DNA of 64,000 bases from Pseudorhodobacter wandonensis (GTDB taxonomy: Bacteria > Pseudomonadota > Alphaproteobacteria > Rhodobacterales > Rhodobacteraceae): positions 62,001 through 126,000 of the forward strand of contig NZ_LGHT01000041.1 in NCBI RefSeq assembly GCF_001202035.1, in the 5' to 3' direction. Numbering within the stretch: position 1 is the first letter of the stretch; each line of letters starts with the position of its first letter. The notes below the pieces were generated by a model. The model was not told the origin of the DNA and searched no databases. It saw only the letters and a program-made list of their open reading frames with translations. A program made the position numbers and the translations under genes. Positions 1 to 64,000 of this stretch are shown one piece after another.

Positions 1-168
1 CATACCGAAAACAACGCGCCGCTGCAAACCAACGCCAGCCTGGAATCGGTTGGTGGCACAGCCGTTTACCTTGCATCCGATTACGGCATGCATACCACGG
101 GCGAGATTGTCCGCGTTGATGGCGGTTACCATGTTCTGGGCATGCCACGGGCCGAACATATCGCTTGA
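1..168 (+). CDS. fabI: Enoyl-ACP reductase (NADH) FabI, C-terminal fragment
   Basis: This is the last 55 codons of a gene that begins before the window. The fragment reads VGGTAVYLASD, then TGEIVRVDGGYHVLGM. That is the usual C-terminal signature of short-chain dehydrogenase-fold enoyl-acyl-carrier-protein reductases of the FabI type, which catalyse the last reduction of each fatty acid elongation cycle in the cytoplasm. Another short-chain dehydrogenase is possible because the N-terminal cofactor-binding and catalytic parts are not visible. The spacing of the VGG, TGE and VD-GY elements and the GM ending favour FabI. Confidence 0.7.
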   Translation, partial: HTENNAPLQTNASLESVGGTAVYLASDYGMHTTGEIVRVDGGYHVLGMPRAEHIA

Positions 169-216
169 CCAAACTATCATTCGGCGCATCCTGTCTATGA
201 CAAAGGAGTGCGCCGA

Positions 217-630
217 ATGACCCAAAAGATCTTTGTTAACATCCCGGTGTCCGATCTCGAACGCTCCAAAGCGTTCTATCAGGCCATCGGCTTTTCGCTA
301 AACCTGAATTTCGCCGATGAAACCGCCTGCTGCGTGGTGATCTCCGAGCATATTTTCCTGATGATTTTGACCTATCCTCGGTTCGAAGGTTTTGCCACCC
401 TGCCCCGTGCCGATACGCAAAAAACCACAGGCGCCATGTTTGCACTTTCCTGCCAAGATCGCGCCGCCGTGGATAAAATCACCGAGGCCGCACTGGCCGC
501 AGGCGGTTCCGAACCTAAACCTTTTGACGATCACGGCTTTATGTACACCCGCACCTTCCAAGACCCGGACGGCAACGTGTTTGAACCGTTCTGGATGGAC
601 GAAACCGCCATTCCAACGCATGAAACCTGA
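217..630 (+). CDS. VOC (glyoxalase/bleomycin-resistance fold) family protein
   Basis: A 137-residue protein with the paired beta-alpha-beta-beta-beta pattern of the vicinal oxygen chelate superfamily. It opens IFVNIPVSDLERSKAFYQAI and closes with FQDPDGNVFEPFWMD, the latter carrying the usual second-module Glu. The substrate cannot be told from sequence; members include lyases, dioxygenases and resistance proteins. I chose the ATG at 217 because AAAGGAG at 202-208 lies eight bases upstream; a GTG at 208 would overlap that site. It is monocistronic, with tRNA-Gly following on the other strand. Confidence 0.8.
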   Translation: MTQKIFVNIPVSDLERSKAFYQAIGFSLNLNFADETACCVVISEHIFLMILTYPRFEGFATLPRADTQKTTGAMFALSCQDRAAVDKITEAALAAGGSEPKPFDDHGFMYTRTFQDPDGNVFEPFWMDETAIPTHET

Positions 631-635
631 ATGAT

Positions 636-709
636 TGGAGCGGGTGACGGGAATCGAACCCGTGTCTCTAGCTTGGAAGGCTAGGGTCTTACCATTACAC
701 AACACCCGC
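636..709 (-). tRNA. tRNA-Gly (anticodon TCC)
   Basis: Read on the minus strand, the 5' acceptor arm GCGGGTG pairs with CACCCGC. The anticodon stem CTAGC/GCTAG encloses the loop CTTCCAA, giving anticodon TCC. The T arm contains GGTTCGATTCC. The discriminator base is T and the 3' CCA is encoded in the DNA (complement of TGG at 636-638). All four arms can be drawn, so the gene looks intact. Confidence 0.95.
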
Positions 710-831
710 GCTGCACTTGGTATAATCATCCGGCCCGCCCTGTGCAAGCAGGTGCGCAACCAAAATGACGCAAATCACATTAACCCGCTACAGCCACACT
801 TCCGTTTTGGCAGAAATCAAAGCTGTTGGGC

Positions 832-852
832 TTCATCTTGGCCTAAATACCT
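832..852 (+). repeat. Dispersed intergenic repeat, family A
   Basis: A 21-bp copy of the element TTCATCTTGGC-(N2)-AAATACCT. Related copies lie at 38814-38834, 49493-49513, 55341-55361 and 57973-57993. All are intergenic. This one sits between tRNA-Gly and the terminator of the 5'-nucleotidase gene. Confidence 0.7.
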
Positions 853-875
853 ACTCTGCCTTTACAAAAAGGTAC

Positions 876-903
876 AAAGGCCGCGCAATTCAGCGCGGCC
901 TTT
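876..903 (-). terminator. Terminator hairpin after the 5'-nucleotidase gene
   Basis: Perfect 11-bp inverted repeat AAAGGCCGCGC / GCGCGGCCTTT with a 6-base loop, about 30 bp beyond the stop codon of the minus-strand gene. The arms supply a short T stretch at the 3' side in either direction. Confidence 0.7.
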
Positions 904-932
904 GCTAAAAATTCAATACCAACGGCAAGCGA

Positions 933-2453
933 TCACTGACCGACAGTTTTAATGCGGCCTTCAACCTTGCTGGTTACGCCGCCCATTTTGGCCACATAAT
1001 CCATCACGTCATTGGCCATCAAATTGCCATTGCCCGCGTTAATCAACACCTTACCACCGCCAAGCGCCGCAAAGCCGTCACCGCCGCCCAGAATGTAGTC
1101 ATTCGCCGCAACCTTATAGACCTTGTTGATGTCTAGCGGCGCGCCGCCAACCGTCGCCTCGGTAATGCGCGACCCTGCTGGCGCGCTCGGGTCATAAACA
1201 ATTGTCGCGCCCGAGATTTGCAAGAAACGGCCGGCGCCTTTTTCAACCTGGCTCACACCATTTTCAAAGGCGGCAAGCACATGGCTGCCAGGAAGCTCGG
1301 TTACAACGGTAACGTTGCCGAATGGCAGTTCGGTCAAAATATCGCGCCGCGTCAATGTCCTGCCCGCGTCATAGGTTGTATCGCCACGAATGCCGCCACC
1401 ATTGGCCAGCCCGATATCGGCGCCAGTCGCATCACGCAACGCATCCGCGATCAGGTTGCCCATTGCCGATTCTTCGCCCCGAACCACGTTGCGGCGCGAA
1501 TCCAGAACACCTTCGGTTGCACCAAGTGCGACATTCAGGCTTTCATCCAGCTTGGCCTGAAACCCGTCAACCATCGCTTGGCTTTCAGCATCTGGTTCAA
1601 CATTCGCGGTGTCAATAAAGCGGAACATCGGCGTCCATTTCACCACCCGCTTGCCATCCTTTTCCGACACATCCACGATCAAATCGACAGGTGACAGAAA
1701 CCGCGCGTCGATCGAGGTTTCGACATAAGCGGTGATCCCGTCATAAGAGGTGCCATAGCTGTGGTCATCGCCCGACAAAATCACGTCAAACGCCTTTGAC
1801 GCGATCAACAGCGCATCGTTGGATTTGTCAGTCTGCACCACACCAACAACCAAATCTGCCCCATCCTCACGCGCTTGTTTCGCGGCAGCGATGCCCATAT
1901 CAACCGTCGGCCCAAATTTCAGATCTTCGGTTGACGACACCGTGGGCGAGGTATCTTGCGCCACCGGAATAAGCGCGACCTTCAGCCCGGCAACCTCTTT
2001 CACCATGACACCGCCAAGCCCCGGCACTGCCGAACCATCAGCCTGCGTGATGTTGATCGCAGCCCAAGGGTATTTCGACGCCGCAACCTTTTCGGCAAAA
2101 TTGGCAGGCCCGAAATCGAACTCATGGTTGCCAGGAACGGCCAGATCGAACGGCACAAGGTTGGTCAGCTCGACCGTGTTTTGCCCTTTGTCAAAGCCCG
2201 ACAAAATCGAAGGCGACAGCATGTCACCATCAAACACATAAATCGTGTTCGGGTTGGCGGCGCGTTCGGCCTTGGCTACCGCATTCAAACGCGCAAACCC
2301 CCCGCGGCCTTTATCTTCGGCAAAGTTGTAAACATCACCTACGCCCAGAAAGGTCAGCTTCACCGTCTCGGCCGTTGCTGCCGTCATCGGTGCTGCAGAC
2401 AAAGCCGTCGCGCCCAAAAGCAAAGCAGAAAGTCGTTGTGTCAGGATTTTCAT
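933..2453 (-). CDS. Secreted 5'-nucleotidase / metallophosphatase family protein
   Basis: A 506-residue exported phosphoesterase of the UshA/5'-nucleotidase type, expected to hydrolyse nucleotides or related phosphoesters in the periplasm. A signal peptide covers about residues 1-30. An N-terminal calcineurin-like metallophosphoesterase domain follows, with GDVYNF, DGDMLSPS and the metal-binding GNHEFDFG. The C-terminal 5'-nucleotidase substrate domain includes YKVAANDYILGGGDGF. Two in-frame ATGs compete. GGGAG at 2461-2465 is only one base from the upstream ATG (2459) but seven from the ATG at 2453, so I use 2453. The gene is monocistronic and has its own terminator. Confidence 0.9.
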   Translation of the reverse strand: MKILTQRLSALLLGATALSAAPMTAATAETVKLTFLGVGDVYNFAEDKGRGGFARLNAVAKAERAANPNTIYVFDGDMLSPSILSGFDKGQNTVELTNLVPFDLAVPGNHEFDFGPANFAEKVAASKYPWAAINITQADGSAVPGLGGVMVKEVAGLKVALIPVAQDTSPTVSSTEDLKFGPTVDMGIAAAKQAREDGADLVVGVVQTDKSNDALLIASKAFDVILSGDDHSYGTSYDGITAYVETSIDARFLSPVDLIVDVSEKDGKRVVKWTPMFRFIDTANVEPDAESQAMVDGFQAKLDESLNVALGATEGVLDSRRNVVRGEESAMGNLIADALRDATGADIGLANGGGIRGDTTYDAGRTLTRRDILTELPFGNVTVVTELPGSHVLAAFENGVSQVEKGAGRFLQISGATIVYDPSAPAGSRITEATVGGAPLDINKVYKVAANDYILGGGDGFAALGGGKVLINAGNGNLMANDVMDYVAKMGGVTSKVEGRIKTVGQ

Positions 2454-2614
2454 ATCCATTCTCCCTATCGGTTTATGGCAACATCATTGCGCCCTAAGGG
2501 CCCTGAGTCAAAGGGCTTGATCGTCTTGACCACAGCAACATCACAAACAGGTAACGATACCGTCGCGTTAAGCACCCCATTGACGCAAATTTAACCTCGG
2601 TGCATGTAGACAAC

Positions 2615-2971
2615 ATGTTTATTTTCAAAATCTTCCGCCGCCCAGAATGGAACGAATTGCGCGACGCCGGCGAAACCTCCGGCGCGCCGATTGATCTGAC
2701 TGATGGCTATGTGCATTTTTCGACCGCTGCACAGGTGGCAAAAACAGCCGCGCTCTATTTTGCCGATCAATCCGATCTGGTGCTGGTGGCCGTGGATGCG
2801 GATAGCTTGGGTGATGCCCTGAAATGGGAACCCTCGCGCGGGGGCGATCTTTTTCCCCATCTTTACCGCAAGCTGCGCATGGAAGACGTGGTGTGGGATA
2901 AGGCATTGCCGCTGGGCGCATCGGGCCATATTTTCCCCGAAGGCCATATGTTTACGGGGGCGCAGCCATGA
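2615..2971 (+). CDS. DUF952 family protein
   Basis: A 118-residue protein with the DUF952 pattern: [17 protein letters not shown] at the N terminus, then [17 protein letters not shown]. These small proteins are conserved across alphaproteobacteria but their biochemical role is not established. I take the ATG at 2615 because family members begin a few residues before the IFKI strand; a GTG at 2600 is also possible. The stop overlaps the start of pyrD in an ATGA, so the two genes are probably co-transcribed and translationally coupled. Confidence 0.8.
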
Positions 2972-4026
2972 ATTTTGCAGAACGTCTGGCGCTGGCCGCC
3001 CTGCACAAACTCGACCCCGAGCGTGCACACTGCCTGTCACTTGCCGCATTGCGTATGGGCCTCGCGCCCGAGCCGGGGCCATTTTCCTCCCCGCGGCTGG
3101 CCACTTCGCTTGCGGGGATGTCCCTGCCAAATCCCGTCGGCCTTGCCGCAGGTTATGACAAAAACGCCGAGGCCCTGCCCGCCCTGATGGCCGCCGGTTT
3201 TGGCTGGCTAGAGGTGGGGGCCGCGACCCCCCTGGCCCAGCCGGGCAACCCCAAACCGCGCCTGTTTCGCCTGACCGAAGACCGCGCCGCCATCAACCGC
3301 TTTGGCTTTAACAACCAAGGGATGGAGGCAATCGTCACCCGCCTTGCCCAACGGCCGCGCGGTGTGCCTGTTGGCCTTAATCTCGGGGCGAACAAAACCT
3401 CGGATGATCGCGCCGCCGATTTTGCCCGCGTTTTGGCGCGTTGCGGCCCGCATGTCGATTTCGCGACCGTCAACGTATCATCGCCCAACACCGAAAAACT
3501 GCGCGACCTGCAAGGTGCAGCCGCGTTGAAAGGCTTGCTGACCGGCGTGATGGATGTCCGCGAGGAACTGCCCAGCCCGATTCCTGTTTTCCTGAAAATC
3601 GCCCCTGATCTGACTGGGGATGAACTGGCCCAGATTGCCGAAATCGCTCTGTCCTCGGGCCTGTCCGGTATTATTGCAACCAACACCACCCTGTCGCGAG
3701 ACGGGCTGAACAGCCCGCATAAATCCGAGATGGGCGGGCTTTCCGGTGCGCCATTGTTCGAAAAATCGACCCGTATTCTGGCGCAACTGTCTTTGCTAAC
3801 CAATGGCCAACTGCCCCTGATCGGGGTCGGTGGCATCGCAAACGCGGAACAGGCCTATGCCAAAATCCGCGCTGGTGCCTCGGCTGTGCAAATCTATACC
3901 GCGATGGTTTACCACGGCATCACCCTTGCCACCGACATTGCCAGCGGCCTTGATGCGCTGCTGGAACGCGACGGTTTTGCATCCGTCGCCGAGGCCGTCG
4001 GCACCCAGCGCGAGCCTTGGCTATAG
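2968..4026 (+). CDS. pyrD: Dihydroorotate dehydrogenase (quinone), class 2
   Basis: A 352-residue FMN flavoprotein that oxidises dihydroorotate to orotate in pyrimidine synthesis and passes electrons to membrane quinone. Class 2 is shown by the N-terminal amphipathic extension (about residues 1-40, including [19 protein letters not shown]) and by the catalytic serine segment [29 protein letters not shown] and [20 protein letters not shown] form FMN contacts. The length is normal. The start codon overlaps the stop of the DUF952 gene by four bases. The convergent downstream neighbour begins three bases after the stop codon. Confidence 0.97.
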
Positions 4027-4028
4027 CC

Positions 4029-4265
4029 CTAGAACGCCTTGAACGTCATCGTCGTCAGCGTCCGCACGATGCCCGGAATATCGAACAAGGCTTGCGACAG
4101 GTAATGCCCGACATCCTGCCCCTCGGGGATGTAAATCTTTGCAATCAGGTCATATTCCCCGCTGGTGGAAAACAGCTCTGACACCACCTCGCGGTCATAG
4201 ATCGCATCGGCGACCTCGTAGGTTTTGCCGGGGGTACAGCGGAATTGAACAAAAACGGCGGTCAT
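4029..4265 (-). CDS. Stand-alone Lrp/AsnC ligand-binding (RAM) domain protein
   Basis: A 78-residue protein (MTAVFVQFRCTPGKTYEVAD…) that is only the ligand-binding RAM domain of Lrp/AsnC regulators, with no helix-turn-helix. The segment STSGEYDLIAKIYIPEGQDV matches the core strand-turn of the domain. Such stand-alone domains can bind amino acids and multimerise, possibly with full-length Lrp proteins. The target here is unknown. It converges on pyrD and lies downstream of the helicase gene on the same strand, with a gap of about 60 bases. Confidence 0.85.
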   Translation of the reverse strand: MTAVFVQFRCTPGKTYEVADAIYDREVVSELFSTSGEYDLIAKIYIPEGQDVGHYLSQALFDIPGIVRTLTTMTFKAF

Positions 4266-4325
4266 GGTTTGGCTCCTCGGTTCTTTGCGTCAAACCATAG
4301 GCGCGGGCGTCAAAGGGCGAAAGCC

Positions 4326-5849
4326 CTATTCCTCGGCCTGCAATGCCAGCGGTGCGGGTTTGGCGACCAGATCGGCAACCCCCAGCGCCTCATTCGGGCG
4401 GCCAAGACGGTTGCGCACCACCCACAGCAAACGATCCTGCGCGCGCGTAATCGCCACATAGGCCAGCCGTTTCCACAGCGGCATCCCCGCCTCGCTCCGC
4501 CCGGCCTGCGCCGCGGCCCACAGATCGGGCGCAAAAACCTGCACCGTATCCCATTGGGAACCCTGCGCTTTATGAATGGTCACCGCCGCACCGTGCAAAA
4601 ACGCAGCCCCCATTTTGGCCGCCGACGGGATAAAGGGTTCATCCTCATCCGGTTTTTCAATCTTGATAATGCTGGCGGCTGAAACCTGCGGCTCCTCGGC
4701 GCCGACAACATGCAGGCGGGCGAATCCGTCGCGGTTGCCCGGCCCCATATAGATGACCTGCGCGCCTTTGATCAGGCCCCGCGCCTCAAGGTCGATCCGC
4801 TTTTTACGGTGCTTTGCAGGCAATTCAATCCCGTCACAAATCAGCGGCTCACCGGGGATCAGCTCAAATTCCGGGGCACCGTGGGCCGCGCGAAACGCCG
4901 TAATCAGCCGGATGCGCGTGGCGTTGCGCCAAACCAAAACCGGACTGCGCGCCATCAGATCGCTGTCGACCCGCTGCGCCATAACCACCCTGTCATCACG
5001 CGCGGCGGCCTCTTCGACCATGCGCTCGAATGCTTCAAACGTCAGATCGGGGTCGGCCAGCGCGTGGGCAAGGTCTAAAATCGGGTTGTCTTGGGTCTGG
5101 CGGTGAATACGGTGCAACTCCAGCCGCCGCGTGCTGCCCAGCTTGTCAAACACCATCTCGCCCGAGTTGCCGACAGGCGCCAATTGCGCAGGGTCGCCAA
5201 ACAGGACCAAGGTTGGAAAAATCTCACGCAGGTCATCGAACTGCCGCTGATCGAGCATCGAGGATTCGTCCACAAACCCCACATCCAGCGGCTCTTCGCG
5301 CCGTTTCCAGCCCTTGATAAAATCTGACCCCCGTAAACCGGCCGCCGCCAATGCCCCGGGAATAGAGGCAACCGAATCATAAAACGCTTTGGCCCTGTCC
5401 AGCGCAAGATCGGTCAGCCCCTCAACCTGAGGGCGCGGTCCATTCCCTGCAAGCCACTCGGCAATCATCTCATACTGTGGGTCATACAGCGGGGTATACA
5501 AGATGCGGTGAATCGTGGTGGCCGGCACGCCCCGCAATCGCAGCACCGATGCCGCCTTATTCGTCGGGGCCAAAATCGCCAAAGTCCGTCGATCTTTGCG
5601 CTTTTTGCCTTCATAATCGCCGGAAACCACATCGACACCGGCTGCCACCATCGCTTTATAAAGCTTTGCCAACAGCATGGTTTTACCGGAACCGGCTTTG
5701 CCCACAATGGCCATCACACTCGCCTTGCCCTCGGACGCAGGGGTCAGGCTTGCATCGTCCAAATCAATACCCATCCCTCTGAACTGATCAGAAAGCCTGT
5801 CCCAAGCCTCTGCCTGATCTTCGGAAAATGTGATTGGTGTGCTGTTCAT
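4326..5849 (-). CDS. RecD-like ATP-dependent DNA helicase (SF1B)
   Basis: A 507-residue superfamily 1 helicase. Walker A is GKAGSGKT at residues 50-57. Walker B is GFVDESSMLD, and ILAPTNKAASVLRLRG is motif Ia. The C-terminal UvrD/RecD-type domain contains VTIHKAQGSQWDTV and YVAITRAQDRLLWVV (motif VI). It lacks the RecBCD-specific N-terminal extension of RecD, so it is likelier a stand-alone RecD2-like or AAA_30 helicase acting in DNA repair. The ATG at 5849 is preferred because the residues it starts (MNSTPITFSEDQ) match the normal helicase N terminus; an in-frame ATG 10 codons upstream adds a basic leader of no known function. Confidence 0.88.
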   Translation of the reverse strand: MNSTPITFSEDQAEAWDRLSDQFRGMGIDLDDASLTPASEGKASVMAIVGKAGSGKTMLLAKLYKAMVAAGVDVVSGDYEGKKRKDRRTLAILAPTNKAASVLRLRGVPATTIHRILYTPLYDPQYEMIAEWLAGNGPRPQVEGLTDLALDRAKAFYDSVASIPGALAAAGLRGSDFIKGWKRREEPLDVGFVDESSMLDQRQFDDLREIFPTLVLFGDPAQLAPVGNSGEMVFDKLGSTRRLELHRIHRQTQDNPILDLAHALADPDLTFEAFERMVEEAAARDDRVVMAQRVDSDLMARSPVLVWRNATRIRLITAFRAAHGAPEFELIPGEPLICDGIELPAKHRKKRIDLEARGLIKGAQVIYMGPGNRDGFARLHVVGAEEPQVSAASIIKIEKPDEDEPFIPSAAKMGAAFLHGAAVTIHKAQGSQWDTVQVFAPDLWAAAQAGRSEAGMPLWKRLAYVAITRAQDRLLWVVRNRLGRPNEALGVADLVAKPAPLALQAEE

Positions 5850-5932
5850 CGCGCGACCATAGCCAAGCCACCGACGCAAGACCAGCCGAGCACCCCATTT
5901 TTCACCACCGCCAATCGCATTTATCTGCGGTC

Positions 5933-6136
5933 TTAATGCGTCCTTCGCCTTCGCGCTGCCCTTTCCTCCTCGGATGAATGATCAAGCCGTCGCGCCGGTG
6001 ACATCGCCTCCTCTGCTACTTCCATATCTGCAACGCGCAAGGCAGCCGTTATATGTGCTGCAAACGCCGGTAAGTTGTTTTGCTCCGCATAGGCCCGCAG
6101 ATCGGCCAATACGTCAAATATCCATTCATGGCGCAT
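5933..6136 (-). CDS. Small conserved hypothetical protein
   Basis: A 67-residue protein opening MRHEWIFDVLADLRAYA, with a mostly helical body and a highly basic tail (ARRRRTH). I recognise the pattern as a small protein seen in Rhodobacterales, but no function is known. It lies upstream of the helicase on the same strand, so it may share its transcript. The high charge means chance coding in GC-rich DNA is not excluded. Confidence 0.55.
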   Translation of the reverse strand: MRHEWIFDVLADLRAYAEQNNLPAFAAHITAALRVADMEVAEEAMSPARRLDHSSEEERAARRRRTH

Positions 6137-6250
6137 TGCGCCCCCATATCATGTTTACAAAAATGCCGCCAAATGAGAGCTGCCACTTCCGCCAGTTTAG
6201 CGGCAAATCCGTCAACAAATCGTAACCAAAGATCAGATAAATCTGCACAG

Positions 6251-6285
6251 CAAAAAGCCGCCAAACCCGGTGGGGCTTGGCGGCT
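6251..6285 (-). terminator. Intrinsic terminator of ccr
   Basis: On the minus strand, AGCCGCCAA (complement of 6277-6285) pairs with TTGGCGGCT (complement of 6256-6264). A GC-rich inner stem extends it, and TTTTT follows directly. It starts about 20 bp after the ccr stop codon. Confidence 0.85.
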
Positions 6286-6303
6286 ATCCTGTCGCAGGGC
6301 CGA

Positions 6304-7596
6304 TTACTGCTTTTTGCCGGCTTCCAGCGTGTCTGCGAACGTTCGCAGCCCGGTACGGGGCGCCTGTACCAGCACCGACATGTTGCCCGGCTTATGCTCG
6401 TTCCGGCGCATTTTCATATGGGCCGCCGGAATTTCTTCCCAAGGGAAAACCTCGGACATGCAGGGATCAAGACGCCGTTCCAGCATCAGCTTATTGGCCG
6501 AGGAGGCCTGTTTCAAATGCGCAAAATGGCTGCCCTGAATGCGCTTTTGGTGCATCCACAAATAGCGCACGTCAAAGGTGCAGTTAAAGCCGGTGGTGCC
6601 CGCGCAAATCACGACCATACCGCCTTTTTTGCACACCAAGGTCGATACCGGAAAGGTCGCCTCGCCAGGGTGTTCAAACACCATATCGACGTTGTTGCCT
6701 TTGCCCGTAATATCCCAAATCGCCTTGCCGAACTTGCGCGCTTCGGTAAACCACGCCTTATATTCGGGCGTGTTCACCGTGGGCAACTGCCCCCAGCATT
6801 TGAAATCCTTGCGGTTAATCACGCCTTTCGCGCCCAGGCCCATCACAAATGCGCGCTTGTCCTCTTCGGAAATCACGCCAATCGCATTGGCGCCCGCCGC
6901 GTTGATCAACTGGATCGCGTAGGAACCCAAACCGCCCGAGGCACCCCACACCAGCACGTTCTGGCCGGGCTTCAGGTCATGCGGTTCATGCCCGAACAGC
7001 ATCCGGTAGGCCGTGGCCAGCGTCAGCGTATAGCACGCGCTTTCCTCCCACGTCAGGTGCTTGGGGCGGGGCATCAACTGCTGCGCCTGCACATTGGTGA
7101 ACTGCGCGAAAGAGCCGTCTGGCGTTTCATAGCCCCAAATCCGCTGGCTGGTCGAGAACATCGGGTCGCCACCGTTGCACTCTTCATCATCACCATCGTC
7201 CTGGTTGCAGTGGATCACCACCTCGTCGCCAACTTTCCAGCGCTTCACCTTATCGCCCACGGCCCAAACGATGCCCGCAGCATCGGAACCGGCGATGTGA
7301 TAGGGCTGTTGGTGGCCATCAAACGGGCTGATTGGCAGGCCGAGTGCTGCCCAAACGCCGTTATAGTTAACGCCTGCAGCCATAACCAGAACCAGCACTT
7401 CGTGGCTATCAACAACCGGCGTATCAACCACCTCAACCTGCATCGCGGTATCAGGCTCGCCATGGCGTTCGCGGCGAATGGCCCAAGCATACATTTGCTT
7501 TGGCACATAGCCCAAAGGTGGCATCTCGCCGATTTCGTAAAGGTCCTTTTCCGGTGCATCATATGCAACGATGTCCAGCTGCGTATCCAGTGCCAT
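6304..7596 (-). CDS. ccr: Crotonyl-CoA carboxylase/reductase
   Basis: A 430-residue medium-chain dehydrogenase/reductase family enzyme that carries out reductive carboxylation of crotonyl-CoA with NADPH and CO2 to ethylmalonyl-CoA. This is the committing step of the ethylmalonyl-CoA pathway for acetyl-CoA assimilation. The NADPH-binding loop is GASGGLG at residues 218-224. The N terminus has YEIGEMPPLGYVPKQMYAW and the Asn-bearing GVNYNG near residues 75-80, and HQKRIQGSHF lies in the C-terminal part. All are typical of Ccr rather than simple quinone reductases. I choose the ATG at 7596 because GGGAGG lies just upstream; a longer frame has no family support. The neighbour ecm, divergent past the acyltransferase gene, encodes a later step. 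Confidence 0.96.
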   Translation of the reverse strand: MALDTQLDIVAYDAPEKDLYEIGEMPPLGYVPKQMYAWAIRRERHGEPDTAMQVEVVDTPVVDSHEVLVLVMAAGVNYNGVWAALGLPISPFDGHQQPYHIAGSDAAGIVWAVGDKVKRWKVGDEVVIHCNQDDGDDEECNGGDPMFSTSQRIWGYETPDGSFAQFTNVQAQQLMPRPKHLTWEESACYTLTLATAYRMLFGHEPHDLKPGQNVLVWGASGGLGSYAIQLINAAGANAIGVISEEDKRAFVMGLGAKGVINRKDFKCWGQLPTVNTPEYKAWFTEARKFGKAIWDITGKGNNVDMVFEHPGEATFPVSTLVCKKGGMVVICAGTTGFNCTFDVRYLWMHQKRIQGSHFAHLKQASSANKLMLERRLDPCMSEVFPWEEIPAAHMKMRRNEHKPGNMSVLVQAPRTGLRTFADTLEAGKKQ

Positions 7597-7688
7597 GCGG
7601 GCCTCCCTTATCCAAACTTCTGTGCCGCATCGCAGAATCGCGCGGGCTTGAAATAGGGAATACGGGCCATTGCGCAACTTTGCAATAG

Positions 7689-9110
7689 CTAGATGGATGT
7701 TTTTTGTAATTTTATGTCCGCTGCGTCGCGGCATTCACCCAGTGTTTGCCCCAAAGCCTGCAAAACCGGCGCCGCGTAAAAGCTGATCATAGCGCGCCCC
7801 TTTGCCGTGACCTGCACCCGCCCGCCATCCTCGGCCACAAATCCGCGCGCCATAAGCGGGGCCATACCTTCTTGCACCAAATCAGCCATCTTCCCTATCC
7901 GCAACACCGCCCCTTTGACTCGCAGATCTTGCACCAGCCCCGCGGCCCGTTGCGCCAGTTCGGCCTGTGTGGCGGCGCCCTTGCTCAGCACAGCCGCCAT
8001 CAACGGCACTGGCAAAATCGGAACCGAGGCCGTAATACGCGCCATCAATTCTTGGCCCAACGCCTCGGTATCGCGTTCCGGCCCCTGCGCCAGCCAGTCG
8101 CGCAACGACAATGGCGCACCAAATCCGGCGGCAGCAATGCCAAAGCCCTGAAATCGCCCGCGCAGCTTTTGCCACAATAGCTTGGCCCCGAACCGCAGCA
8201 TCACACCCAGCCGCGCCCGAAACCTCCTCGTGCCTGCTGCGGCGGCTTCGGTTAAAACACGGTCCTCCAGCACACGATCATAGGCAAGGCCGACCGGCAC
8301 AAACACCACATCGCGTCCCGCAGGGTCAAACCCGGCTTTGATATAACTCAGCAATCCCATCTTGGCCTTACCCACACGGCCATCAAGGCTTAGCCCGCCT
8401 TCGGGAAATACCGCCTGCGTCGTGCCCTCGGCTGTGATCATCTGCACATAGCGGGCCAACACCTTGCGATACAGCGCGCTCCGGCTGTTGCGGCGAATGA
8501 AATACGCCCCCATCGCGCGGATAATCCGGCTCAGGGGCCAAACCCTTGCCCATTCCCCCACCGCATATGACAGCGCCGAGCGATCAGCGACCAACCATGT
8601 CACCAACACATAGTCCATATTGCTGCGGTGATTTATCACAAAGATCACCGTGGCCTCGCGGTCGATGCCGTTATGGTCGCCCCCTTTCAGCGCCGCATCA
8701 ACCCGGCCAATTTTCACGCGGTACAGCTGCTTTGTCAGCCAGCGCGACACCCGCGTCGCCACGCCAAAATACAACAAGGTGGAAAATCCCGGCACAATTT
8801 CACGCGCATAGGCTTTTGCCTCGTCCAGCACGACATTCATCGGCGCGCCTGTTTCTTCTGCATGGTCGGCAATGGCCTGCATGACCTGCGGGTCATAGAT
8901 CAGCCGCACGATCTTGTCTTGCCTGCGCATCAGTTTCAGCGGGTCAATCGGCCGCTGCAACTTTGCATTCAGCCGCGCCAATCCACGCTCGACCCGCCCG
9001 CGCAAAAACCAGCGCACCGAAGGAAACAGGAAATGCGAGGCAAAAGTGACCGCGCCAAACAGCACGATCAAGATAACAAGCCATAGCGGAAGCGTGACGG
9101 TGCTGCTCAT
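7689..9110 (-). CDS. PlsB/PlsC-type acyltransferase, membrane-associated
   Basis: A 473-residue protein with one N-terminal membrane helix (about residues 8-30) and a glycerolipid acyltransferase domain. The catalytic HX4D motif is H161-R-S-N-M-D166, and the phosphate-binding block is VFPEGGLSLDGRVGKAK. This is the PlsB-like pattern for glycerol-3-phosphate or 1-acylglycerol-3-phosphate acylation in phospholipid synthesis. The exact acyl acceptor is not determined. The start at 9110 places the hydrophobic segment at the N terminus; an in-frame ATG at 9149 is an alternative. It is directly upstream of ccr on the same strand, with a 92-base gap. Confidence 0.8.
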   Translation of the reverse strand: MSSTVTLPLWLVILIVLFGAVTFASHFLFPSVRWFLRGRVERGLARLNAKLQRPIDPLKLMRRQDKIVRLIYDPQVMQAIADHAEETGAPMNVVLDEAKAYAREIVPGFSTLLYFGVATRVSRWLTKQLYRVKIGRVDAALKGGDHNGIDREATVIFVINHRSNMDYVLVTWLVADRSALSYAVGEWARVWPLSRIIRAMGAYFIRRNSRSALYRKVLARYVQMITAEGTTQAVFPEGGLSLDGRVGKAKMGLLSYIKAGFDPAGRDVVFVPVGLAYDRVLEDRVLTEAAAAGTRRFRARLGVMLRFGAKLLWQKLRGRFQGFGIAAAGFGAPLSLRDWLAQGPERDTEALGQELMARITASVPILPVPLMAAVLSKGAATQAELAQRAAGLVQDLRVKGAVLRIGKMADLVQEGMAPLMARGFVAEDGGRVQVTAKGRAMISFYAAPVLQALGQTLGECRDAADIKLQKTSI

Positions 9111-9233
9111 GATGCGCAGTCTAGCGATTTTGTGAATAGGGTCACGCATCAATACACCTGCCCCCTTGCGCGGTGCAAAATCCTCACATCCAATGCCGCA
9201 ACTGCAAATCCAGACCTGCCGCATCGCAGCGAA

Positions 9234-9263
9234 TTGACATTGGCATAAAGTTACGCCTATCTA
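9234..9263 (+). promoter_or_regulatory. Candidate sigma70-type promoter of ecm
   Basis: TTGACA at 9234-9239 is a consensus -35 box. It is followed after 18 bases by TATCTA (9258-9263), or after 17 by CTATCT. This sits about 50 bases before the ecm start codon, in the gap between the divergent acyltransferase and ecm genes. Confidence 0.55.
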
Positions 9264-9309
9264 GCCAGTAACGTAAGATAATTGCGCGACACGATTTAAG
9301 GAGGCCGCC

Positions 9310-11301
9310 ATGACCGCCCAGACCCCCAACCTGACCAATGCGCCCGCGCGCGACAAACCGTGGCTGTTTCGCACCTATGCCGGCCATTCGACGGCCTCGG
9401 CATCAAACGCGCTGTATCGCAGCAACTTGGCCAAGGGGCAAACCGGCCTCTCGGTCGCTTTCGATCTGCCAACGCAAACCGGCTACGATTCCGATCATGA
9501 ACTGGCGCGCGGCGAAGTAGGCAAAGTGGGCGTGCCCGTGTCACATCTGGGCGACATGCGGGCGCTGTTTGCCGATATTCCGTTGGAAATGATGAACACC
9601 TCAATGACGATCAACGCAACCGCGCCATGGTTGCTCGCGCTCTATATCGCCGTGGCCGAGGAACAAGGCGCCGATATTTCCGCGCTGAATGGCACCGTAC
9701 AAAACGACATCATCAAGGAATACCTGTCGCGCGGCACCTATATCTGCCCGCCCGCGCCCAGCCTGCGGATGATCACCGATGTCGCGGCCTATACGCAAAA
9801 ACACCTGCCCAAATGGAACCCGATGAACGTTTGTTCCTACCACCTGCAAGAGGCTGGGGCCACGCCGGAACAAGAGCTTGCCTTTGCGCTGGCCACCGCC
9901 TGCGCCGTGCTGGATGACCTGAAGGGCAAAGTCTCCGACGATGATTTCCCGAATATGGTCGGCCGGATTTCATTCTTTGTAAACGCAGGCATCCGTTTTG
10001 TCACCGAGATGTGCAAAATGCGCGCCTTTGTTGACCTCTGGGATGAAATTTGCCTGACCCGCTATGGCGTCCAAGACGCAAAATACCGCCGCTTTCGCTA
10101 TGGCGTGCAGGTCAACTCTCTCGGCTTGACCGAACAGCAACCCGAAAACAACGTCTACCGGATTTTGATCGAATCTCTGGCGGTAACCCTGTCGAAAAAC
10201 GCCCGCGCCCGCGCCGTGCAACTGCCTGCGTGGAACGAGGCGCTCGGCCTGCCCCGCCCGTGGGATCAGCAATGGTCACTGCGGATGCAACAGATTCTGG
10301 CCTATGAATCCGACCTGCTGGAATATGACGACTTGTTTGACGGCAACCCCGCTGTGGACCGCAAGGTTGAGGCGCTGAAACAAGGCGCGCGCGAGGAACT
10401 GGCGCAAATCGACGCGATGGGCGGGGCCGTGGCCGCGATCGACTATATGAAAGGCCGGTTGGTCGAAGCAAACGCCGAACGGATCAACAAGATTGAGACG
10501 GGTGAGACGACAGTTGTCGGCGTCAACCGCTGGGTTGAAACCACACCCAGCCCGCTGACCGCAGGCGATGGGTCGATCATGGTCGCCGACCCCAAGGCCG
10601 AGGCCGACCAGATCGCACGCCTGACCGATTGGAAAGCGGCCCGCAGCTCGGCGGCCGTCGAGGCCGCACTCGCCGCGCTGCGCAGTGCCGCGCAGGACGG
10701 CACCAACATCATGCGCCCGTCTATTCTTTGCGCCAAAGTGGGTGTCACGACAGGCGAATGGGCCAGCACCATCCGCGCGGCCTTTGGCGAGTATCGCGCG
10801 CCGACAGGCGTTTCGCGCAACCCGTCAAACCGGACCGAAGGGCTGGAACCTATCCGCGAAGCTGTGCAGGCGGTTTCGGCAAAACTGGGCCGTCCATTGA
10901 AGTTTCTGGTCGGCAAACCGGGACTTGATGGCCATTCTAACGGCGCCGAACAAATCGCTGCCCGCGCCCGCGATTGCGGTATGGACATTCACTATGAAGG
11001 CATCCGCCTGACCCCGTCCGAGATCGTGAATGCGGCGATCGAGCAAAAAGCCCATGTCATTGGGCTATCAATCCTGTCGGGCTCACATTTACCACTCATT
11101 ACCGAAGTGCTTGAAAAGATGCGCGTTTCCGGATTGGAAAACGTGCCTTTGGTTGTGGGAGGCATTATCCCCGAGGATGACGCGGCAAAGCTGCGCGCCC
11201 TTGGCATTGCGGCGGTTTATACGCCAAAGGATTTTGAGCTGAACCGCATCATGATGGACATCGTGACACTGGTAGATGCCCCCCTGGTCGCCGCGCAATA
11301 G
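9310..11301 (+). CDS. ecm: Ethylmalonyl-CoA mutase (MeaA type, B12-dependent)
   Basis: A 663-residue adenosylcobalamin-dependent mutase that converts (2R)-ethylmalonyl-CoA to (2S)-methylsuccinyl-CoA. The N-terminal TIM barrel binds the CoA substrate (GLSVAFDLPTQTGYDSDHE, NTSMTINATAPWLLALY). The C-terminal cobalamin domain carries the base-off ligand motif D540-G-H542-S-N-G545. The single-chain architecture and a length near 660 fit Ecm/MeaA rather than the longer methylmalonyl-CoA mutase large subunit. TAAGGAGG ends a few bases upstream of the ATG. The nearby ccr, mch and malyl-CoA thioesterase genes support the pathway assignment. Confidence 0.95.
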   Translation: MTAQTPNLTNAPARDKPWLFRTYAGHSTASASNALYRSNLAKGQTGLSVAFDLPTQTGYDSDHELARGEVGKVGVPVSHLGDMRALFADIPLEMMNTSMTINATAPWLLALYIAVAEEQGADISALNGTVQNDIIKEYLSRGTYICPPAPSLRMITDVAAYTQKHLPKWNPMNVCSYHLQEAGATPEQELAFALATACAVLDDLKGKVSDDDFPNMVGRISFFVNAGIRFVTEMCKMRAFVDLWDEICLTRYGVQDAKYRRFRYGVQVNSLGLTEQQPENNVYRILIESLAVTLSKNARARAVQLPAWNEALGLPRPWDQQWSLRMQQILAYESDLLEYDDLFDGNPAVDRKVEALKQGAREELAQIDAMGGAVAAIDYMKGRLVEANAERINKIETGETTVVGVNRWVETTPSPLTAGDGSIMVADPKAEADQIARLTDWKAARSSAAVEAALAALRSAAQDGTNIMRPSILCAKVGVTTGEWASTIRAAFGEYRAPTGVSRNPSNRTEGLEPIREAVQAVSAKLGRPLKFLVGKPGLDGHSNGAEQIAARARDCGMDIHYEGIRLTPSEIVNAAIEQKAHVIGLSILSGSHLPLITEVLEKMRVSGLENVPLVVGGIIPEDDAAKLRALGIAAVYTPKDFELNRIMMDIVTLVDAPLVAAQ

Positions 11302-11304
11302 AAA

Positions 11305-11328
11305 AAGGGGGGCAACAACGCCCCCCTT
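11305..11328 (-). terminator. Terminator of the lpd transcript
   Basis: Perfect 9-bp inverted repeat AAGGGGGGC / GCCCCCCTT with a 6-base loop. On the minus strand the stem runs into TTTTTC, about 65 bases past the lpd stop codon. It begins four bases after the ecm stop, so it may also slow transcription from the other side. Confidence 0.75.
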
Positions 11329-11333
11329 CCATA

Positions 11334-11364
11334 TCATCTATCCAAAAATATCCCCGCCGGAGGC
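11334..11364 (+). repeat. Dispersed intergenic repeat, family B
   Basis: A 31-bp element starting TCATCTATCCAAAAATATCC and ending CCGGAGGC. It is identical base for base to 33807-33837, and a diverged inverted copy lies at 12833-12854. It sits between the convergent ecm and lpd genes, between two hairpins. Confidence 0.8.
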
Positions 11365-11394
11365 ACAAATTTTCACAGAAAATTTGTGCCTTTT
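11361..11394 (+). terminator. Long hairpin between convergent ecm and lpd
   Basis: Perfect 14-bp inverted repeat (11361-11374 and 11378-11391; arm AGGCACAAATTTTC) with a 3-base ACA loop, followed on the plus strand by TTTT. It is a good candidate terminator for ecm, although it is 60 bases downstream of its stop. Its right end touches the lpd stop codon. Confidence 0.65.
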
Positions 11395-12778
11395 AGGCGT
11401 GGATAGCTCCATCGCCACAGGCAAGCGCAGCTTCGCGCACCGCTTCGGAATAGGTCGGGTGGGCGTGGCAAGTCAGCGCCAGATCCTGCGCCGAGGCCCC
11501 GAATTCCATAGCGACGCAAACCTCATGGATCAAATCACCTGCCATCGGGCCGATGATATGCGCGCCCAGAATCCGGTCAGTCTCTTTATCCGCCAGAATT
11601 TTCACAAAACCCTCGGCCTGAAAAATAGCCTTGGCCCGCGCGTTGCCCATAAAGGAAAACTTGCCAACCTTATAGGCGCGGCCCGCTTCTTTCAGCTGCT
11701 CTTCGGTCTTGCCAACACTGGCAACCTCGGGGGTGGTATAGACCACGCCGGGAATGACGTCGTAATTCACATGGCCCGCTTTACCGGCCAGAATCTCGGC
11801 CAGCGCCATGCCCTCATCTTCGGCTTTATGCGCAAGCATCGGGCCGACGATGGCATCACCGATGGCGTACAAACCCTTAACATTGGTTGCAAAGTGATGG
11901 GTTTTCACTTGGCCGCGTTTCTCCATCTCGACACCAAGCGCCTCTAGCCCCAAACCATCGACATAGGGTTTGCGACCTGTGGCAACCAGAACGCAATCAG
12001 CATCCAGCACGGCCTCGGACTCATCCTTGCGCAGCTTATAGGTCACTTTGGCTTTGCCGCCCTTGGTGGTCACACCCTGAACCGCCGCACCCAGAACAAA
12101 CTTGATGCCTTGCTTGGCGAGGATTTTCTGGAACGAGCGCGCCACCTCGGCATCCATGCCGGGCGTAATCGCCTCAAGATACTCGACCACTGTGACCTCC
12201 GAACCCAAACGCGCGTAAACCGAGCCCATTTCAAGGCCGATCACACCCGCGCCGATGACAACCAGCGATTTCGGGATCTTGTTCAAAGTCAGCGCACCCG
12301 TCGAGGTAACAACAGTCTTTTCGTCAACCTCGACACCAGGCAGGCTTGCCGCTTCGGAGCCGGTCGCGATGACGATGCTTTTGGCCTCATGCACTTCATC
12401 GCCAACCTTAACCTGACCTGCCGCAGGGATAGAGCCCCAACCTTTCAACCAGGTTACCTTGTTCTTTTTGAACAGGAATTCGATACCCTTGGTATTGCCA
12501 TCAACGACCTCTTGTTTGTAGGCCTTCATCTGGTCCCAATCGACCGAAGGGCTTTTGCCCTTGAGGCCCATTTTGGCGAAATTATGCTCGGCCTCATGCA
12601 GGGAATGGGTTGCGTGCAGCAACGCCTTGGAGGGGATGCAGCCCACATTCAGGCAGGTGCCGCCCAATGTTTCGCGGCCTTCAACCACAGCCGTTTTCAG
12701 ACCAAGCTGCGCACAACGGATGGCGCAAACATAGCCGCCAGGGCCACCGCCGATGATGATGACGTCAAAATTTGCCAT
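11393..12778 (-). CDS. lpdA: Dihydrolipoyl dehydrogenase (E3)
   Basis: A 461-residue FAD/NAD disulphide oxidoreductase that reoxidises dihydrolipoamide in 2-oxo acid dehydrogenase complexes. FAD binds at IIGGGPGG (residues 8-15). The redox-active disulphide is C42 and C47 in [13 protein letters not shown]. The NAD-binding segment is [15 protein letters not shown]. The C-terminal interface has [19 protein letters not shown] with the catalytic His-Glu pair. It is downstream of sucB and sucA on the same strand, separated from sucB by a hypothetical gene and a MAPEG gene, so it probably serves 2-oxoglutarate dehydrogenase. Confidence 0.96.
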
Positions 12779-12805
12779 GGGTTCGTTCCTTGTTTTAAGT
12801 CAGAG

Positions 12806-12854
12806 CCGGGGGCTGTCTGCCCCCGGACCCCCGAGGATATTTTAGGATAGATGA
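12806..12854. repeat. GC hairpin plus family B intergenic repeat
   Basis: An 8-bp hairpin stem CCGGGGGC / GCCCCCGG (12806-12826) is followed by a diverged, inverted family B repeat (12833-12854, GAGGATATTTTAGGATAGAT). It lies between the MAPEG stop and the lpd start. The hairpin-plus-repeat layout matches the copy at 38786-38834. Confidence 0.65.
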
Positions 12855-12855
12855 T

Positions 12856-13251
12856 TTACAGCAGGGCTGCGACAATCATCGCTAGTGTAGAGCCGAAGCC
12901 TATGGCCCAAATTGCGGAACGCCAAGGGCGCCAGCCAAAAGCATAGGCGGGGATGTAGAGAGTGCGGGCCGCGAGGTAGACCCAAGCGCAGGCGGCGGTG
13001 AAGCCGGTCGATTGGTTGCCAAGCGTGACCACCAATGTTGCGATGGTAAAGAGGATGAGCCCCTCGAAATGGTTATTCAGCGCGCGTTGGAGACGCCCCG
13101 TGCGTTCGGATATTTGGCGGGATGGCGGCCGGTCGCGGGCCGAGGAGGTGTAACCGGTGCCGAGTTCCATGTTTGCAGGGACCGCGAAGAGGAGGAACTG
13201 GACGGCCTGCAGCAGGGCCGCGAGGGCTAGGGCGGTGAGTTCTGGGGTCAT
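12856..13251 (-). CDS. MAPEG family membrane protein
   Basis: A 131-residue protein with about four membrane helices and the MAPEG signature: a long first helix rich in Ala/Leu, then SERTGRLQRALNNHFEGLILF, where the conserved Arg/Asn/Glu-Asn segment faces the glutathione site in characterised members. Bacterial MAPEG proteins are mostly uncharacterised, with possible glutathione transferase-type or detoxification roles. The ATG directly abuts the stop codon of the upstream hypothetical gene, suggesting translational coupling. Its position inside the sucB-lpd interval does not by itself imply a TCA function. Confidence 0.85.
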   Translation of the reverse strand: MTPELTALALAALLQAVQFLLFAVPANMELGTGYTSSARDRPPSRQISERTGRLQRALNNHFEGLILFTIATLVVTLGNQSTGFTAACAWVYLAARTLYIPAYAFGWRPWRSAIWAIGFGSTLAMIVAALL

Positions 13252-13650
13252 TTAAGCACTCGCAAGAGACTTAAAAAGACCGCCTACAAATCCGCCCGCT
13301 AGGTCTCCAGCACCAGTAAAGTAACTTGTTTCTTTTTGTGTGCGCTGAACAGCTTCCCCGACAGTGGTCGTGCCTTCTCCTACTTTGAGCTGCTGCCCCA
13401 TAAGTGCTAACCCGCGTGCCGTTAATGTTGGGCCCAAAATCCATGCATCACCACCGCCAAACTTCTGTATTTTATTCGTTCGGATAATGGCTTCAGCCTC
13501 AAGCCATTCTATGCATGTTGTAAAGAAAGGGAGATATTCATCATCGAGGTCAAGCTTGTAAAACTTAAGCTCCGCAGCCGACAGGCCCCACTCCATCAAC
13601 AAACCCAGTATCTTTGCTATAACTAGTTCGCTTTTTTCGATGTTCGACAA
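13252..13650 (-). CDS. Hypothetical protein
   Basis: A 132-residue protein with no family I can name. The N-terminal half is helical (IAKILGLLMEWGLSAAELKFY) and resembles a small winged-helix or four-helix fold. The C-terminal 30 residues are glycine-rich (GAGDLAGGFVGGLFKSLASA) and could form a membrane-active or oligomerising segment. The DNA is visibly more A+T-rich than its neighbours, with codons such as TTA, ATA and AAA, which suggests transfer. Its stop codon directly abuts the MAPEG start codon. Confidence 0.75.
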   Translation of the reverse strand: MSNIEKSELVIAKILGLLMEWGLSAAELKFYKLDLDDEYLPFFTTCIEWLEAEAIIRTNKIQKFGGGDAWILGPTLTARGLALMGQQLKVGEGTTTVGEAVQRTQKETSYFTGAGDLAGGFVGGLFKSLASA

Positions 13651-13739
13651 GACCAGCCCCTTGTTGTTTAAGAGAGCTCTAACACGGATTGGGATCTGTG
13701 CTAGGCGCGATCAAACTTTTGAAGTTTTGCGGGTCGGCA

Positions 13740-13768
13740 CCCACCCTATAAGTTGCCCCTAGGGTGGG
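13740..13768. repeat. Inverted repeat downstream of sucB
   Basis: A 9-bp stem CCCACCCTA / TAGGGTGGG with an 11-base loop, 15 bases past the sucB stop. There is no T tract on the minus strand, so it may be an RNA stability or attenuation hairpin rather than a true terminator. Confidence 0.45.
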
Positions 13769-13783
13769 TTCACCCCGACTCCC

Positions 13784-15286
13784 TCACAGATCCATCAACA
13801 ACCGCCGTGGATCTTCCAGCGCTTCTTTCACCCGCACGAGGAACGTCACCGCGCCTTTGCCGTCAACGATGCGGTGGTCATAGCTAAGCGCCAGATACAT
13901 CATCGGGCGGATCACGATTTCACCGTTCACCACGACCGGACGATCCTGGATTTTGTGCATCCCCAAGATACCCGATTGCGGTGGGTTCAGAATGGGCGAG
14001 GACATCAGCGAGCCGTAGACGCCGCCGTTCGAAATTGTGAACGTGCCGCCTTGCATTTCCGCCATCGACAGCTTGCCATCACGGGCGCGCAAGCCCTTTT
14101 CGGCAATCGCTTTTTCGATTTCAGCAAAGGACATGCTGTCGGCGTCGCGGATAACCGGCACAACAAGGCCCGAAGGTGTGCCAGCAGCCACGCCCATGTG
14201 GACGAAGTTCTTGTACACAATATCGGTGCCGTCGATTTCGGCGTTCACCTCGGGCACTTCTTTCAGCGCATGGCAGCAAGCCTTTGTAAAGAATGACATA
14301 AAGCCAAGGCGGACTTTGTGCTTTTTCTCAAACTGGTCTTTGTACTGGTTGCGCAGGGCCATCACCTCGGACATGTCCACCTCGTTATAGGTGGTCAGCA
14401 TGGCGGCGGTGTTCTGGCTTTCTTTCAGGCGGCGCGCGATGGTCTGGCGCAGCTTGGTCATTTTCACCCGCTCTTCACGGCTGGCGTCATCAGCGGCCAC
14501 AGGGGCGCGCGGAACCGACACGGGGGCTGCTGCGGCAGGCGCAGCGGCGGCCTTGGCCACGTCTTCTTTCATCACGCGACCATCGCGGCCAGAACCCTGA
14601 ACCTGATCGCGGTTCAAACCGGCCTCGGCCATCGCTTTCTTGGCCGAAGGCGCGTCTTCGACGTCCTTTGCACCGGTCGCAGCAGGGGCGGCAGGCGCTG
14701 CCGCCGCCGGTGCCGCAACAGCTGCACCGGCCGAGGCGCCTTCGGCCACAACGGCCAGCTTGGCATTGGCAGAAACGGTAGCGCCTTCGGCTGCAATAAT
14801 TTCAGTCAACACGCCAGCAACGGGGCTTGGAACCTCAACAGAAACCTTGTCGGTTTCCAGCTCGCACAGCATTTCATCTTGCGCGACCGTATCACCAACC
14901 TTTTTGAACCAGGTCGAAACGGTGGCCTCGGAAACGGATTCGCCAAGGGTTGGCACATTTACATCAGTCATTTTACCCTCTTCCGCGCTGGCCGGGGCCG
15001 ATGCGCCTTTGTCATGTGTGGTCGAGGCAGCCGCCCCGGTGTTATCCGCTTGCGCACCGATCTGGGCCAACAGGGCGGCTACGCCCACGGTGGTCCCTTC
15101 GGCAGCAACGATTTCGATCAAGGTGCCTGCCACAGGGCTTGGCACTTCGACCGTCACTTTATCGGTCTCCAGTTCGCACAGCATTTCATCGACTGCGACC
15201 CTGTCACCCAGTTTTTTGAACCAGGTTGCAACGGTCGCCTCGGTGACGCTTTCACCCAGAGTGGGAACCCGTACTTCAGTTGCCAT
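13784..15286 (-). CDS. sucB: 2-oxoglutarate dehydrogenase E2 (dihydrolipoamide succinyltransferase), two lipoyl domains
   Basis: A 500-residue E2 core enzyme. It has two N-terminal lipoyl domains in tandem, with lipoyl lysines at K43 and K147 (ETDKVTVEV and ETDKVSVEV). An Ala/Pro linker and a peripheral subunit-binding domain ([28 protein letters not shown]) follow, then the catalytic acyltransferase domain ending in [16 protein letters not shown] with the active-site His. Classical SucB has one lipoyl domain, so this is a duplication. Met106 begins the second domain and has AGAGG just upstream, so a shorter single-lipoyl form is possible. The start overlaps the sucA stop by 11 bases. Confidence 0.95.
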
Positions 15287-18251
15287 GCGTACGCGCCCCC
15301 GTCAGTGCATCGGCGATCAACGCCTCTTGTTCGGCCTTGTGGCGGCTTGCAAGGCCCGTCGCTGGCGAGGCCGAGGCAGCACGACCCGCATAGCGCGCAC
15401 GGCTGCTTTTGGCTTTGATCTTGCCCAACACCCATTCGATATTCGGTTCGACAAAGGTCCAATAGCCCTGATTTTTCGGCTCTTCCTGGCACCAGATCAC
15501 TTCGGCTTCTTTGAATCGTTCCAATTCCTTGACCATCGACATCGCAGGGAAAGGATAGAACTGCTCCAAACGCAGCAGATAGACGTCATCCAGACCCTGC
15601 TCATCGCGGGCGGCCAGCAAGTCATAATACACCTTGCCCGAACAAACGACGACGCGCTTGATCTTGTCATCCGCTTTCAGCTTCAGGTCGGAATGGCCCT
15701 TTTGCGCGTCATCCCACAAAACGCGGTGGAACGAGGAACCGGTGGTGAAATCATCGGCATCCGACACACACATCGGGTGGCGCAGCAGCGATTTCGGCGT
15801 CATCAAGATCAGCGGCTTGCGGAAATCGCGGTGCAGCTGACGGCGCAGAATGTGGAAATAGTTGGCCGGCGTCGAACAGTTAGCCACGATCCAGTTTTCA
15901 TTCGCCGACATCTGCAAGAACCGCTCGGGCCGCGCAGACGAATGCTCTGGCCCCTGCCCTTCATAGCCATGCGGCAACAGACAAACCAGACCCGACATCC
16001 GCAACCACTTGCTTTCGCCCGAGTTGATGAACTGGTCAAACATGATCTGTGCGCCGTTGGCAAAGTCACCAAACTGGGCTTCCCACAGGGTCAAAGCGTT
16101 CGGTTCCGACAGCGAATAGCCGTATTCAAAGCCAAGCACCGCATATTCCGACAGCATGGAATCGATCACCTCATAGCGTGCCTGGCCCGCTTTGATGTGG
16201 TTCAGCGGGTAATACCGCTCTTCGGTGGCTTGGTTGATAAAGGCCGAATGACGTTGGCTAAAGGTGCCGCGCGTACAATCCTGCCCTGACAAACGCACAG
16301 GGAAACCTTCGGTAACCAACGAACCAAAGGCAAGCGCCTCGGCTGTAGCCCAGTCAAAGCCGACGCCATCTGCGAACATCTTTTTCTTGGCGTCCAACTG
16401 GCGGCCAACGGTTTTGTGCAAATCAAACCCGTCCGGCACACGGGTCAGGCCCGCACCCACCTCGGCCATCGTTTTTTTGGTGATCGCGGTTTTACCTGCT
16501 TCATACTTTTCGCCTTCACGGCTCATGTTTTTCCAGCGGCCATCCAACCAGTCGGCCTTATTCGGCTTATAGTCTTTGCCCGCGTCGAATTCCTCGTTCA
16601 GATAGGCCTGAAACGCGGCTTTCATATCCTCGATCTCACCCTCGGGGATCAAACCATCCTTGACCAGACGCTCGGTATAAAGCGACAGCGTGGTCTTGTG
16701 CTTTTTGATCTGGGTGTACATCGCCGGGTTGGTGAACATCGGCTCGTCGCCTTCGTTGTGACCAAAGCGGCGATAGCAGAAAATATCCAGAACCACGTCT
16801 TTGTGGAACTTCTGGCGGAACTCGGTCGCCACTTTGGCGGCATGAACCACGGCTTCGGGGTCATCGCCATTCACGTGGAAAATCGGCGCTTCTACCACCA
16901 AGGCGTTATCGGTCGGATAGGGCGACGAGCGGCTGAAATGCGGCGCAGTGGTAAAGCCGATCTGGTTATTCACCACAATATGAATGGTGCCGCCGGTGCG
17001 GTGCCCGCGCAGCCCCGAAAGGCCAAAGCATTCCGCAACAACACCCTGTCCTGCAAAGGCCGCGTCGCCATGCAGCAGGATCGGCAGAACCTGATAGCGC
17101 TCGGTATCATTCAACTGGTCTTGCTTGGCGCGCACTTTGCCCAGCACAACAGGGTTCACAGCCTCAAGGTGGCTTGGGTTGGCCGTCAGTGACAGGTGCA
17201 CCGTATTGCCATCGAACGAACGGTCGCTTGACGCACCAAGGTGGTATTTCACATCGCCCGAGCCATCAACGTCTTCGGGCTTGAAGCTGCCGCCCTGAAA
17301 CTCGTTGAAAATCGCGCGATAGGGCTTTTTCATCACGTTCGACAGCACCGAAAGGCGGCCGCGGTGCGGCATACCGATCACGATTTCCTTAACGCCCAAC
17401 GCGCCACCGCGTTTGATGATCTGCTCCATCGCAGGGATCAGGCTTTCGCCCCCATCAAGGCCAAAACGCTTGGTCCCCATGTATTTCACATGCAGGAATT
17501 TCTCGAACCCTTCGGCCTCGACCAGCTTGTTCAAAATGGCTTTGCGGCCTTCGCGGGTAAAGGCGATTTCCTTGCCGTAACCTTCAATCCGTTCCTTCAG
17601 CCAGCTTGCCTGCTCGGGGTCGGAAATATGCATGTATTGCAGCGCGAATGTGCCGCAATAGGTGCGGCGCACGATCTCGAGGATCTGGCGCATCGACGCC
17701 ATCTGAAGGCCCAGCACGTTATCAATAAAGATCGGACGATCCATATCCTGCTCGGCGAACCCGTAGGATTTCGGGTCCAGCTCAGGGTGCGTGGTCGTAT
17801 CCTGCATTTTCAGCGGGTCCAGATCAGCGGCCAAGTGACCACGGATCCGGTAAGCGCGGATAATCATCAACGCGCGAATACTGTCCAGAACGGCGCGCTG
17901 CACTTGCGCATCCGACAGCGACACCCCTGCCTCGGCGGCCTTGGCGGCAATCTTTGCCCCCGCGGCTTTGCTTTCCTTGGCAGGCACAACCGGCCATTCG
18001 CCAGTCAACGCACCTGTCAAATCATCGCTTGGCACCGGCGGCCAATCGGCCCGCGCCCAGCTCGGGCCAGCTGCGGCAGCGGTCGCGACACGGTCCGCTT
18101 CACCCAACTCGGCAAAAAACGCGGCCCAGCTTGCATCAACCGATGCAGGGTCCTGCGCATGTTTTGCCGCAATCTGGTCGATGTATTCGGCATTGGCGCC
18201 ATCCAGATAGCTTTGGGCGCGGAATTGGGCGTTTGGGGATTGTTCGGTCAT
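15276..18251 (-). CDS. sucA: 2-oxoglutarate dehydrogenase E1 component
   Basis: A 991-residue thiamine diphosphate enzyme that decarboxylates 2-oxoglutarate and transfers the succinyl group to E2. The N terminus [12 protein letters not shown] resembles the short E2-binding segment of E1o. Further markers are [28 protein letters not shown], the thiamine diphosphate/Mg region ending in [17 protein letters not shown], and the C-terminal [16 protein letters not shown] and [20 protein letters not shown]. The length is slightly above the usual 930-990. It overlaps sucB by 11 bases and follows sucD with a gap of about 90 bases. Confidence 0.97.
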
Positions 18252-18318
18252 TTTTGGACCTCATAAGGGTTGGGGCCGGGGGGCGCGGGTGAAAAGCACC
18301 ACTGCCAGAATGAAGTAA

Positions 18319-18338
18319 TGGCGGGGTTGCCCCCGCCA
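18319..18338. repeat. Intercistronic hairpin between sucD and sucA
   Basis: An 8-bp inverted repeat TGGCGGGG / CCCCGCCA with a 4-base loop, six bases past the sucD stop. It has no T tract, so it more likely sets mRNA stability or relative expression within the suc operon than ends transcription. Confidence 0.45.
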
Positions 18339-18344
18339 AAAGTT

Positions 18345-19229
18345 TTATGCCTTGATCGCGGCCATTACGGCCTCACCCAAATGGGCAGGGCTTTCGGCAA
18401 CCACAATACCTGCGGCTTTCATCGCTTCGATCTTGCTTTCGGCATCGCCTTTGCCACCGGCAACAATCGCGCCGGCATGGCCCATACGGCGGCCAGGAGG
18501 TGCCGTGCGCCCTGCGATAAAGCCGGCTGTTGGTTTCCAACGGCCTTTCTTACGCTCATCCGCAAGGAACTGCGCGGCTTCTTCTTCGGCAGAGCCGCCA
18601 ATCTCACCGATCATGATGATCGAATGGGTTTCAGGGTCGGCCAGGAACATCTCCAGAATATCAATATGCTCGGAACCCTTGATCGGGTCGCCACCAATAC
18701 CGACAGCCGAAGATTGGCCAAGACCCAGATCGGATGTCTGCTTAACGGCCTCATAGGTCAACGTGCCCGAGCGCGACACAACACCAACCGACCCGCGGCG
18801 GTGAATATGGCCCGGCATAATGCCGATCTTGCAAGCATCAGGTGTAATAACACCGGGGCAGTTTGGCCCGATCAGACGCGACTTCGACCCTTCCAAAGCA
18901 CGTTTCACACGCATCATGTCCAGCACCGGAATACCCTCGGTAATGCAAACAATCAGCTCCATCTCGGCGTCAATCGCCTCAAGGATCGAGTCGGCAGCAA
19001 ACGGCGGTGGCACATAGATCACCGAGGCATTCGCCTGCGTCAAAGCGCGGGCCTCATGCACCGAGTTGTAAACCGGCAGGTCCAAATGCGTGGTGCCGCC
19101 TTTGCCTGGTGTCACACCGCCAACCATTTTGGTGCCATAGGCAATGGCCTGCTCGGAATGGAATGTACCTTGGCTTCCCGTAAAACCTTGGCAGATCACA
19201 CGGGTATTTTCATTAACGAGAACGGCCAT
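18345..19229 (-). CDS. sucD: Succinyl-CoA ligase (ADP-forming) alpha subunit
   Basis: A 294-residue subunit of the TCA enzyme that couples succinyl-CoA cleavage to nucleoside triphosphate formation. The CoA-binding Rossmann fold opens with [18 protein letters not shown]. The ligase domain contains [20 protein letters not shown] and [16 protein letters not shown]. The phosphorylated His lies in [10 protein letters not shown] near residue 245. The length is normal. It lies in the suc operon between a small lipoprotein gene and sucA. Confidence 0.97.
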
Positions 19230-19275
19230 TCGGGCCTCCTTATGCAGTCATAAAAGCACCAAGCGGTGCCGGTTA

Positions 19276-19461
19276 TCAGTTGGCAGGGCGGGTATGATCT
19301 GGGCAAGTAATGGTAATATCGCCGCCGTCAACTTTGCCACTGCGCGCCCAATCCGATTGCTCGGCACATACAGCTGCTTCATTGCCGTCGCTGGCAGTGC
19401 CGCCGCCTGCACAAGCAGCAAGCATCAACAAGATCGCTGACCCCATCACAAACTTTTGCAT
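19276..19461 (-). CDS. Small putative lipoprotein between sucC and sucD
   Basis: A 61-residue protein with a short lipoprotein signal peptide (MQKFVMGSAILLML) and a lipobox-like LAAC followed by a Gly/Ser-rich stretch. The mature part has two further cysteines (VCAEQ and ITCPDH), which could form one disulphide. No family is recognised. The ATG at 19461 starts a normal signal peptide; an earlier in-frame start adds six residues. Its place inside the sucC-sucD interval suggests co-expression with the TCA operon but not a shared function. Confidence 0.6.
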   Translation of the reverse strand: MQKFVMGSAILLMLAACAGGGTASDGNEAAVCAEQSDWARSGKVDGGDITITCPDHTRPAN

Positions 19462-19522
19462 TCCATACCCTTTCACCACTGTTGACGTTATCCGCGCGCC
19501 TCATGGCCGCTGCGGTATCTTT

Positions 19523-19549
19523 CGCCGGGGGCCAAAACGACACCCGGCG
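19523..19549. repeat. Intercistronic inverted repeat downstream of sucC
   Basis: A 7-bp stem CGCCGGG / CCCGGCG with a 13-base loop, ten bases past the sucC stop codon. It is weak as a terminator and may be an RNA processing or attenuation point before the lipoprotein gene and sucD. Confidence 0.35.
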
Positions 19550-19558
19550 CAAACAGGT

Positions 19559-20752
19559 TTAGCCTTTGACCGCTTTCACGATCTTTTGCGCGCCGTCTTT
19601 CAGGTTTTCCGCGGCGATCACGTTCAGGCCGGAATTGTTGATGATGGCCTTGCCTTCTTCAACATTCGTGCCTTCCAAACGCACAACCAATGGCACCTTC
19701 AAACCGACTTCTTTCACAGCCGAAACCACGCCTTCGGCGATCACGTCACAGCGCATGATACCACCAAAGATGTTGACCAGAATGCCTTTGACGTTCGGGT
19801 CCGAGGTAATGATCTTGAACGCTTCGGTTACCTTTTCCTTGGTCGCACCGCCACCAACGTCAAGGAAGTTCGCAGGCTCGGCGCCGTACAGTTTGATGAT
19901 GTCCATCGTCGCCATCGCAAGGCCCGCACCGTTCACCATGCAACCAATTTCGCCGTCCAGCGCGATATAGTTCAGGTCAAACTTGCTGGCTGCCAGTTCT
20001 TTCGGGTCTTCTTCGGTCTCGTCGCGCAGCGCCATGATATCAGCGTGGCGGTACAGCGCGTTGCCGTCAAAGCCCATCTTGGCGTCAAGGCATTTCAGGT
20101 TGCCATCTGGCGTCACGATCAGCGGGTTGATTTCCAGCATCTCCATGTCTTTCTCAACGAAAGCCTTGTAGAGAATTTTGATCAGGCTGACGCATTGCTT
20201 AACCTGACCGCCGGTCAGGCCCAGCGCGAACGCAACCCGGCGACCGTGGAAATCAGACAGCCCCGAGGCCGGATCAACCGAGAAAGATACGATCTTTTCA
20301 GGGGTTTTCGCCGCAACTTCTTCAATATCCATGCCGCCTTCGGTCGAGGCAACGAATGAAATGCGGCTGGACTGGCGGTCAACCAACAGCGCCAGATAAA
20401 GTTCGCGCGCAATGTCGGAACCGTCTTCGATATAGATACGGTTCACTTGCTTGCCCGCAGGGCCGGTCTGATGCGTGATCAGGGTGCGGCCCAGCATCTG
20501 CTTGGCCATCTCGGCAGCTTCCGACACCGATTTTGCCAAACGCACGCCGCCTTTTTCGCCGGCTTCCGCCTCTTTAAAATGGCCCTTGCCACGGCCACCT
20601 GCATGGATCTGCGCTTTTACCACCCAAAGCGGGCCATCCATTTCGCCTGCTGCGGTTTTGGCCTCTTCCGCCTTCAGAACGACGCGACCATCGGACACGG
20701 GCGCCCCATAGCTGCGCAAAAGGGCTTTGGCTTGGTATTCGTGAATGTTCAT
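19559..20752 (-). CDS. sucC: Succinyl-CoA ligase (ADP-forming) beta subunit
   Basis: A 397-residue ATP-grasp subunit. [19 protein letters not shown] is the standard N terminus. Nucleotide binding uses [37 protein letters not shown] carries the metal-binding Glu/Asn, and [19 protein letters not shown] with [17 protein letters not shown] forms the C-terminal subunit-interaction domain. It is the first gene of the suc operon and lies just downstream of a pair of TGTGATCACA palindromes. Confidence 0.97.
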
Positions 20753-20856
20753 CGTTGGTCCTATCGGTAAGGAATTTGCACTGTGATGCCATAGAAATAA
20801 GCATTTTCAAATGGCATTTGTTGGAAATCCACGTTTTGGCGAAAAAAACCGACATT

Positions 20857-20887
20857 TGTGATCACAGCCTTGAAAAGTGTGATCACA
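20857..20887. promoter_or_regulatory. Paired TGTGATCACA operators upstream of sucC
   Basis: Two perfect 10-bp palindromes TGTGATCACA at 20857-20866 and 20878-20887, with centres exactly 21 bp apart (two helical turns), about 105 bases upstream of the sucC start. A pair with the same spacing lies upstream of sdhC. This looks like a cooperative binding site for a dimeric regulator; its identity is not known from this window. Confidence 0.75.
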
Positions 20888-20937
20888 AAACTGCGCAGCA
20901 ATCCGAATCTCGGACAACCGCCCCCCGAACAACGCCC

Positions 20938-21909
20938 TTATTCCGCCAAATCACCGGCCATTTTGGCCTGCTCTATTTCGGCCACCAACTTGCGCAACTT
21001 CCAATTCGGCACCACTTCCAAGGCGCGTCTGGCGGCCCGTTCGGCCAGTGTCAAATGCCCCTTGGCAACCGCAGCGGCCAGCAGGTTCAGCAAATAGGGC
21101 ACCGCCTGCCGCCGCGACCGCATCAACTGACGAAAGGCAAAAGGCGTCAGATCTCCGCGCATCCCCAGCAGCGTCACCTCTTTCAATACGCCCATGCGCT
21201 TCAACATCGGTGGTATCTTATGCGAGAAATGCGGCACCGGCAGCAACTGCACCGCCCCGCCCGCCATGCGCAAGGCGTGCAGCCTGTCGCCTTCGATCAA
21301 GGGGTCAAAGACCAGATAGGCACAACCGGCGCTTGCCACCCCCTCTGCCGCATCGTGGAATGGCGCCGACCAATCGCCAAGCCCGCGCCCATAGCGATAG
21401 CGCCGCTCAAACGGGGCAAGCCCACGGTCCAACGTCGATTGCGCAGCAAAGGCCAAAACGGTGCAGCCCGGCGCCAAAGGCGCAAAAGCCGCGGCTCCAA
21501 ACCCGCCCATCGACGCGCCATACATGGCGACATTCTCATATCCCGCAAACAGCCCCGCATCCCGCAGCGCCAGCAGTGCCGCCTTCAAATGCGGGCATTG
21601 AAACCAGTCTTTACGCTTGACCATCACCCCCAGTATCGCCCAGCCCTTGCGCCGCACCAACTGGCAGGCAAAGGGCATGCGGCCCTCGACATCGCGGTCG
21701 GATGCAAGGTTGTCAAAGGTCACCACCAAACGCTTTTGCCCCGGCAGATAGGCCAGCATGTGATGCTCGGTTTCAATGAAAAACGCGCCGGCCGTTTCAT
21801 GACACAGTGCCTGCAACGGCCCCATTCCGGGCGGCAACGGCGTTGCATCATTTGTTAGCAATGGCTGGGCAATCACAAGAAATGCGGTCCTGAAAGGGCA
21901 ATGGCCCAA
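20938..21909 (-). CDS. Alpha/beta-hydrolase-fold protein
   Basis: A 323-residue protein with a hydrolase-like core: LVVTFDNLASDRD (first strand and oxyanion-type region), then VAMYGASMGGFGAAAFAP, whose G-x-S-x-G gives the nucleophilic Ser. HFSHKIPPML could supply the catalytic His. The C-terminal 80 residues are helical and TPR-like (LTLAERAARRALEVVPNWKLR). The substrate is unknown. It may act on surface polysaccharide or a lipid ester, but nothing nearby tests this. The start is uncertain; an internal Met in GMGPLQALCHETAG would remove 28 residues of hydrophobic leader. Confidence 0.65.
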   Translation of the reverse strand: MGHCPFRTAFLVIAQPLLTNDATPLPPGMGPLQALCHETAGAFFIETEHHMLAYLPGQKRLVVTFDNLASDRDVEGRMPFACQLVRRKGWAILGVMVKRKDWFQCPHLKAALLALRDAGLFAGYENVAMYGASMGGFGAAAFAPLAPGCTVLAFAAQSTLDRGLAPFERRYRYGRGLGDWSAPFHDAAEGVASAGCAYLVFDPLIEGDRLHALRMAGGAVQLLPVPHFSHKIPPMLKRMGVLKEVTLLGMRGDLTPFAFRQLMRSRRQAVPYLLNLLAAAVAKGHLTLAERAARRALEVVPNWKLRKLVAEIEQAKMAGDLAE

Positions 21910-21929
21910 ACCGTATCACCGCAGCCCAA

Positions 21930-21956
21930 AATAAAACAAGCCCCGCAACGCGGGGC
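21930..21956 (-). terminator. Intrinsic terminator of mdh
   Basis: On the minus strand GCCCCGC/GCGGGGC (21940-21956) forms a 7-bp stem with a 3-base loop. It is followed by TTGTTTTATTTT, about 40 bases past the mdh stop and before the next minus-strand gene. Confidence 0.9.
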
Positions 21957-21994
21957 CTGTCCGTCCGAATTTCAACGTGAAACCGCGCCGCAGC

Positions 21995-22978
<984 letters not shown>

Positions 22979-23110
22979 TTATTTTGATGCAGCGATGCCT
23001 AGACTCTTGGTGCACATTAATCAATAGCGCTGCAACGCGGCATTGCGATTGACTACCATACAGGCCTAATGTTTGCGCTAAATGTCGACCGAATCTAACG
23101 CGGGGGCCCT

Positions 23111-23866
23111 GTGGAAGGCACAACATTCTGGATCATCGCGGTCATCGCATCCATCTCGGTCGGCCTTTCCAAGGGCGGGTTGCCCATCATCGCCATGATG
23201 TCGGTGCCGATTCTATCGCTGGTCATGCCACCATTGCAGGCCGCCGGTTTGTTGCTGCCCATCTACATCGTATCCGATTGGTTCGGCGTCTGGGCCTATC
23301 GCCGCGAATTTGACCTTAAACTGCTGAAAATCCTGATACCGGCAACGGCCATCGGCGTGGCCATCGGCTGGGCCACGGCAAGCCTGATATCCGAAAACAT
23401 GGTCGGCGGGGTAATCGGCGCCTTGGGCTGTGCCTTTGCCGCCACCCGCCTGCTCGGCTGGGGCGTAAAGCCCGAGGCCCAAAGCGCCAAGCTGGCACCG
23501 GGGCTGTTTTGGGGCACTGTTGCCGGTTTTACCAGCTTTGTCAGCCATTCCGGCGGCCCACCTTACCAAATCTACACCCTGCCGCTGCGCTTGCCCAAAG
23601 CGGTCTTTGCCGGCACTTCGACCATTCTGTTCGCATGGGTCAATTTCATCAAACTGCCCGCCTATTATGCCATCGGCATCGTGTCATTCGACAGCCTGCA
23701 CATCGCGGCATGGCTATTTCTGCCCGCCACGCTTGCCGTGTTCGCCGGTGTCCGCCTTGTACGGATCCTGCCGGAAAAGCTGTTTTACGACCTCGTGTTA
23801 TGGGCGCTTTTGCTACTGTCGATGCGGATGCTCTGGGTGGCGGTCGCGCATACCTTAGCGGCCTAG
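23111..23866 (+). CDS. Sulfite exporter TauE/SafE family membrane protein
   Basis: A 251-residue integral membrane protein with about seven or eight hydrophobic helices and the two-repeat pattern of the TauE/SafE family (WIIAVIASISVGLSKGGLP and GFTSFVSHSGGPPYQIYTL). Family members move sulphur oxyanions or organic anions across the inner membrane; the substrate is not predictable here. The start is a GTG at 23111. It is divergent from mdh and its 3' end overlaps the next, convergent gene by four bases. Confidence 0.88.
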   Translation: MEGTTFWIIAVIASISVGLSKGGLPIIAMMSVPILSLVMPPLQAAGLLLPIYIVSDWFGVWAYRREFDLKLLKILIPATAIGVAIGWATASLISENMVGGVIGALGCAFAATRLLGWGVKPEAQSAKLAPGLFWGTVAGFTSFVSHSGGPPYQIYTLPLRLPKAVFAGTSTILFAWVNFIKLPAYYAIGIVSFDSLHIAAWLFLPATLAVFAGVRLVRILPEKLFYDLVLWALLLLSMRMLWVAVAHTLAA

Positions 23867-24204
23867 GCAGGCTCTCCTTTGGCGGGCAGCGGCTCGGCCA
23901 TCGCCTCATACCCCTGCCCCGAGGCGATCAGGCAGGTCTGCCCCTGCGTGGTCGTCACCGTGATCGACCAGCTTTGCGATGCGTCCGAGGCAAACAGCTC
24001 CATCACCATAGTATTCGCCGCAACGCCTATCGACCGCCGCGTTTCGCCATAGCGGTCGGCCAGTTGCGCCATCACTGCTGCCCGCGGCCCGCATTGCGGT
24101 GCCCCTGCTTGGCCCCCCGCTTGGGCCCAAACTTCGGCCTGCGCCTGTGTCACCAAAATCAATGCACCAAAACCCAATGACAGTGCAAAAAGTGTCTCTT
24201 TCAT
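23863..24204 (-). CDS. Small exported hypothetical protein
   Basis: A 113-residue protein with a clear Sec signal peptide (MKETLFALSLGFGALILVTQAQA) and a mature domain with two cysteines (PQCGPRA and QTCLIASG). The pattern APQCGPRAAVMAQLADRYGE is typical of small periplasmic proteins in Rhodobacterales. The function is unknown. Start at 24204 chosen for the signal peptide. Convergent with the TauE gene, overlapping it by four bases. Confidence 0.75.
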   Translation of the reverse strand: MKETLFALSLGFGALILVTQAQAEVWAQAGGQAGAPQCGPRAAVMAQLADRYGETRRSIGVAANTMVMELFASDASQSWSITVTTTQGQTCLIASGQGYEAMAEPLPAKGEPA

Positions 24205-24364
24205 CGCATCCCCCTTTCCGATTGGCCTTGGATCAGCCTGCCCCCAACTTGCGCAAAAAAGGTTAACGCGCCGCACCACATATGCTGCGCTGCGGCAACT
24301 TTGGGGTTGAAGAATGTGCCAAAATAATGCCCCTTAACGCAACAAAGTTGCTTGGGAGAGAATC

Positions 24365-25213
24365 ATGGCCACCACCCGCCCTTACCGTTCCGTCCTTTAT
24401 ATTCCCGGCTCGAAAGAGCGGGCGCTGGAAAAGGCACAAACCCTTGCCACCGATGCCATCATCTTTGATCTCGAAGACGCCGTGTCACCCGATGAAAAAC
24501 CGGCGGCCCGTGCGCTGCTTGTCGAAACCTTGGCATCGGCCAATTTCGGCAACCGCGCACGGATTGTCCGCGTGAACGGGCTGGATACCGAATGGGGCGC
24601 CGATGACATCGCTGCCTTTGTCGGCGCCGATATTGACGCCCTGCTGATCCCCAAGGTCTCGACCCCCGAAGACCTCGATGCCGTGGCCGAGATGATCCCC
24701 AATACCCCGCTTTGGGCAATGATGGAAACGGCACTGGGAATGCTGAACGCCACGGCAATTGCCGCCCACCCGCGCCTTGCCGGCATGGTCATGGGCACCA
24801 ATGACTTGGCCAAAGAACTGAACAGCCGTTTCCGCGCCGACCGTCTGCCGATGCAGGCCGGCCTCGGCCTGTGCCTCTTGGCGGCCAAAGCGCATAACCT
24901 GACCATCATCGACGGCGTTTATAACGCCTTTAAGGATGACGATGGCCTGCGCGCCGAATGCGACCAAGGCCGCGACATGGGCTTTGACGGCAAAACCCTG
25001 ATCCACCCCGCGCAATTGGAAATCGCCAACACCGCCTTTGCGCCAAGTGAGGCCGAAGTCACCCTTGCCCAGCGCCAGATCGATGCCTTTAACGCGGCCA
25101 AAGCGGAAGGCCAAGGCGTGGCCGTCGTAGATGGAAAAATCGTAGAGAACTTGCATATTGTCACCGCAGAGGCGACCTTGGCCAAAGCGGCGGCCATCGC
25201 CGCACAGTCTTAA
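24365..25213 (+). CDS. mcl2: CitE-like (3S)-malyl-CoA thioesterase
   Basis: A 282-residue HpcH/HpaI aldolase-fold protein of the CitE type, starting YRSVLYIPGSKERALEKA, with IIFDLEDAVSPDEK carrying the metal ligand and GMVMGTNDLAKE in the core. In Rhodobacter sphaeroides a short CitE paralogue at the same position between mdh and mch hydrolyses (S)-malyl-CoA to malate and CoA, the last step of the ethylmalonyl-CoA route. Its length and sequence match that type better than the roughly 318-residue malyl-CoA/beta-methylmalyl-CoA lyase. The assignment rests on similarity and synteny; lyase activity is not excluded. Confidence 0.8.
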   Translation: MATTRPYRSVLYIPGSKERALEKAQTLATDAIIFDLEDAVSPDEKPAARALLVETLASANFGNRARIVRVNGLDTEWGADDIAAFVGADIDALLIPKVSTPEDLDAVAEMIPNTPLWAMMETALGMLNATAIAAHPRLAGMVMGTNDLAKELNSRFRADRLPMQAGLGLCLLAAKAHNLTIIDGVYNAFKDDDGLRAECDQGRDMGFDGKTLIHPAQLEIANTAFAPSEAEVTLAQRQIDAFNAAKAEGQGVAVVDGKIVENLHIVTAEATLAKAAAIAAQS

Positions 25214-25241
25214 GTATTTGCCCTAACCCCAAAGGCTCAAT

Positions 25242-25784
25242 ATGCTCCTCATCTTCCTCGGCCTGATCCTGTGGTCTGGCGTCCACTTCTGGAAACGCAT
25301 TTCACCCGACAGCCGCGCCAGCTTTGGCGACAAAGGCAAAGCCATCGTCGCCGCAGGCTCGGTACTGGCGATCATCCTGATGGTCATCGGCTATCGCAGC
25401 GCCGAGGGCACGTTCTTTTGGGGCCGCAGCCCCGCGATGACGGGCATCAACAACCTGTTGATGATCTTCGCTTTTTACCTGTTTGCAGCATCCGGCGCAA
25501 AAACCCGCATCACCAAATGGGTGCGCAACCCGCAGCTCACGGCGGTTAAGGTCTGGGCAATTGCCCACCTGCTGGTCAATGGCGACACGCCTTCGTTCCT
25601 GCTGTTCGGCGGAATATTCGCTTGGGCGCTGGCCGAGGTGATCGTGCTGAACCGCGTCGCGCCCCCCGGTCCCTATCACGCCGTTCCGGTGAAAAAGGAA
25701 ATCACCGCCGTTGTTGCCACCATCGTTGCCTTCTCACTCACCGCCGCCGTGCATATCTGGCTCGGCTATAACCCGTTCGGATAA
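25242..25784 (+). CDS. NnrU family membrane protein
   Basis: A 180-residue membrane protein with five or six hydrophobic segments and the NnrU features: SGVHFWKRISPDSR near the N terminus, NPQLTAVKVWAIAHLLVNGD in the centre, and a final TM segment. NnrU was named for a role in nitrogen oxide metabolism, but many homologues sit in genomes without denitrification, and here the neighbours are central-carbon genes. It may share a transcript with the thioesterase upstream (28-base gap) and DUF1737 downstream. Confidence 0.88.
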   Translation: MLLIFLGLILWSGVHFWKRISPDSRASFGDKGKAIVAAGSVLAIILMVIGYRSAEGTFFWGRSPAMTGINNLLMIFAFYLFAASGAKTRITKWVRNPQLTAVKVWAIAHLLVNGDTPSFLLFGGIFAWALAEVIVLNRVAPPGPYHAVPVKKEITAVVATIVAFSLTAAVHIWLGYNPFG

Positions 25785-25788
25785 TTCC

Positions 25789-25992
25789 ATGAAACTTTAC
25801 CGCCTGCTAACCGAAGAAGACACCTCGGCATTTTGCCACAAAGTCACCGATGCGCTGAACAAAGGGTGGGAGCTGTACGGCTCGCCCACCTATGCTTGGG
25901 ATGCCGCCAAAGGTGTGATGCGCTGCGGCCAAGCCGTGACCAAAGAGGCGCCGGGCACCTACACGCCCGAAACCAAGCTCGGCCAGCAATAG
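25789..25992 (+). CDS. DUF1737 family small protein
   Basis: A 67-residue protein beginning MKLYRLLTEEDTSAFCHKVT, with NKGWELYGSPTYAWD, the recognisable core of DUF1737. The function is unknown. These small proteins resemble part of an alpha-beta sandwich and may be regulators or binders. It starts four bases after the NnrU stop, so it is probably co-transcribed. Confidence 0.85.
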   Translation: MKLYRLLTEEDTSAFCHKVTDALNKGWELYGSPTYAWDAAKGVMRCGQAVTKEAPGTYTPETKLGQQ

Positions 25993-26001
25993 CCCTGCAA
26001 T

Positions 26002-26055
26002 GGTGCGCTAAAGCACACCCTACCCCAACGCCCGTAGGGTGCGCTTCAGCGCACC
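26002..26055. repeat. REP-like inverted repeat pair before mch
   Basis: Two 22-bp inverted copies of GTAGGGTGCGCTTCAGCGCA(CC), at 26002-26023 (20 of 22 bases match) and 26034-26055, with a 10-base spacer. Each arm is itself near-palindromic (GGTGCGCT…AGCGCACC). A third, single copy is at 34439-34460. It lies in the 103-base gap before the mch gene. Confidence 0.75.
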
Positions 26056-26095
26056 GCCCCTCACCAACCACGAGCCTCCCCCAAGGAAAACCACC

Positions 26096-27136
26096 ATGAA
26101 AACCAACGCCAAAACCAACTCCGGCCGCTTTTTCGAAGACTACACCTTGGGCGAGACTATCCAACACGCCGTCCCCCGCACCGTGGCCGAAGGCGAACGC
26201 GCCCTTTACCACGCACTCTACCCCGCCCGCACCGCGCTCTATTCTTCGGATGATTTCGCAGGCAATTGCGGGTTAGAGGGCTCTCCGCTCGACGACCTCA
26301 TCGCCTTTCACACCGTGTTCGGCAAAACCGTTCCCGATATTTCCCTGAACGCCGTGGCCAACCTTGGCTATGCCGATGGCCGCTGGCTTGCCCCTGTCTA
26401 CCCCGGCGATACCTTGCGCTCGGAAAGCACCGTCATCGGGCTGAAACAAAACTCGAACGGTAAATCCGGCGTAGTTTACGTTCGCACCACCGGTCTGAAC
26501 CAACGGGACGAGCCGGTGCTGGACTATGTCCGCTGGGTCATGGTGCGCAAAAACCGCGACACACCCGCCCCCGAAACCACCATCCCCGCCCTGCCCGAAA
26601 CCGTCACCCCCGACCGCCTTGTCATCCCCGAGGGATTAGACTTTTCAAACTACGATTTCACCTTGGCAGGCGAGCCGCACCGCTGGGGCGATTATGCCAT
26701 CGGCGAGCAAATCGACCATGTTGACGGCGTCACGATTGAGGAATCCGAGCATATGCTCGCCACCCGCCTCTGGCAAAACACCGCCAAAGTGCATTTTGAC
26801 GCCACCAACCGCGAGGATGGCCGCCGTCTGATCTATGGCGGCCATATCATCAGCCTCGCGCGGGCGCTGTCGTTCAACGGGCTGGCCAATGCGCAAATGA
26901 TCGTGGCCTTGAACGCGGGCGCCCATGCCAACCCGTGCTTTAGTGGCGACACCGTCCGCGCATGGTCGCAAGTGCTGGATAAGGCCGACACAGACGCGCC
27001 AGGCGTAGGCGCCATTCGCCTGCGGCTGGTTGCTGTGAAACACGGCGCCGCGCCCTTTGCCCTGCGCGGCGCGGATGGCAAATACGACCCGTCGGTTCTG
27101 CTTGATCTCGACTATTGGGCCTTGATGCCGAAATAA
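26096..27136 (+). CDS. mch: Mesaconyl-CoA hydratase (double MaoC fold)
   Basis: A 346-residue protein with two MaoC/hotdog domains. It is the enzyme of the ethylmalonyl-CoA pathway that interconverts mesaconyl-C1-CoA and beta-methylmalyl-CoA. Start motif GRFFEDYTLGETIQHAV; then LDDLIAFHTVFGKTVPDIS, which matches the hydratase active-site helix, and a second domain beginning HRWGDYAIGEQIDHVDGVTIEE. Start at 26096 is preceded by AAGGAAAA. Position between malyl-CoA thioesterase and sdhC matches the Rhodobacter arrangement. Single MaoC dehydratases are shorter, so length supports Mch. Confidence 0.9.
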   Translation: MKTNAKTNSGRFFEDYTLGETIQHAVPRTVAEGERALYHALYPARTALYSSDDFAGNCGLEGSPLDDLIAFHTVFGKTVPDISLNAVANLGYADGRWLAPVYPGDTLRSESTVIGLKQNSNGKSGVVYVRTTGLNQRDEPVLDYVRWVMVRKNRDTPAPETTIPALPETVTPDRLVIPEGLDFSNYDFTLAGEPHRWGDYAIGEQIDHVDGVTIEESEHMLATRLWQNTAKVHFDATNREDGRRLIYGGHIISLARALSFNGLANAQMIVALNAGAHANPCFSGDTVRAWSQVLDKADTDAPGVGAIRLRLVAVKHGAAPFALRGADGKYDPSVLLDLDYWALMPK

Positions 27137-27137
27137 C

Positions 27138-27695
27138 ATGAAACGCTTTTGCCTCGGCCTTTTCGCGGCGTTGTGGCTGGCCGCCCCGCTTCACGCCCAA
27201 GACATCGCGCCCCAAGACCTTGAGGTGTTCTTTGAACTTGTCGCCGTTGGCCCCACTGCGGCGGTTGCGGCGTCTCTGGCCGAAACTCCTGCCCTTGCCA
27301 CCCAGCGCGATGCCTCGGGGTTCGAGGCGATGCATATGCTCGACTACGCCGATTTCGCACCCAAACTGGCGCTTTTGCTGGCCAATGGCGCGCAGATCAA
27401 CGCACAAAACGAAGATGGCATCGCATTGATCCACATCCTGATCGACCCCGCGTTTTTGCCAGCCGTCCTCGCCGCAGGTGCCAATCTCAACCTGCCTGAC
27501 AGCATGGGCCGCACGCCGCTGATGCTCTTTGCGCAAGAGCCCGACGGCCCCGCCATGGTCCATGCCCTTCTGGCAGCCGGCGCCGACATCAGCCTGCGTG
27601 ACGCCAACGGCCAAAGCATCCTGTATTACGCGCGCGAAAGCGGCCAAGATGACAGCTTTATCCAAAGCCTTATTCAAGCCGGCGCCCAAGATTAA
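27138..27695 (+). CDS. Exported ankyrin repeat protein
   Basis: A 185-residue protein with a Sec signal peptide (FCLGLFAALWLAAPLHAQ, cleavage near residue 22) and four or five ankyrin-like repeats, for example LLANGAQINAQNEDGIALIH, ANLNLPDSMGRTPLMLFAQ and LLAAGADISLRDANGQSIL. Ankyrin repeats mediate protein binding; the partner is unknown. It starts directly after the mch stop codon (one base apart), so the two are probably one transcript, but a functional link is not shown. Confidence 0.85.
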   Translation: MKRFCLGLFAALWLAAPLHAQDIAPQDLEVFFELVAVGPTAAVAASLAETPALATQRDASGFEAMHMLDYADFAPKLALLLANGAQINAQNEDGIALIHILIDPAFLPAVLAAGANLNLPDSMGRTPLMLFAQEPDGPAMVHALLAAGADISLRDANGQSILYYARESGQDDSFIQSLIQAGAQD

Positions 27696-27733
27696 CCAAC
27701 CCCTACCTGGGGCCAAATCGCGCCCAAGGCATC

Positions 27734-27916
27734 TCACGGCTGTATTTCAATGGCACAAACCCCGATCCGGCCAACATAGGCATCCATGTTCACCGCCGTC
27801 ACGATATGCCCGCCCCGCAACCGCAACGCAGCCCCCACGGCATGCCATTTCGGCCTGTGACGCGCGTTGATAATCGCCGTGGCCGCGGCTATCAGTTCGG
27901 CCTCTTGTTTTTGCAT
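27734..27916 (-). pseudogene. Truncated cytidine deaminase-like remnant
   Basis: Sixty codons resembling the N-terminal part of a cytidine deaminase-fold protein: AELIAAATAIINARHRPKWH, VGAALRLRGGHIVTAVNMDA and YVGRIGVCAIEIQP. In intact members the C-A-E motif after VGRI provides the first zinc Cys and the catalytic Glu; here the order is C-A-I-E. A stop follows, and no second Cys-x-x-Cys zinc motif is seen before the ankyrin gene 38 bases on. It is either a decayed gene or a short relative I do not recognise. The ATG at 27916 is assumed. Confidence 0.5.
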
Positions 27917-28002
27917 CACACACCTCTCGCACCCTGAAAAAGACGCTTGCACCACCTTAGCCAAAAGCGCCAGATAGCGCCTATCTGCCCCTTTCGATTC
28001 AG

Positions 28003-28734
28003 GTGACGCCGTTGTTCAAGACCTGCTGTTCCGTCCTTCTCGTCAGCCTTTTGCCGCTGCAAGCCCATGCCGATGGTGCGCAAGATTTTGTTACGGCAAA
28101 CATCGTCTCGACGCTTTATCACGAATTCGGCCATGCCCTGATCGACATCACAGACGCCCCCGTTTTGGGCCAGGAAGAAGATGCCGCCGATATTTTATCC
28201 GTCGTCTTGCTTGATGCCTTTTGGGAAGAGGATGCTGCGCAATCCATCACCGCCCTGACCGCCCTGTCGTTTGAACTTGCCGCGCAAGAAAACGAAGAAC
28301 CGGCCTATTGGGATGTTCACGGTCTTGATATGCAACGCTATTACAATCAGGTCTGCCTGTTCTACGGCGCAGACCCCGAAACCCGATCCGAGCTTGCTGC
28401 GGATTTTGAGCTGCCCGAGGAACGCGCGGACAGCTGCGTTGACGAATTCAATCTGGCAGAAAGCTCTTGGGCGGCTGTTCTGGAACCGCTGGAAACCCAA
28501 AAACCGTCCAAAACCATTCAGTTTAACGGCGAAACCTCGACCGAGGTCGGCGCGCTTTTGGCGGATGAAATACGCGACTTGAACGCAAGCTATCACCTGC
28601 CCAAACCAATCCTGGTGACTCTGAAACCCTGTGGTGAGGAAAACGCGTTTTACGACCCGGAAACCGCAACCATCACAATTTGCACCGAATATGTCGATTT
28701 TCTAAATCGTCAAGCCATTGCAAATGATTTGTGA
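28003..28734 (+). CDS. DUF4344 metallopeptidase-like exported protein
   Basis: A 243-residue protein with an N-terminal signal peptide (CCSVLLVSLLPLQAHA) and a zincin motif H40-E-F-G-H44 followed by ALIDITDAPVLGQEEDAAD. This is the DUF4344 family of putative periplasmic metallopeptidases. The C-terminal half contains several acidic residues and Cys pairs. A GTG start at 28003 is used; no strong ribosome site is visible, and the TTG at 28012 is an alternative. Its stop codon lies inside a TGTGATCACA palindrome. Confidence 0.8.
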   Translation: MTPLFKTCCSVLLVSLLPLQAHADGAQDFVTANIVSTLYHEFGHALIDITDAPVLGQEEDAADILSVVLLDAFWEEDAAQSITALTALSFELAAQENEEPAYWDVHGLDMQRYYNQVCLFYGADPETRSELAADFELPEERADSCVDEFNLAESSWAAVLEPLETQKPSKTIQFNGETSTEVGALLADEIRDLNASYHLPKPILVTLKPCGEENAFYDPETATITICTEYVDFLNRQAIANDL

Positions 28735-28739
28735 TCACA
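28730..28739. promoter_or_regulatory. Solo TGTGATCACA palindrome at the DUF4344 3' end
   Basis: A perfect 10-bp palindrome overlapping the DUF4344 stop codon (TGA within TGTGATCACA). It matches the half-sites of the paired operators at 20857-20887 and 28858-28888 and is about 130 bases upstream of the sdhC pair. Confidence 0.6.
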
Positions 28740-29036
28740 TAATGTTTGCGCTCACAGCAACAAGGGCGTGACAGCCTGCGCCGTGACCGCAAGACTTTGG
28801 TATTTGCCACGGCCCCGACTCTGCAACCAATGCCACAAGGCCTTTCCTGCCCAATATTGTGATCACGCGACATAATTTCGTGATCACAAACCCGATTTTT
28901 CGCACCTTCCGCCCGATAATTTAGTTGTTTTTTCTGCTACAAGGCGTGACTCAGGGCAAAAATACGTTATTCATAAGCAAAGCAGATAGCCTTAATACGG
29001 GCCCGTCCCGTAAGGCGCAGCCACGAGGGATTGATT
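28740..29036. other. Gene-free interval upstream of sdhC
   Basis: This 297-base gap has no gene I can support. It holds the sdhC operator pair at 28858-28888, an A+T-rich stretch around 28901-28940 that could be part of a promoter, and GAGGGA at 29025-29030 as the sdhC ribosome site. Confidence 0.6.
28858..28888. promoter_or_regulatory. Paired TGTGATCACA-like operators upstream of sdhC
   Basis: TGTGATCACG at 28858-28867 and CGTGATCACA at 28879-28888, each one base from the perfect palindrome, with centres 21 bp apart, exactly as upstream of sucC. They lie about 150 bases before the sdhC start. Confidence 0.75.
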
Positions 29037-29423
29037 ATGGCCGAAACAAAGCGGGTTGAACGCCCCCTTTCCCCCCACCTTCAAATTTACCGCCCGCAGC
29101 TTACCTCGATCACGTCAATCCTGACGCGCATAACGGGCAACGGGCTGATCGTCGGCACAATACTTGCGGTCTGGTGGTTGCTGGCCGCCGCAACCTCGCC
29201 CGAATATTTCGCCACGGCAAACGCCGTTGCGACCTCGTGGTTCGGCGATCTGGTCTTTACCTGCTCGCTTTGGGCGATCTGGTATCACTACCTTGCGGGC
29301 CTGCGTCACCTCTATTTCGATGCGGGCAAAGGCCTTGATATCCCCACCGCCGAAAAGCTCGGCTGGGCGGTTATCGGCGGCTCGGTCGTCTTGACCATCC
29401 TCACCATCATTCTTGTGCAATAA
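29037..29423 (+). CDS. sdhC: Succinate dehydrogenase cytochrome b556 subunit
   Basis: A 128-residue membrane anchor of complex II with three hydrophobic helices. The ubiquinone-site signature RPLSPHLQIYRPQLTSITSI is at the N terminus, and the haem His lies in HYLAGLRHLYFDAGKG. The ATG at 29037 is used because GAGGGA at 29025-29030 is six bases upstream; a TTG at 29031 is too close to it. First gene of the sdh operon, with the operator pair upstream. Confidence 0.95.
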   Translation: MAETKRVERPLSPHLQIYRPQLTSITSILTRITGNGLIVGTILAVWWLLAAATSPEYFATANAVATSWFGDLVFTCSLWAIWYHYLAGLRHLYFDAGKGLDIPTAEKLGWAVIGGSVVLTILTIILVQ

Positions 29424-29433
29424 GGGGGCGATC

Positions 29434-29805
29434 ATGCGTTACCTAACAGACCGCAAACGCGCCATGGGCAAGGGTTCGGCCCATACCGGTACCGAACACC
29501 ACTGGTACATGACCGTTTCCGCCGTGGCCCTCGCCTTCATGGTGCCGACATGGCTTTATATCTTCGGCTCGGCCCTCGGCGGCACCCAAGAAGAAGTCGT
29601 CGCCACCTTTAGCCATCCGTTCCCTGCCATCCTGACCGGCCTTGTGCTATTTGTCGGCATGCAGCACTTTGCCAAAGGCGCCACAATGATGATCGAAGAT
29701 TACGCCCGCGGCTCGGCCCGCAAGGGGCTCGTCATCCTCGCCATTTCAATCTCTTACGCGATCACCGCGACCGGGCTTTTCGCCTTGATCCGTATCGCGC
29801 TCTGA
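29434..29805 (+). CDS. sdhD: Succinate dehydrogenase membrane anchor subunit
   Basis: A 123-residue subunit with three transmembrane helices that, with SdhC, binds haem b and quinone. It begins [20 protein letters not shown] and has the conserved [38 protein letters not shown], with a His and an Asp-Tyr pair, is typical of the alphaproteobacterial SdhD. It starts ten bases after the sdhC stop and is followed by sdhA after ten bases. Confidence 0.93.
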
Positions 29806-29815
29806 AGGACTGACC

Positions 29816-31618
29816 ATGACCGCATATGAATATGAAACCCATGACTATGATGTTGTTGTGGTGGGGGCTGGCGGTGCCGGCCTGCGTGCAACGCTTGGCA
29901 TGGCCGAACAAGGCCTGCGCACCGCTTGCGTGACCAAGGTTTTCCCGACCCGCTCGCACACCGTTGCGGCCCAAGGCGGCATCGCGGCGTCCCTGTCGAA
30001 CATGGGCCCCGACAACTGGCAGTGGCACATGTATGACACTGTCAAAGGCTCTGACTGGCTGGGCGACACCGATGCGATGGAATACCTCGCCCGCGAAGCG
30101 CCCAAGGCGGTGTATGAGCTTGAACACTACGGCGTGCCATTCTCGCGCACCGAAGAGGGCAAGATTTACCAGCGCCCCTTCGGTGGCCATACCACCGAAT
30201 TTGGTGAAGGCCCGCCCGTACAACGTACCTGCGCCGCAGCCGACCGTACCGGCCACGCCATTTTGCACACGCTTTACGGCCAATCACTGAAAAACAACGC
30301 CGAATTCTTTATCGAATATTTCGCGCTTGATCTGATCATCACCGATGGTCGCTGCACCGGTATCGTCGCGTGGAAACTCGACGATGGCACGATCCATGTG
30401 TTCAACGCCAAAATGGTCGTTCTGGCCACCGGCGGTTACGGTCGCGCCTATTTCAGCGCCACCTCGGCCCATACCTGCACCGGCGACGGTAACGGCATGG
30501 TCGCCCGCGCTGGTCTGCCGCTGCAAGATATGGAATTCGTGCAGTTCCACCCCACCGGCATCTACGGTTCGGGCTGCCTGATCACCGAAGGCGCGCGCGG
30601 CGAAGGCGGCTATCTGACCAACTCGGAAGGCGAGCGTTTCATGGAACGCTACGCCCCGACCTACAAAGATCTGGCCAGCCGCGATGTTGTATCGCGCTGC
30701 ATGACCATTGAAATCCGCGAAGGCCGCGGCGTTGGCCCGAATAAGGACCACATCCACCTGAACCTGAACCACCTGCCCAAGGCGACGCTCGATTTGCGCC
30801 TGCCGGGCATTTCGGAATCCGCCCGCATCTTCGCCGGCGTCGATCTGCAAAAAGAGCCGATCCCCGTTATCCCGACCGTGCATTACAACATGGGCGGCAT
30901 TCCGACCAACTACTTTGGCGAGGTGCTGAACCCCACCGCCAAGAACCCCGACGCCATCTTCCCCGGCCTGATGGCTGTGGGCGAGGCAGGCTGCGCATCC
31001 GTTCACGGCGCCAACCGCCTCGGCTCGAACTCCCTGATCGACCTCGTGGTATTCGGCCGTGCCGCCGCCATCCGCGCGGGCGAGATTGTGAACCCCAAGG
31101 AACGCAACGCCCCTGTGAACAAGGTCGAAGTTGACAAAGCCTTGGGTCGTTTCGACGCCGTGCGCCACGCCAACGGCTCGGTGCCCACCGCCGATCTGCG
31201 CCTTGAAATGCAAAAAACCATGCAGGCCGATGCGGCCGTGTTCCGCACCGATAAAACGCTGGCCGAAGGTGTCGTGAAAATGACCGCCATCGCCGCGAAA
31301 ATGGATGACCTCAAGGTCACAGACCGCTCGATGGTCTGGAACTCGGATCTGATGGAAACGCTGGAACTGGGCAACCTGATGCCCAACGCCCTTGCCACCA
31401 TCGTCGCCGCCGAGGCCCGCAAGGAATCGCGCGGCGCCCATGCGCACGAAGACTACCCCGATCGTGACGACAAAAACTGGCGCGTCCACAGCCTTGCGCA
31501 TGTGGTCGGCAACAAGGTCACACTGTCCACACGCCCCGTCCACATGGACCCGCTGACCAAACACGAAGACGGCGGGATCGATCTGAAAAAGATCGCCCCC
31601 AAAGCGCGGGTGTACTGA
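29816..31618 (+). CDS. sdhA: Succinate dehydrogenase flavoprotein subunit
   Basis: A 600-residue FAD subunit that oxidises succinate to fumarate. The dinucleotide fold is [16 protein letters not shown] (residues 13-28). The covalent FAD attachment is His48 in [12 protein letters not shown]. The active-site region is [20 protein letters not shown], and the capping region has [12 protein letters not shown] and [19 protein letters not shown]. The length is normal. The TGA shares its last A with the ATG of the next gene. Confidence 0.98.
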
Positions 31619-31932
31619 TGCGCGCGGCTCTTGTCCTTACGCTTTTCATCGCGGCCTGCACATCTACGGGCGATGTCGGCCTCGATGTGCTCCGCGCCAC
31701 GGCAAAAACCGTGGTCCTGCCCGTGGTGCAACAACGCCTCCCCGGCCCGCAGGCCGAGGCGGTAACGATCTGCGTCCTCGACAATGCCAGCAGGGATGAG
31801 ATCGTCTCGCTTGCGAAAGATGTCGGCACCCGCGCCGGCAGCAGCACCGTGCAAACCATTGCCACCATCCTGCAACGGCCCAACACAGTGCAATGCGTGC
31901 TGCGCGCAGGTCTGCCGGGGTTGACCCTATGA
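31618..31932 (+). CDS. Small lipoprotein within the sdh operon (1)
   Basis: A 104-residue protein with a lipoprotein signal (RAALVLTLFIAAC lipobox). The mature domain has a pattern ICVLDNASRDEIVSLAKDV and a later Cys (VQCVLRAG). No family is recognised, but similar small genes occur between sdhA and sdhB in Rhodobacter-type operons. Its start codon overlaps the sdhA stop by one base and its stop overlaps the next start (ATGA), so translation is coupled. Confidence 0.8.
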   Translation: MRAALVLTLFIAACTSTGDVGLDVLRATAKTVVLPVVQQRLPGPQAEAVTICVLDNASRDEIVSLAKDVGTRAGSSTVQTIATILQRPNTVQCVLRAGLPGLTL

Positions 31933-32225
31933 TCCGGCTTGGCGTTCTGCCTGCCTTGCTGGCCATGGCCGCCTGCGGCCCGGTCACGCTTGCGCAAGCC
32001 GAACGCCAATGCCTTGCCCGCGCCTATGATGCCTCTGGCCCGCATGGCTCGGTCGGGGTTGGCGTCGGTGGTGATGGCAAAGCCAAGGCCAAAGTGTCGC
32101 TTGGCATCAGCTCTGATTATCTGATGGGCCGCGACCCTTCGGCCGTTTATGACCAATGCGTCTTTCAAAAATCCGGCCAGATGCCCAGCCAGCCGCTCTA
32201 TGCGCGCACCGATTGGAAAGGCTAG
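31929..32225 (+). CDS. Small lipoprotein within the sdh operon (2)
   Basis: A 98-residue protein with the lipobox LLAMAACG. The mature domain contains AQAERQCLARAYDAS, a Gly-rich GSVGVGVGGDGKAKAKVSLG and a C-terminal YDQCVFQKSG. Two cysteines may pair. It overlaps the preceding lipoprotein gene by four bases. The function is unknown; its location suggests a complex II-associated or assembly role, but that is inference from position only. Confidence 0.8.
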   Translation: MIRLGVLPALLAMAACGPVTLAQAERQCLARAYDASGPHGSVGVGVGGDGKAKAKVSLGISSDYLMGRDPSAVYDQCVFQKSGQMPSQPLYARTDWKG

Positions 32226-32228
32226 GCC

Positions 32229-32975
32229 GTGGCACCCGAACCCAACACAATCGACCGCGCCCAGGTAAACCGCTTTTTGCGGCGCAAGGGGTTAACGGCC
32301 AATGCCGACAAATCCCGTGCCGAGCATCTGCAATGCTTTGGCCTTGCCCCCGATGTCGTGTTTGATGTTGGCGTCGATACCGGCACCCCGATGCTGTATC
32401 GCGCCTTTCCCAACGCACGCTTTGCCCTGATCGACCCGCGCCCCGAATCCCGCACGGCCCTGACCGGCGCTGATGCCCCGCGTGATGCGCAGTTCTTTGA
32501 AACCGCACTTGGGGCGACCAATGGCACGCTTACCCTGACCATCCCGCATTCCGCCAAAGGCGAACAAGGCGCAATGGCCAGCCTGCGCCACCGCACCGAC
32601 CGCCTGTCCGCCAAGTTCACCAAAACTGAAACCCGTCAGGTTCCCGTCACCACGCTCGACAGTATCGCCGCCCAATTTCCCGGCCGCGTCGGCCTTAAAA
32701 TCGATACCGAAGGGTATGAGGATGACGTGCTGCAAGGCGCCACGCAAACCCTGCTGCGCACCGATTTTGTGATCCTAGAAATGTCGCTGACCCAGCGTTT
32801 CGCTGGCCTCGCCCCGCCTTCACAGCTCATCACCCGCCTTGCTGCCGCCGGCCTTGAATTCCGCGATGTCCTGCGGATGACAGGCGATGGCAAAGGCGGC
32901 GGCGCGCCCCGCCTGATGGACGTTCTTTTCACCCGGTGGCCCGCCCATGCCCCGGCCCCCACAACCGTTTCTTAA
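32229..32975 (+). CDS. FkbM family methyltransferase
   Basis: A 248-residue SAM-dependent methyltransferase of the FkbM type. [15 protein letters not shown] is the SAM-binding motif I, with a Gly-rich loop altered to [15 protein letters not shown] is the following acidic strand. [20 protein letters not shown] and DFVILEMSL match the FkbM C-terminal motifs. FkbM members modify sugars or small molecules. A GTG start at 32229 is used. It lies between the second lipoprotein and sdhB, an unusual place for this family. Confidence 0.85.
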
Positions 32976-32989
32976 TAGGAGAGGGACCC

Positions 32990-33766
32990 ATGGTTCAATT
33001 CACCCTGCCCAAAAACTCCACCATCCGCACTGGCAAAACCTGGCCAAAACCCAGCGGCACCAACATCCGCAAATTCAGCATCTATCGCTGGACGCCCGAT
33101 GATGGCGAAAACCCGCGGGTTGATACCTATTTCGTCGATATGGATACTTGCGGGCCCATGGTCCTCGACGCCCTGATCAAAATCAAGAATGAGATCGACC
33201 CAACCCTCACCTTCCGCCGGTCCTGCCGCGAAGGTATCTGCGGCTCTTGCGCGATGAACATCGGCGGCATCAACACTCTGGCCTGCATTTACGGGCTGGA
33301 TGAGGTAAAGGGCGATGTCAAAATCTACCCGCTGCCGCACATGCCCGTGGTCCGCGACCTGATCCCCGATCTTAACCACTTCTACGCCCAGCATGCCTCG
33401 ATCATGCCATGGCTGGAAACCAAAACCAACACCCCCGCCAAGGAATGGAAGCAATCGATTGAAGATCGTGAAAAGCTTGACGGGCTCTATGAATGCGTGA
33501 TGTGCGCCTGCTGCTCCACCTCTTGCCCCAGCTACTGGTGGAACTCTGATCGCTACCTCGGGCCGGCCGCTTTGCTGCACGCCTATCGCTGGATCATCGA
33601 CTCACGCGATGAGGCAACGCCAGAACGTCTCGACGACCTCGAAGACCCGTTCAAACTCTACCGTTGCCACACCATTATGAACTGCGCCAAAACCTGCCCC
33701 AAAGGGCTGAACCCGGCCAAAGCGATTGCCGAGATCAAAAAGAAAATGGTCGAACGCGTCGTCTAA
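32990..33766 (+). CDS. sdhB: Succinate dehydrogenase iron-sulphur subunit
   Basis: A 258-residue subunit with three Fe-S clusters. A plant-type ferredoxin domain has [16 protein letters not shown] and the later LAC for [2Fe-2S]. The C-terminal domain has [16 protein letters not shown] and [17 protein letters not shown] for the [4Fe-4S] and [3Fe-4S] clusters. The start at 32990 ([13 protein letters not shown]) is preceded by AGGAGAGGG. Last gene of the sdh operon. Confidence 0.97.
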
Positions 33767-33773
33767 AATCACA

Positions 33774-33803
33774 GGCCCAAGGCGCAACATACCGTCTTGG
33801 GCC
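33774..33803 (+). terminator. Possible terminator after sdhB
   Basis: An 8-bp inverted repeat GGCCCAAG / CTTGGGCC with a 14-base loop just past the sdhB stop, directly before a family B repeat. There is no T tract, so it is a weak candidate. Confidence 0.4.
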
Positions 33804-33806
33804 CCA

Positions 33807-33837
33807 TCATCTATCCAAAAATATCCCCGCCGGAGGC
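33807..33837 (+). repeat. Dispersed intergenic repeat, family B
   Basis: A 31-bp element identical to that at 11334-11364, again placed just beyond a hairpin at a gene 3' end (sdhB). Confidence 0.8.
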
Positions 33838-33972
33838 TCCGCCCTCTACGATGCGCCGCCGTCTCAGGCCTGCCCCCACCGCAACGCTGCCTTGCAGAAA
33901 TCGCCGTTGTACCCCCCTCGGTTCAGGCCTAACCTACCCTCGGGAGGAACCCCGTGAAACCCGAGGTTCACA

Positions 33973-34113
33973 ATGAACGACCAAGCTAAAACCCCCGCTG
34001 AACTGGCGCTGGAAGTCCTTGAACTGGCCTTTGCCTATTATGATGCGCCACCGTCCAGCCAATCCCAACAGCCCGAGCCGCAAGAATATTACGAATATTG
34101 CGCTGCGGCCTGA
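33973..34113 (+). CDS. Possible 46-residue protein
   Basis: A short frame beginning MNDQAKTPAELALEVLELA, then AYYDAPPSS and an acidic, Tyr-rich end (EPQEYYEYCAAA). GAGG lies seven bases upstream. I do not recognise the family. The composition, with Glu/Tyr/Pro runs, looks coding rather than random, but this is weak evidence. Confidence 0.4.
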   Translation: MNDQAKTPAELALEVLELAFAYYDAPPSSQSQQPEPQEYYEYCAAA

Positions 34114-34157
34114 TGCAATGCCTTTGCAGGCTCTGACAGGCATGGCATAACCGCGCC

Positions 34158-34358
34158 ATGCCTATACTTCTTCTCATCCTTCTGCTCGGCACCTTGCTGT
34201 TCATGTGGCTCTCGCGCCGCAACTCAACGCTCACCCGCGCCTGCCGCTGGCGGCTTGATCGGACAGGCGGCCCAAACCACTATCGCTGTACCGCCTGCAA
34301 CGCGGAAACCGATACCAAAGGCAAAGAGCCCCGCGATTGCCTGCGCCCCCGCCGGTAA
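34158..34358 (+). CDS. Small membrane-anchored Cys-pair protein
   Basis: A 66-residue protein with one N-terminal transmembrane helix (LLLILLLGTLLFMWL), a basic RR stop-transfer segment, and a soluble tail with YRCTACNAETD, a zinc-ribbon-like Cys-x-x-Cys pair, plus a later Cys. Only two closely spaced Cys are visible, so a full zinc ribbon would need a dimer or the other Cys. Similar small proteins occur in Rhodobacterales. The function is unknown. Confidence 0.65.
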   Translation: MPILLLILLLGTLLFMWLSRRNSTLTRACRWRLDRTGGPNHYRCTACNAETDTKGKEPRDCLRPRR

Positions 34359-34438
34359 ACCGCGAAACGCTTGGCAAGGCTTTCAAGTCCACCATCTTTC
34401 CGGCCCGCCGCCCCCCAAAATTTCCCAACAACAAATCC

Positions 34439-34460
34439 GTAGGGTGCGCTTCAGCGCACC
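34439..34460 (+). repeat. REP-like repeat, single copy
   Basis: A 22-bp copy of the element at 26034-26055 (GTAGGGTGCGCTTCAGCGCA then CC), identical to it. It lies in the gap between the Cys-pair protein and ychF. Confidence 0.7.
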
Positions 34461-34470
34461 CCCCCAAACG

Positions 34471-34505
34471 CAAAAACCCCCAAACCGCACCGCGGTTCAG
34501 GGGTT
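34471..34505 (-). terminator. Terminator of ychF
   Basis: On the minus strand AACCCC and AACCGC arms form a 12-bp stem with one internal mismatch pair, followed by GGGGGTTTTTG. It is about 90 bases past the ychF stop. Confidence 0.7.
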
Positions 34506-34595
34506 AACAACAGGTTAGTTTTATTCTGAAATATTAACAAAATCAACCGCTTGCGAAACTGTCCGCACGCGGTCATCCGGCCAGATCCGCCCCAA

Positions 34596-35693
34596 TCAGC
34601 CAGAAAACAAAAAGTGCAAAACGTCGCCGTCTTTCACCAGATAGGTCTTGCCCTCGACGCGAAACTTGCCCGCCTCTTTGGCCCCCGACTCGCCATTTCC
34701 AGCGATATAATCGTCATATCCAACCGTCTCCGCCCGGATAAACCCTTTTTCAAAATCACCATGAATAACCCCCGCCGCCTGCGGCGCCAGGGTGCCTTTT
34801 GAGATCGTCCAGGCCCGCGCTTCCTTGGGCCCGACCGTGAAATAAGTCTGCAATCCCAGCAGCTGATAGCCCGCGCGGATCAACCGGTCGAGACCCGCCT
34901 CTTCCAGCCCCATCTCACCCAAGAACATCTCGGCCTCATCAGCGGCAAGCTGGCTGATTTCTTCCTCGATCCGCGCCGAAATCACCACCATGCCGGCGCC
35001 TTGCTTGGCCGCCATTTCCGCCACGCGGGCAGATTGCGAATTCCCCTCCGCAGCCGAGCTTTCCTCGACGTTGCAGACAAAAAGCACAGGTTTCGAGGTC
35101 AAAAGCTGCAGCAGGCGCCAGTTCCGCTTGTCATCCTCAGCCACCTCGACCGACCGTGCCGGCCGCCCTTCTTCCAGCGCCACCTGCGCCAGCTTCAGCA
35201 GCCGCACCTGATCGCCTGCATCCTTGTCGCCGCCTTTGATCTTGCGAGCAAGGTTGGCCAGTCGCCGCTCAATCGATTCCAGATCCGACAGCATCAGTTC
35301 CGTTTCAATCGTCTCGGCATCGGCCACGGGGTCGATTTTGCCTTCGACATGGGTGATGTCATCATCTTCAAAACAGCGCAGAACATGGGCAATCGCATCA
35401 CATTCGCGGATGTTGGCCAGAAACTGGTTGCCCAGGCCTTCGCCCTTGCTCGCGCCGCGCACCAAACCCGCGATATCCACAAACGTCATCCGCGTCGGAA
35501 TGATGGTCTTGGACCCCGCAATCGCGGCCAGTTTTTCCAGCCGCGCATCCGGCACCGCCACATCACCCACGTTCGGCTCAATCGTGCAGAACGGAAAGTT
35601 CGCCGCCTGTGCCGCCGCCGTGCGGGTCAGCGCGTTGAAAAGGGTAGACTTGCCCACATTTGGCAGCCCGACGATCCCCATGCGAAATCCCAT
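34596..35693 (-). CDS. ychF: Redox-regulated ATPase YchF (Obg-family)
   Basis: A 365-residue P-loop protein of the Obg/YchF family. GLPNVGKSTLFNAL is the G1 loop at the N terminus and FVDIAGLVRGASKGEGLGNQF is the G3 region with its long switch. The C-terminal TGS-like domain ends in LVKDGDVLHFLFSG. YchF prefers ATP over GTP and binds ribosomes; it is linked to stress responses. The length is normal. It is monocistronic, with its own terminator. Confidence 0.96.
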   Translation of the reverse strand: MGFRMGIVGLPNVGKSTLFNALTRTAAAQAANFPFCTIEPNVGDVAVPDARLEKLAAIAGSKTIIPTRMTFVDIAGLVRGASKGEGLGNQFLANIRECDAIAHVLRCFEDDDITHVEGKIDPVADAETIETELMLSDLESIERRLANLARKIKGGDKDAGDQVRLLKLAQVALEEGRPARSVEVAEDDKRNWRLLQLLTSKPVLFVCNVEESSAAEGNSQSARVAEMAAKQGAGMVVISARIEEEISQLAADEAEMFLGEMGLEEAGLDRLIRAGYQLLGLQTYFTVGPKEARAWTISKGTLAPQAAGVIHGDFEKGFIRAETVGYDDYIAGNGESGAKEAGKFRVEGKTYLVKDGDVLHFLFSG

Positions 35694-35808
35694 GATCTAA
35701 TCTCCATTCATTTTCCAGCCCTCATAGGCCGAAACGCAGGCAATCCGCAAGCATCAGCCTTGGCAGATGCCTTCGTTGCTGACACACTGTCCCGCAGGAG
35801 GACTAACC

Positions 35809-36216
35809 ATGAGCTTTACCCCCTATATCCATTTTCAAGGCAACTGTGCCGAAGCGATGCAGTTTTACGCCGATCTTTTTGGCGGTGAGTTGACCCTGTT
35901 TCGGTATAGCGAGATGCCCGACGCCCCGCCAAACTATGCAAAAAGCGACCTGGTGATGAATTGCCATCTCCGAACCGAAACGGCGAGCTTTTACGCCTCG
36001 GATTTTCCACCTGATGAGGTCGGAGAGCCGCAGCAGGCCTTTTCCATCAGCCATGACGCCCCCGATGCCACACAGGCCAAGGCAATCTATGACCGGCTGA
36101 TGGAGGGCGGCACCGCGATCATGCCTTTTGGCCCCACCTTCTGGTCACCCGCTTTTGGCATGCTGAAAGATCGTTTTGGCACACATTGGATGATCTCGGT
36201 CCCCTATCCAGCGTAA
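35809..36216 (+). CDS. VOC family protein, PhnB-like
   Basis: A 135-residue protein of the PhnB/DUF1338-related VOC group: YIHFQGNCAEAMQFYADLFG at the N terminus and GTHWMISVPYP at the end. These are 3-demethylubiquinone-9 methyltransferase-like or glyoxalase-fold proteins, usually without a known substrate. The ATG at 35809 follows GCAGGAGG at 35794-35801. It lies between ychF (divergent) and trpA. Confidence 0.85.
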   Translation: MSFTPYIHFQGNCAEAMQFYADLFGGELTLFRYSEMPDAPPNYAKSDLVMNCHLRTETASFYASDFPPDEVGEPQQAFSISHDAPDATQAKAIYDRLMEGGTAIMPFGPTFWSPAFGMLKDRFGTHWMISVPYPA

Positions 36217-36279
36217 CGCCCATTGATTTCCGGCCCGGCATTGGGCAAACCGGACGGCGACACATATAAGGACGCCGCC

Positions 36280-37071
36280 ATGACCCGGATTGATCAAAAA
36301 TTTGCCGCGCTGAAAACGCAGGGTCGCAAGGCCTTTGTCTCCTATATCATGGCGGGCGATCCGGATGTTGAAACCTCATTGGCTGTGATGAAGGGCCTGC
36401 CGGGCGCAGGCGTCGATATTATCGAAATCGGTCTGCCCTTTACCGACCCGATGGCCGATGGCCAGACCATCCAGCTTGCCGGCCAACGCGCGCTGGAAGG
36501 CGGGATGACACTGAACAAAACACTGGCAATGGTGACCGAGTTTCGCAAAGGCGACGATACCACCCCGATCGTGCTCATGGGCTATTATAATCCGATCTAC
36601 AGCCGTGGCGTCGATCTGTTTTTAGAACAGGCCAAGGCGGCCGGCATTGACGGGTTGATCGTTGTCGATCTGCCGCCCGAAGAAGACGAAGAACTGTGCA
36701 TCCCCGCGCAAAAGGCCGGGCTGAACTTTATTCGCCTTGCCACGCCCACAACCGATGACAAGCGCCTGCCCAAAGTGCTGCAAAACACCTCTGGTTTTGT
36801 GTATTACGTATCAATCACGGGCATCACAGGCGCCGCAGCACCAAAGGCGGCCGATGTCGCCCCCGAGGTGACCCGGATCAAAGCCCAAACCGATTTGCCG
36901 GTGATTGTCGGCTTTGGCATCACCACACCCGATGCGGCACAGGCGATTGCCGGTATTGCCGATGGCTGCGTGGTCGGTTCGGCCATCGTCAAAGATATTG
37001 CCGAAGGCAAACCCGTAGCCGAGGTGCTGGCCCGCGTGGCCGCCCTCGCCGCTGGCGCGCATCGCGGATAA
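36280..37071 (+). CDS. trpA: Tryptophan synthase alpha subunit
   Basis: A 263-residue TIM barrel that cleaves indole-3-glycerol phosphate to indole. [16 protein letters not shown] and [17 protein letters not shown] hold the catalytic Glu and Asp. [12 protein letters not shown] and [19 protein letters not shown] form the phosphate-binding region. The ATG at 36280 matches the family start [12 protein letters not shown]. The partner trpB lies 11 kb away on the other strand, so the two subunits are not in one operon here. Confidence 0.95.
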
Positions 37072-37076
37072 CCCAT

Positions 37077-37379
37077 ATGAAAGCCGATACAATGGTTCTG
37101 ACCATCCTTGCCCAAATCCACGTAGTTCCCGGCAAAGAGGATGCGCTGGTTGCAGAAATGCACAAGCTGATTGCCGCCACTAAGCAAGAGGCGGGCTGCC
37201 TGCAATATGATATGCATATCGACAACGATAACCCCGGTTTCATCATGTTCTATGAAAACTGGGAAACCCGCGATCTGTGGCTAGACCACATGAAAGCGCC
37301 ACATTTGGCGGCCTATAACGCAGCGACAAAGGGTTGGATCCAAAGCCTGACCTTGAACGAAATGACACGGGCCGGCTAA
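37077..37379 (+). CDS. Antibiotic biosynthesis monooxygenase (ABM) domain protein
   Basis: A 100-residue dimeric alpha-beta barrel protein with the ABM pattern LTILAQIHVVPGKEDALV, then EAGCLQYDMHIDNDNPGFIM and FYENWETRDLWLDHM. Family members include quinone-forming monooxygenases and haem-degrading enzymes; most bacterial ones are uncharacterised. It starts six bases after the trpA stop. Met6 (37092) is an equally good start. Confidence 0.85.
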   Translation: MKADTMVLTILAQIHVVPGKEDALVAEMHKLIAATKQEAGCLQYDMHIDNDNPGFIMFYENWETRDLWLDHMKAPHLAAYNAATKGWIQSLTLNEMTRAG

Positions 37380-37403
37380 GCGCCCGCAACCTATGGGGCT
37401 GAT

Positions 37404-38768
37404 ATGACCGCGCTTCTTGCCGGGATAGACACTGATCACCTACGCCATTTCGCAACGCAAGAGGCGATGCGCTATAGCGTCGGCCGCCCCAACACCCAAC
37501 ACGCGCTGAACATGGGCGAAGGCGCGTTTTTGGCAGGCGTGCCAATGCATTGGATGCGCGATTGGCCGATCCCGTTTCCATTGCTGATCTCATCCGCCAA
37601 AGGGGCGAAGATCACCGATATTGACGGCTATGGCCTTGATGATTTCTGCCTTGGCGATACCGGCAGCCTGTTTGGCCATTCGCCCGCGCCCGTTGCCAAG
37701 GCGATTGCGCGGCAGGCACGGCACGGGCTGACCTATATGCTCCCCTCGCCCGAGGCGCTTGAGGCGGGGCGCCTGTTGACCAAGCGCTTTGGCAATTTCC
37801 GCTGGCAAATCGCGACAACCGCCTCCGATGCCAACCGCTGCGCCATTCGGGTGGCGCGCGAGGTGACGGGGCGGCCCAAGATTCTGGTGTTCAACGGCTG
37901 CTATCACGGAACAGTTGACGATGTGATGGTGGAACTGTCAGAGGGTGCGACGGTCACGCGCGCAGGCATGGTTGGCCAAGTGTCAAACCCCGCCGAACAT
38001 GCTGTGGTGGTGGAATTCAACGACCTTGCCGCATTGCAGGCGGCGCTGGCCACAGGGGATGTGGCGGCTGTACTGGCCGAACCGGTGATGACCAATTGCT
38101 GCATGGTTTTGCCGGATGCAGGCTTTTGGGCTGGCGTACGTGCGGCCTGTGACGCGGCGGGCACGCTGTTGATTATGGATGAAACGCATACCGTTTCCAG
38201 CGGTCTTGGCGGTTGGGCGCGCGGCAACGGGCTGGCGGCCGATCTGTTTGTGATTGGAAAAGCTGTGGCCGGCGGCGTGGCTTGTGCCGCTTGGGGGCTG
38301 GCCCCCGACGTGGCGCGGCGCTTTGCTGTGACCGAAGCAAAACGGGGGGCGGGGCATTCGGGTATGGGCACAACGCTATCCGGCAACCCGCTGCAATTTG
38401 CGGCCCTGCGGGCAAATTTGGCCGAGGTGATGACGGCGAAATCCTATGCCCATATGGAAAAGCTGGCCGCGCGGCTGGAGGCGGGTTTGGCCGCTGCAAT
38501 TACGGGCGCCGCTGCGCCGTGGCATGTGGTGCGCGTTGGTGCACGTGTGGAATTTATCTGCGCCCCCGGCCCGTTGCGCAATGGGTCCGAGGCGATGGCC
38601 GCACATTGTGCGCCGGTCGAACGCGCTGTGCATTTGGGATTGGTCAATCGCGGATGCCTGATAGCACCGTTTCACAACATGATGCTGGTCAGCCCTGCGA
38701 CGAAAAAGCGCCAGGTGGACAGGTTGGTTGGTGCCTTTGCCGAGGTATTGGGCGCGCTTTTTGAGTGA
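37404..38768 (+). CDS. Class III aminotransferase, glutamate-1-semialdehyde mutase-like
   Basis: A 454-residue PLP enzyme of the class III aminotransferase family. The domain has FCLGDTGSLFGHSPAPVAKAI, VFNGCYHGTVDDVMVEL and LIMDETHTVSSGLGGWARG (Asp for PLP N1), with the PLP Lys in VIGKAVAGGV. The overall layout resembles glutamate-1-semialdehyde aminomutase, but the neighbouring glutamine-synthetase-like and alpha-hydroxy-acid dehydrogenase genes suggest a catabolic or amine-conversion role rather than haem synthesis. The substrate is unknown. Confidence 0.8.
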   Translation: MTALLAGIDTDHLRHFATQEAMRYSVGRPNTQHALNMGEGAFLAGVPMHWMRDWPIPFPLLISSAKGAKITDIDGYGLDDFCLGDTGSLFGHSPAPVAKAIARQARHGLTYMLPSPEALEAGRLLTKRFGNFRWQIATTASDANRCAIRVAREVTGRPKILVFNGCYHGTVDDVMVELSEGATVTRAGMVGQVSNPAEHAVVVEFNDLAALQAALATGDVAAVLAEPVMTNCCMVLPDAGFWAGVRAACDAAGTLLIMDETHTVSSGLGGWARGNGLAADLFVIGKAVAGGVACAAWGLAPDVARRFAVTEAKRGAGHSGMGTTLSGNPLQFAALRANLAEVMTAKSYAHMEKLAARLEAGLAAAITGAAAPWHVVRVGARVEFICAPGPLRNGSEAMAAHCAPVERAVHLGLVNRGCLIAPFHNMMLVSPATKKRQVDRLVGAFAEVLGALFE

Positions 38769-38785
38769 CGGTTTTGTGGCCAGCG

Positions 38786-38834
38786 CAGGGGGGCTAGCCC
38801 CCCTGACCCCCCAAGGTATTTTGGCCAAGATGAA
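38786..38834. repeat. Perfect palindrome plus family A repeat
   Basis: A perfect 20-bp palindrome CAGGGGGGCTAGCCCCCCTG (38786-38805) is followed after eight bases by an inverted family A repeat (38814-38834). It lies between the aminotransferase stop and the next gene, the same hairpin-plus-repeat layout as at 12806-12854. Confidence 0.75.
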
Positions 38835-38870
38835 ATACGCAGATTCAGGTTTTGTTAAGGACGTAAGACG

Positions 38871-40262
38871 ATGAGCGAAGAGTTTAGCCCCTCGGGGTCA
38901 ACCGTGGCAGAAGCAGAAGCATTTTTGGCCGCCCACCCCGAGATCGAGGCGATCGATCTGGTGTTGCATGATGCCAACGGCATCGGGCGTGGCAAGATCA
39001 TTCGCCGTCATGAGTTGCTGGGCTTTTACAAATCGGGGCGGCACTTGCCGATTTCGATTATGGGTTTGGACATTTGCGGCGAGGATGTGCATGAAACCGG
39101 TCTGATTTGGGACCAAGGTGACGGCGATTTGCGGGCCTGGCCGGTGCCAGGCAGTTTGGTGCCTTTACATGGCACCAAACCCGCGCGGGCCGAGGTGTTC
39201 ATGTGCATGTATGATCTGGACGGGGTGGCAATGACCTCGGACCCGCGCCATGCGTTGCAGCGGCAAGTAGATGCCTTGGCCGCTGAAGGGTTGACGCCGG
39301 CGGGGGCGTTTGAGTTGGAATTTTTCCTGTTGGCCAATGATCGGGGTCCGGATGGCCGGGTGCAGCCTGCGCGCGATGTGTTGGACGGGCGGGCAAGCGC
39401 CAAGACCGAGGTCTATTCGGTAGATCACCTGCACGGCATGTTGCCTTTGTTTTCCGATATTTACGCGGGGGCCGCAGCAGCTGGCATCAAGGCCGAGACC
39501 ATGATTTCGGAATATGCGCCGGGGCAGTACGAGCTGACCTTGCATTACCGTGAGGATGTGATGCAGGCCGCCGATGACTTGATGCGTCTGAAACGCATTG
39601 TGCGGGCGCAGGCGCGTGCCCATGGTGTGACCGCCTGTTTCATGGCCAAACCGGTGCAGCAATATGCGGGCTCGGGCATGCATTTCCACGTGTCTATGCT
39701 GGACCAATCAGGCCGAAACGTGTTTGTCGAGGCCGAGGAGGGCGTGTGGTCGCCGACCATTCTGCACAGCATCGGCGGTTTGCGCACGACGATGGCAGAA
39801 TCGATGCTGGTTTTTGCGCCGCATGCCAATTCCTGGCGGCGGTTTGTCGGCCAATCCTATGCGCCGGTCAGCCCGTCTTGGGGGGTGAACAACCGCTCGG
39901 TCGCGTTGCGCATTCCGGCAGGTGACATCAAGGCGCGGCGGATCGAACACCGGCCGGCGGGTGTGGATGCCAACCCCTATCTGGTGGCGGCGACGGTTTT
40001 GGCCGGTATCCGCAAGGGGCTGGCGGAACGCGTGGATCCGGGGCCCGAGACCACCGGAAATGGTTATGCGGGCGCCGAGTCGGGCGAAATGCCTGTCGAT
40101 TGGCGGGGCGCGATTGAAGCCGCGCGCAACTCGGCGTTTTTGCGTGACGCTTTGGGCGAAGATATGCACCGCACCTTTGTCGCCATCAAAGCTGCCGAAT
40201 ACGCACGGGTAGCCGCGACGATTTCCGAGGTGGATTTCGATCTGTATCTGCATACGGTATAA
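38871..40262 (+). CDS. Glutamine synthetase family protein (gamma-glutamylamine synthetase-like)
   Basis: A 463-residue protein with the glutamine synthetase fold. The N-terminal domain has LVLHDANGIGRGKIIRRHEL. The catalytic domain has FELEFFLLAND, EYAPGQYELTLHYRED, GSGMHFHVSMLDQSG (ATP-binding His) and NNRSVALRIPAGD. It lacks the adenylylation Tyr loop of GlnA. The type resembles PuuA-like or GlnT-like enzymes that glutamylate amines. The class III aminotransferase before it would fit an amine-processing pathway, which is inference. The PLP gene and this one are about 100 bases apart. Confidence 0.88.
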   Translation: MSEEFSPSGSTVAEAEAFLAAHPEIEAIDLVLHDANGIGRGKIIRRHELLGFYKSGRHLPISIMGLDICGEDVHETGLIWDQGDGDLRAWPVPGSLVPLHGTKPARAEVFMCMYDLDGVAMTSDPRHALQRQVDALAAEGLTPAGAFELEFFLLANDRGPDGRVQPARDVLDGRASAKTEVYSVDHLHGMLPLFSDIYAGAAAAGIKAETMISEYAPGQYELTLHYREDVMQAADDLMRLKRIVRAQARAHGVTACFMAKPVQQYAGSGMHFHVSMLDQSGRNVFVEAEEGVWSPTILHSIGGLRTTMAESMLVFAPHANSWRRFVGQSYAPVSPSWGVNNRSVALRIPAGDIKARRIEHRPAGVDANPYLVAATVLAGIRKGLAERVDPGPETTGNGYAGAESGEMPVDWRGAIEAARNSAFLRDALGEDMHRTFVAIKAAEYARVAATISEVDFDLYLHTV

Positions 40263-40340
40263 TGCGGGGCACATCTCAACGATTGCAATGCAGCCTATAC
40301 ATTGGTAAGGAAACATTACCAGATAAGGGGAGAGACAGCC

Positions 40341-41507
40341 GTGCCCGTGATCACCTGCATTGATGACCTGAAGCGCCTGCACAAAAAGCGCACGCCCAAG
40401 ATGTTCTATGACTATGCCGAAAGCGGCAGCTATACCGAGCAGACCTTTCGCGAGAACTCTTCCGATTTTGCACAGTTGCGGCTGCGGCAAAAGGTGGCCG
40501 TCGATATGTCGGGGCGCAGCACCGAAAGCACGATGATTGGCGAAAAGGTCGCGATGCCCGTTGCGCTGGCGCCTGTGGGCCTGACCGGGATGCAGCACGC
40601 CGATGGCGAAATTTTGGCTGCCAAAGCGGCCGAGAAAATGGGCGTGCCTTTTACCCTTTCGACGATGAGCATTTGTTCCATCGAAGATGTCGCCGCGCAT
40701 ACGACCAAGCCGTTCTGGTTTCAGGTTTACACCCTGAAAGATGATGATTTCATGAACCGTTTGTTTGAGCGCGCACGCGCGGCGAATTGCTCGGCCATCG
40801 TGATTACGGTTGATCTGCAGATCATGGGCCAGCGGCATAAGGATTTGAAAAACGGCTTGTCTGCCCCGCCAAAACTGACGCCGCAATCTATCGCCAATAT
40901 GATGACAAAGGTGCCGTGGGGCCTTGAGATGCTGCAAACCAAGCGTCGGTTCTTTGGCAATATCGTCGGCCATGCCAAAGGCGTTTCCGACCCGTCGAGC
41001 CTGTCTTCGTGGACCGCCGAGGCCTTTGATGAAAGCCTTGATTGGAAGCGCATTGCCAAGTTCAAGGAAATGTGGGGCGGCAAGGTTATCCTAAAGGGTG
41101 TGATGGATGCCGAAGATGCCCGCAACGCGCTGTCGGTCGGTGCCGATGCAATTGTGGTGTCGAACCACGGCGGGCGGCAGCTGGATGGGGCGCTATCGTC
41201 GATCCGCGCGCTACCAAGCATCGTCGATGCTGTCGGAGACAAGATCGAGGTCCATATGGATAGCGGCATCCGGTCGGGCCAGGACGTGCTGAAGGCGCTG
41301 TCTTTGGGCGCCAAGGGCACCTATATCGGCCGCGCCTTTGTGAATGGCTTGGGCGCGATGGGCGAGGCTGGCGTGACCAAGGCGCTAGAGGTGATCCAGA
41401 AAGAGCTGATCACCACGATGGGCCTGTGCGGCGAACGCAGCATTGCCGACCTTGGCCGCCATAACCTGCTGATCCCAAAAGGCTTTGATGGCGACTGGGT
41501 CGAATAA
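40341..41507 (+). CDS. lldD: FMN-dependent alpha-hydroxy-acid dehydrogenase (L-lactate dehydrogenase-like)
   Basis: A 388-residue FMN enzyme with the TIM barrel of the L-lactate/mandelate dehydrogenase family. PVALAPVGLTGM holds FMN. AIVITVDLQIMGQRHKDLKNG is the phosphate region. The catalytic His and the substrate Arg are in SNHGGRQLDGA, and GIRSGQDVLKALSLGAKGTYIG completes the FMN site. The GTG at 40341 follows GGGGAGAG; a TTG at 40302 gives a longer but unsupported start. The substrate is not certain; lactate is the best guess. Separated by 78 bases from the GS-like gene. Confidence 0.85.
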   Translation: MPVITCIDDLKRLHKKRTPKMFYDYAESGSYTEQTFRENSSDFAQLRLRQKVAVDMSGRSTESTMIGEKVAMPVALAPVGLTGMQHADGEILAAKAAEKMGVPFTLSTMSICSIEDVAAHTTKPFWFQVYTLKDDDFMNRLFERARAANCSAIVITVDLQIMGQRHKDLKNGLSAPPKLTPQSIANMMTKVPWGLEMLQTKRRFFGNIVGHAKGVSDPSSLSSWTAEAFDESLDWKRIAKFKEMWGGKVILKGVMDAEDARNALSVGADAIVVSNHGGRQLDGALSSIRALPSIVDAVGDKIEVHMDSGIRSGQDVLKALSLGAKGTYIGRAFVNGLGAMGEAGVTKALEVIQKELITTMGLCGERSIADLGRHNLLIPKGFDGDWVE

Positions 41508-42659
41508 TCAGCGCTTCATCAAAGGTGCAAGCAGCACAACCGCCATTAACGCCACCGCTGCCGCACCAAAGGCTGCCCGCAAGCCAAACCCCGCCGCGAT
41601 AAACCCGATCAGCGGCGGGCCAAAGAAATAGCCGAAATACCCCAGCAATGTGGCCCGCGCGACAGCCCTCGCCCGCGCCTCGGGCCGCGCCAGTTGCCCT
41701 ACCAGCGTAAAGGCGGTCGGCGCCACCACGGACGCACCAATGCCCAACACGATAAACCCCGCATAGGCCATCGCAGGGTTTACCGCCGCCGCCGCAACCA
41801 GTGCCCCTACTGCCGCCAGCATTGCACCACCGGTCAGCAACCGCTGCGGGCTGACCCGCGCTATCACGCTTTGCCCCGCCAACCGCGCCACGGCCATGGT
41901 CAGCGCCATAGCCGCAGGACCGAATGAGCCTTGCGTGGGGCTGCCACCCAAGGTTTGCTCGATATGCAGCGCCGACCAGCTTTCAGCAGCATTCTCGGAC
42001 AGAAACGCGATCATCACAATCGCCCCGCCAATCACCGCCACCCGCCCCAGCGCCGCCTCGCCCAGCCCTTTTGGCTTGGCCAGCCCGTCAATCCGGCCGT
42101 CTGCCTCAAAGGACAACACGCCCAAAACCCCGGCAATCAGCGCCGCCGCCAGCATCACCTGCCCCGGCGGCAACCCTTGGCCGCGCAGGGCACCGCTAAA
42201 CAGCGCCGACACAGCATAGCCCAGCGAATAGGCGGCATGACACAGGTTCATCAGCGAATGCCCCCGCGCGTTTTCCATCGCCGCCACACGCGCATTCATC
42301 AGCACATCCAACGTGCCCGTCGCCGCGCCGCATAGCGCCATCGCCACAGCAAATGCCGCAAGCATAAAGCCACCAGCCAGCGACGCCTGCCCCGGCAAAG
42401 CAAAGGCCAACACCATAGCCAAACAGCCCAGCGGCAAAGCAAATCGCCCCAGCATCACCCCCGTCGCTGGCGCCACCAGCATCGCGAGCACGGCCGCAAC
42501 CGGCGCGCCCAGTATCAACAACCCCAGCGCCGCCTCATCCACGCCCAGCATGGCCTTGATATCGGGCAAAGTGGCGGCATAGCAGCCCCACACCACACCC
42601 ATTGCCGCAAAGGCTGCAAACGCAGGGCGGGCAACAACAAAGGTACTGGGAACAGACAT
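41508..42659 (-). CDS. MFS transporter
   Basis: A 383-residue membrane protein with about 12 hydrophobic helices and a major facilitator pattern (VVWGCYAATLPDIKAMLGVDE, LGRFALPLGCLAMVLAF). The layout is closest to MFS proteins of the YbjJ/small-molecule exporter type. The substrate is unknown. The ATG at 42659 begins the first helix cluster; upstream in-frame codons have no hydrophobic content. It converges on lldD, whose stop codon abuts its own. Confidence 0.85.
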   Translation of the reverse strand: MSVPSTFVVARPAFAAFAAMGVVWGCYAATLPDIKAMLGVDEAALGLLILGAPVAAVLAMLVAPATGVMLGRFALPLGCLAMVLAFALPGQASLAGGFMLAAFAVAMALCGAATGTLDVLMNARVAAMENARGHSLMNLCHAAYSLGYAVSALFSGALRGQGLPPGQVMLAAALIAGVLGVLSFEADGRIDGLAKPKGLGEAALGRVAVIGGAIVMIAFLSENAAESWSALHIEQTLGGSPTQGSFGPAAMALTMAVARLAGQSVIARVSPQRLLTGGAMLAAVGALVAAAAVNPAMAYAGFIVLGIGASVVAPTAFTLVGQLARPEARARAVARATLLGYFGYFFGPPLIGFIAAGFGLRAAFGAAAVALMAVVLLAPLMKR

Positions 42660-42845
42660 TTTACTCTCCAACCGGTCGGATCGGTGGTACAGATGAAGCA
42701 CTGGCGCAGCAAGGCCCGCTTTTTCTGCCGATTCCCCGCCGCAAAGGCCTTTTTCGCCTTTCCCCGCCAGTGATTCCCCGCTATAGCCCAGCGGTCGCGT
42801 CGCACACCCTTGGAGGGCGGCGGATTTAACATATGGAGAATTAAA

Positions 42846-43472
42846 ATGGCAAAAGAGATCCCGGATCTTGTAGCCGAGGTTCGCGCGGGGACAGGCAAGG
42901 GGGCCGCCCGCCAAGCTCGTCGTGATAACTTAGTACCAGCAGTGGTTTACGGTGGCGGTTCCGACCCTATCGCTTTGACCATGAAGTACAACTACCTGCT
43001 GAAGCATCTGAAGGCCGGCCGCTTCTTGTCGACCCTGTTCAACCTGAAGGTTGAGGGCGAAAAAGACGTGCGCGTTATCTGCCGCGGTGTTCAGCGCGAT
43101 GTTGTCAAAGACACCCCGCTGCATGTTGACTTCATGCGCCTGCGCGCCAACAGCCGCATTGACCTGTTTATTCACGTTGATTTCATCAACCATGAAAAAG
43201 CACCCGGTCTGAAAAAAGGCGGCACGCTGGTTATCGTTCGTAACGAAGTTGAACTGAACGTAAACGCAAGCGACATTCCGGATCACATCACTGTTGATCT
43301 GACCGGCCTGCAAGTTGGCGACGTTATCCACATCAAAGACGTGGATCTGCCAAAAGGCGCCAAGCCAACGATCGACCGTAACTTCGTTATCGGCAACATC
43401 TCGGCCCCATCGAGCCTGCGTTCCGCTGGTGATGACGAGACAGAGACCGAAGAAGACGCAACAGAAGAATAA
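42846..43472 (+). CDS. rplY: 50S ribosomal protein L25 / general stress protein Ctc
   Basis: A 208-residue L25 of the long (Ctc) type. The N-terminal 5S rRNA-binding part is [20 protein letters not shown], and the C-terminal domain is [20 protein letters not shown]. The last 20 residues are acidic ([13 protein letters not shown]), common in alphaproteobacterial L25. The start at 42846 lies after GGAGAATTAAA. It sits with pth, as in many bacteria, and ends at a strong terminator. Confidence 0.95.
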
Positions 43473-43495
43473 TCCACCCCCTTTGGGCGGATTTG

Positions 43496-43529
43496 AAAAC
43501 GCGGCGGCCCTTGGCTTGCCGCGTTTTTT
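43496..43529 (+). terminator. Terminator after rplY
   Basis: Inverted repeat AAAACGCGGC / GCCGCGTTTT (43496-43505, 43518-43527) with a 12-base loop and a TTTTTT run, about 25 bases past the rplY stop. Confidence 0.9.
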
Positions 43530-43586
43530 CATTTTGATGCGGGCGATTGGGTGCTATCCAATGGGCGCAAAGAAAGGCTGGCAGCG

Positions 43587-44303
43587 ATGAAACTGTTTGT
43601 AGGCTTGGGCAATCCGGGCGCGAAATACGCGGGCAACCGCCATAACATCGGCTTTATGGCGCTGGATCGTATCGCCGCCGATCACGGCTTTAGCCCTTGG
43701 AAAAAGGCGTTCAAAGGGCTGGTGGCTGAGGGGCGTTTGGGCAACGAGCGCGTGCTGCTGCTAAAACCCGAAACCTTTATGAACCTGTCAGGCGAATCCG
43801 TGCAGGCGGCAATGGCCTTCCACAAACTGCCCTTGACCGATGTAACCGTGCTACATGACGAGCTTGACCTCGCACCCGGCAAGCTGCGCCTGAAACAGGG
43901 CGGCGGCCATGCCGGGCATAATGGTTTGCGCTCCATCCACGCCCATCTGGGCGAGGCATATGGCCGCGTGCGGCTGGGCATTGGCCACCCCGGTCACAAA
44001 GACGCCGTGGCAGGCTATGTGCTGCATGATTTCGCCAAATCCGATGCCGATTGGCTGGATGACCTGCTGCGCGGTATTTCTGATGGCGCGGTCTTTCTGG
44101 CAGAAGGTGACGGCGCCAAATTTTCCAACGCCGTTGCCCTGCGTACAGCACCGCCCCGCGCCTCGACGGGTGCGGCCCGCCCCGCAGACGCGCCCAAAGC
44201 CGCAGCCCCAAAACCAAAGCCAGAGCCAAAGCCGGAACCAGAACCTGCGGCACCCGATACCCGCAACGCTTTGCAAAAGCTTGCTGACAAGTTTCGCACA
44301 TGA
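43587..44303 (+). CDS. pth: Peptidyl-tRNA hydrolase with a C-terminal extension
   Basis: A 238-residue enzyme that frees tRNA from peptidyl-tRNA. The catalytic His is in [13 protein letters not shown], and [18 protein letters not shown] with [15 protein letters not shown] completes the active site. The usual length is about 195; here about 45 extra residues follow, rich in Pro/Lys/Ala/Glu ([14 protein letters not shown]), ending in a helical QKLADKFRT. The start is at 43587. The stop overlaps the next start (ATGA). Confidence 0.95.
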
Positions 44304-45349
44304 CACCTGTGCGCGACAGCTTTGTCGCACAAGCGCAGGCCTGCGAGTCGCTCGGTTCGCCGTTTACGGCCCGCATATTGCGGTTGCTGGCCGAGGGGTT
44401 AACCCATGGCAGCCCCGTTGCCGACCGCATTCTGGGCTGGCAAGGAGACCCTTCTTCGCGCGCCGATGCATTGGCTTTGCGCCTCGCAGGCGGGTTGCAT
44501 GCGCTGGCATTGCAAGGCCAACCCATTGCGCTGCACAGCTTTTACGCCAACCCCACCCGCTATACCGATATCGAGGCGATGGCGGTTTTACTCGATACGG
44601 TCGAGGCCGCGCCCGATACCCTGATGCACTGGCTCGACAGCCCGCCCCAAACCAATGAGGTCCGCCGCTCGGCCGTCCTGATCGCTGCGGGGCATTGGTT
44701 GGCCGCCAAGTTTGGCCTGCCGATGGTGCTGTCAGAGCTGGGCGCAAGCGCAGGGCTGAACCTGAATTGGGATCATTATGCGCTGGATATCGGCGAGACC
44801 TTTGGCCCGCCCGACAGCCCGCTACGCCTGACGCCCGAATGGCGCGGCCCCTTGCCACCCCACACCGCACCCCAAATCATCGAACGCCGCGCGGTTGATC
44901 TGAACCCGCTCTGTACCACCCACGACAGCCTGCGCATCCGGTCCTATATCTGGGCCGATCAACCCCATCGCATGGCGCTGACCCAAACGGCGATCAGCCT
45001 TGGCAAAGGCATTTCAGTCGAAAAGGGCGATGCGGTCGAATGGCTGGAAACCCGCCTGCGCAATCAAATGCCCAACTGCCTTCACCTGATTTACCACACC
45101 GTTGCCTGGCAATATTTCCCCGCCGCAACCCAGGCGCGCGGCGAGGCCGCCTTGCAAACCGCAGGCCAACGCGCCACCGCAACCGCCCCGCTTGCGCATC
45201 TGGCAATGGAAAGCGATGGCACCGACAGCGGGCCCGGCGCAGCATTGACCCTGCGCCTTTGGCCGGGAAATCAGGTTATCCCGCTGGGCCGCGTCGATTT
45301 TCATGGCCGCTGGGTGGATTGGCAGGCCCCGCATATTGGCGCAGCCTAG
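44300..45349 (+). CDS. DUF2332 family protein
   Basis: A 349-residue protein of the DUF2332 family. [20 protein letters not shown] and [13 protein letters not shown] open it, [20 protein letters not shown] lies in the centre, and [18 protein letters not shown] follows. The middle segment resembles a methyltransferase-like fold, but no catalytic role is established. It overlaps pth by four bases, so it is probably co-translated. Confidence 0.85.
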
Positions 45350-45449
45350 CGCCATAGCAGGCTTGCACAGGCAGCGAACCCGACGCAGACTATAACCTTG
45401 TATTCTTTCACAAAACCGCGGCACGATACCCCTAACGGAAAGGCACAAG

Positions 45450-45824
45450 ATGGCACCGAGAAAAGCAGAGTCAATCAACGTCCTCGGCAGCGCACTCGAA
45501 GGTTGCTCCACCGCGCCGCTGACAGGGTTTTTCCGCAACGGCTGCTGTGATACTGGCCCCGACGATCACGGCGCGCATACTGTCTGCGCCGTGATGACGG
45601 CCGAATTTCTGGCCTTTTCCAAATACTTGGGCAATGACTTGTCCACCCCGCGCCCCGAATTCGGCTTTGCCGGCCTGAAACCCGATGACCGCTGGTGCCT
45701 CTGCGCTGCCCGTTTTTTGCAGGCCCATGACGAAGGCGCCGCCCCGCAGGTAAACCTTGCCGCCACCCATATCCGCACTTTGGACATCGTGCCGCTGGAT
45801 ATTCTGCAAAGCTATTCGATATAG
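45450..45824 (+). CDS. DUF2237 family protein
   Basis: A 124-residue protein with the DUF2237 signature NVLGSALEGCSTAPLTGFFR, CCDTGPDDHGAHTVCAVMTA and GLKPDDRWCLCAARF. Several conserved Cys suggest metal or redox binding. The function is unknown. Preceded by GGAAAGG. No clear operon partner. Confidence 0.9.
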   Translation: MAPRKAESINVLGSALEGCSTAPLTGFFRNGCCDTGPDDHGAHTVCAVMTAEFLAFSKYLGNDLSTPRPEFGFAGLKPDDRWCLCAARFLQAHDEGAAPQVNLAATHIRTLDIVPLDILQSYSI

Positions 45825-45876
45825 CTGCGACAGCTTGGCACTTGCCGACCAGCCCATACAAAGCTAGGCCAATCAC

Positions 45877-46278
45877 ATGACCCTCGCCCGCTTTCCCATC
45901 ACGCCCGACCAGATCGACGAAGTCGTTGCCGGCTTTTACATGGCCGTGCGCAAGCACCCCAAACTCGGCCCAGTATTTGCCGCCCATGTCACCGACTGGC
46001 CCGCGCACGAAGCCAAGATCGCCCGCTTCTGGCGCAATGCGATTTTGTTTGAACGGGGCTATGACGGCAATCCGATGGCTGTGCATAGGGCGGCGGGCAA
46101 TGTCCGCCCCGGTATGTTTGACGATTGGCTGGCCCTGTTTGATACCGTGCTGGACCAACGCCTGCCCCCCGAAACCGCCGCGCAATGGTCTGCCCTTGCC
46201 CATCGCATCGGGCGCGGGCTGCGTATGGGGGTGGTCGAAGGCCTGACCCCGCAAGGCGCAGTCCCCAAACTAACATAA
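45877..46278 (+). CDS. Group III truncated haemoglobin
   Basis: A 133-residue globin of the group III type. The N-terminal part has ITPDQIDEVVAGFYMAVRKHP, and the segment VFAAHVTDWPAHEAKIARFWRN and RAAGNVRPGMF include the candidate proximal His. The length is typical of the roughly 130-residue group III class. These proteins bind O2 or NO and may protect against NO; the exact role is not established here. Preceded by a 52-base gap from the DUF2237 gene. Confidence 0.85.
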   Translation: MTLARFPITPDQIDEVVAGFYMAVRKHPKLGPVFAAHVTDWPAHEAKIARFWRNAILFERGYDGNPMAVHRAAGNVRPGMFDDWLALFDTVLDQRLPPETAAQWSALAHRIGRGLRMGVVEGLTPQGAVPKLT

Positions 46279-46349
46279 AGCCGCAACTCAAGGCGCTGAA
46301 AACAATCGCCTCAGCCCGCATCGGGCCAAAAAACGCAATGCGGAATACC

Positions 46350-46835
46350 TCAGCTACTGCCGCCCATCAGATCTTCGATAAACAAACTCAAAAGCTGCGG
46401 TCGGCCGGTAACACCGGCCTTACGGTAAATCGCGTTTGTTTGTGCCTTTACCGTACCTTCTGACGTACTGCGCAGCTTGGCAACTTCGGCAATCGACAAT
46501 CCCTTGATCGCAAAAAGCGCGACATCGCGCTCTGCGGCAGTCAGCCCCCACTCGGCAAAGCGTTCCTCGAGGATCACCATAAAAGCGCTGGATGCCCGCC
46601 GCAGCCCTTCAGCCGCCAAATTGCGCTCTTGGATCACACGGTACAAAACCATGGCCCCCAGCAATAGCCCAAGAATAAGCCCAACCGCCGCGCCAATCTC
46701 GATAAACTCTTGGAATTGCCAGTTGATCGGCCGGGTCTGCCATCCGAAAACCGACGAAACAATATCCCACACAAAGAACACAGCGCACAGGAACTGAACA
46801 AGCAAAATTGCAATGACAATGCTAAGGCGCGTCAT
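46350..46835 (-). CDS. Membrane-anchored LuxR-type HTH regulator
   Basis: A 161-residue protein with two N-terminal transmembrane helices (about residues 4-28 and 46-65) and a C-terminal LuxR/GerE helix-turn-helix: GLTAAERDVALFAIKGLSIA, EVAKLRSTSEGTVKAQTNAIYRKAGV. There is no receiver or autoinducer domain, so it would sense at the membrane and bind DNA on the cytoplasmic side. The two exported PepSY-like genes immediately upstream on the same strand may be its targets or its input, but that is inference from position. Confidence 0.85.
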   Translation of the reverse strand: MTRLSIVIAILLVQFLCAVFFVWDIVSSVFGWQTRPINWQFQEFIEIGAAVGLILGLLLGAMVLYRVIQERNLAAEGLRRASSAFMVILEERFAEWGLTAAERDVALFAIKGLSIAEVAKLRSTSEGTVKAQTNAIYRKAGVTGRPQLLSLFIEDLMGGSS

Positions 46836-46853
46836 GGGCTGGCCAATTGGTTT

Positions 46854-47270
46854 TCAATTATCACCACTCTCGTCATGGTCATCATCATGGCTATGGTCAC
46901 CGGTGCCTTTATCATCATCGCTACTGGAATCATCCTTCCCGCTGCCAGACGACCCGTTGTCACTGCGGTGTTTTTCCTGCTCGTCATCGCCAAAAATCGA
47001 ATGCGAACTGCCATTGTCAAAAATCACGTCGCGCAGCACCTCGCCGGTGGTGCGGTTCAAAATAACCTCGCGCGACTTGCTGCCTTTTTGCGCGGTTACG
47101 CGCAAACGGCCCAAAAAGGTACGGTTGGTTTTGACCTCTTTATACCCTTGCCGCCGCAACGCTTTTTCGACCTTTTCCTCAAGCGTTTCGGCCGCAACAG
47201 CCTTTGCGCCCAAAGACATAATCACAAAGGTCGATAGTGCAGTTCCAAGAAATTTTCGGCGGCTGTGCAT
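46854..47270 (-). CDS. Tat-exported PepSY-like protein with acidic His/Asp tail
   Basis: A 138-residue protein. A Tat-type signal, HSRRKFLGTALSTFVIMSLG, starts it. A PepSY-like domain has EEKVEKALRRQGYKEVKTNR then EVILNRTTGEVLRDVIF. The last 45 residues are rich in Asp, Ser and His (DHSHDDDHDES), a likely divalent cation-binding tail. A paralogue is the next gene upstream. Its stop lies 18 bases before the LuxR-type gene. Confidence 0.75.
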   Translation of the reverse strand: MHSRRKFLGTALSTFVIMSLGAKAVAAETLEEKVEKALRRQGYKEVKTNRTFLGRLRVTAQKGSKSREVILNRTTGEVLRDVIFDNGSSHSIFGDDEQEKHRSDNGSSGSGKDDSSSDDDKGTGDHSHDDDHDESGDN

Positions 47271-47435
47271 CGTATTGGGCCTCTAATGCAGATCAAACTG
47301 CGTTCGGTATCGGGCGAGTATGCCGTGACAATCGGCAAAGCTGAATAGGCGTAAAGGCCCGAAACCTTTGCCAGCGAATAACCGCTTGGCATCCGGTTTC
47401 AGGCCTTGTTCATCATATAGGCGTGGAACGCCTAA

Positions 47436-47846
47436 TCAATCATTGTGGTCGCTATCGCTGCTGTCGTGATCGCCACCATGGTCACTGTCATGGTCGCTGT
47501 CATCATTGCTGTCATGGTCGCTTCCGTGATCATCGTCATCATTGCTGTCATCGTCGGCGCTATCGGAATGGTCTTGCCCGGAATGGTCATTCATCTCTGA
47601 ACCATCCGAGTCCTTCCCTGAAATTTGGGTGCGCAAAACCGCGCCGGTTGCCGCATCATACACCGTTTCAACACGATCCGCACCAAGTGTGCCTTCTACC
47701 GAAATCTTGCCATTGCTTTGCTTGATTTCAACTTGGGTATAACCCTGAGCTGCCAGATCAGCAGCGATCGATTCAACGGTTACAGCCGCAAACGCCATCT
47801 TTGCCGTGATCAGCAGACCCGCAGTTATTAAAAGCATCGGTTTCAT
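47436..47846 (-). CDS. Sec-exported PepSY-like protein with Asp/His-rich tail
   Basis: A 136-residue protein with a Sec signal peptide (MKPMLLITAGLLITAKMAFA). A PepSY-like domain has IAADLAAQGYTQVEIKQSNG and VETVYDAATGAVLRTQISG. A 55-residue tail of alternating Asp, Ser, His and Asn (DHDSDHGGDHDSSDSDHND at the end) follows. It is related to the preceding downstream gene but has a different export signal. Likely metal-binding. The start at 47846 is chosen for the signal peptide. Confidence 0.75.
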   Translation of the reverse strand: MKPMLLITAGLLITAKMAFAAVTVESIAADLAAQGYTQVEIKQSNGKISVEGTLGADRVETVYDAATGAVLRTQISGKDSDGSEMNDHSGQDHSDSADDDSNDDDDHGSDHDSNDDSDHDSDHGGDHDSSDSDHND

Positions 47847-48090
47847 CGTTAGTCCTTTCAGATTGGGTTTCGCCACAATGCAGCGGCTGTACCCACCTAA
47901 CCGCCCCGCGCGCCTTGGTGGAATTGGACTGCGGTTTAGATATGCCCCCCTAAACCCATGGGAAATACGACTAAACAGAAGTTTATACTGCCTTTTGCAG
48001 AGGATTTTCGGTCATCCCCACAAAGTGCCGACCCCTCAAAACCCCTGCGGCACGTACTCAAACGCCGCGGGGGCCCGGTTTGGCACGCAT
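47847..48090. other. Gene-free interval before the trpB terminator
   Basis: With the adjacent trpB terminator this makes a stretch of about 320 bases without a gene. Nothing coding is supported. A short A+T-rich part around 47940-48000 may hold the promoter of the upstream PepSY-like gene. No repeat or operator of the families seen elsewhere in this window was found. Confidence 0.5.
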
Positions 48091-48132
48091 AAAAAAGCCA
48101 GCTTGCCTGACACTAAGTCCCGGCAAACTGGC
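48091..48132 (-). terminator. Intrinsic terminator of trpB
   Basis: On the minus strand GCCAGTTTGCC and GGCAAGCTGGC (48122-48132, 48097-48107) form an 11-bp stem with one mismatch, followed by TTTTTT. It starts about 30 bases past the trpB stop. Confidence 0.9.
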
Positions 48133-48165
48133 TATACACTCACGTCAGGGAAACCCGCGTGTTGG

Positions 48166-49398
48166 TCAGATCTTCATGTCAAAGCCAAGGTGCTTGGCCA
48201 CCGTGAAAATATCCTTGTCGCCACGGCCACACATGTTCATCACGATGATATGGTCGGCAGGCAAACCGGGCGCGATTTTCATTACATGGGCCAGCGCATG
48301 GCTGGGTTCCAGCGCAGGGATAATCCCTTCCAACGCACAGGACAGCTGGAACGCCTCCAGCGCCTCTTTGTCGGTGATCGACACATATTGCGCGCGCCCC
48401 GTATCATGCAGCCAGGAATGCTCAGGGCCGATACCGGGGTAATCGAGACCGGCCGAGATAGAAAAGCCTTCCAGAATCTGGCCGTCATCATCTTGCAGCA
48501 AATAGGTGCGGTTGCCGTGCAGCACACCGGGGCGGCCGCCAGTCAGGCTGGCGCAATGCTCCATCCGGTCGTCAACGCCTTTGCCGCCAGCCTCGACCCC
48601 GATGATATTGACCGACGGGTCATCAAGGAACGGGAAAAACAGCCCCATCGCATTCGACCCGCCACCAATTGCCGCGATCACGGTATCGGGCAAGCGGCCC
48701 TCACCCTCTTGCTCGGGCAGTTGCCAGCGCACTTCCTTGCCGATGATGCTTTGGAAATCGCGCACCATTGCGGGGTAAGGCGCGGGGCCGGCCACGGTGC
48801 CGATGCAATAGAACGTATCGCGCACATTGGTCACCCAATCGCGCAATGCGTCATTCATCGCGTCCTTAAGCGTGCCACGACCCGAGGTCACCGGTACCAC
48901 CTCAGCGCCCAGCAAACGCATCCGGAACACGTTGGGCGCTTGGCGTTCAACATCATGCGCGCCCATGTAAACCACGCATTTCAAACCGAATTTCGCACAA
49001 ACGGTCGCCGTGGCCACACCATGCTGGCCCGCACCGGTTTCAGCGATGATCCGCGTTTTGCCCATACGGCGGGCAAGAATTATCTGGCCCAACACGTTGT
49101 TGATCTTATGCGCGCCGGTGTGGTTCAGCTCATCGCGCTTTAAATAGATCTTGGCGCCGCCCAGATGTTTGGTCAGGCGGTCGGCGTAATACAAAGGGCT
49201 GGGGCGGCCAACGTAATGCTTCCACAGATCGTCCATCTCGGCCCAGAATGTCGGGTCGGTTTTGGCGAACTCATACCGCTCTTCCAGCTCCAGGATCAGC
49301 GGCATCAAGGTTTCAGACACAAAGCGCCCGCCAAAAATACCAAAGCGGCCCTGCTCATCCGGGCCTGTCATAAAGCTGTTGATTCCGTCTTCGGCCAT
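48166..49398 (-). CDS. trpB: Tryptophan synthase beta subunit
   Basis: A 410-residue PLP enzyme that condenses indole and serine. [17 protein letters not shown] opens it. The PLP Lys is in [11 protein letters not shown], the ammonium/indole-tunnel segment is [13 protein letters not shown], and the phosphate-binding Gly loop is [12 protein letters not shown]. The start at 49398 ([16 protein letters not shown]) matches the family; a longer in-frame start adds ten residues. It lies downstream of a GNAT gene and trpF. Confidence 0.97.
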
Positions 49399-49492
49399 GC
49401 CATCCCCCGAACTGTGCTCATGCCTCATGTAGCGCAGGCAAATGGCATTGAAAACTGTTTCAACCGTTTTTCCAAGGGGATGGGACGGAATT

Positions 49493-49513
49493 AGGTATTT
49501 TAGCCAAGATGAA
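49493..49513 (-). repeat. Dispersed intergenic repeat, family A
   Basis: An inverted 21-bp family A copy ending one base before the GNAT gene stop codon, at the 3' end of that gene. Confidence 0.7.
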
Positions 49514-49514
49514 A

Positions 49515-49961
49515 TCAGGAGATCGGCTTTTTGAACCCGATATGAGAGGGGGTAAAGCCTGCGCGTTCGTAGAACCGATGCGCGCCCTCTCGGCTTTTAT
49601 CGGCGGTCAATTGCAGCAAACTGCAGCCTTCATGCAGCGCCCGCATTTCGGCATCGCGCATCAAAGCCGCGCCAACACCTTCGGAGCGCAACTTTTCTGT
49701 CACCCGTACCGATTCGACCTGTGCGCGCCGCGTGGCTCGCAGCGACAAGCCGGTGATAAAGGTCAGCTGATAGGTTGCCACCACGCGGCCATCGGCCTCG
49801 CCCACGATCAGGCTGTTGCCGTATTCATAGCTCATCGCATCAAAGGCGGCGTAATAGGCGGCCATATCATCGCTTTCGCGGGTTGCGCCCAACGCATCCT
49901 CGGCCAAAAGCGCCACAATCGCGGGCACATCTTCGCGCTTCGCCTCACGCCAACGGATCAT
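49515..49961 (-). CDS. GNAT family N-acetyltransferase
   Basis: A 148-residue acetyltransferase of the GNAT fold. The acetyl-CoA loop is [31 protein letters not shown] and [20 protein letters not shown] match the later motifs. The substrate is unknown; some members act on amino acids or antibiotics. It overlaps trpF by four bases, and trpB follows about 115 bases beyond its stop, an unusual place inside the trp block. Confidence 0.85.
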
Positions 49962-50596
49962 TGCGCAGCCTTTACAAAATCAGAAATCATCGTGGCATCC
50001 TTAACCCCCGGCGCGGATTCGACGCCCGAGGCCACATCAACCTGCCGCGCGCCAGTCAGCCGTATCGCCTCGGCCACATTTTGCGGGGTCAGCCCGCCGG
50101 CCAGCATCCACGGCTTTAGCCACTTGCGCCCGACCAACAGCCGCCAGTCAAAGGTAATGCCGTTGCCGCCCGGCAGCTTGGCACCTTTAGGCGGCTTGGC
50201 ATCGATCATCAACTGATCAGCGACCAAGGAATATTCCACCAGATCCGCAAGATCGCTTTCATCCGCAACGCCGAGCACCTTCATCACCGGCAGCCCGTAA
50301 CGCGCACGCAGTTCGGCCACACGCGCGGGCGATTCGTGGCCGTGCAGCTGTAACATATCCAAAGGCACGGCATCGACGATCTGGTCCAACCACGCATCAT
50401 CGGCATCGACGGTCAGCGCCACCTTGGCCAAACCGATAGGCGCCGCAAGCGCCACTTCGCGGGCTTGCGCAGGCGCCAGATAGCGCGGCGATTTTGGGAA
50501 AAAGTTAAAACCGGCATAGGCCGCGCCGACACGCGCTACGGCCTCTACGTCAGCAACGCTGCGCATCCCGCAGATTTTCACCCGAATATCCGACAT
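49958..50596 (-). CDS. trpF: Phosphoribosylanthranilate isomerase
   Basis: A 212-residue TIM barrel that converts phosphoribosylanthranilate in tryptophan synthesis. [20 protein letters not shown] holds the catalytic Cys, and [14 protein letters not shown] with the later [16 protein letters not shown] complete the site. It sits with ihfB and lapA, a usual alphaproteobacterial order. It is followed by the overlapping GNAT gene. Confidence 0.95.
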
Positions 50597-50599
50597 GGA

Positions 50600-50962
50600 T
50601 TAACCCGCCTTGGCAGGGCGTTCCAGCAAGGCCAATACGTCGTCTTTTTGCGCAGGGTTTGATTTACGCAGCGCTTCCAGCTCGCGCTCAAGCCGGGTGA
50701 TTTCACGCGCACGGGTGCTGGATGTCGCGCGGATACGATGCTCGCGGAACCATTCCCACACGAAACCGATCATCAAACCAACAACGATACTGCCAAAAAT
50801 CACCAGATACAGGGGAATCGACAGCGCGTAATGCAGGCTGGCAAAGGCCGCCATATCCGGTGGCAAAGCATTGAGCGTGACAGGCGCGCGATTTGCAATC
50901 GCCACCGTAATCAAAACAACCGCCAAAGCAGCAAGCAGCAGATACCGCGTGTACCGGATCAT
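50600..50962 (-). CDS. LapA family protein (DUF1049)
   Basis: A 120-residue protein with two transmembrane helices and a coiled C-terminal part (RAREITRLERELEALRK). The LapA/DUF1049 pattern includes RAPVTLNALPPD between the helices. In E. coli LapA works with LapB in lipopolysaccharide assembly; the match here is by family and by synteny with ihfB. The gap to trpF is three bases. Confidence 0.85.
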   Translation of the reverse strand: MIRYTRYLLLAALAVVLITVAIANRAPVTLNALPPDMAAFASLHYALSIPLYLVIFGSIVVGLMIGFVWEWFREHRIRATSSTRAREITRLERELEALRKSNPAQKDDVLALLERPAKAG

Positions 50963-50969
50963 CGTTCGT

Positions 50970-51251
50970 TTACCTTCCGTTCAGTCGATCGCGCAGCAGC
51001 TTGCCGGTTTTGAAGAACGGAACTTTTTTGTCTTCAACTTGAACCGTTTCGCCCGTGCGCGGGTTACGCCCTGTTCTGGCATCGCGCGACTTGACCGAGA
51101 ACGCGCCAAATCCGCGCAGTTCAACCCGGTCACCACGCGACAGGGACTCAATTATCTCTTCGAACACCGTGTTCACAATACGCTCGACATGGCGCTGCGT
51201 CAGGTGTGGATTTTCATCTGCAATCTTCTGGATCAGTTCAGAACGGATCAT
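50970..51251 (-). CDS. ihfB: Integration host factor beta subunit
   Basis: A 93-residue DNA-bending protein. [20 protein letters not shown] opens it, and the beta-ribbon tip is [12 protein letters not shown], whose Pro intercalates into DNA. The C-terminal helix is [12 protein letters not shown]. It works with IhfA in recombination and transcription. It lies between rpsA and lapA, seven bases before lapA, as in many alphaproteobacteria. Confidence 0.95.
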
Positions 51252-51379
51252 CCGTAATACCCCCCGGTGTGCATAAGCGATCTTGGTGCCGCAAATTTTT
51301 GTTTCTTAACTATAGGGATAAATCATTCCCGCACAAACAGGAAATCCAAACAACCCTGTACAATCACGCACATAAATAA

Positions 51380-51405
51380 GGGGCCCCACCTTTCGGCAGG
51401 GTCCC
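51380..51405 (-). terminator. Terminator of rpsA
   Basis: On the minus strand GGGACCCTGCC pairs with GGTGGGGCCCC around a GAAA tetraloop, with one mismatch and two G-U pairs, followed by TTATTTAT. It begins about 35 bases past the rpsA stop and separates rpsA from ihfB. Confidence 0.85.
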
Positions 51406-51439
51406 AAAATCATGATTCAGCGATGAGATCGCCCTTGGA

Positions 51440-53122
51440 TCAGTTTTTGTCGCCTTTCAGCGCTGCACCAAGAATGTCGCCCAAGGACGCGCCCGAATCG
51501 GACGAACCGTACTGTTCGACGGCATCTTTCTCTTCTGCGATCTCGCGTGCTTTGATCGACAGACCCATGCGGCGGGTCTTGGCGTCGATGTTGGTTACGC
51601 GCACGTCGATCTTGTCACCAACGCTGAAACGCTCTGGGCGCTGGTCAGCACGGTCACGCGACAGGTCCGAACGACGGATGAAGGATTTCATACCGTTGTA
51701 ATCGCACTCAACGCCGCCGTCTTCAATCGCGGTCACTTCAACCGTGATGATCGAGCCGCGCTTTACGCCGTCAATCGCATCGGTGAAGGTGTCTTCGCCA
51801 AGGGCTTTGACCGACAGGGAAATACGCTCTTTTTCAACGTCCACTTCGGTAACAGCGGCCTGAACCGTGTCGCCTTTGCGGTAGTTGGCAATCGCGTCTT
51901 CGCCGCGCTGGTCCCAAGACAGGTCGGACAGGTGAACCATGCCGTCGATGTCGTTTTCCAGACCAACAAACAGACCGAATTCGGTGATGTTCTTGACTTC
52001 GCCTTCGATGTTCGTGCCAACGGGGTGGGTTTCTGCAAACACTTCCCATGGGTTACGCTGGGTCTGCTTCAGGCCCAAGGAAACGCGGCGCTTGGCGCTG
52101 TCGATTTCCAGAACCATAACGTCAACTTCCTGGCTGGTAGATACGATCTTGCCGGGGTGTACGTTTTTCTTGGTCCAGGACATCTCGGACACGTGAACCA
52201 GACCTTCAACACCGGCTTCCAGCTCTACAAATGCGCCGTAATCGGTGATGTTGGTGACACGGCCTTTGTGCACGGTGCCAAGGGCGTATTGCGTTTCAAC
52301 TGCATCCCATGGATCCGACTGCAACTGCTTCATGCCAAGGCTGATGCGGTGTGTCTCTTTGTTGATCTTGATAACCTGAACCTTAACGGTTTCACCGATT
52401 GTCAAAATCTCGGACGGGTGGTTCACACGGCGCCATGCCATGTCGGTGACGTGCAGCAAGCCGTCAACGCCGCCCAGATCAACGAACGCGCCGTATTCGG
52501 TGATGTTTTTCACAACGCCGTCAACAGTTTGGCCCTCGGTCAGGTTGCCGATAACTTCGGCACGCTGTTCCGCACGCGATTCTTCAAGGATTGCGCGACG
52601 CGATACAACGATGTTGCCACGACGACGGTCCATTTTCAAAATCTGGAACGGCTGCTTCATACCCATCAACGGGCCTGCGTCACGCACAGGGCGCACGTCA
52701 ACTTGGGAACCTGGCAAGAACGCAACAGCGCCGCCCAGATCAACCGTAAAGCCGCCTTTAACGCGGCCAAAGATCGCGCCATCAACGCGGGTCTCGTCGG
52801 CGTATGCACGCTCCAGACGGTCCCAAGCTTCTTCGCGTTTCGCTTTATCGCGCGAGATCTGTGCTTCGCCACGTGCGTTTTCAACACGGTCGAGGAACAC
52901 TTCAACTTCGTCGCCAACATTGATTTCGGCAACGCCGCCAATGTCTGCAAATTCTTTAAGATCAACGCGGCCTTCCATTTTGTAGCCGACGTCGATGATG
53001 GCTTGGCCCGCTTCGATTGCGATAACCTTACCTTTGACAACAGACCCTTCTTGAGGGGTGTCAATTTCCAAGCTCTCAGCCAAGAGTGCTTCGAATTCTT
53101 CCATAGAGTTCATAGTAGCCAT
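51440..53122 (-). CDS. rpsA: 30S ribosomal protein S1
   Basis: A 560-residue protein with six S1 RNA-binding repeats, for example GSVVKGKVIAIEAGQAIIDV, GAFVDLGGVDGLLHVTDMAW and GAFVELEAGVEGLVHVSEMS. S1 brings mRNA to the 30S subunit. The ATG at 53122 (MATMNSMEEFEALLAESLE) matches the family; upstream codons in frame are not supported. It has its own terminator and lies downstream of cmk in the usual order, with two genes inserted between. Confidence 0.97.
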   Translation of the reverse strand: MATMNSMEEFEALLAESLEIDTPQEGSVVKGKVIAIEAGQAIIDVGYKMEGRVDLKEFADIGGVAEINVGDEVEVFLDRVENARGEAQISRDKAKREEAWDRLERAYADETRVDGAIFGRVKGGFTVDLGGAVAFLPGSQVDVRPVRDAGPLMGMKQPFQILKMDRRRGNIVVSRRAILEESRAEQRAEVIGNLTEGQTVDGVVKNITEYGAFVDLGGVDGLLHVTDMAWRRVNHPSEILTIGETVKVQVIKINKETHRISLGMKQLQSDPWDAVETQYALGTVHKGRVTNITDYGAFVELEAGVEGLVHVSEMSWTKKNVHPGKIVSTSQEVDVMVLEIDSAKRRVSLGLKQTQRNPWEVFAETHPVGTNIEGEVKNITEFGLFVGLENDIDGMVHLSDLSWDQRGEDAIANYRKGDTVQAAVTEVDVEKERISLSVKALGEDTFTDAIDGVKRGSIITVEVTAIEDGGVECDYNGMKSFIRRSDLSRDRADQRPERFSVGDKIDVRVTNIDAKTRRMGLSIKAREIAEEKDAVEQYGSSDSGASLGDILGAALKGDKN

Positions 53123-53289
53123 TAAAATCAGTTTCCTTTTCGTCGTTTTCACTGGCCTTGCGGTTGTCTCCGCCGGTCTTTGGATGGGGCCTTTGCAGAA
53201 AATCAAAAGCGCGCCGAAAATGCGGCACGCGACAGAATCCCCCTTAGGCTGCGGGGGCTATAGCGCGAATGGCCCTTATTGGCAAGCAA

Positions 53290-53320
53290 AAGGGGGGCAA
53301 AGGGTTTCCCCTTGCCCCCC
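53290..53320 (-). terminator. Terminator of the nitroreductase gene
   Basis: GGGGGGCAA and TTGCCCCCC (53292-53300, 53312-53320) form a 9-bp stem extended by a GGG/CCC inner stem. On the minus strand it runs into CTTTTG, about 20 bases past the gene stop. Confidence 0.8.
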
Positions 53321-53339
53321 AAATTTCATTCATCGCAGC

Positions 53340-53972
53340 TTATGCAACCAGCGTCACAAACTTGTCCATCGGACGGCGCACTTTCTTGGCGCCTTTTAAC
53401 CAGTCACCTTCTTCGGCGCGATAGCCCACTGGCAAAATCGCGACCGATTTCAAACCACGTTTGCGCAAGCCCAGAATTTCGTCGAATTTCTCGGGCTCGA
53501 ACCCTTCCATCGGCGTCGCGTCAACCTCTTCAAAGGCGGCAGCAGTCACCGCAAGGCCCAGCCCGATATAGGCCTGACGTGCCGCATGTTCAAAATTCAC
53601 CCGCTCATCGCGCGGCAAATACATGCCTTTCAGCCGGTCAAAATAGCCGGTCAGCGTGTCCGATTTCATGCCGCGCACAGCCTCGGTCAGCTCCAAAACG
53701 CTATCAATCCGCGCTTCGGTATAGTTGTCCCAAGCCGCGAAAACCAGCAAAGCGGTGCTGTCTGTGATCTGGCTCTGGCCAAAGCCAGCTTCTTGCAGCT
53801 TGGCGCGAACGTCAGGGTTGGTCACCACGATCACCTCAAACGGCTGCAAGCCGCTGGATGTTGGCGCAAGGCGTGCGGCTTCCAGAATCCGGTCCAGCTT
53901 GTCTTGCGACACTTTTTTGGACGGATCCATTTTTTTCGTCGCATAACGCCAGTTCAGCTTTTCATTCAACAT
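53340..53972 (-). CDS. Nitroreductase family NAD(P)H oxidoreductase
   Basis: A 210-residue FMN enzyme of the NfsB/nitroreductase type. LNWRYATKKMDPSKKV gives the FMN-binding Arg, LEAARLAPTSSGLQPFEVI forms the substrate cleft, and VDATPMEGFEPEKFDEIL is the typical C-terminal segment. Substrates can include quinones and nitro compounds. The gene is inserted between cmk and rpsA. Confidence 0.9.
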   Translation of the reverse strand: MLNEKLNWRYATKKMDPSKKVSQDKLDRILEAARLAPTSSGLQPFEVIVVTNPDVRAKLQEAGFGQSQITDSTALLVFAAWDNYTEARIDSVLELTEAVRGMKSDTLTGYFDRLKGMYLPRDERVNFEHAARQAYIGLGLAVTAAAFEEVDATPMEGFEPEKFDEILGLRKRGLKSVAILPVGYRAEEGDWLKGAKKVRRPMDKFVTLVA

Positions 53973-54124
53973 ATCAGTATTCCTATTTCCACCAAGGGTT
54001 TGGCCGTATTACCCGCTATACATAGGCCTGCACCCACCCCGCGCCAATGCACCAAAACGCATGCCCCCTGTGCGAAAATCGCGTAAGTCAGGCATCGGGA
54101 AAAACCGGGCCAACCCCGCCGCGC

Positions 54125-54646
54125 CTATTTCAACGCAGCCTCGACCGCCCCCACAATCTGCGGCGACATCGGCGCTGGCCCCGATGGCCAGCTGCCCAAC
54201 ACCGCACCATCCCGCCCGATCAATACCTTGTTGAAATTCCAGCTTGGCACAAACCCCGCCTCGTCGCGCAGCCACGCATAAACCGGATGCGCCTGCGTGC
54301 CTTTGACATGGGTAATATCGGTCATCGGCAAGGTGATGTCATAATTGATCGCACAAAACTCTTTAACCTCGGCCCCGCTGGCCAGCTCTTGCTGAAAATC
54401 ATCCGACGGCACGGCCAGCACCACCAGCCCTTGGTCGCGATAGGTATCATACAGCGTCTGCAACCCCTCATACTGCGGGGTATAGCCACACATCGACGCG
54501 GTATTCACCACCAATACCGGCTTGCCCGCCCAATCGGCCAGCGACATTTCCCCGCCGTCAATCGACACAAACGGTGCAGCAGGCGGCGCGGCCACCGCAG
54601 CCGACGCCATCCCGATACTCACCGCCAAACCAGCCAGAACTTTCAT
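54125..54646 (-). CDS. Exported glutathione peroxidase-like protein
   Basis: A 173-residue protein with a Sec signal peptide (MKVLAGLAVSIGMASAAVA) and a glutathione peroxidase domain: VVNTASMCGYTPQYEGLQTL with the peroxidatic Cys, LAVPSDDFQQELAS and SWNFNKVLIGRDG with the conserved Trp/Asn. A Cys takes the place of selenocysteine. It would reduce peroxides in the periplasm. The ATG at 54646 starts the signal peptide. Confidence 0.9.
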   Translation of the reverse strand: MKVLAGLAVSIGMASAAVAAPPAAPFVSIDGGEMSLADWAGKPVLVVNTASMCGYTPQYEGLQTLYDTYRDQGLVVLAVPSDDFQQELASGAEVKEFCAINYDITLPMTDITHVKGTQAHPVYAWLRDEAGFVPSWNFNKVLIGRDGAVLGSWPSGPAPMSPQIVGAVEAALK

Positions 54647-54707
54647 CGCACACTCCTTTGATGCCAAAGAGTATACGCAGCAAACCGCAAATTGGTTTCA
54701 AACTTAT

Positions 54708-55304
54708 TTACAGCCGCGCCGAAACCGTCGCCACGGCAAAGGCCACAGCATCCTCGATCGACATATCGGACGTATCCACCATCACCGCATCCACCGCAGG
54801 CCGCAGCGGCGCGTCACTGCGATTCATATCGCGGTCGTCACGCTCGCGCACCTGCGCCAGCACCTCGTCATAGGTCTCAAACGCCGCCTCGCCGCCCAGT
54901 TCCAGCCACCGCCGCCGCGCCCGTATCTCGGCACTGGCCGTCACAAACAGCTTCACCTCGGCATCGGGGCAAATCACTGTGCCAATATCGCGCCCGTCCA
55001 ACACGGCGCCACCGTCACGCCGCGCAAAATCACGCTGAAACGCAGTCAGCGCCGACCGCACTTCGGGCAGCGCCGCCACCTGACTCGCCGCCTGCCCTGC
55101 CGCCAAACTGCGCAGATCATCGCGCGCCAGATCGGCGGGCACCAGACTCCGCGCCGACAAAACCGGATCGCCGCCTTTCATCCCAACGGCCCGATACAGC
55201 AGCCCCGTGTCCAGATGCTCAAACCCGAACCGCGCCGCCACCGCCCGGCTGATCGTGCCTTTGCCAGCCGCCGCAGGGCCGTCAATCGCCACCGTAAACT
55301 TCAT
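54708..55304 (-). CDS. cmk: Cytidylate kinase
   Basis: A 198-residue P-loop kinase that phosphorylates CMP and dCMP. The Walker A loop is [13 protein letters not shown] at residues 6-18. The nucleotide-binding segment is [12 protein letters not shown] and the later [15 protein letters not shown] has the Arg-Asp. The start at 55304 is used because [11 protein letters not shown] is the family N terminus. It lies between the cystathionine-type gene and the peroxidase gene. Confidence 0.95.
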
Positions 55305-55340
55305 CCGCTGCCCTCTTTCCACCCGAAACCGGCGCCCAAT

Positions 55341-55361
55341 TTCATCTTGGCAAAAATACCT
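55341..55361 (+). repeat. Dispersed intergenic repeat, family A
   Basis: A 21-bp family A copy followed by a GC-rich stretch, between the cmk start and the next gene's stop. Confidence 0.7.
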
Positions 55362-55378
55362 GCGCCGCAGGCTCTGCC

Positions 55379-56485
55379 CTATGCGCCAAGCGCCGCTTCA
55401 ATCGCATCCCACAACGGCTCAACCGGCTCGACCCCAACCGACAGCCGGATAAAGCCGCCCGCCACAGGGTCGCCCCAACGCGCCCGCCGCTCACCCGCCG
55501 TATGGGTGCCGCCAAAGCTGGTCGTCTGGGTGATAAACGGGCACGCAGCCAAGAACGCCTCAGCCGCCTCGGCGCACTCCAGTTCAAACCCGATCAGAAA
55601 CCCCGCACCCGCCATTTGCCGCCGCGCAATAGCATAGGACGGGTCACTCACCAGCCCCGGAAAGCGCAAATTCCTAACCTTCGGATGCGCGGCCAAACGC
55701 TCGGCAATCACCTGCGCCGAGGCACACATCCGCTCCAGCCGCACCTCAAGCGTCTCAATCCCGCGATGCAGCAACCACGCCTCAAACGCCCCCGGCACCG
55801 CGCCTGACAGCTTGCGCCACTGCCGCACCCGCGCCTCAAGCCCCGCATCGCGCGTCGCCACATGACCGAACAAAATATCCGAATGCCCGCCGGGGGCCTT
55901 GGTATCGGCCGCCACAACCATATCTGCGCCCAAATCCAGCGGGCGCTGCAACAGCGGCGTCATCGTGGTGTTGTCAACAATCAACAAACCACCTGCCGCC
56001 CGCACCCGCTGCGCAATCAGCGCAATATCACAGCAATCCAATCCCGGATTCGACGGCGTTTCCAAAAACACCACCGCCCCGCCCGAAACATCGACGGTTT
56101 CCATATCGGCCGTCGCCACTTCGACGACCTCAACCCCATAAGCCGCCAGATATTCCGATGAAAACACCCGCGTCACATAATAGCCATCCGCCGGAATAAT
56201 CAGCTTTTTGCGGTCGGTCAGCACAGCCATCAACGCCGCCGAGATCGCCGCCATCCCCGATGGAAACGCCACACAAGGCGCATCCTCCAATATGCCCAGC
56301 TGCGCCTCTACCGCGTCCCAAGTGGGCATCGACATGCGGCCATACACATGGCTTGCGCCTTCAACCTCGGGCAAATGATAGGTAGTGGCCGACACAATCG
56401 GCGGCACCACAGCCTCGCCCTTGGCCAGCCCCGCAGCCCGATGATGCAGCAACTTGGCGAACCGCGCCTTACCCTGAGCGTCCAT
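55379..56485 (-). CDS. Cys/Met metabolism PLP-dependent lyase (cystathionine lyase-like)
   Basis: A 368-residue PLP enzyme of the trans-sulphuration family. [37 protein letters not shown] and [19 protein letters not shown] are typical, and the PLP Lys is in [18 protein letters not shown]. The exact reaction (cystathionine beta- or gamma-lyase, or methionine gamma-lyase) cannot be told from these motifs. It follows aroA with a gap of three bases and precedes cmk. Confidence 0.88.
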
Positions 56486-56488
56486 ACC

Positions 56489-57832
56489 TCAGCCCTTTGC
56501 CAATTGCGCGCCCAAGCCCGTCATCAACCCTTCGAACAAAGGGAAAGACGTGGCAATCGGGCTGGCATCATCAACCGAGATCGGCGCCTTGCTGGCCATG
56601 CCCGCCACCAGAAACGACATCGCGATCCGGTGGTCGATATGGGTCGCACAAGTCGCCCCACCAGGCACATTGCCCGCGCCCATGCCATGCACGATCAGCG
56701 TGTCCTCGTCTTCCTCGACTGTCACACCACAAGCCTCAAGCCCGCGTGCCATCGCATCAATCCGGTCGGATTCCTTGACCCGCAATTCCTTAATGCCACG
56801 CATCACGGTTTTGCCCGTGGCATTCGCCGCCACAACCGACAAAACAGGGTATTCATCAATCATCGAGGGCGCACGTTCGGGCGGCACCTCAATGCCGCGC
56901 AACGCCGAAAACTTGACCCGCAAGTCGGCCACAGGCTCGCCGCCTTCCTCACGCGGGTTCTCAAATGTAATATCGGCCCCCATTTCGACCAGCGTGATGT
57001 AAATCCCGTTGCGCGTCAGGTTCTGGGAAACGCCGGGCACAAAAATATCCGACCCTTCGACGATCAGCGCCGCACAAACCGGAAACGCAGCAGACGAAGG
57101 GTCACGCGGCACCGCCACCACCTGCGGCCGCAACTCGGGCTGGCCGGTCAGGGTAATCACATTGCCCTCGGCGGTTTTTTCAACCACCAACTCGGCCCCA
57201 AAACCCACCAGCATCCGCTCGGTATGGTCGCGCGTCGCCTCCGGTTCAACAACGACAGTCTGCCCGGGCACATTCAACCCCGCCAACAACACCGCCGATT
57301 TCACCTGCGCCGAGGCCACCGGCAAAACATAGCGCACCGGCACAGGGTTCGCCGCACCCACCACGGTCATCGGCAAACGCCCGCCTTTGCGGCCAAACGC
57401 CTGCGCCCCAAACAGCGCCAGCGGGTCCGTCACCCGCCCCATCGGCCGCTTGCGCAAAGACGCATCGCCGGTAAAGGTCGCCGTCATCGCCGTGGTCGCC
57501 ATACAGCCCATGATCAACCGCACACCGGTGCCCGAGTTGCCGCAATCAATCACCGCTTCCGGCTCTTTAAACCCGCCAACACCCACGCCATGCACCGACC
57601 ACGCGCCGGGTCCATGCTGCACCACCTCGGCCCCAAAGGCCCGCATGGCGCTTGCCGTATCCAGCACGTCCTGCCCTTCCAGCAAACCGGTGATTTTGGT
57701 CTCCCCCACCGCCATAGCGCCAAAAATCAGCGCGCGATGGCTGATCGATTTATCGCCCGGAACCTCGGCGCGGCCACTCAAAGGCCCTGATTTGGTTGCG
57801 GTCATCACTTGGGCTGCGCCGTGGCCAGACAT
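56489..57832 (-). CDS. aroA: 3-Phosphoshikimate 1-carboxyvinyltransferase (EPSP synthase)
   Basis: A 447-residue enzyme of the shikimate pathway. [18 protein letters not shown] is the N-terminal phosphate-binding segment, [15 protein letters not shown] the central motif, and [16 protein letters not shown] the C-terminal one with the catalytic Asp-Glu region. The ATG at 57832 ([10 protein letters not shown]) is chosen; an in-frame start 22 codons earlier is not typical. It forms a pair with the next PLP gene (three-base gap). Confidence 0.96.
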
Positions 57833-57972
57833 ATCACTCTCCTGCAAACTCAGCCGTTTGATAGCCCAAGCAATCGGGGGCGTCCAGAACGCTTGCACCC
57901 TCGCGCCGCACGGCTGCCGGTCCCTATAGCAAAAACCACTACCCCTTGGACCATCGCGAAATGCCCCCCGAT

Positions 57973-57993
57973 TTCATCTTGGCCCAAATACCT
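57973..57993 (+). repeat. Dispersed intergenic repeat, family A
   Basis: A 21-bp family A copy in the gap between aroA and the L,D-transpeptidase gene stop. Confidence 0.7.
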
Positions 57994-58017
57994 AAAACAA
58001 CGGCACCACACAGGCAG

Positions 58018-58554
58018 TCAGGGTAAAATCTCTACAGGTGTACCAATCGGCACAAAATCCCAGATCTCGCGCATCTCGGCATCGGTCAATGCCATGCAAC
58101 CTGCCGTCCAATCACCGGGCAATGTCGCCCCATCGGGCAATCCGTTCGGCTGGCCATGGAAAAAGATGTCACCTCCGGCCGAATAGCCCCCCTTCACCGC
58201 CCGCGCAACATCCAAAGGACGAGGGTAATCAATCCCCAGCGACAGATGATAGGCACTGCCCGCATTGCGCCGGTCAATCTTAAAAACACCTTCGGGCGTG
58301 CGCCCGTCACCCTGCCGCTCTTTGGCCCCCAAAGGCGCAAAGCCCAGCGCGATTTTGTAGTCACGCACCACCGCACCATTCTGATACAGCATCATGCGCC
58401 GCGCCGCTTTTTGCACAACGATCCGTTCGATCACCCCGCCCAGCGGCGGCAATACCGGCACAACTGGCGGGGGCCGCATCACAATTACCAATGCGACAGC
58501 GGCCAAAACCGCCATCAGCACCAGCGCCGAAAAGACCCCCGCAAGCCGCTTCAC
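58018..58554 (-). CDS. L,D-transpeptidase (YkuD domain) family protein
   Basis: A 178-residue protein with an N-terminal membrane anchor and a YkuD domain: IVVQKAARRMMLYQNGAVV, then IFFHGQPNGLPDGATLPGDW and TAGCMALTDAEMREIWDFV, which carries the catalytic Cys with the upstream His. These enzymes form peptidoglycan 3-3 cross-links or attach lipoproteins. The gene overlaps the C-S lyase-like gene by four bases (ATGA), so it is co-translated with it. Confidence 0.88.
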   Translation of the reverse strand: MKRLAGVFSALVLMAVLAAVALVIVMRPPPVVPVLPPLGGVIERIVVQKAARRMMLYQNGAVVRDYKIALGFAPLGAKERQGDGRTPEGVFKIDRRNAGSAYHLSLGIDYPRPLDVARAVKGGYSAGGDIFFHGQPNGLPDGATLPGDWTAGCMALTDAEMREIWDFVPIGTPVEILP

Positions 58555-59723
58555 TGCAAGTCGGAAAACGCCGCCTTCAACCGCGCAACAGCCTCAACGA
58601 TCCGCGCCCGTGGCGTCGCGATGTTGAACCGCAGATAGGTTTCGCCCCCCTTGCCAAAGCTCGGCCCGTGATTGGCCGCAATCTTTGCGTCTTTTTCCAC
58701 CCGTGCGGTAAATTCATCGCGCGTCATACCGGTGCCGGAAAAATCAACCCAGGCCAGATAGGTCGCCTCCAACGGCATCGAACTCAGCCCCGGAATCGCG
58801 GCGATCCCTTCGTCAAAAATCCGCTTGTTCTCGGCCAGATAGGCCAGCAACGCATCCAGCCATTCCGCGCCCACGGGCGAATAGGCCGCTGTCGCCATGA
58901 ACAAACCGAACGAGTTGGGCGAGATTCCCAAACCGTTCATCACGGCTGCAAATTTGGCCCGCAATGCCGTGTCATGGATGATCACATTGCCAATATGGCT
59001 GCCCGCGATGTTAAAGGTCTTGGTCGTCGCGGTCATCATCACCAAGCGGTCGGCGATTTCAGGCGCGGCCAGTGGCATCACAGTATGCTTGCCGCCCGGA
59101 TAAACCAGATCATGGTGAATCTCATCCGACACCACGATCAGATCGTGCCGCTTGGCAAATGCCGCCACGCCGCGCAGCTCCTCAACACTCCATACCTGCC
59201 CGCCGGGGTTATGCGGCGAACACAGAATCAGCATCCGCTCATTCCCTGTCATCTGGCGGTCCCAAGCATCAAAATCCATCACATGGCGGCCGTCCACGAC
59301 AGGCAATTGGCACTCGACCACCTGCCGCCCTGCAGCCGCGATCACCCGCGCAAAGGCATGGTACACAGGCGTCATCAAAACCACCCCATCCCCCGGCGCG
59401 GTAAAGGCCTGCACACACAGGCCCGTGCCATTCACCAAACCATGCGTCGTGAAAATAGCGCCCGCATCGACATCCCAGCCGTGGCGGTTTTTCATCCACC
59501 ACTGGATCGCCCCCAAATAGGCCGAATCATCACCGAAATAGCCGTAAATCCCATGCGCCGTCATGCCGTCCAACGCCTGCTGTACACAGGCCGGCGGCCG
59601 GAAATCCATATCGGCCACCCACATGGAAATCCCTTCCTCGGGCGACACACCATAGAGCTTTTCCATCGCATCCCATTTTACCGAATGCGTGCCAACGCGA
59701 TTGATCTCTTCATCAAAATTCAT
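58551..59723 (-). CDS. PatB/MalY-like aminotransferase (cystathionine beta-lyase type)
   Basis: A 390-residue class I/II PLP enzyme of the PatB/MalY group. MNFDEEINRVGTHSVKWDAM at the N terminus is typical. MWVADMDFRPPACVQQALDG binds substrate, ILCSPHNPGGQVWSVEEL the cofactor, and the PLP Lys is in TATTKTFNIAGSHIGN. MalY/PatB members are C-S lyases, often cystathionine beta-lyases. The start at 59723 is chosen. The stop overlaps the L,D-transpeptidase start. Confidence 0.88.
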   Translation of the reverse strand: MNFDEEINRVGTHSVKWDAMEKLYGVSPEEGISMWVADMDFRPPACVQQALDGMTAHGIYGYFGDDSAYLGAIQWWMKNRHGWDVDAGAIFTTHGLVNGTGLCVQAFTAPGDGVVLMTPVYHAFARVIAAAGRQVVECQLPVVDGRHVMDFDAWDRQMTGNERMLILCSPHNPGGQVWSVEELRGVAAFAKRHDLIVVSDEIHHDLVYPGGKHTVMPLAAPEIADRLVMMTATTKTFNIAGSHIGNVIIHDTALRAKFAAVMNGLGISPNSFGLFMATAAYSPVGAEWLDALLAYLAENKRIFDEGIAAIPGLSSMPLEATYLAWVDFSGTGMTRDEFTARVEKDAKIAANHGPSFGKGGETYLRFNIATPRARIVEAVARLKAAFSDLQ

Positions 59724-59878
59724 AGCTATTCCCTGCATCGTTTGCCCCACCCTAAAGCGGCAAGCATCCCCATTCCAGCCCTGCAATGTGCCCGACACAA
59801 TGGACAGGCCACAAATTCCCCCCGCATTTCCATCGCACAGGATTGCACGGCTCTGCCCAATCCCTTACACCAAAGCCC

Positions 59879-60400
59879 ATGATACGCCCCATCCTGATCC
59901 ACCCCGACCCACGCCTCAAGAAAAACTGCGCCCCCGTGGACGCGGTCACGCCCGAGCTTGGCCAACTGGCCGAAGACATGCTGGCCACCATGTATGACGC
60001 CCCCGGCATCGGCCTTGCGGCGCCACAGGTCGGCGCAATGACGCGGCTTTTGGTAATGGATTGCGTCAAAGACCCCGAAAAATCGCCACGCCCGATGGTG
60101 CTTATAAACCCCACCGTCACTTGGTCGTCCGAGGATACCTCGGTCTATGACGAAGGTTGCCTGTCCATCCCCGACCAATATGCCGAGATCACGCGCCCGG
60201 CCAAGGTTCGCGTTGAATGGCTGGGCCTTGATGGCAAAACCGTCGAGGAAGAGTTCGAAGGCCTCTGGGCCACCTGCGTTCAACATGAAATCGACCACCT
60301 GAACGGCAAGCTGTTCATTGATTACCTTGGCCCTCTGAAACGCCAGATGATCACCCGCAAAATGGAAAAGCTGAAACGCGAACTTGCACGGCGCGGCTAA
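59879..60400 (+). CDS. def: Peptide deformylase (active-site intact)
   Basis: A 173-residue enzyme that removes formyl groups from nascent proteins. Motif I is GIGLAAPQVG (residues 43-52). Motif II is EGCLSIP with Cys94. Motif III is HEIDH with His136, Glu137 and His140. All three metal ligands and the catalytic Glu are present. The ATG at 59879 is the family start; a longer upstream frame is not supported. It overlaps the second def gene by one base. Confidence 0.96.
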   Translation: MIRPILIHPDPRLKKNCAPVDAVTPELGQLAEDMLATMYDAPGIGLAAPQVGAMTRLLVMDCVKDPEKSPRPMVLINPTVTWSSEDTSVYDEGCLSIPDQYAEITRPAKVRVEWLGLDGKTVEEEFEGLWATCVQHEIDHLNGKLFIDYLGPLKRQMITRKMEKLKRELARRG

Positions 60401-60894
60401 TGGCTGTGCTGCCCGTTCTCTTGCTGCCCGATGCCCGCTTGCGCGAAACCTGCGCCCCCGTCACCACGTTTGACGCGGCGTTGAAACAGCTGGCCGATGA
60501 CATGCTGGAAACCATGTATGCCGCCCCCGGCCGCGGCCTCGCAGGCCCGCAAGTCGGTGCGATGCAACGCATTTTCGTCATGGACACCAGCTGGAAAGAG
60601 GGGCGGCCCAGCCCGCTCGTCTGTATAAACCCCGAAATCAAAGATGCCTCAGGCAGTGCGGTAAATGACGAGGGCTGCCTGTCTATCCCCAATCGCCCCG
60701 TTCGCATTGCCCGCCCCGCAATGATACGCATGGCGTGGCAAGACCTTGCCGGCCGCCATTGCGAAGGCTTCTTTGACGATTTTGCCGCCGTCTGCGCCCA
60801 GCATGAACGCGACCACCTCGATGGCATCCTGTGCATCGATTACCCCAACCTAGCCCCGCCCCCCAACCTGGCCCCGCCCGAGGTATCCGCATGA
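60400..60894 (+). CDS. def: Peptide deformylase paralogue 2
   Basis: A 164-residue paralogue of the preceding gene. Motif I is GRGLAGPQVG, where the usual second Ala is Gly. Motif II is EGCLSIP with Cys93. Motif III is HERDH with His135, Glu136 and His139. The metal ligands are intact, so it may be active, but the altered motif I may change substrate binding. It overlaps both neighbours (ATGA into the third). Confidence 0.9.
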   Translation: MAVLPVLLLPDARLRETCAPVTTFDAALKQLADDMLETMYAAPGRGLAGPQVGAMQRIFVMDTSWKEGRPSPLVCINPEIKDASGSAVNDEGCLSIPNRPVRIARPAMIRMAWQDLAGRHCEGFFDDFAAVCAQHERDHLDGILCIDYPNLAPPPNLAPPEVSA

Positions 60895-61388
60895 CCGTCC
60901 GCCGCTGCATCCCATGGCCCGACAAACGCCTGCAAACCGTCGCCGCGCCCGTGACCGAAATCACCGATGACATCCGCGCGATCTGGCAAGATATGGTTGA
61001 CACGATGGAGGCGATGCCCGGCTATGGCCTCGGCGCACCCCAAATCGGTGTGATGCTGCGCCTCGCCGTGGTGGATTGCTCAACCGAACGGGGCCGCGCT
61101 GTGCTGATGGCCAACCCTGAAATCCTCCACGCCTCGGCCCAACCGCGCGACCATGATGAGGCTAGCCCGAACCTGCCCGGCGTCCATGCCAAAATCACCC
61201 GCCCGCGTGCGGTAACCGTGCGTTTTCTGAACGCACAAGGCGAAATGGAAGACCGCGATTTTGTGCATCTTTGGGCGACCTCGGTGCAGCATCAGATCGA
61301 CCACCTGAACGGCAAAATGTATTTTGACAGGCTCAGCAAGGTCAAACGCGACATGCTGCTGAAAAAGGCACAAAAGCTGCGCAACTAA
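60891..61388 (+). CDS. Peptide deformylase-like protein, catalytic residues lost
   Basis: A 165-residue third paralogue. The fold is retained: [10 protein letters not shown] replaces motif I, and the C-terminal [10 protein letters not shown] replaces motif III. In motif II the Cys is Ser92 in EASPNLP, and in motif III the catalytic Glu is Gln135. It should not bind the metal as def does or catalyse deformylation. It may act as a regulator or a structural partner, or be an inactive relic. It overlaps the second def gene by four bases and precedes fmt. Confidence 0.9.
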
Positions 61389-61413
61389 CCTGAACCCACA
61401 AAGGAAAACCCCG

Positions 61414-62307
61414 ATGCGCGTGATCTTCATGGGAACCCCCGATTTCTCTGTCCCTGTGCTGGATGCGCTGGCGCAGCACCATGACATCGTGGCCGTCTAT
61501 TCCCAACCGCCCCGCCCCGCCGGTCGCGGCAAAAAAGACCGCGCCTCACCCGTGCAAACCCGCGCCGAGGCGCTTGGCTTGCCCGTCCGCCACCCCACAT
61601 CGTTACGCAACCAACAGGCTGCGGCCGAGTTTGCCGCCCTAAATGCCGATATCGCCGTCGTCGTCGCTTACGGATTGATATTGCCACAAAATATCCTTGA
61701 TGCCCCGCGCCACGGCTGCCTGAATATCCACGCCTCTTTGCTGCCCCGCTGGCGTGGTGCTGCCCCCATTCACCGCGCCATTCTGGCGGGCGACACGGCA
61801 ACCGGCATCTGCATCATGCAGATGGAGGCAGGGCTTGATACCGGCCCCGTTCTGCTGCGTCAGGAAACCCCGATTGGCCCGCAAGAAACGACTGCCGACC
61901 TGCACGACCGCCTGTCCGCGATGGGCGCCGCGCTGATCGTTCAGGCATTGGATCAACTGCCCCTTACGCCTGCGCCACAGCCTGACCAAGGCATCACCTA
62001 CGCCACCAAGATCGACAAATCCGAGGCGCGGATCGATTGGTCGCAGCCCGCCGAGCAGGTCGACCGTCAGATCCGCGGCCTTTCCCCCTTTCCCGGCGCT
62101 TGGTGCGATATCGGCGGCGAGCGTGTAAAGCTCCTGCGCTCGCGTCTGGCCACGGGCAACGGCACGCCGGGTCAGGTTCTGACCGGCTTCACCATCGCCT
62201 GCGGCACCGGTGCGGTTGAAATCCTGCAAGCCCAGCGCGAGGGCAAGCGCCCTGCCGATACCGCCGAAATCCTGCGTGGCTTCACCCTGCCTGCAACGCT
62301 CGGCTAA
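61414..62307 (+). CDS. fmt: Methionyl-tRNA formyltransferase
   Basis: A 297-residue enzyme that formylates initiator Met-tRNA, the reaction that def reverses. [18 protein letters not shown] opens it, [20 protein letters not shown] has the catalytic Asn/His, and [18 protein letters not shown] the folate region with the catalytic Asp. The C-terminal domain ([20 protein letters not shown]) binds tRNA. It follows the three def genes. Confidence 0.96.
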
Positions 62308-62417
62308 CGCATCCCGCGCCACCCGGATGACAAATCCCGTCACCTGTCTCGCAGCAATTGACGCGCCGCAACCAGCGCCCTAACTTCGTGTTATTGAAAC
62401 CAAACAAAGGTAACACG

Positions 62418-62786
62418 ATGAAATCTTTTCTGCTGACTGCCGCCCTTATTACCGCCATTGCAGCCCCCGCCCTGGCCCAAGATACAGGCCCAAGCGCCGC
62501 CGTGCTTGACCAAATCGTCATCAGCGAAAAGCTGATCGCGGCTGGCACTGCCCGCAATGACGCCGTGCTTATTCTGGCCGGTATCAAGCTGCGCAGCGGC
62601 CTTGGCGATGACATGGGCACCCTGCCCGCCGAAACGATCAGCAAAGAGGCTGCCTTTGCCGCCGCCCGTACCGCCGCCACCGGCGATGATGCGATGCTGG
62701 GGATGATCGATGATGTCGAGGCCGAAGGCTCGCGCCGGATGCCGATTTGCTCGACCAACACCTATGGCAGCAATTACTGCTATTAA
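62418..62786 (+). CDS. Small exported hypothetical protein
   Basis: A 122-residue protein with a Sec signal peptide (MKSFLLTAALITAIAAPALA). The mature part is helical and acidic and ends in two Cys near RRMPICSTNTYGSNYCY, which may pair. No family is recognised. Preceded by AAAGGTAACACG. Monocistronic. Confidence 0.75.
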   Translation: MKSFLLTAALITAIAAPALAQDTGPSAAVLDQIVISEKLIAAGTARNDAVLILAGIKLRSGLGDDMGTLPAETISKEAAFAAARTAATGDDAMLGMIDDVEAEGSRRMPICSTNTYGSNYCY

Positions 62787-62844
62787 TCAGTAACCGGCGG
62801 GGCCAAACTGGCCCTGCCACCTGACCCGCCTAAAAGGAGCCGCC

Positions 62845-63084
62845 ATGCCCATGATTCTTTTGATCGTCATCATCGGCGCCGCTGCAGGCTTTCTTGCGAC
62901 CCGCTTTATGAAAGTGCAGGCCGATGTACCAACAACCATCGCCATCGGGGTCATCGGCGCGGTCGTCGGTTGGGTTATCCTGCGTATTCTGCTGGCAGTT
63001 ACCGGCCCGCTCGCAATGTTCGTCGCCTCCGTCCTCGGCGCCGTTTTCCTGCTATGGCTTTTGCAGCGCTACAAATCCAAATAG
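62845..63084 (+). CDS. GlsB/YeaQ/YmgE family membrane protein
   Basis: A 79-residue protein with two or three hydrophobic helices. GAAAGFLATRFMKVQADV and GVIGAVVGWVILRILLAVTG match the transglycosylase-associated (GlsB/YeaQ/YmgE) family, linked to envelope stress. The ribosome site AAAGGAG lies just upstream. Confidence 0.85.
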   Translation: MPMILLIVIIGAAAGFLATRFMKVQADVPTTIAIGVIGAVVGWVILRILLAVTGPLAMFVASVLGAVFLLWLLQRYKSK

Positions 63085-63086
63085 GC

Positions 63087-63437
63087 CTATTGCTTGGCCA
63101 GATACGCGACCGGCGCATTCTCATCCCGCCAGAAATCCAGCGCCGCCTTATCCGACACAGCAGTCGATCGCTTGAACTCGCAAATCAGCTCGCCGTTCTC
63201 GACCGTTGAGGCCACTACCAGGCATTGGAAAATCTGGTTGGCGCCGTCATAAACATCAACCAACCCGCGCAGCTTTGGCGCAAAATCGGCATCCAGCGCG
63301 ATACCATTTCCCCACATACGCAGAATCGGAAAAACCGCCTCGCCCACCTGCACCCTCAGCCGGGATTTGCGCGCAACCTCACGCTTTTTTGCGGCCTTCA
63401 GACCCTCACGAATATCGTCTGGCAGAAATTCCAACAT
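63087..63437 (-). CDS. Conserved hypothetical protein
   Basis: A 116-residue protein opening LEFLPDDIREGLKAAKKREV, basic and helical, then RLRVQVGEAVFPILRMWGN and YDGANQIFQCLVVASTVENG, a strand-rich domain. The pattern is known to me as a conserved protein of Rhodobacterales, without function. Convergent with the small membrane gene (two-base gap). Confidence 0.7.
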   Translation of the reverse strand: MLEFLPDDIREGLKAAKKREVARKSRLRVQVGEAVFPILRMWGNGIALDADFAPKLRGLVDVYDGANQIFQCLVVASTVENGELICEFKRSTAVSDKAALDFWRDENAPVAYLAKQ

Positions 63438-63591
63438 ATTCCGTCCTCCCTCATGGTCAGTCTGCGGTAAAATCCGTTAAAATCAAGACAACAGTGTGAC
63501 AGTTTTCCAATCCGACAAAGGTGCAACATAAAAGCATCGTTGCCCTTGGCAGCAAAATCAGGTTTCTGGGCATCAAAACCAAAGGGACAGC

Positions 63592-64000
63592 ATGGCCAAC
63601 ACATCGCAGCACAAAGCCGATCATGGCGGCGGGATTGACGCCGCAGTGGCGCAGTTTGGTGGCAGCCGCGCAGGCTGGATTGACCTGTCTACCGGCATCA
63701 ACCCCACGCCCTATCCGCTGGGCACCCTGCCCCCCGATCTGTGGAACGCCCTTCCCGATGAAGGCGCCTTTGCCCGCCTTGAACAGGCCGCGCGCAGCTT
63801 TTGGAACATCCCCCAAACCGCCGCCATTCTGCCCGCCCCGGGTGCAAGCGCGCTGATCGCGCGGATGCCTGCCATTGCGCCTACAGGCCGCGTGCACATC
63901 CCTGCCCCCACCTATAACGAACATGCCCGCGCCTTTGCCGCCCAAGGTTGGACGGCAGACGAAGGCGCAAACACCCGCGTCCTCGTGCATCCCAACAACC
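63592..64000 (+). CDS. cobC: Threonine-phosphate decarboxylase (CobC), N-terminal part
   Basis: The first 136 codons of a PLP enzyme of cobalamin synthesis; the rest lies beyond the window. HGGGIDAAVAQFGGSRAGWI, IDLSTGINPTPYPLG and AAILPAPGASALIARM are typical of CobC/CobD. It makes the aminopropanol phosphate part of B12. The ATG at 63592 is used, preceded by AGGGACAG. Ecm upstream in the window needs this coenzyme. Confidence 0.85.
   Translation, partial: MANTSQHKADHGGGIDAAVAQFGGSRAGWIDLSTGINPTPYPLGTLPPDLWNALPDEGAFARLEQAARSFWNIPQTAAILPAPGASALIARMPAIAPTGRVHIPAPTYNEHARAFAAQGWTADEGANTRVLVHPNN

Follow-up and report, generated by a model that had tools for sequence, protein, structure and literature searches.

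The two pairs of palindromes that precede the sucC and sdhC operons of Pseudorhodobacter wandonensis are very probably the operators of this organism's orthologue of AkgR, a regulator of the GntR family. The stretch of DNA under investigation, hereafter referred to as the window, comprises 64,000 nucleotides of contig NZ_LGHT01000041.1. The AkgR regulon itself is already known from R. sphaeroides. Added here are the strict pairing of the sites at 20 or 21 bp, the joint absence of the pairs and the regulator, and a single site at the regulator's own gene. The new part is a proposal, namely that the fixed pair would serve activation and the single site autoregulation.

Palindrome pairs in the window

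Exact copies of TGTGATCACA number three in the window, as compared with 0.02 expected, and none of 100 shuffled versions reaches that figure. The whole genome (3,887,441 bases in 45 contigs) contains the same three copies only. This copy number is not the product of chance. The sites and the genes that accompany them are as follows.

13784-15286, minus strand: sucB (E2), probable, assigned by position only; overlaps the end of sucA
15276-18251, minus strand: sucA, 2-oxoglutarate dehydrogenase E1 (Pfam OxoGdeHyase_C and others)
18345-19229, minus strand: sucD, succinyl-CoA ligase alpha (Pfam CoA_binding, Ligase_CoA)
19559-20752, minus strand: sucC, succinyl-CoA ligase beta, first gene after the pair (Pfam ATP-grasp_2, Ligase_CoA)
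20857-20866, no strand: operator proximal to sucC, TGTGATCACA, exact match
20878-20887, no strand: distal operator before sucC, an exact TGTGATCACA spaced 21 bp from the proximal copy
28730-28739, no strand: solitary copy upstream of sdhC, TGTGATCACA, exact match
28858-28867, no strand: distal operator of the sdhC pair, TGTGATCACG, one mismatch
28879-28888, no strand: proximal operator of the sdhC pair, CGTGATCACA, one mismatch
29037-29423, plus strand: sdhC, first gene of the succinate dehydrogenase operon (Pfam Sdh_cyt)
29816-31618, plus strand: sdhA (Pfam FAD_binding_2, Succ_DH_flav_C)
32990-33766, plus strand: sdhB (Pfam Fer2_3 in the open reading frame 32936-33766)

The original prediction called for two perfect palindromes upstream of sucC, two near-perfect ones before sdhC, and an identical centre-to-centre spacing of 21 bp. 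All three points hold, in that both sucC sites are exact, the two sdhC sites each deviate at one position, and the measured spacing is 21 bp in both pairs. The core, GTGATCAC, which is the motif of the AkgR regulon, is exact in all four paired sites. The additional perfect copy reported at 28730 is indeed exact, with no further exact copy genome-wide, but it is not strictly intergenic because it overlaps the stop codon of the open reading frame at 28003-28734. The downstream genes had been named as sucC and sdhC, and the Pfam matches agree with both.

When one mismatch to TGTGATCACA is allowed, the window contains five copies versus 1.65 expected, and thus the two one-mismatch copies, taken singly, mean little. 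At the same stringency the whole genome has 80 such places as against 10 for a reversed-pattern control, which is a poor control because the reversed pattern contains CTAG. Pairs spaced by 21 bp with no more than three mismatches in total occur at two places in the whole genome, and there is no third. On another contig (G000:C24:87536-87896), four copies of TGTGATCACC follow one another in exact 117-bp steps and probably represent a coding tandem repeat rather than operators.

With respect to the probable sucB, its relative in Rhodobacter aestuarii also comes after sucA. Two other open reading frames were observed at these operons. One, on the plus strand at 32229-32975, is of the FkbM methyltransferase type and lies between sdhA and sdhB. 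The second, on the minus strand at 20938-21909, encodes 323 residues and is situated between mdh and sucC; it has neither a Pfam or NCBIfam match nor a relative in the 117 other regions that were fetched. The region separating mdh from sucC has the appearance of an insertion hotspot.

Conservation of the pairs in related genera

The family sample consisted of 120 genomes, one per genus, with SucC located genome by genome. G067 (no SucC match) and G099 (a 37% relative only) were left out of the counts, such that 118 remain, namely the window genome and 117 others from which the upstream DNA was obtained. Partial SucC matches within the 118 are those of G062, G133, and G144. Pairs are present in both G067 and G099 according to the genome-wide pair search, for which 44 genomes were chosen by hand.

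A sucC pair was scored when the best pair matched at 17 or more of its 20 positions, the spacing being free to vary from 10 to 44. Such a pair is found in 106 of the 118 genomes, and its spacing is 21 bp in 97 of them and 20 bp in nine, with no other value observed. An exact GTGATCAC forms the core of both sites in 105 of these 106 genomes, and both ten-mers are perfect in 74. The sdhC gene was found in 93 of the 118 regions, to which the sdhC pair counts refer, and the final count allowed for spacings of 20 or 21 bp only. A pair precedes sdhC in 84 of the 93 regions (74 at 21 bp and 10 at 20 bp), with both cores exact in 80 and both ten-mers perfect in 22. The sdhC pair is thus often the weaker one, as it is in the window. 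When the spacing was left free, 82 of these 84 pairs were again placed at 20 or 21 bp, and another word was picked in G000 (LacI-like) and in G076. The check proposed at the outset, for conservation of the paired site in relatives, thus came out in favor of the prediction at sucC as well as at sdhC. Regulator-bearing genomes without a good sdhC pair are G113 and G135, where there is none, and G020, G070, G088, and G124, where it is degenerate or single.

Between genomes the flanks are ∼31% identical and the proximal site is 96% identical. The distance from the proximal edge of the pair to the sucC ATG is 95-165 bp (median 108), whereas the mdh-sucC gap ranges from 127 to 9918 bp in the 106 genomes. 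Because the former is kept while the latter varies, the pair belongs to sucC and not to mdh. An extra solitary copy, at varying distance, is observed in 22 of 85 sdhC upstream regions. In the sucC upstream region of G147 (C8:374318-374367), three operators are positioned in a row in 21-bp steps.

A 21-bp pair with three mismatches or fewer was found in 31 of 37 genomes of the same family versus 1 of 24 others of the class. In a further sample, 4 of 284 class genomes outside the family have one pair each, and the five family members included in it all have two. A GTGATCAC pair at 21 bp was also noted in a genome outside the family (L301 in G268, positions 992-1020), where it lies between TonB-receptor-like and GntR-FCD-like genes. 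This strict pairing persists across most of the related genera sampled and has the look of a design rule open to testing.

Exact copies of the palindrome were surveyed in 40 genomes chosen by hand, with matches listed for 19 of the 38 genomes that had any and, for G031, seven of its ten listed. Among the matches listed, 16 regulator-bearing genomes have 68 exact copies, of which sucC accounts for 24, sdhC for 12, and the regulator gene for 9, with the remaining 23 at other positions. A random genome-wide distribution of the palindrome, which would have spoken against a dedicated regulator, is not what is seen, given that 45 of the 68 copies among the matches listed are at one of these three places. 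Copies elsewhere amount to 1.4 per regulator-bearing genome among the matches listed, and five regulator-less genomes have six exact copies (0, 0, 1, 2, and 3). These numbers are about the same, and hence the recurrent sites form three loci.

The probable AkgR orthologue and its gene

The candidate regulator, L080, is a protein of 221 residues with GntR and FCD domains. Its gene (G000:C38:31865-32527) is on a contig other than that of the window. The window genome has 18 FCD matches and 30 GntR matches (27 over the cut-off), none of which lies on the window's contig, C41, and the possibility of a regulator gene adjoining sdh was accordingly rejected for this genome. L080 was singled out because its relatives come after sdhB in three genomes, and the presence/absence profiling covered this one of the 18 FCD matches.

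With orthologues defined by an identity of at least 62% to L080, 108 of the 120 family genomes have one. An orthologue is present in 105 of the 106 genomes with a sucC pair versus 1 of the 12 without (Fisher p ∼1e-13, a statistic that ignores kinship). A tree of Mdh and SucC from 109 genomes, the support for which is poor, gives seven changes of absence by parsimony. There are two exceptions. In G133, an assembly of 320 contigs, both pairs are present and the orthologue was not found, and in G148 the pair is located between mdh and sucA with the regulator adjoining the sdh genes. The genome-wide pair search returned no pairs in 11 regulator-less genomes without a sucC pair and at least one pair in each of the other 33.

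In 46 of 105 other genomes, no more than 30 kb separate the regulator gene from sucC. The regulator gene is downstream of sucC in 43 of these, mostly at 8-13 kb, which is about where the suc operon ends. Cereibacter johrii, a relative of R. sphaeroides and the sole 100% PufA match in a set of 80 loci, has an orthologue of 89% identity immediately after sdhB, and pairs are present at both sdhC and sucC. The order along its contig is akgR, sdhB, sdhA, sdhD, sdhC, pair, mdh, pair, sucC, sucD. The placement of akgR next to sdhB fits the locus numbers RSP_0981 and RSP_0974-6 (sdh).

RSP_0981 of R. sphaeroides was reportedly named AkgR by Imam et al. in 2015, as an activator of TCA genes. The excerpts of PMC4344238 give RSP_0967-6, RSP_0974-6, and RSP_0965-62 as predicted targets of RSP_0981, described as a GntR regulator, the enzymes in question being succinyl-CoA synthetase, 2-oxoglutarate dehydrogenase, and succinate dehydrogenase. 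Likewise, an excerpt of PMC6365646 places GTGATCAC among the sites of the activator AkgR. As far as these excerpts go, that regulon and the one described here have in common a GntR regulator, sites before sucCDAB and sdhCDAB, and GTGATCAC; they differ in that the regulator of the window genome is encoded on another contig, not beside sdh, and has no site at its own start. Excerpts of papers that name AkgR together with CceR do not treat spacing. AkgR was the candidate suggested originally, and within the limits of sequence evidence that choice is correct. It is backed by the published motif and targets, and also by the distribution and the position of the orthologue together with the site at its own gene.

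The own-gene site was examined upstream of akgR in 40 of the 107 other orthologues, picked by hand over the range of identity. One GTGATCAC is found at the start of the gene in 28 of the 40, and it is 11-23 bp upstream of the assigned start in 25 of these 28. For G149, G033, and G085, the akgR start assigned by script is probably too early. The site is present in R. capsulatus, R. aestuarii, and G148, and it is absent at akgR of both the window genome and C. johrii. Indeed, none of the 18 FCD loci of the window genome contains GTGATCAC, and the idea that one of these genes has an autoregulatory site upstream was therefore rejected. When the 40 are ranked by score against the window-genome protein, the top eight are all among the 12 orthologues that lack the own-gene site. 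In many relatives a single dimer positioned over the start of akgR would repress this gene.

Proposed mechanism and alternatives

For the sdhC operon a promoter could be predicted at a set distance from the pair.

GTGACT at 28946-28951, 16 bp, TATTCA at 28968-28973, plus strand: predicted sdhC promoter, with a conserved GTGAC element

In 81 sdhC promoters aligned on the best -35-like word, the GTGAC element begins 62 or 63 bp past the proximal centre in 54, and a TA-containing element occurs 22 bp after the conserved GTGAC. Relative to the predicted sdhC start, the centre of the proximal operator would be at approximately -96 and that of the distal operator near -118, a location that suits an activator bound upstream and not a repressor. 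A sucC promoter at a fixed distance from the pair was not located, the motif that was tried being hardly commoner than in shuffles (57 of 106 upstream regions versus 41%), and thus the distance to the start was estimated for sdhC only.

A second palindrome lies close to the solitary copy.

28743-28756, no strand: LacI-type palindrome TGTTTGCGCTCACA, a weak 12/14 match to TGTTAGCGCTAACA and possibly a site for CceR, with 3 bp between it and the solitary copy

The LacI regulator RSP_1663 of R. sphaeroides bears the name CceR. It is predicted, in excerpts of PMC4344238, to act on mdh and sdh through the motif GTT N6-8 AAC. The consensus TGTTAGCGCTAACA was built in this analysis to fit that published motif, and TGTTTGCGCTCACA breaks one arm of its palindrome. 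Palindromes of this type (at least 12/14) were found in 9 of 85 sdhC upstream regions versus 0 in shuffles, and a conserved CceR site before sdhC was rejected given so small a share. CceR differs from AkgR in both its site and its family.

The model of AkgR has a mean pLDDT of 86 and matches GntR-FCD structures. Among proteins with a solved structure, the nearest in both sequence (E 1.9e-20) and fold (TM 0.76, 28% identity) is McbR/YncC of E. coli (PDB 4p9f). The McbR/YncC regulon is not known to be related. The chains of Atu1419 superimpose on the model with TM values of 0.50-0.57. Note that Asn 142, His 146, His 189, and Asp 211 of AkgR are invariant in 38 aligned orthologues (38 of 41 proteins entered the alignment). 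From their equal spacing to Asn 137/His 141 and His 192/His 214 of Atu1419 they may be regarded as putative metal ligands. Asp 211 occupies the position where Atu1419 has its third histidine, and thus the effector pocket of AkgR may differ.

According to the excerpts of PMC7797058, Atu1419 is a VanR-type FCD repressor of Agrobacterium fabrum that binds as one dimer per 10-bp palindrome, which fits the 10-bp TGTGATCACA. Features common to the two systems, on the same excerpts, are the GntR-FCD fold, the 10-bp palindrome per dimer, more than one site, and action on the regulator's own gene. Atu1419 differs in its palindrome, ATGTATACAT, in being a repressor, in the 190 bp between its sites, in its tetrameric state, and in its three-histidine metal site. 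The excerpts of PMC6365646 also describe PS417_07240 of Pseudomonas simiae, a GntR-like regulator of deoxyribonate genes, for which the predicted site is again GTGATCAC. In those excerpts it differs from AkgR, to which it is 32% identical, by the single copy reported and by the pathway.

With AkgR as the regulator, one dimer would bind to each 10-bp palindrome via its two winged helices, and two dimers might occupy the same face of the DNA as cooperatively bound neighbors. The 21-bp spacing corresponds to two helix turns and fits cooperative dimers. The dimers bound to a pair would assist RNA polymerase in the way of a class I activator bound upstream, and as an outcome succinyl-CoA ligase/2-oxoglutarate dehydrogenase and succinate dehydrogenase would be raised together. 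The sign of regulation, like the cooperativity and the dimer binding, is something that we infer. As a tentative but serious possibility, two dimers 20-21 bp apart would activate sucC and sdhC, and one dimer over the start codon would repress akgR. The recurrent regulon across the family would then consist of just these three loci, forming a closed homeostat for the segment from 2-oxoglutarate to fumarate, and the lineage of the window genome would have opened the loop by losing the autoregulatory site.

It could also be that the same regulator holds each pair as one preformed tetramer, a dimer of dimers, and reaches the copy at 28730 by looping, as does Atu1419. The excerpts of PMC7797058 describe a tetramer of Atu1419 that bridges palindromes 190 bp apart, and this protein also came up when the AkgR model was compared with solved structures. 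Solitary extra sites, moreover, occur in the 22 of 85 sdhC upstream regions mentioned above. We regard the arrangement as unlikely, however, for the best fold match is McbR/YncC, with a TM of 0.76 against 0.50-0.57 for the Atu1419 chains, the palindromes bound by Atu1419 are held ∼10 nm apart in those excerpts as opposed to 7 nm for 21 bp, and the solitary site has no conserved position. It is less probable still that the two sites are independent and non-cooperative, with the second copy adding affinity only and the spacing inherited. Although single sites seem to be enough at akgR, the spacing is 20 or 21 bp in 106 of 106 sucC pairs, and in 82 of 84 sdhC pairs in the free scan, with flanks that have diverged to 31% identity. 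Indel drift would have spread the spacing, which argues against mere inheritance.

Assignment of the sites to a CRP/FNR-type or another GntR regulator, in place of AkgR, appears highly improbable. Operators of the CRP/FNR type have the form TGTGA-N6-TCACA or TTGAT-N4-ATCAA, and the TGTGA...TCACA of the palindrome resembles a CRP site without a spacer. It is precisely the 6-bp spacer of CRP sites that is missing, however, and with the half-sites of TGTGATCACA abutting, a CRP/FNR-type site was rejected. As for other GntR proteins, the GntR-FCD protein encoded beside the GTGATCAC pair outside the family (L301) is 29% identical to AkgR, such that the half-site, and perhaps the pairing, may be common to a wider GntR clade. 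Relatives of L064, also of the GntR-FCD type, are encoded ∼4-6 kb past sdhB in four genomes (G020, G024, G076, and G133), but no GTGATCAC lies near them there. The nearest GntR paralogue of the candidate, L084, was rejected because it is missing from the 1e-30 matches of several pair-bearing genomes, among them G009, G014, G020, and G024.

With the pairs assigned to AkgR, a regulator known from a single laboratory species is extended, from sequence alone, to most of the 118 family genera examined. A sharp rule, namely a pair at 20-21 bp, together with a matching single-site case, makes the cooperativity, the sign of regulation, and the effector directly testable. Control of the TCA cycle in this family may thereby become readable off genomes.
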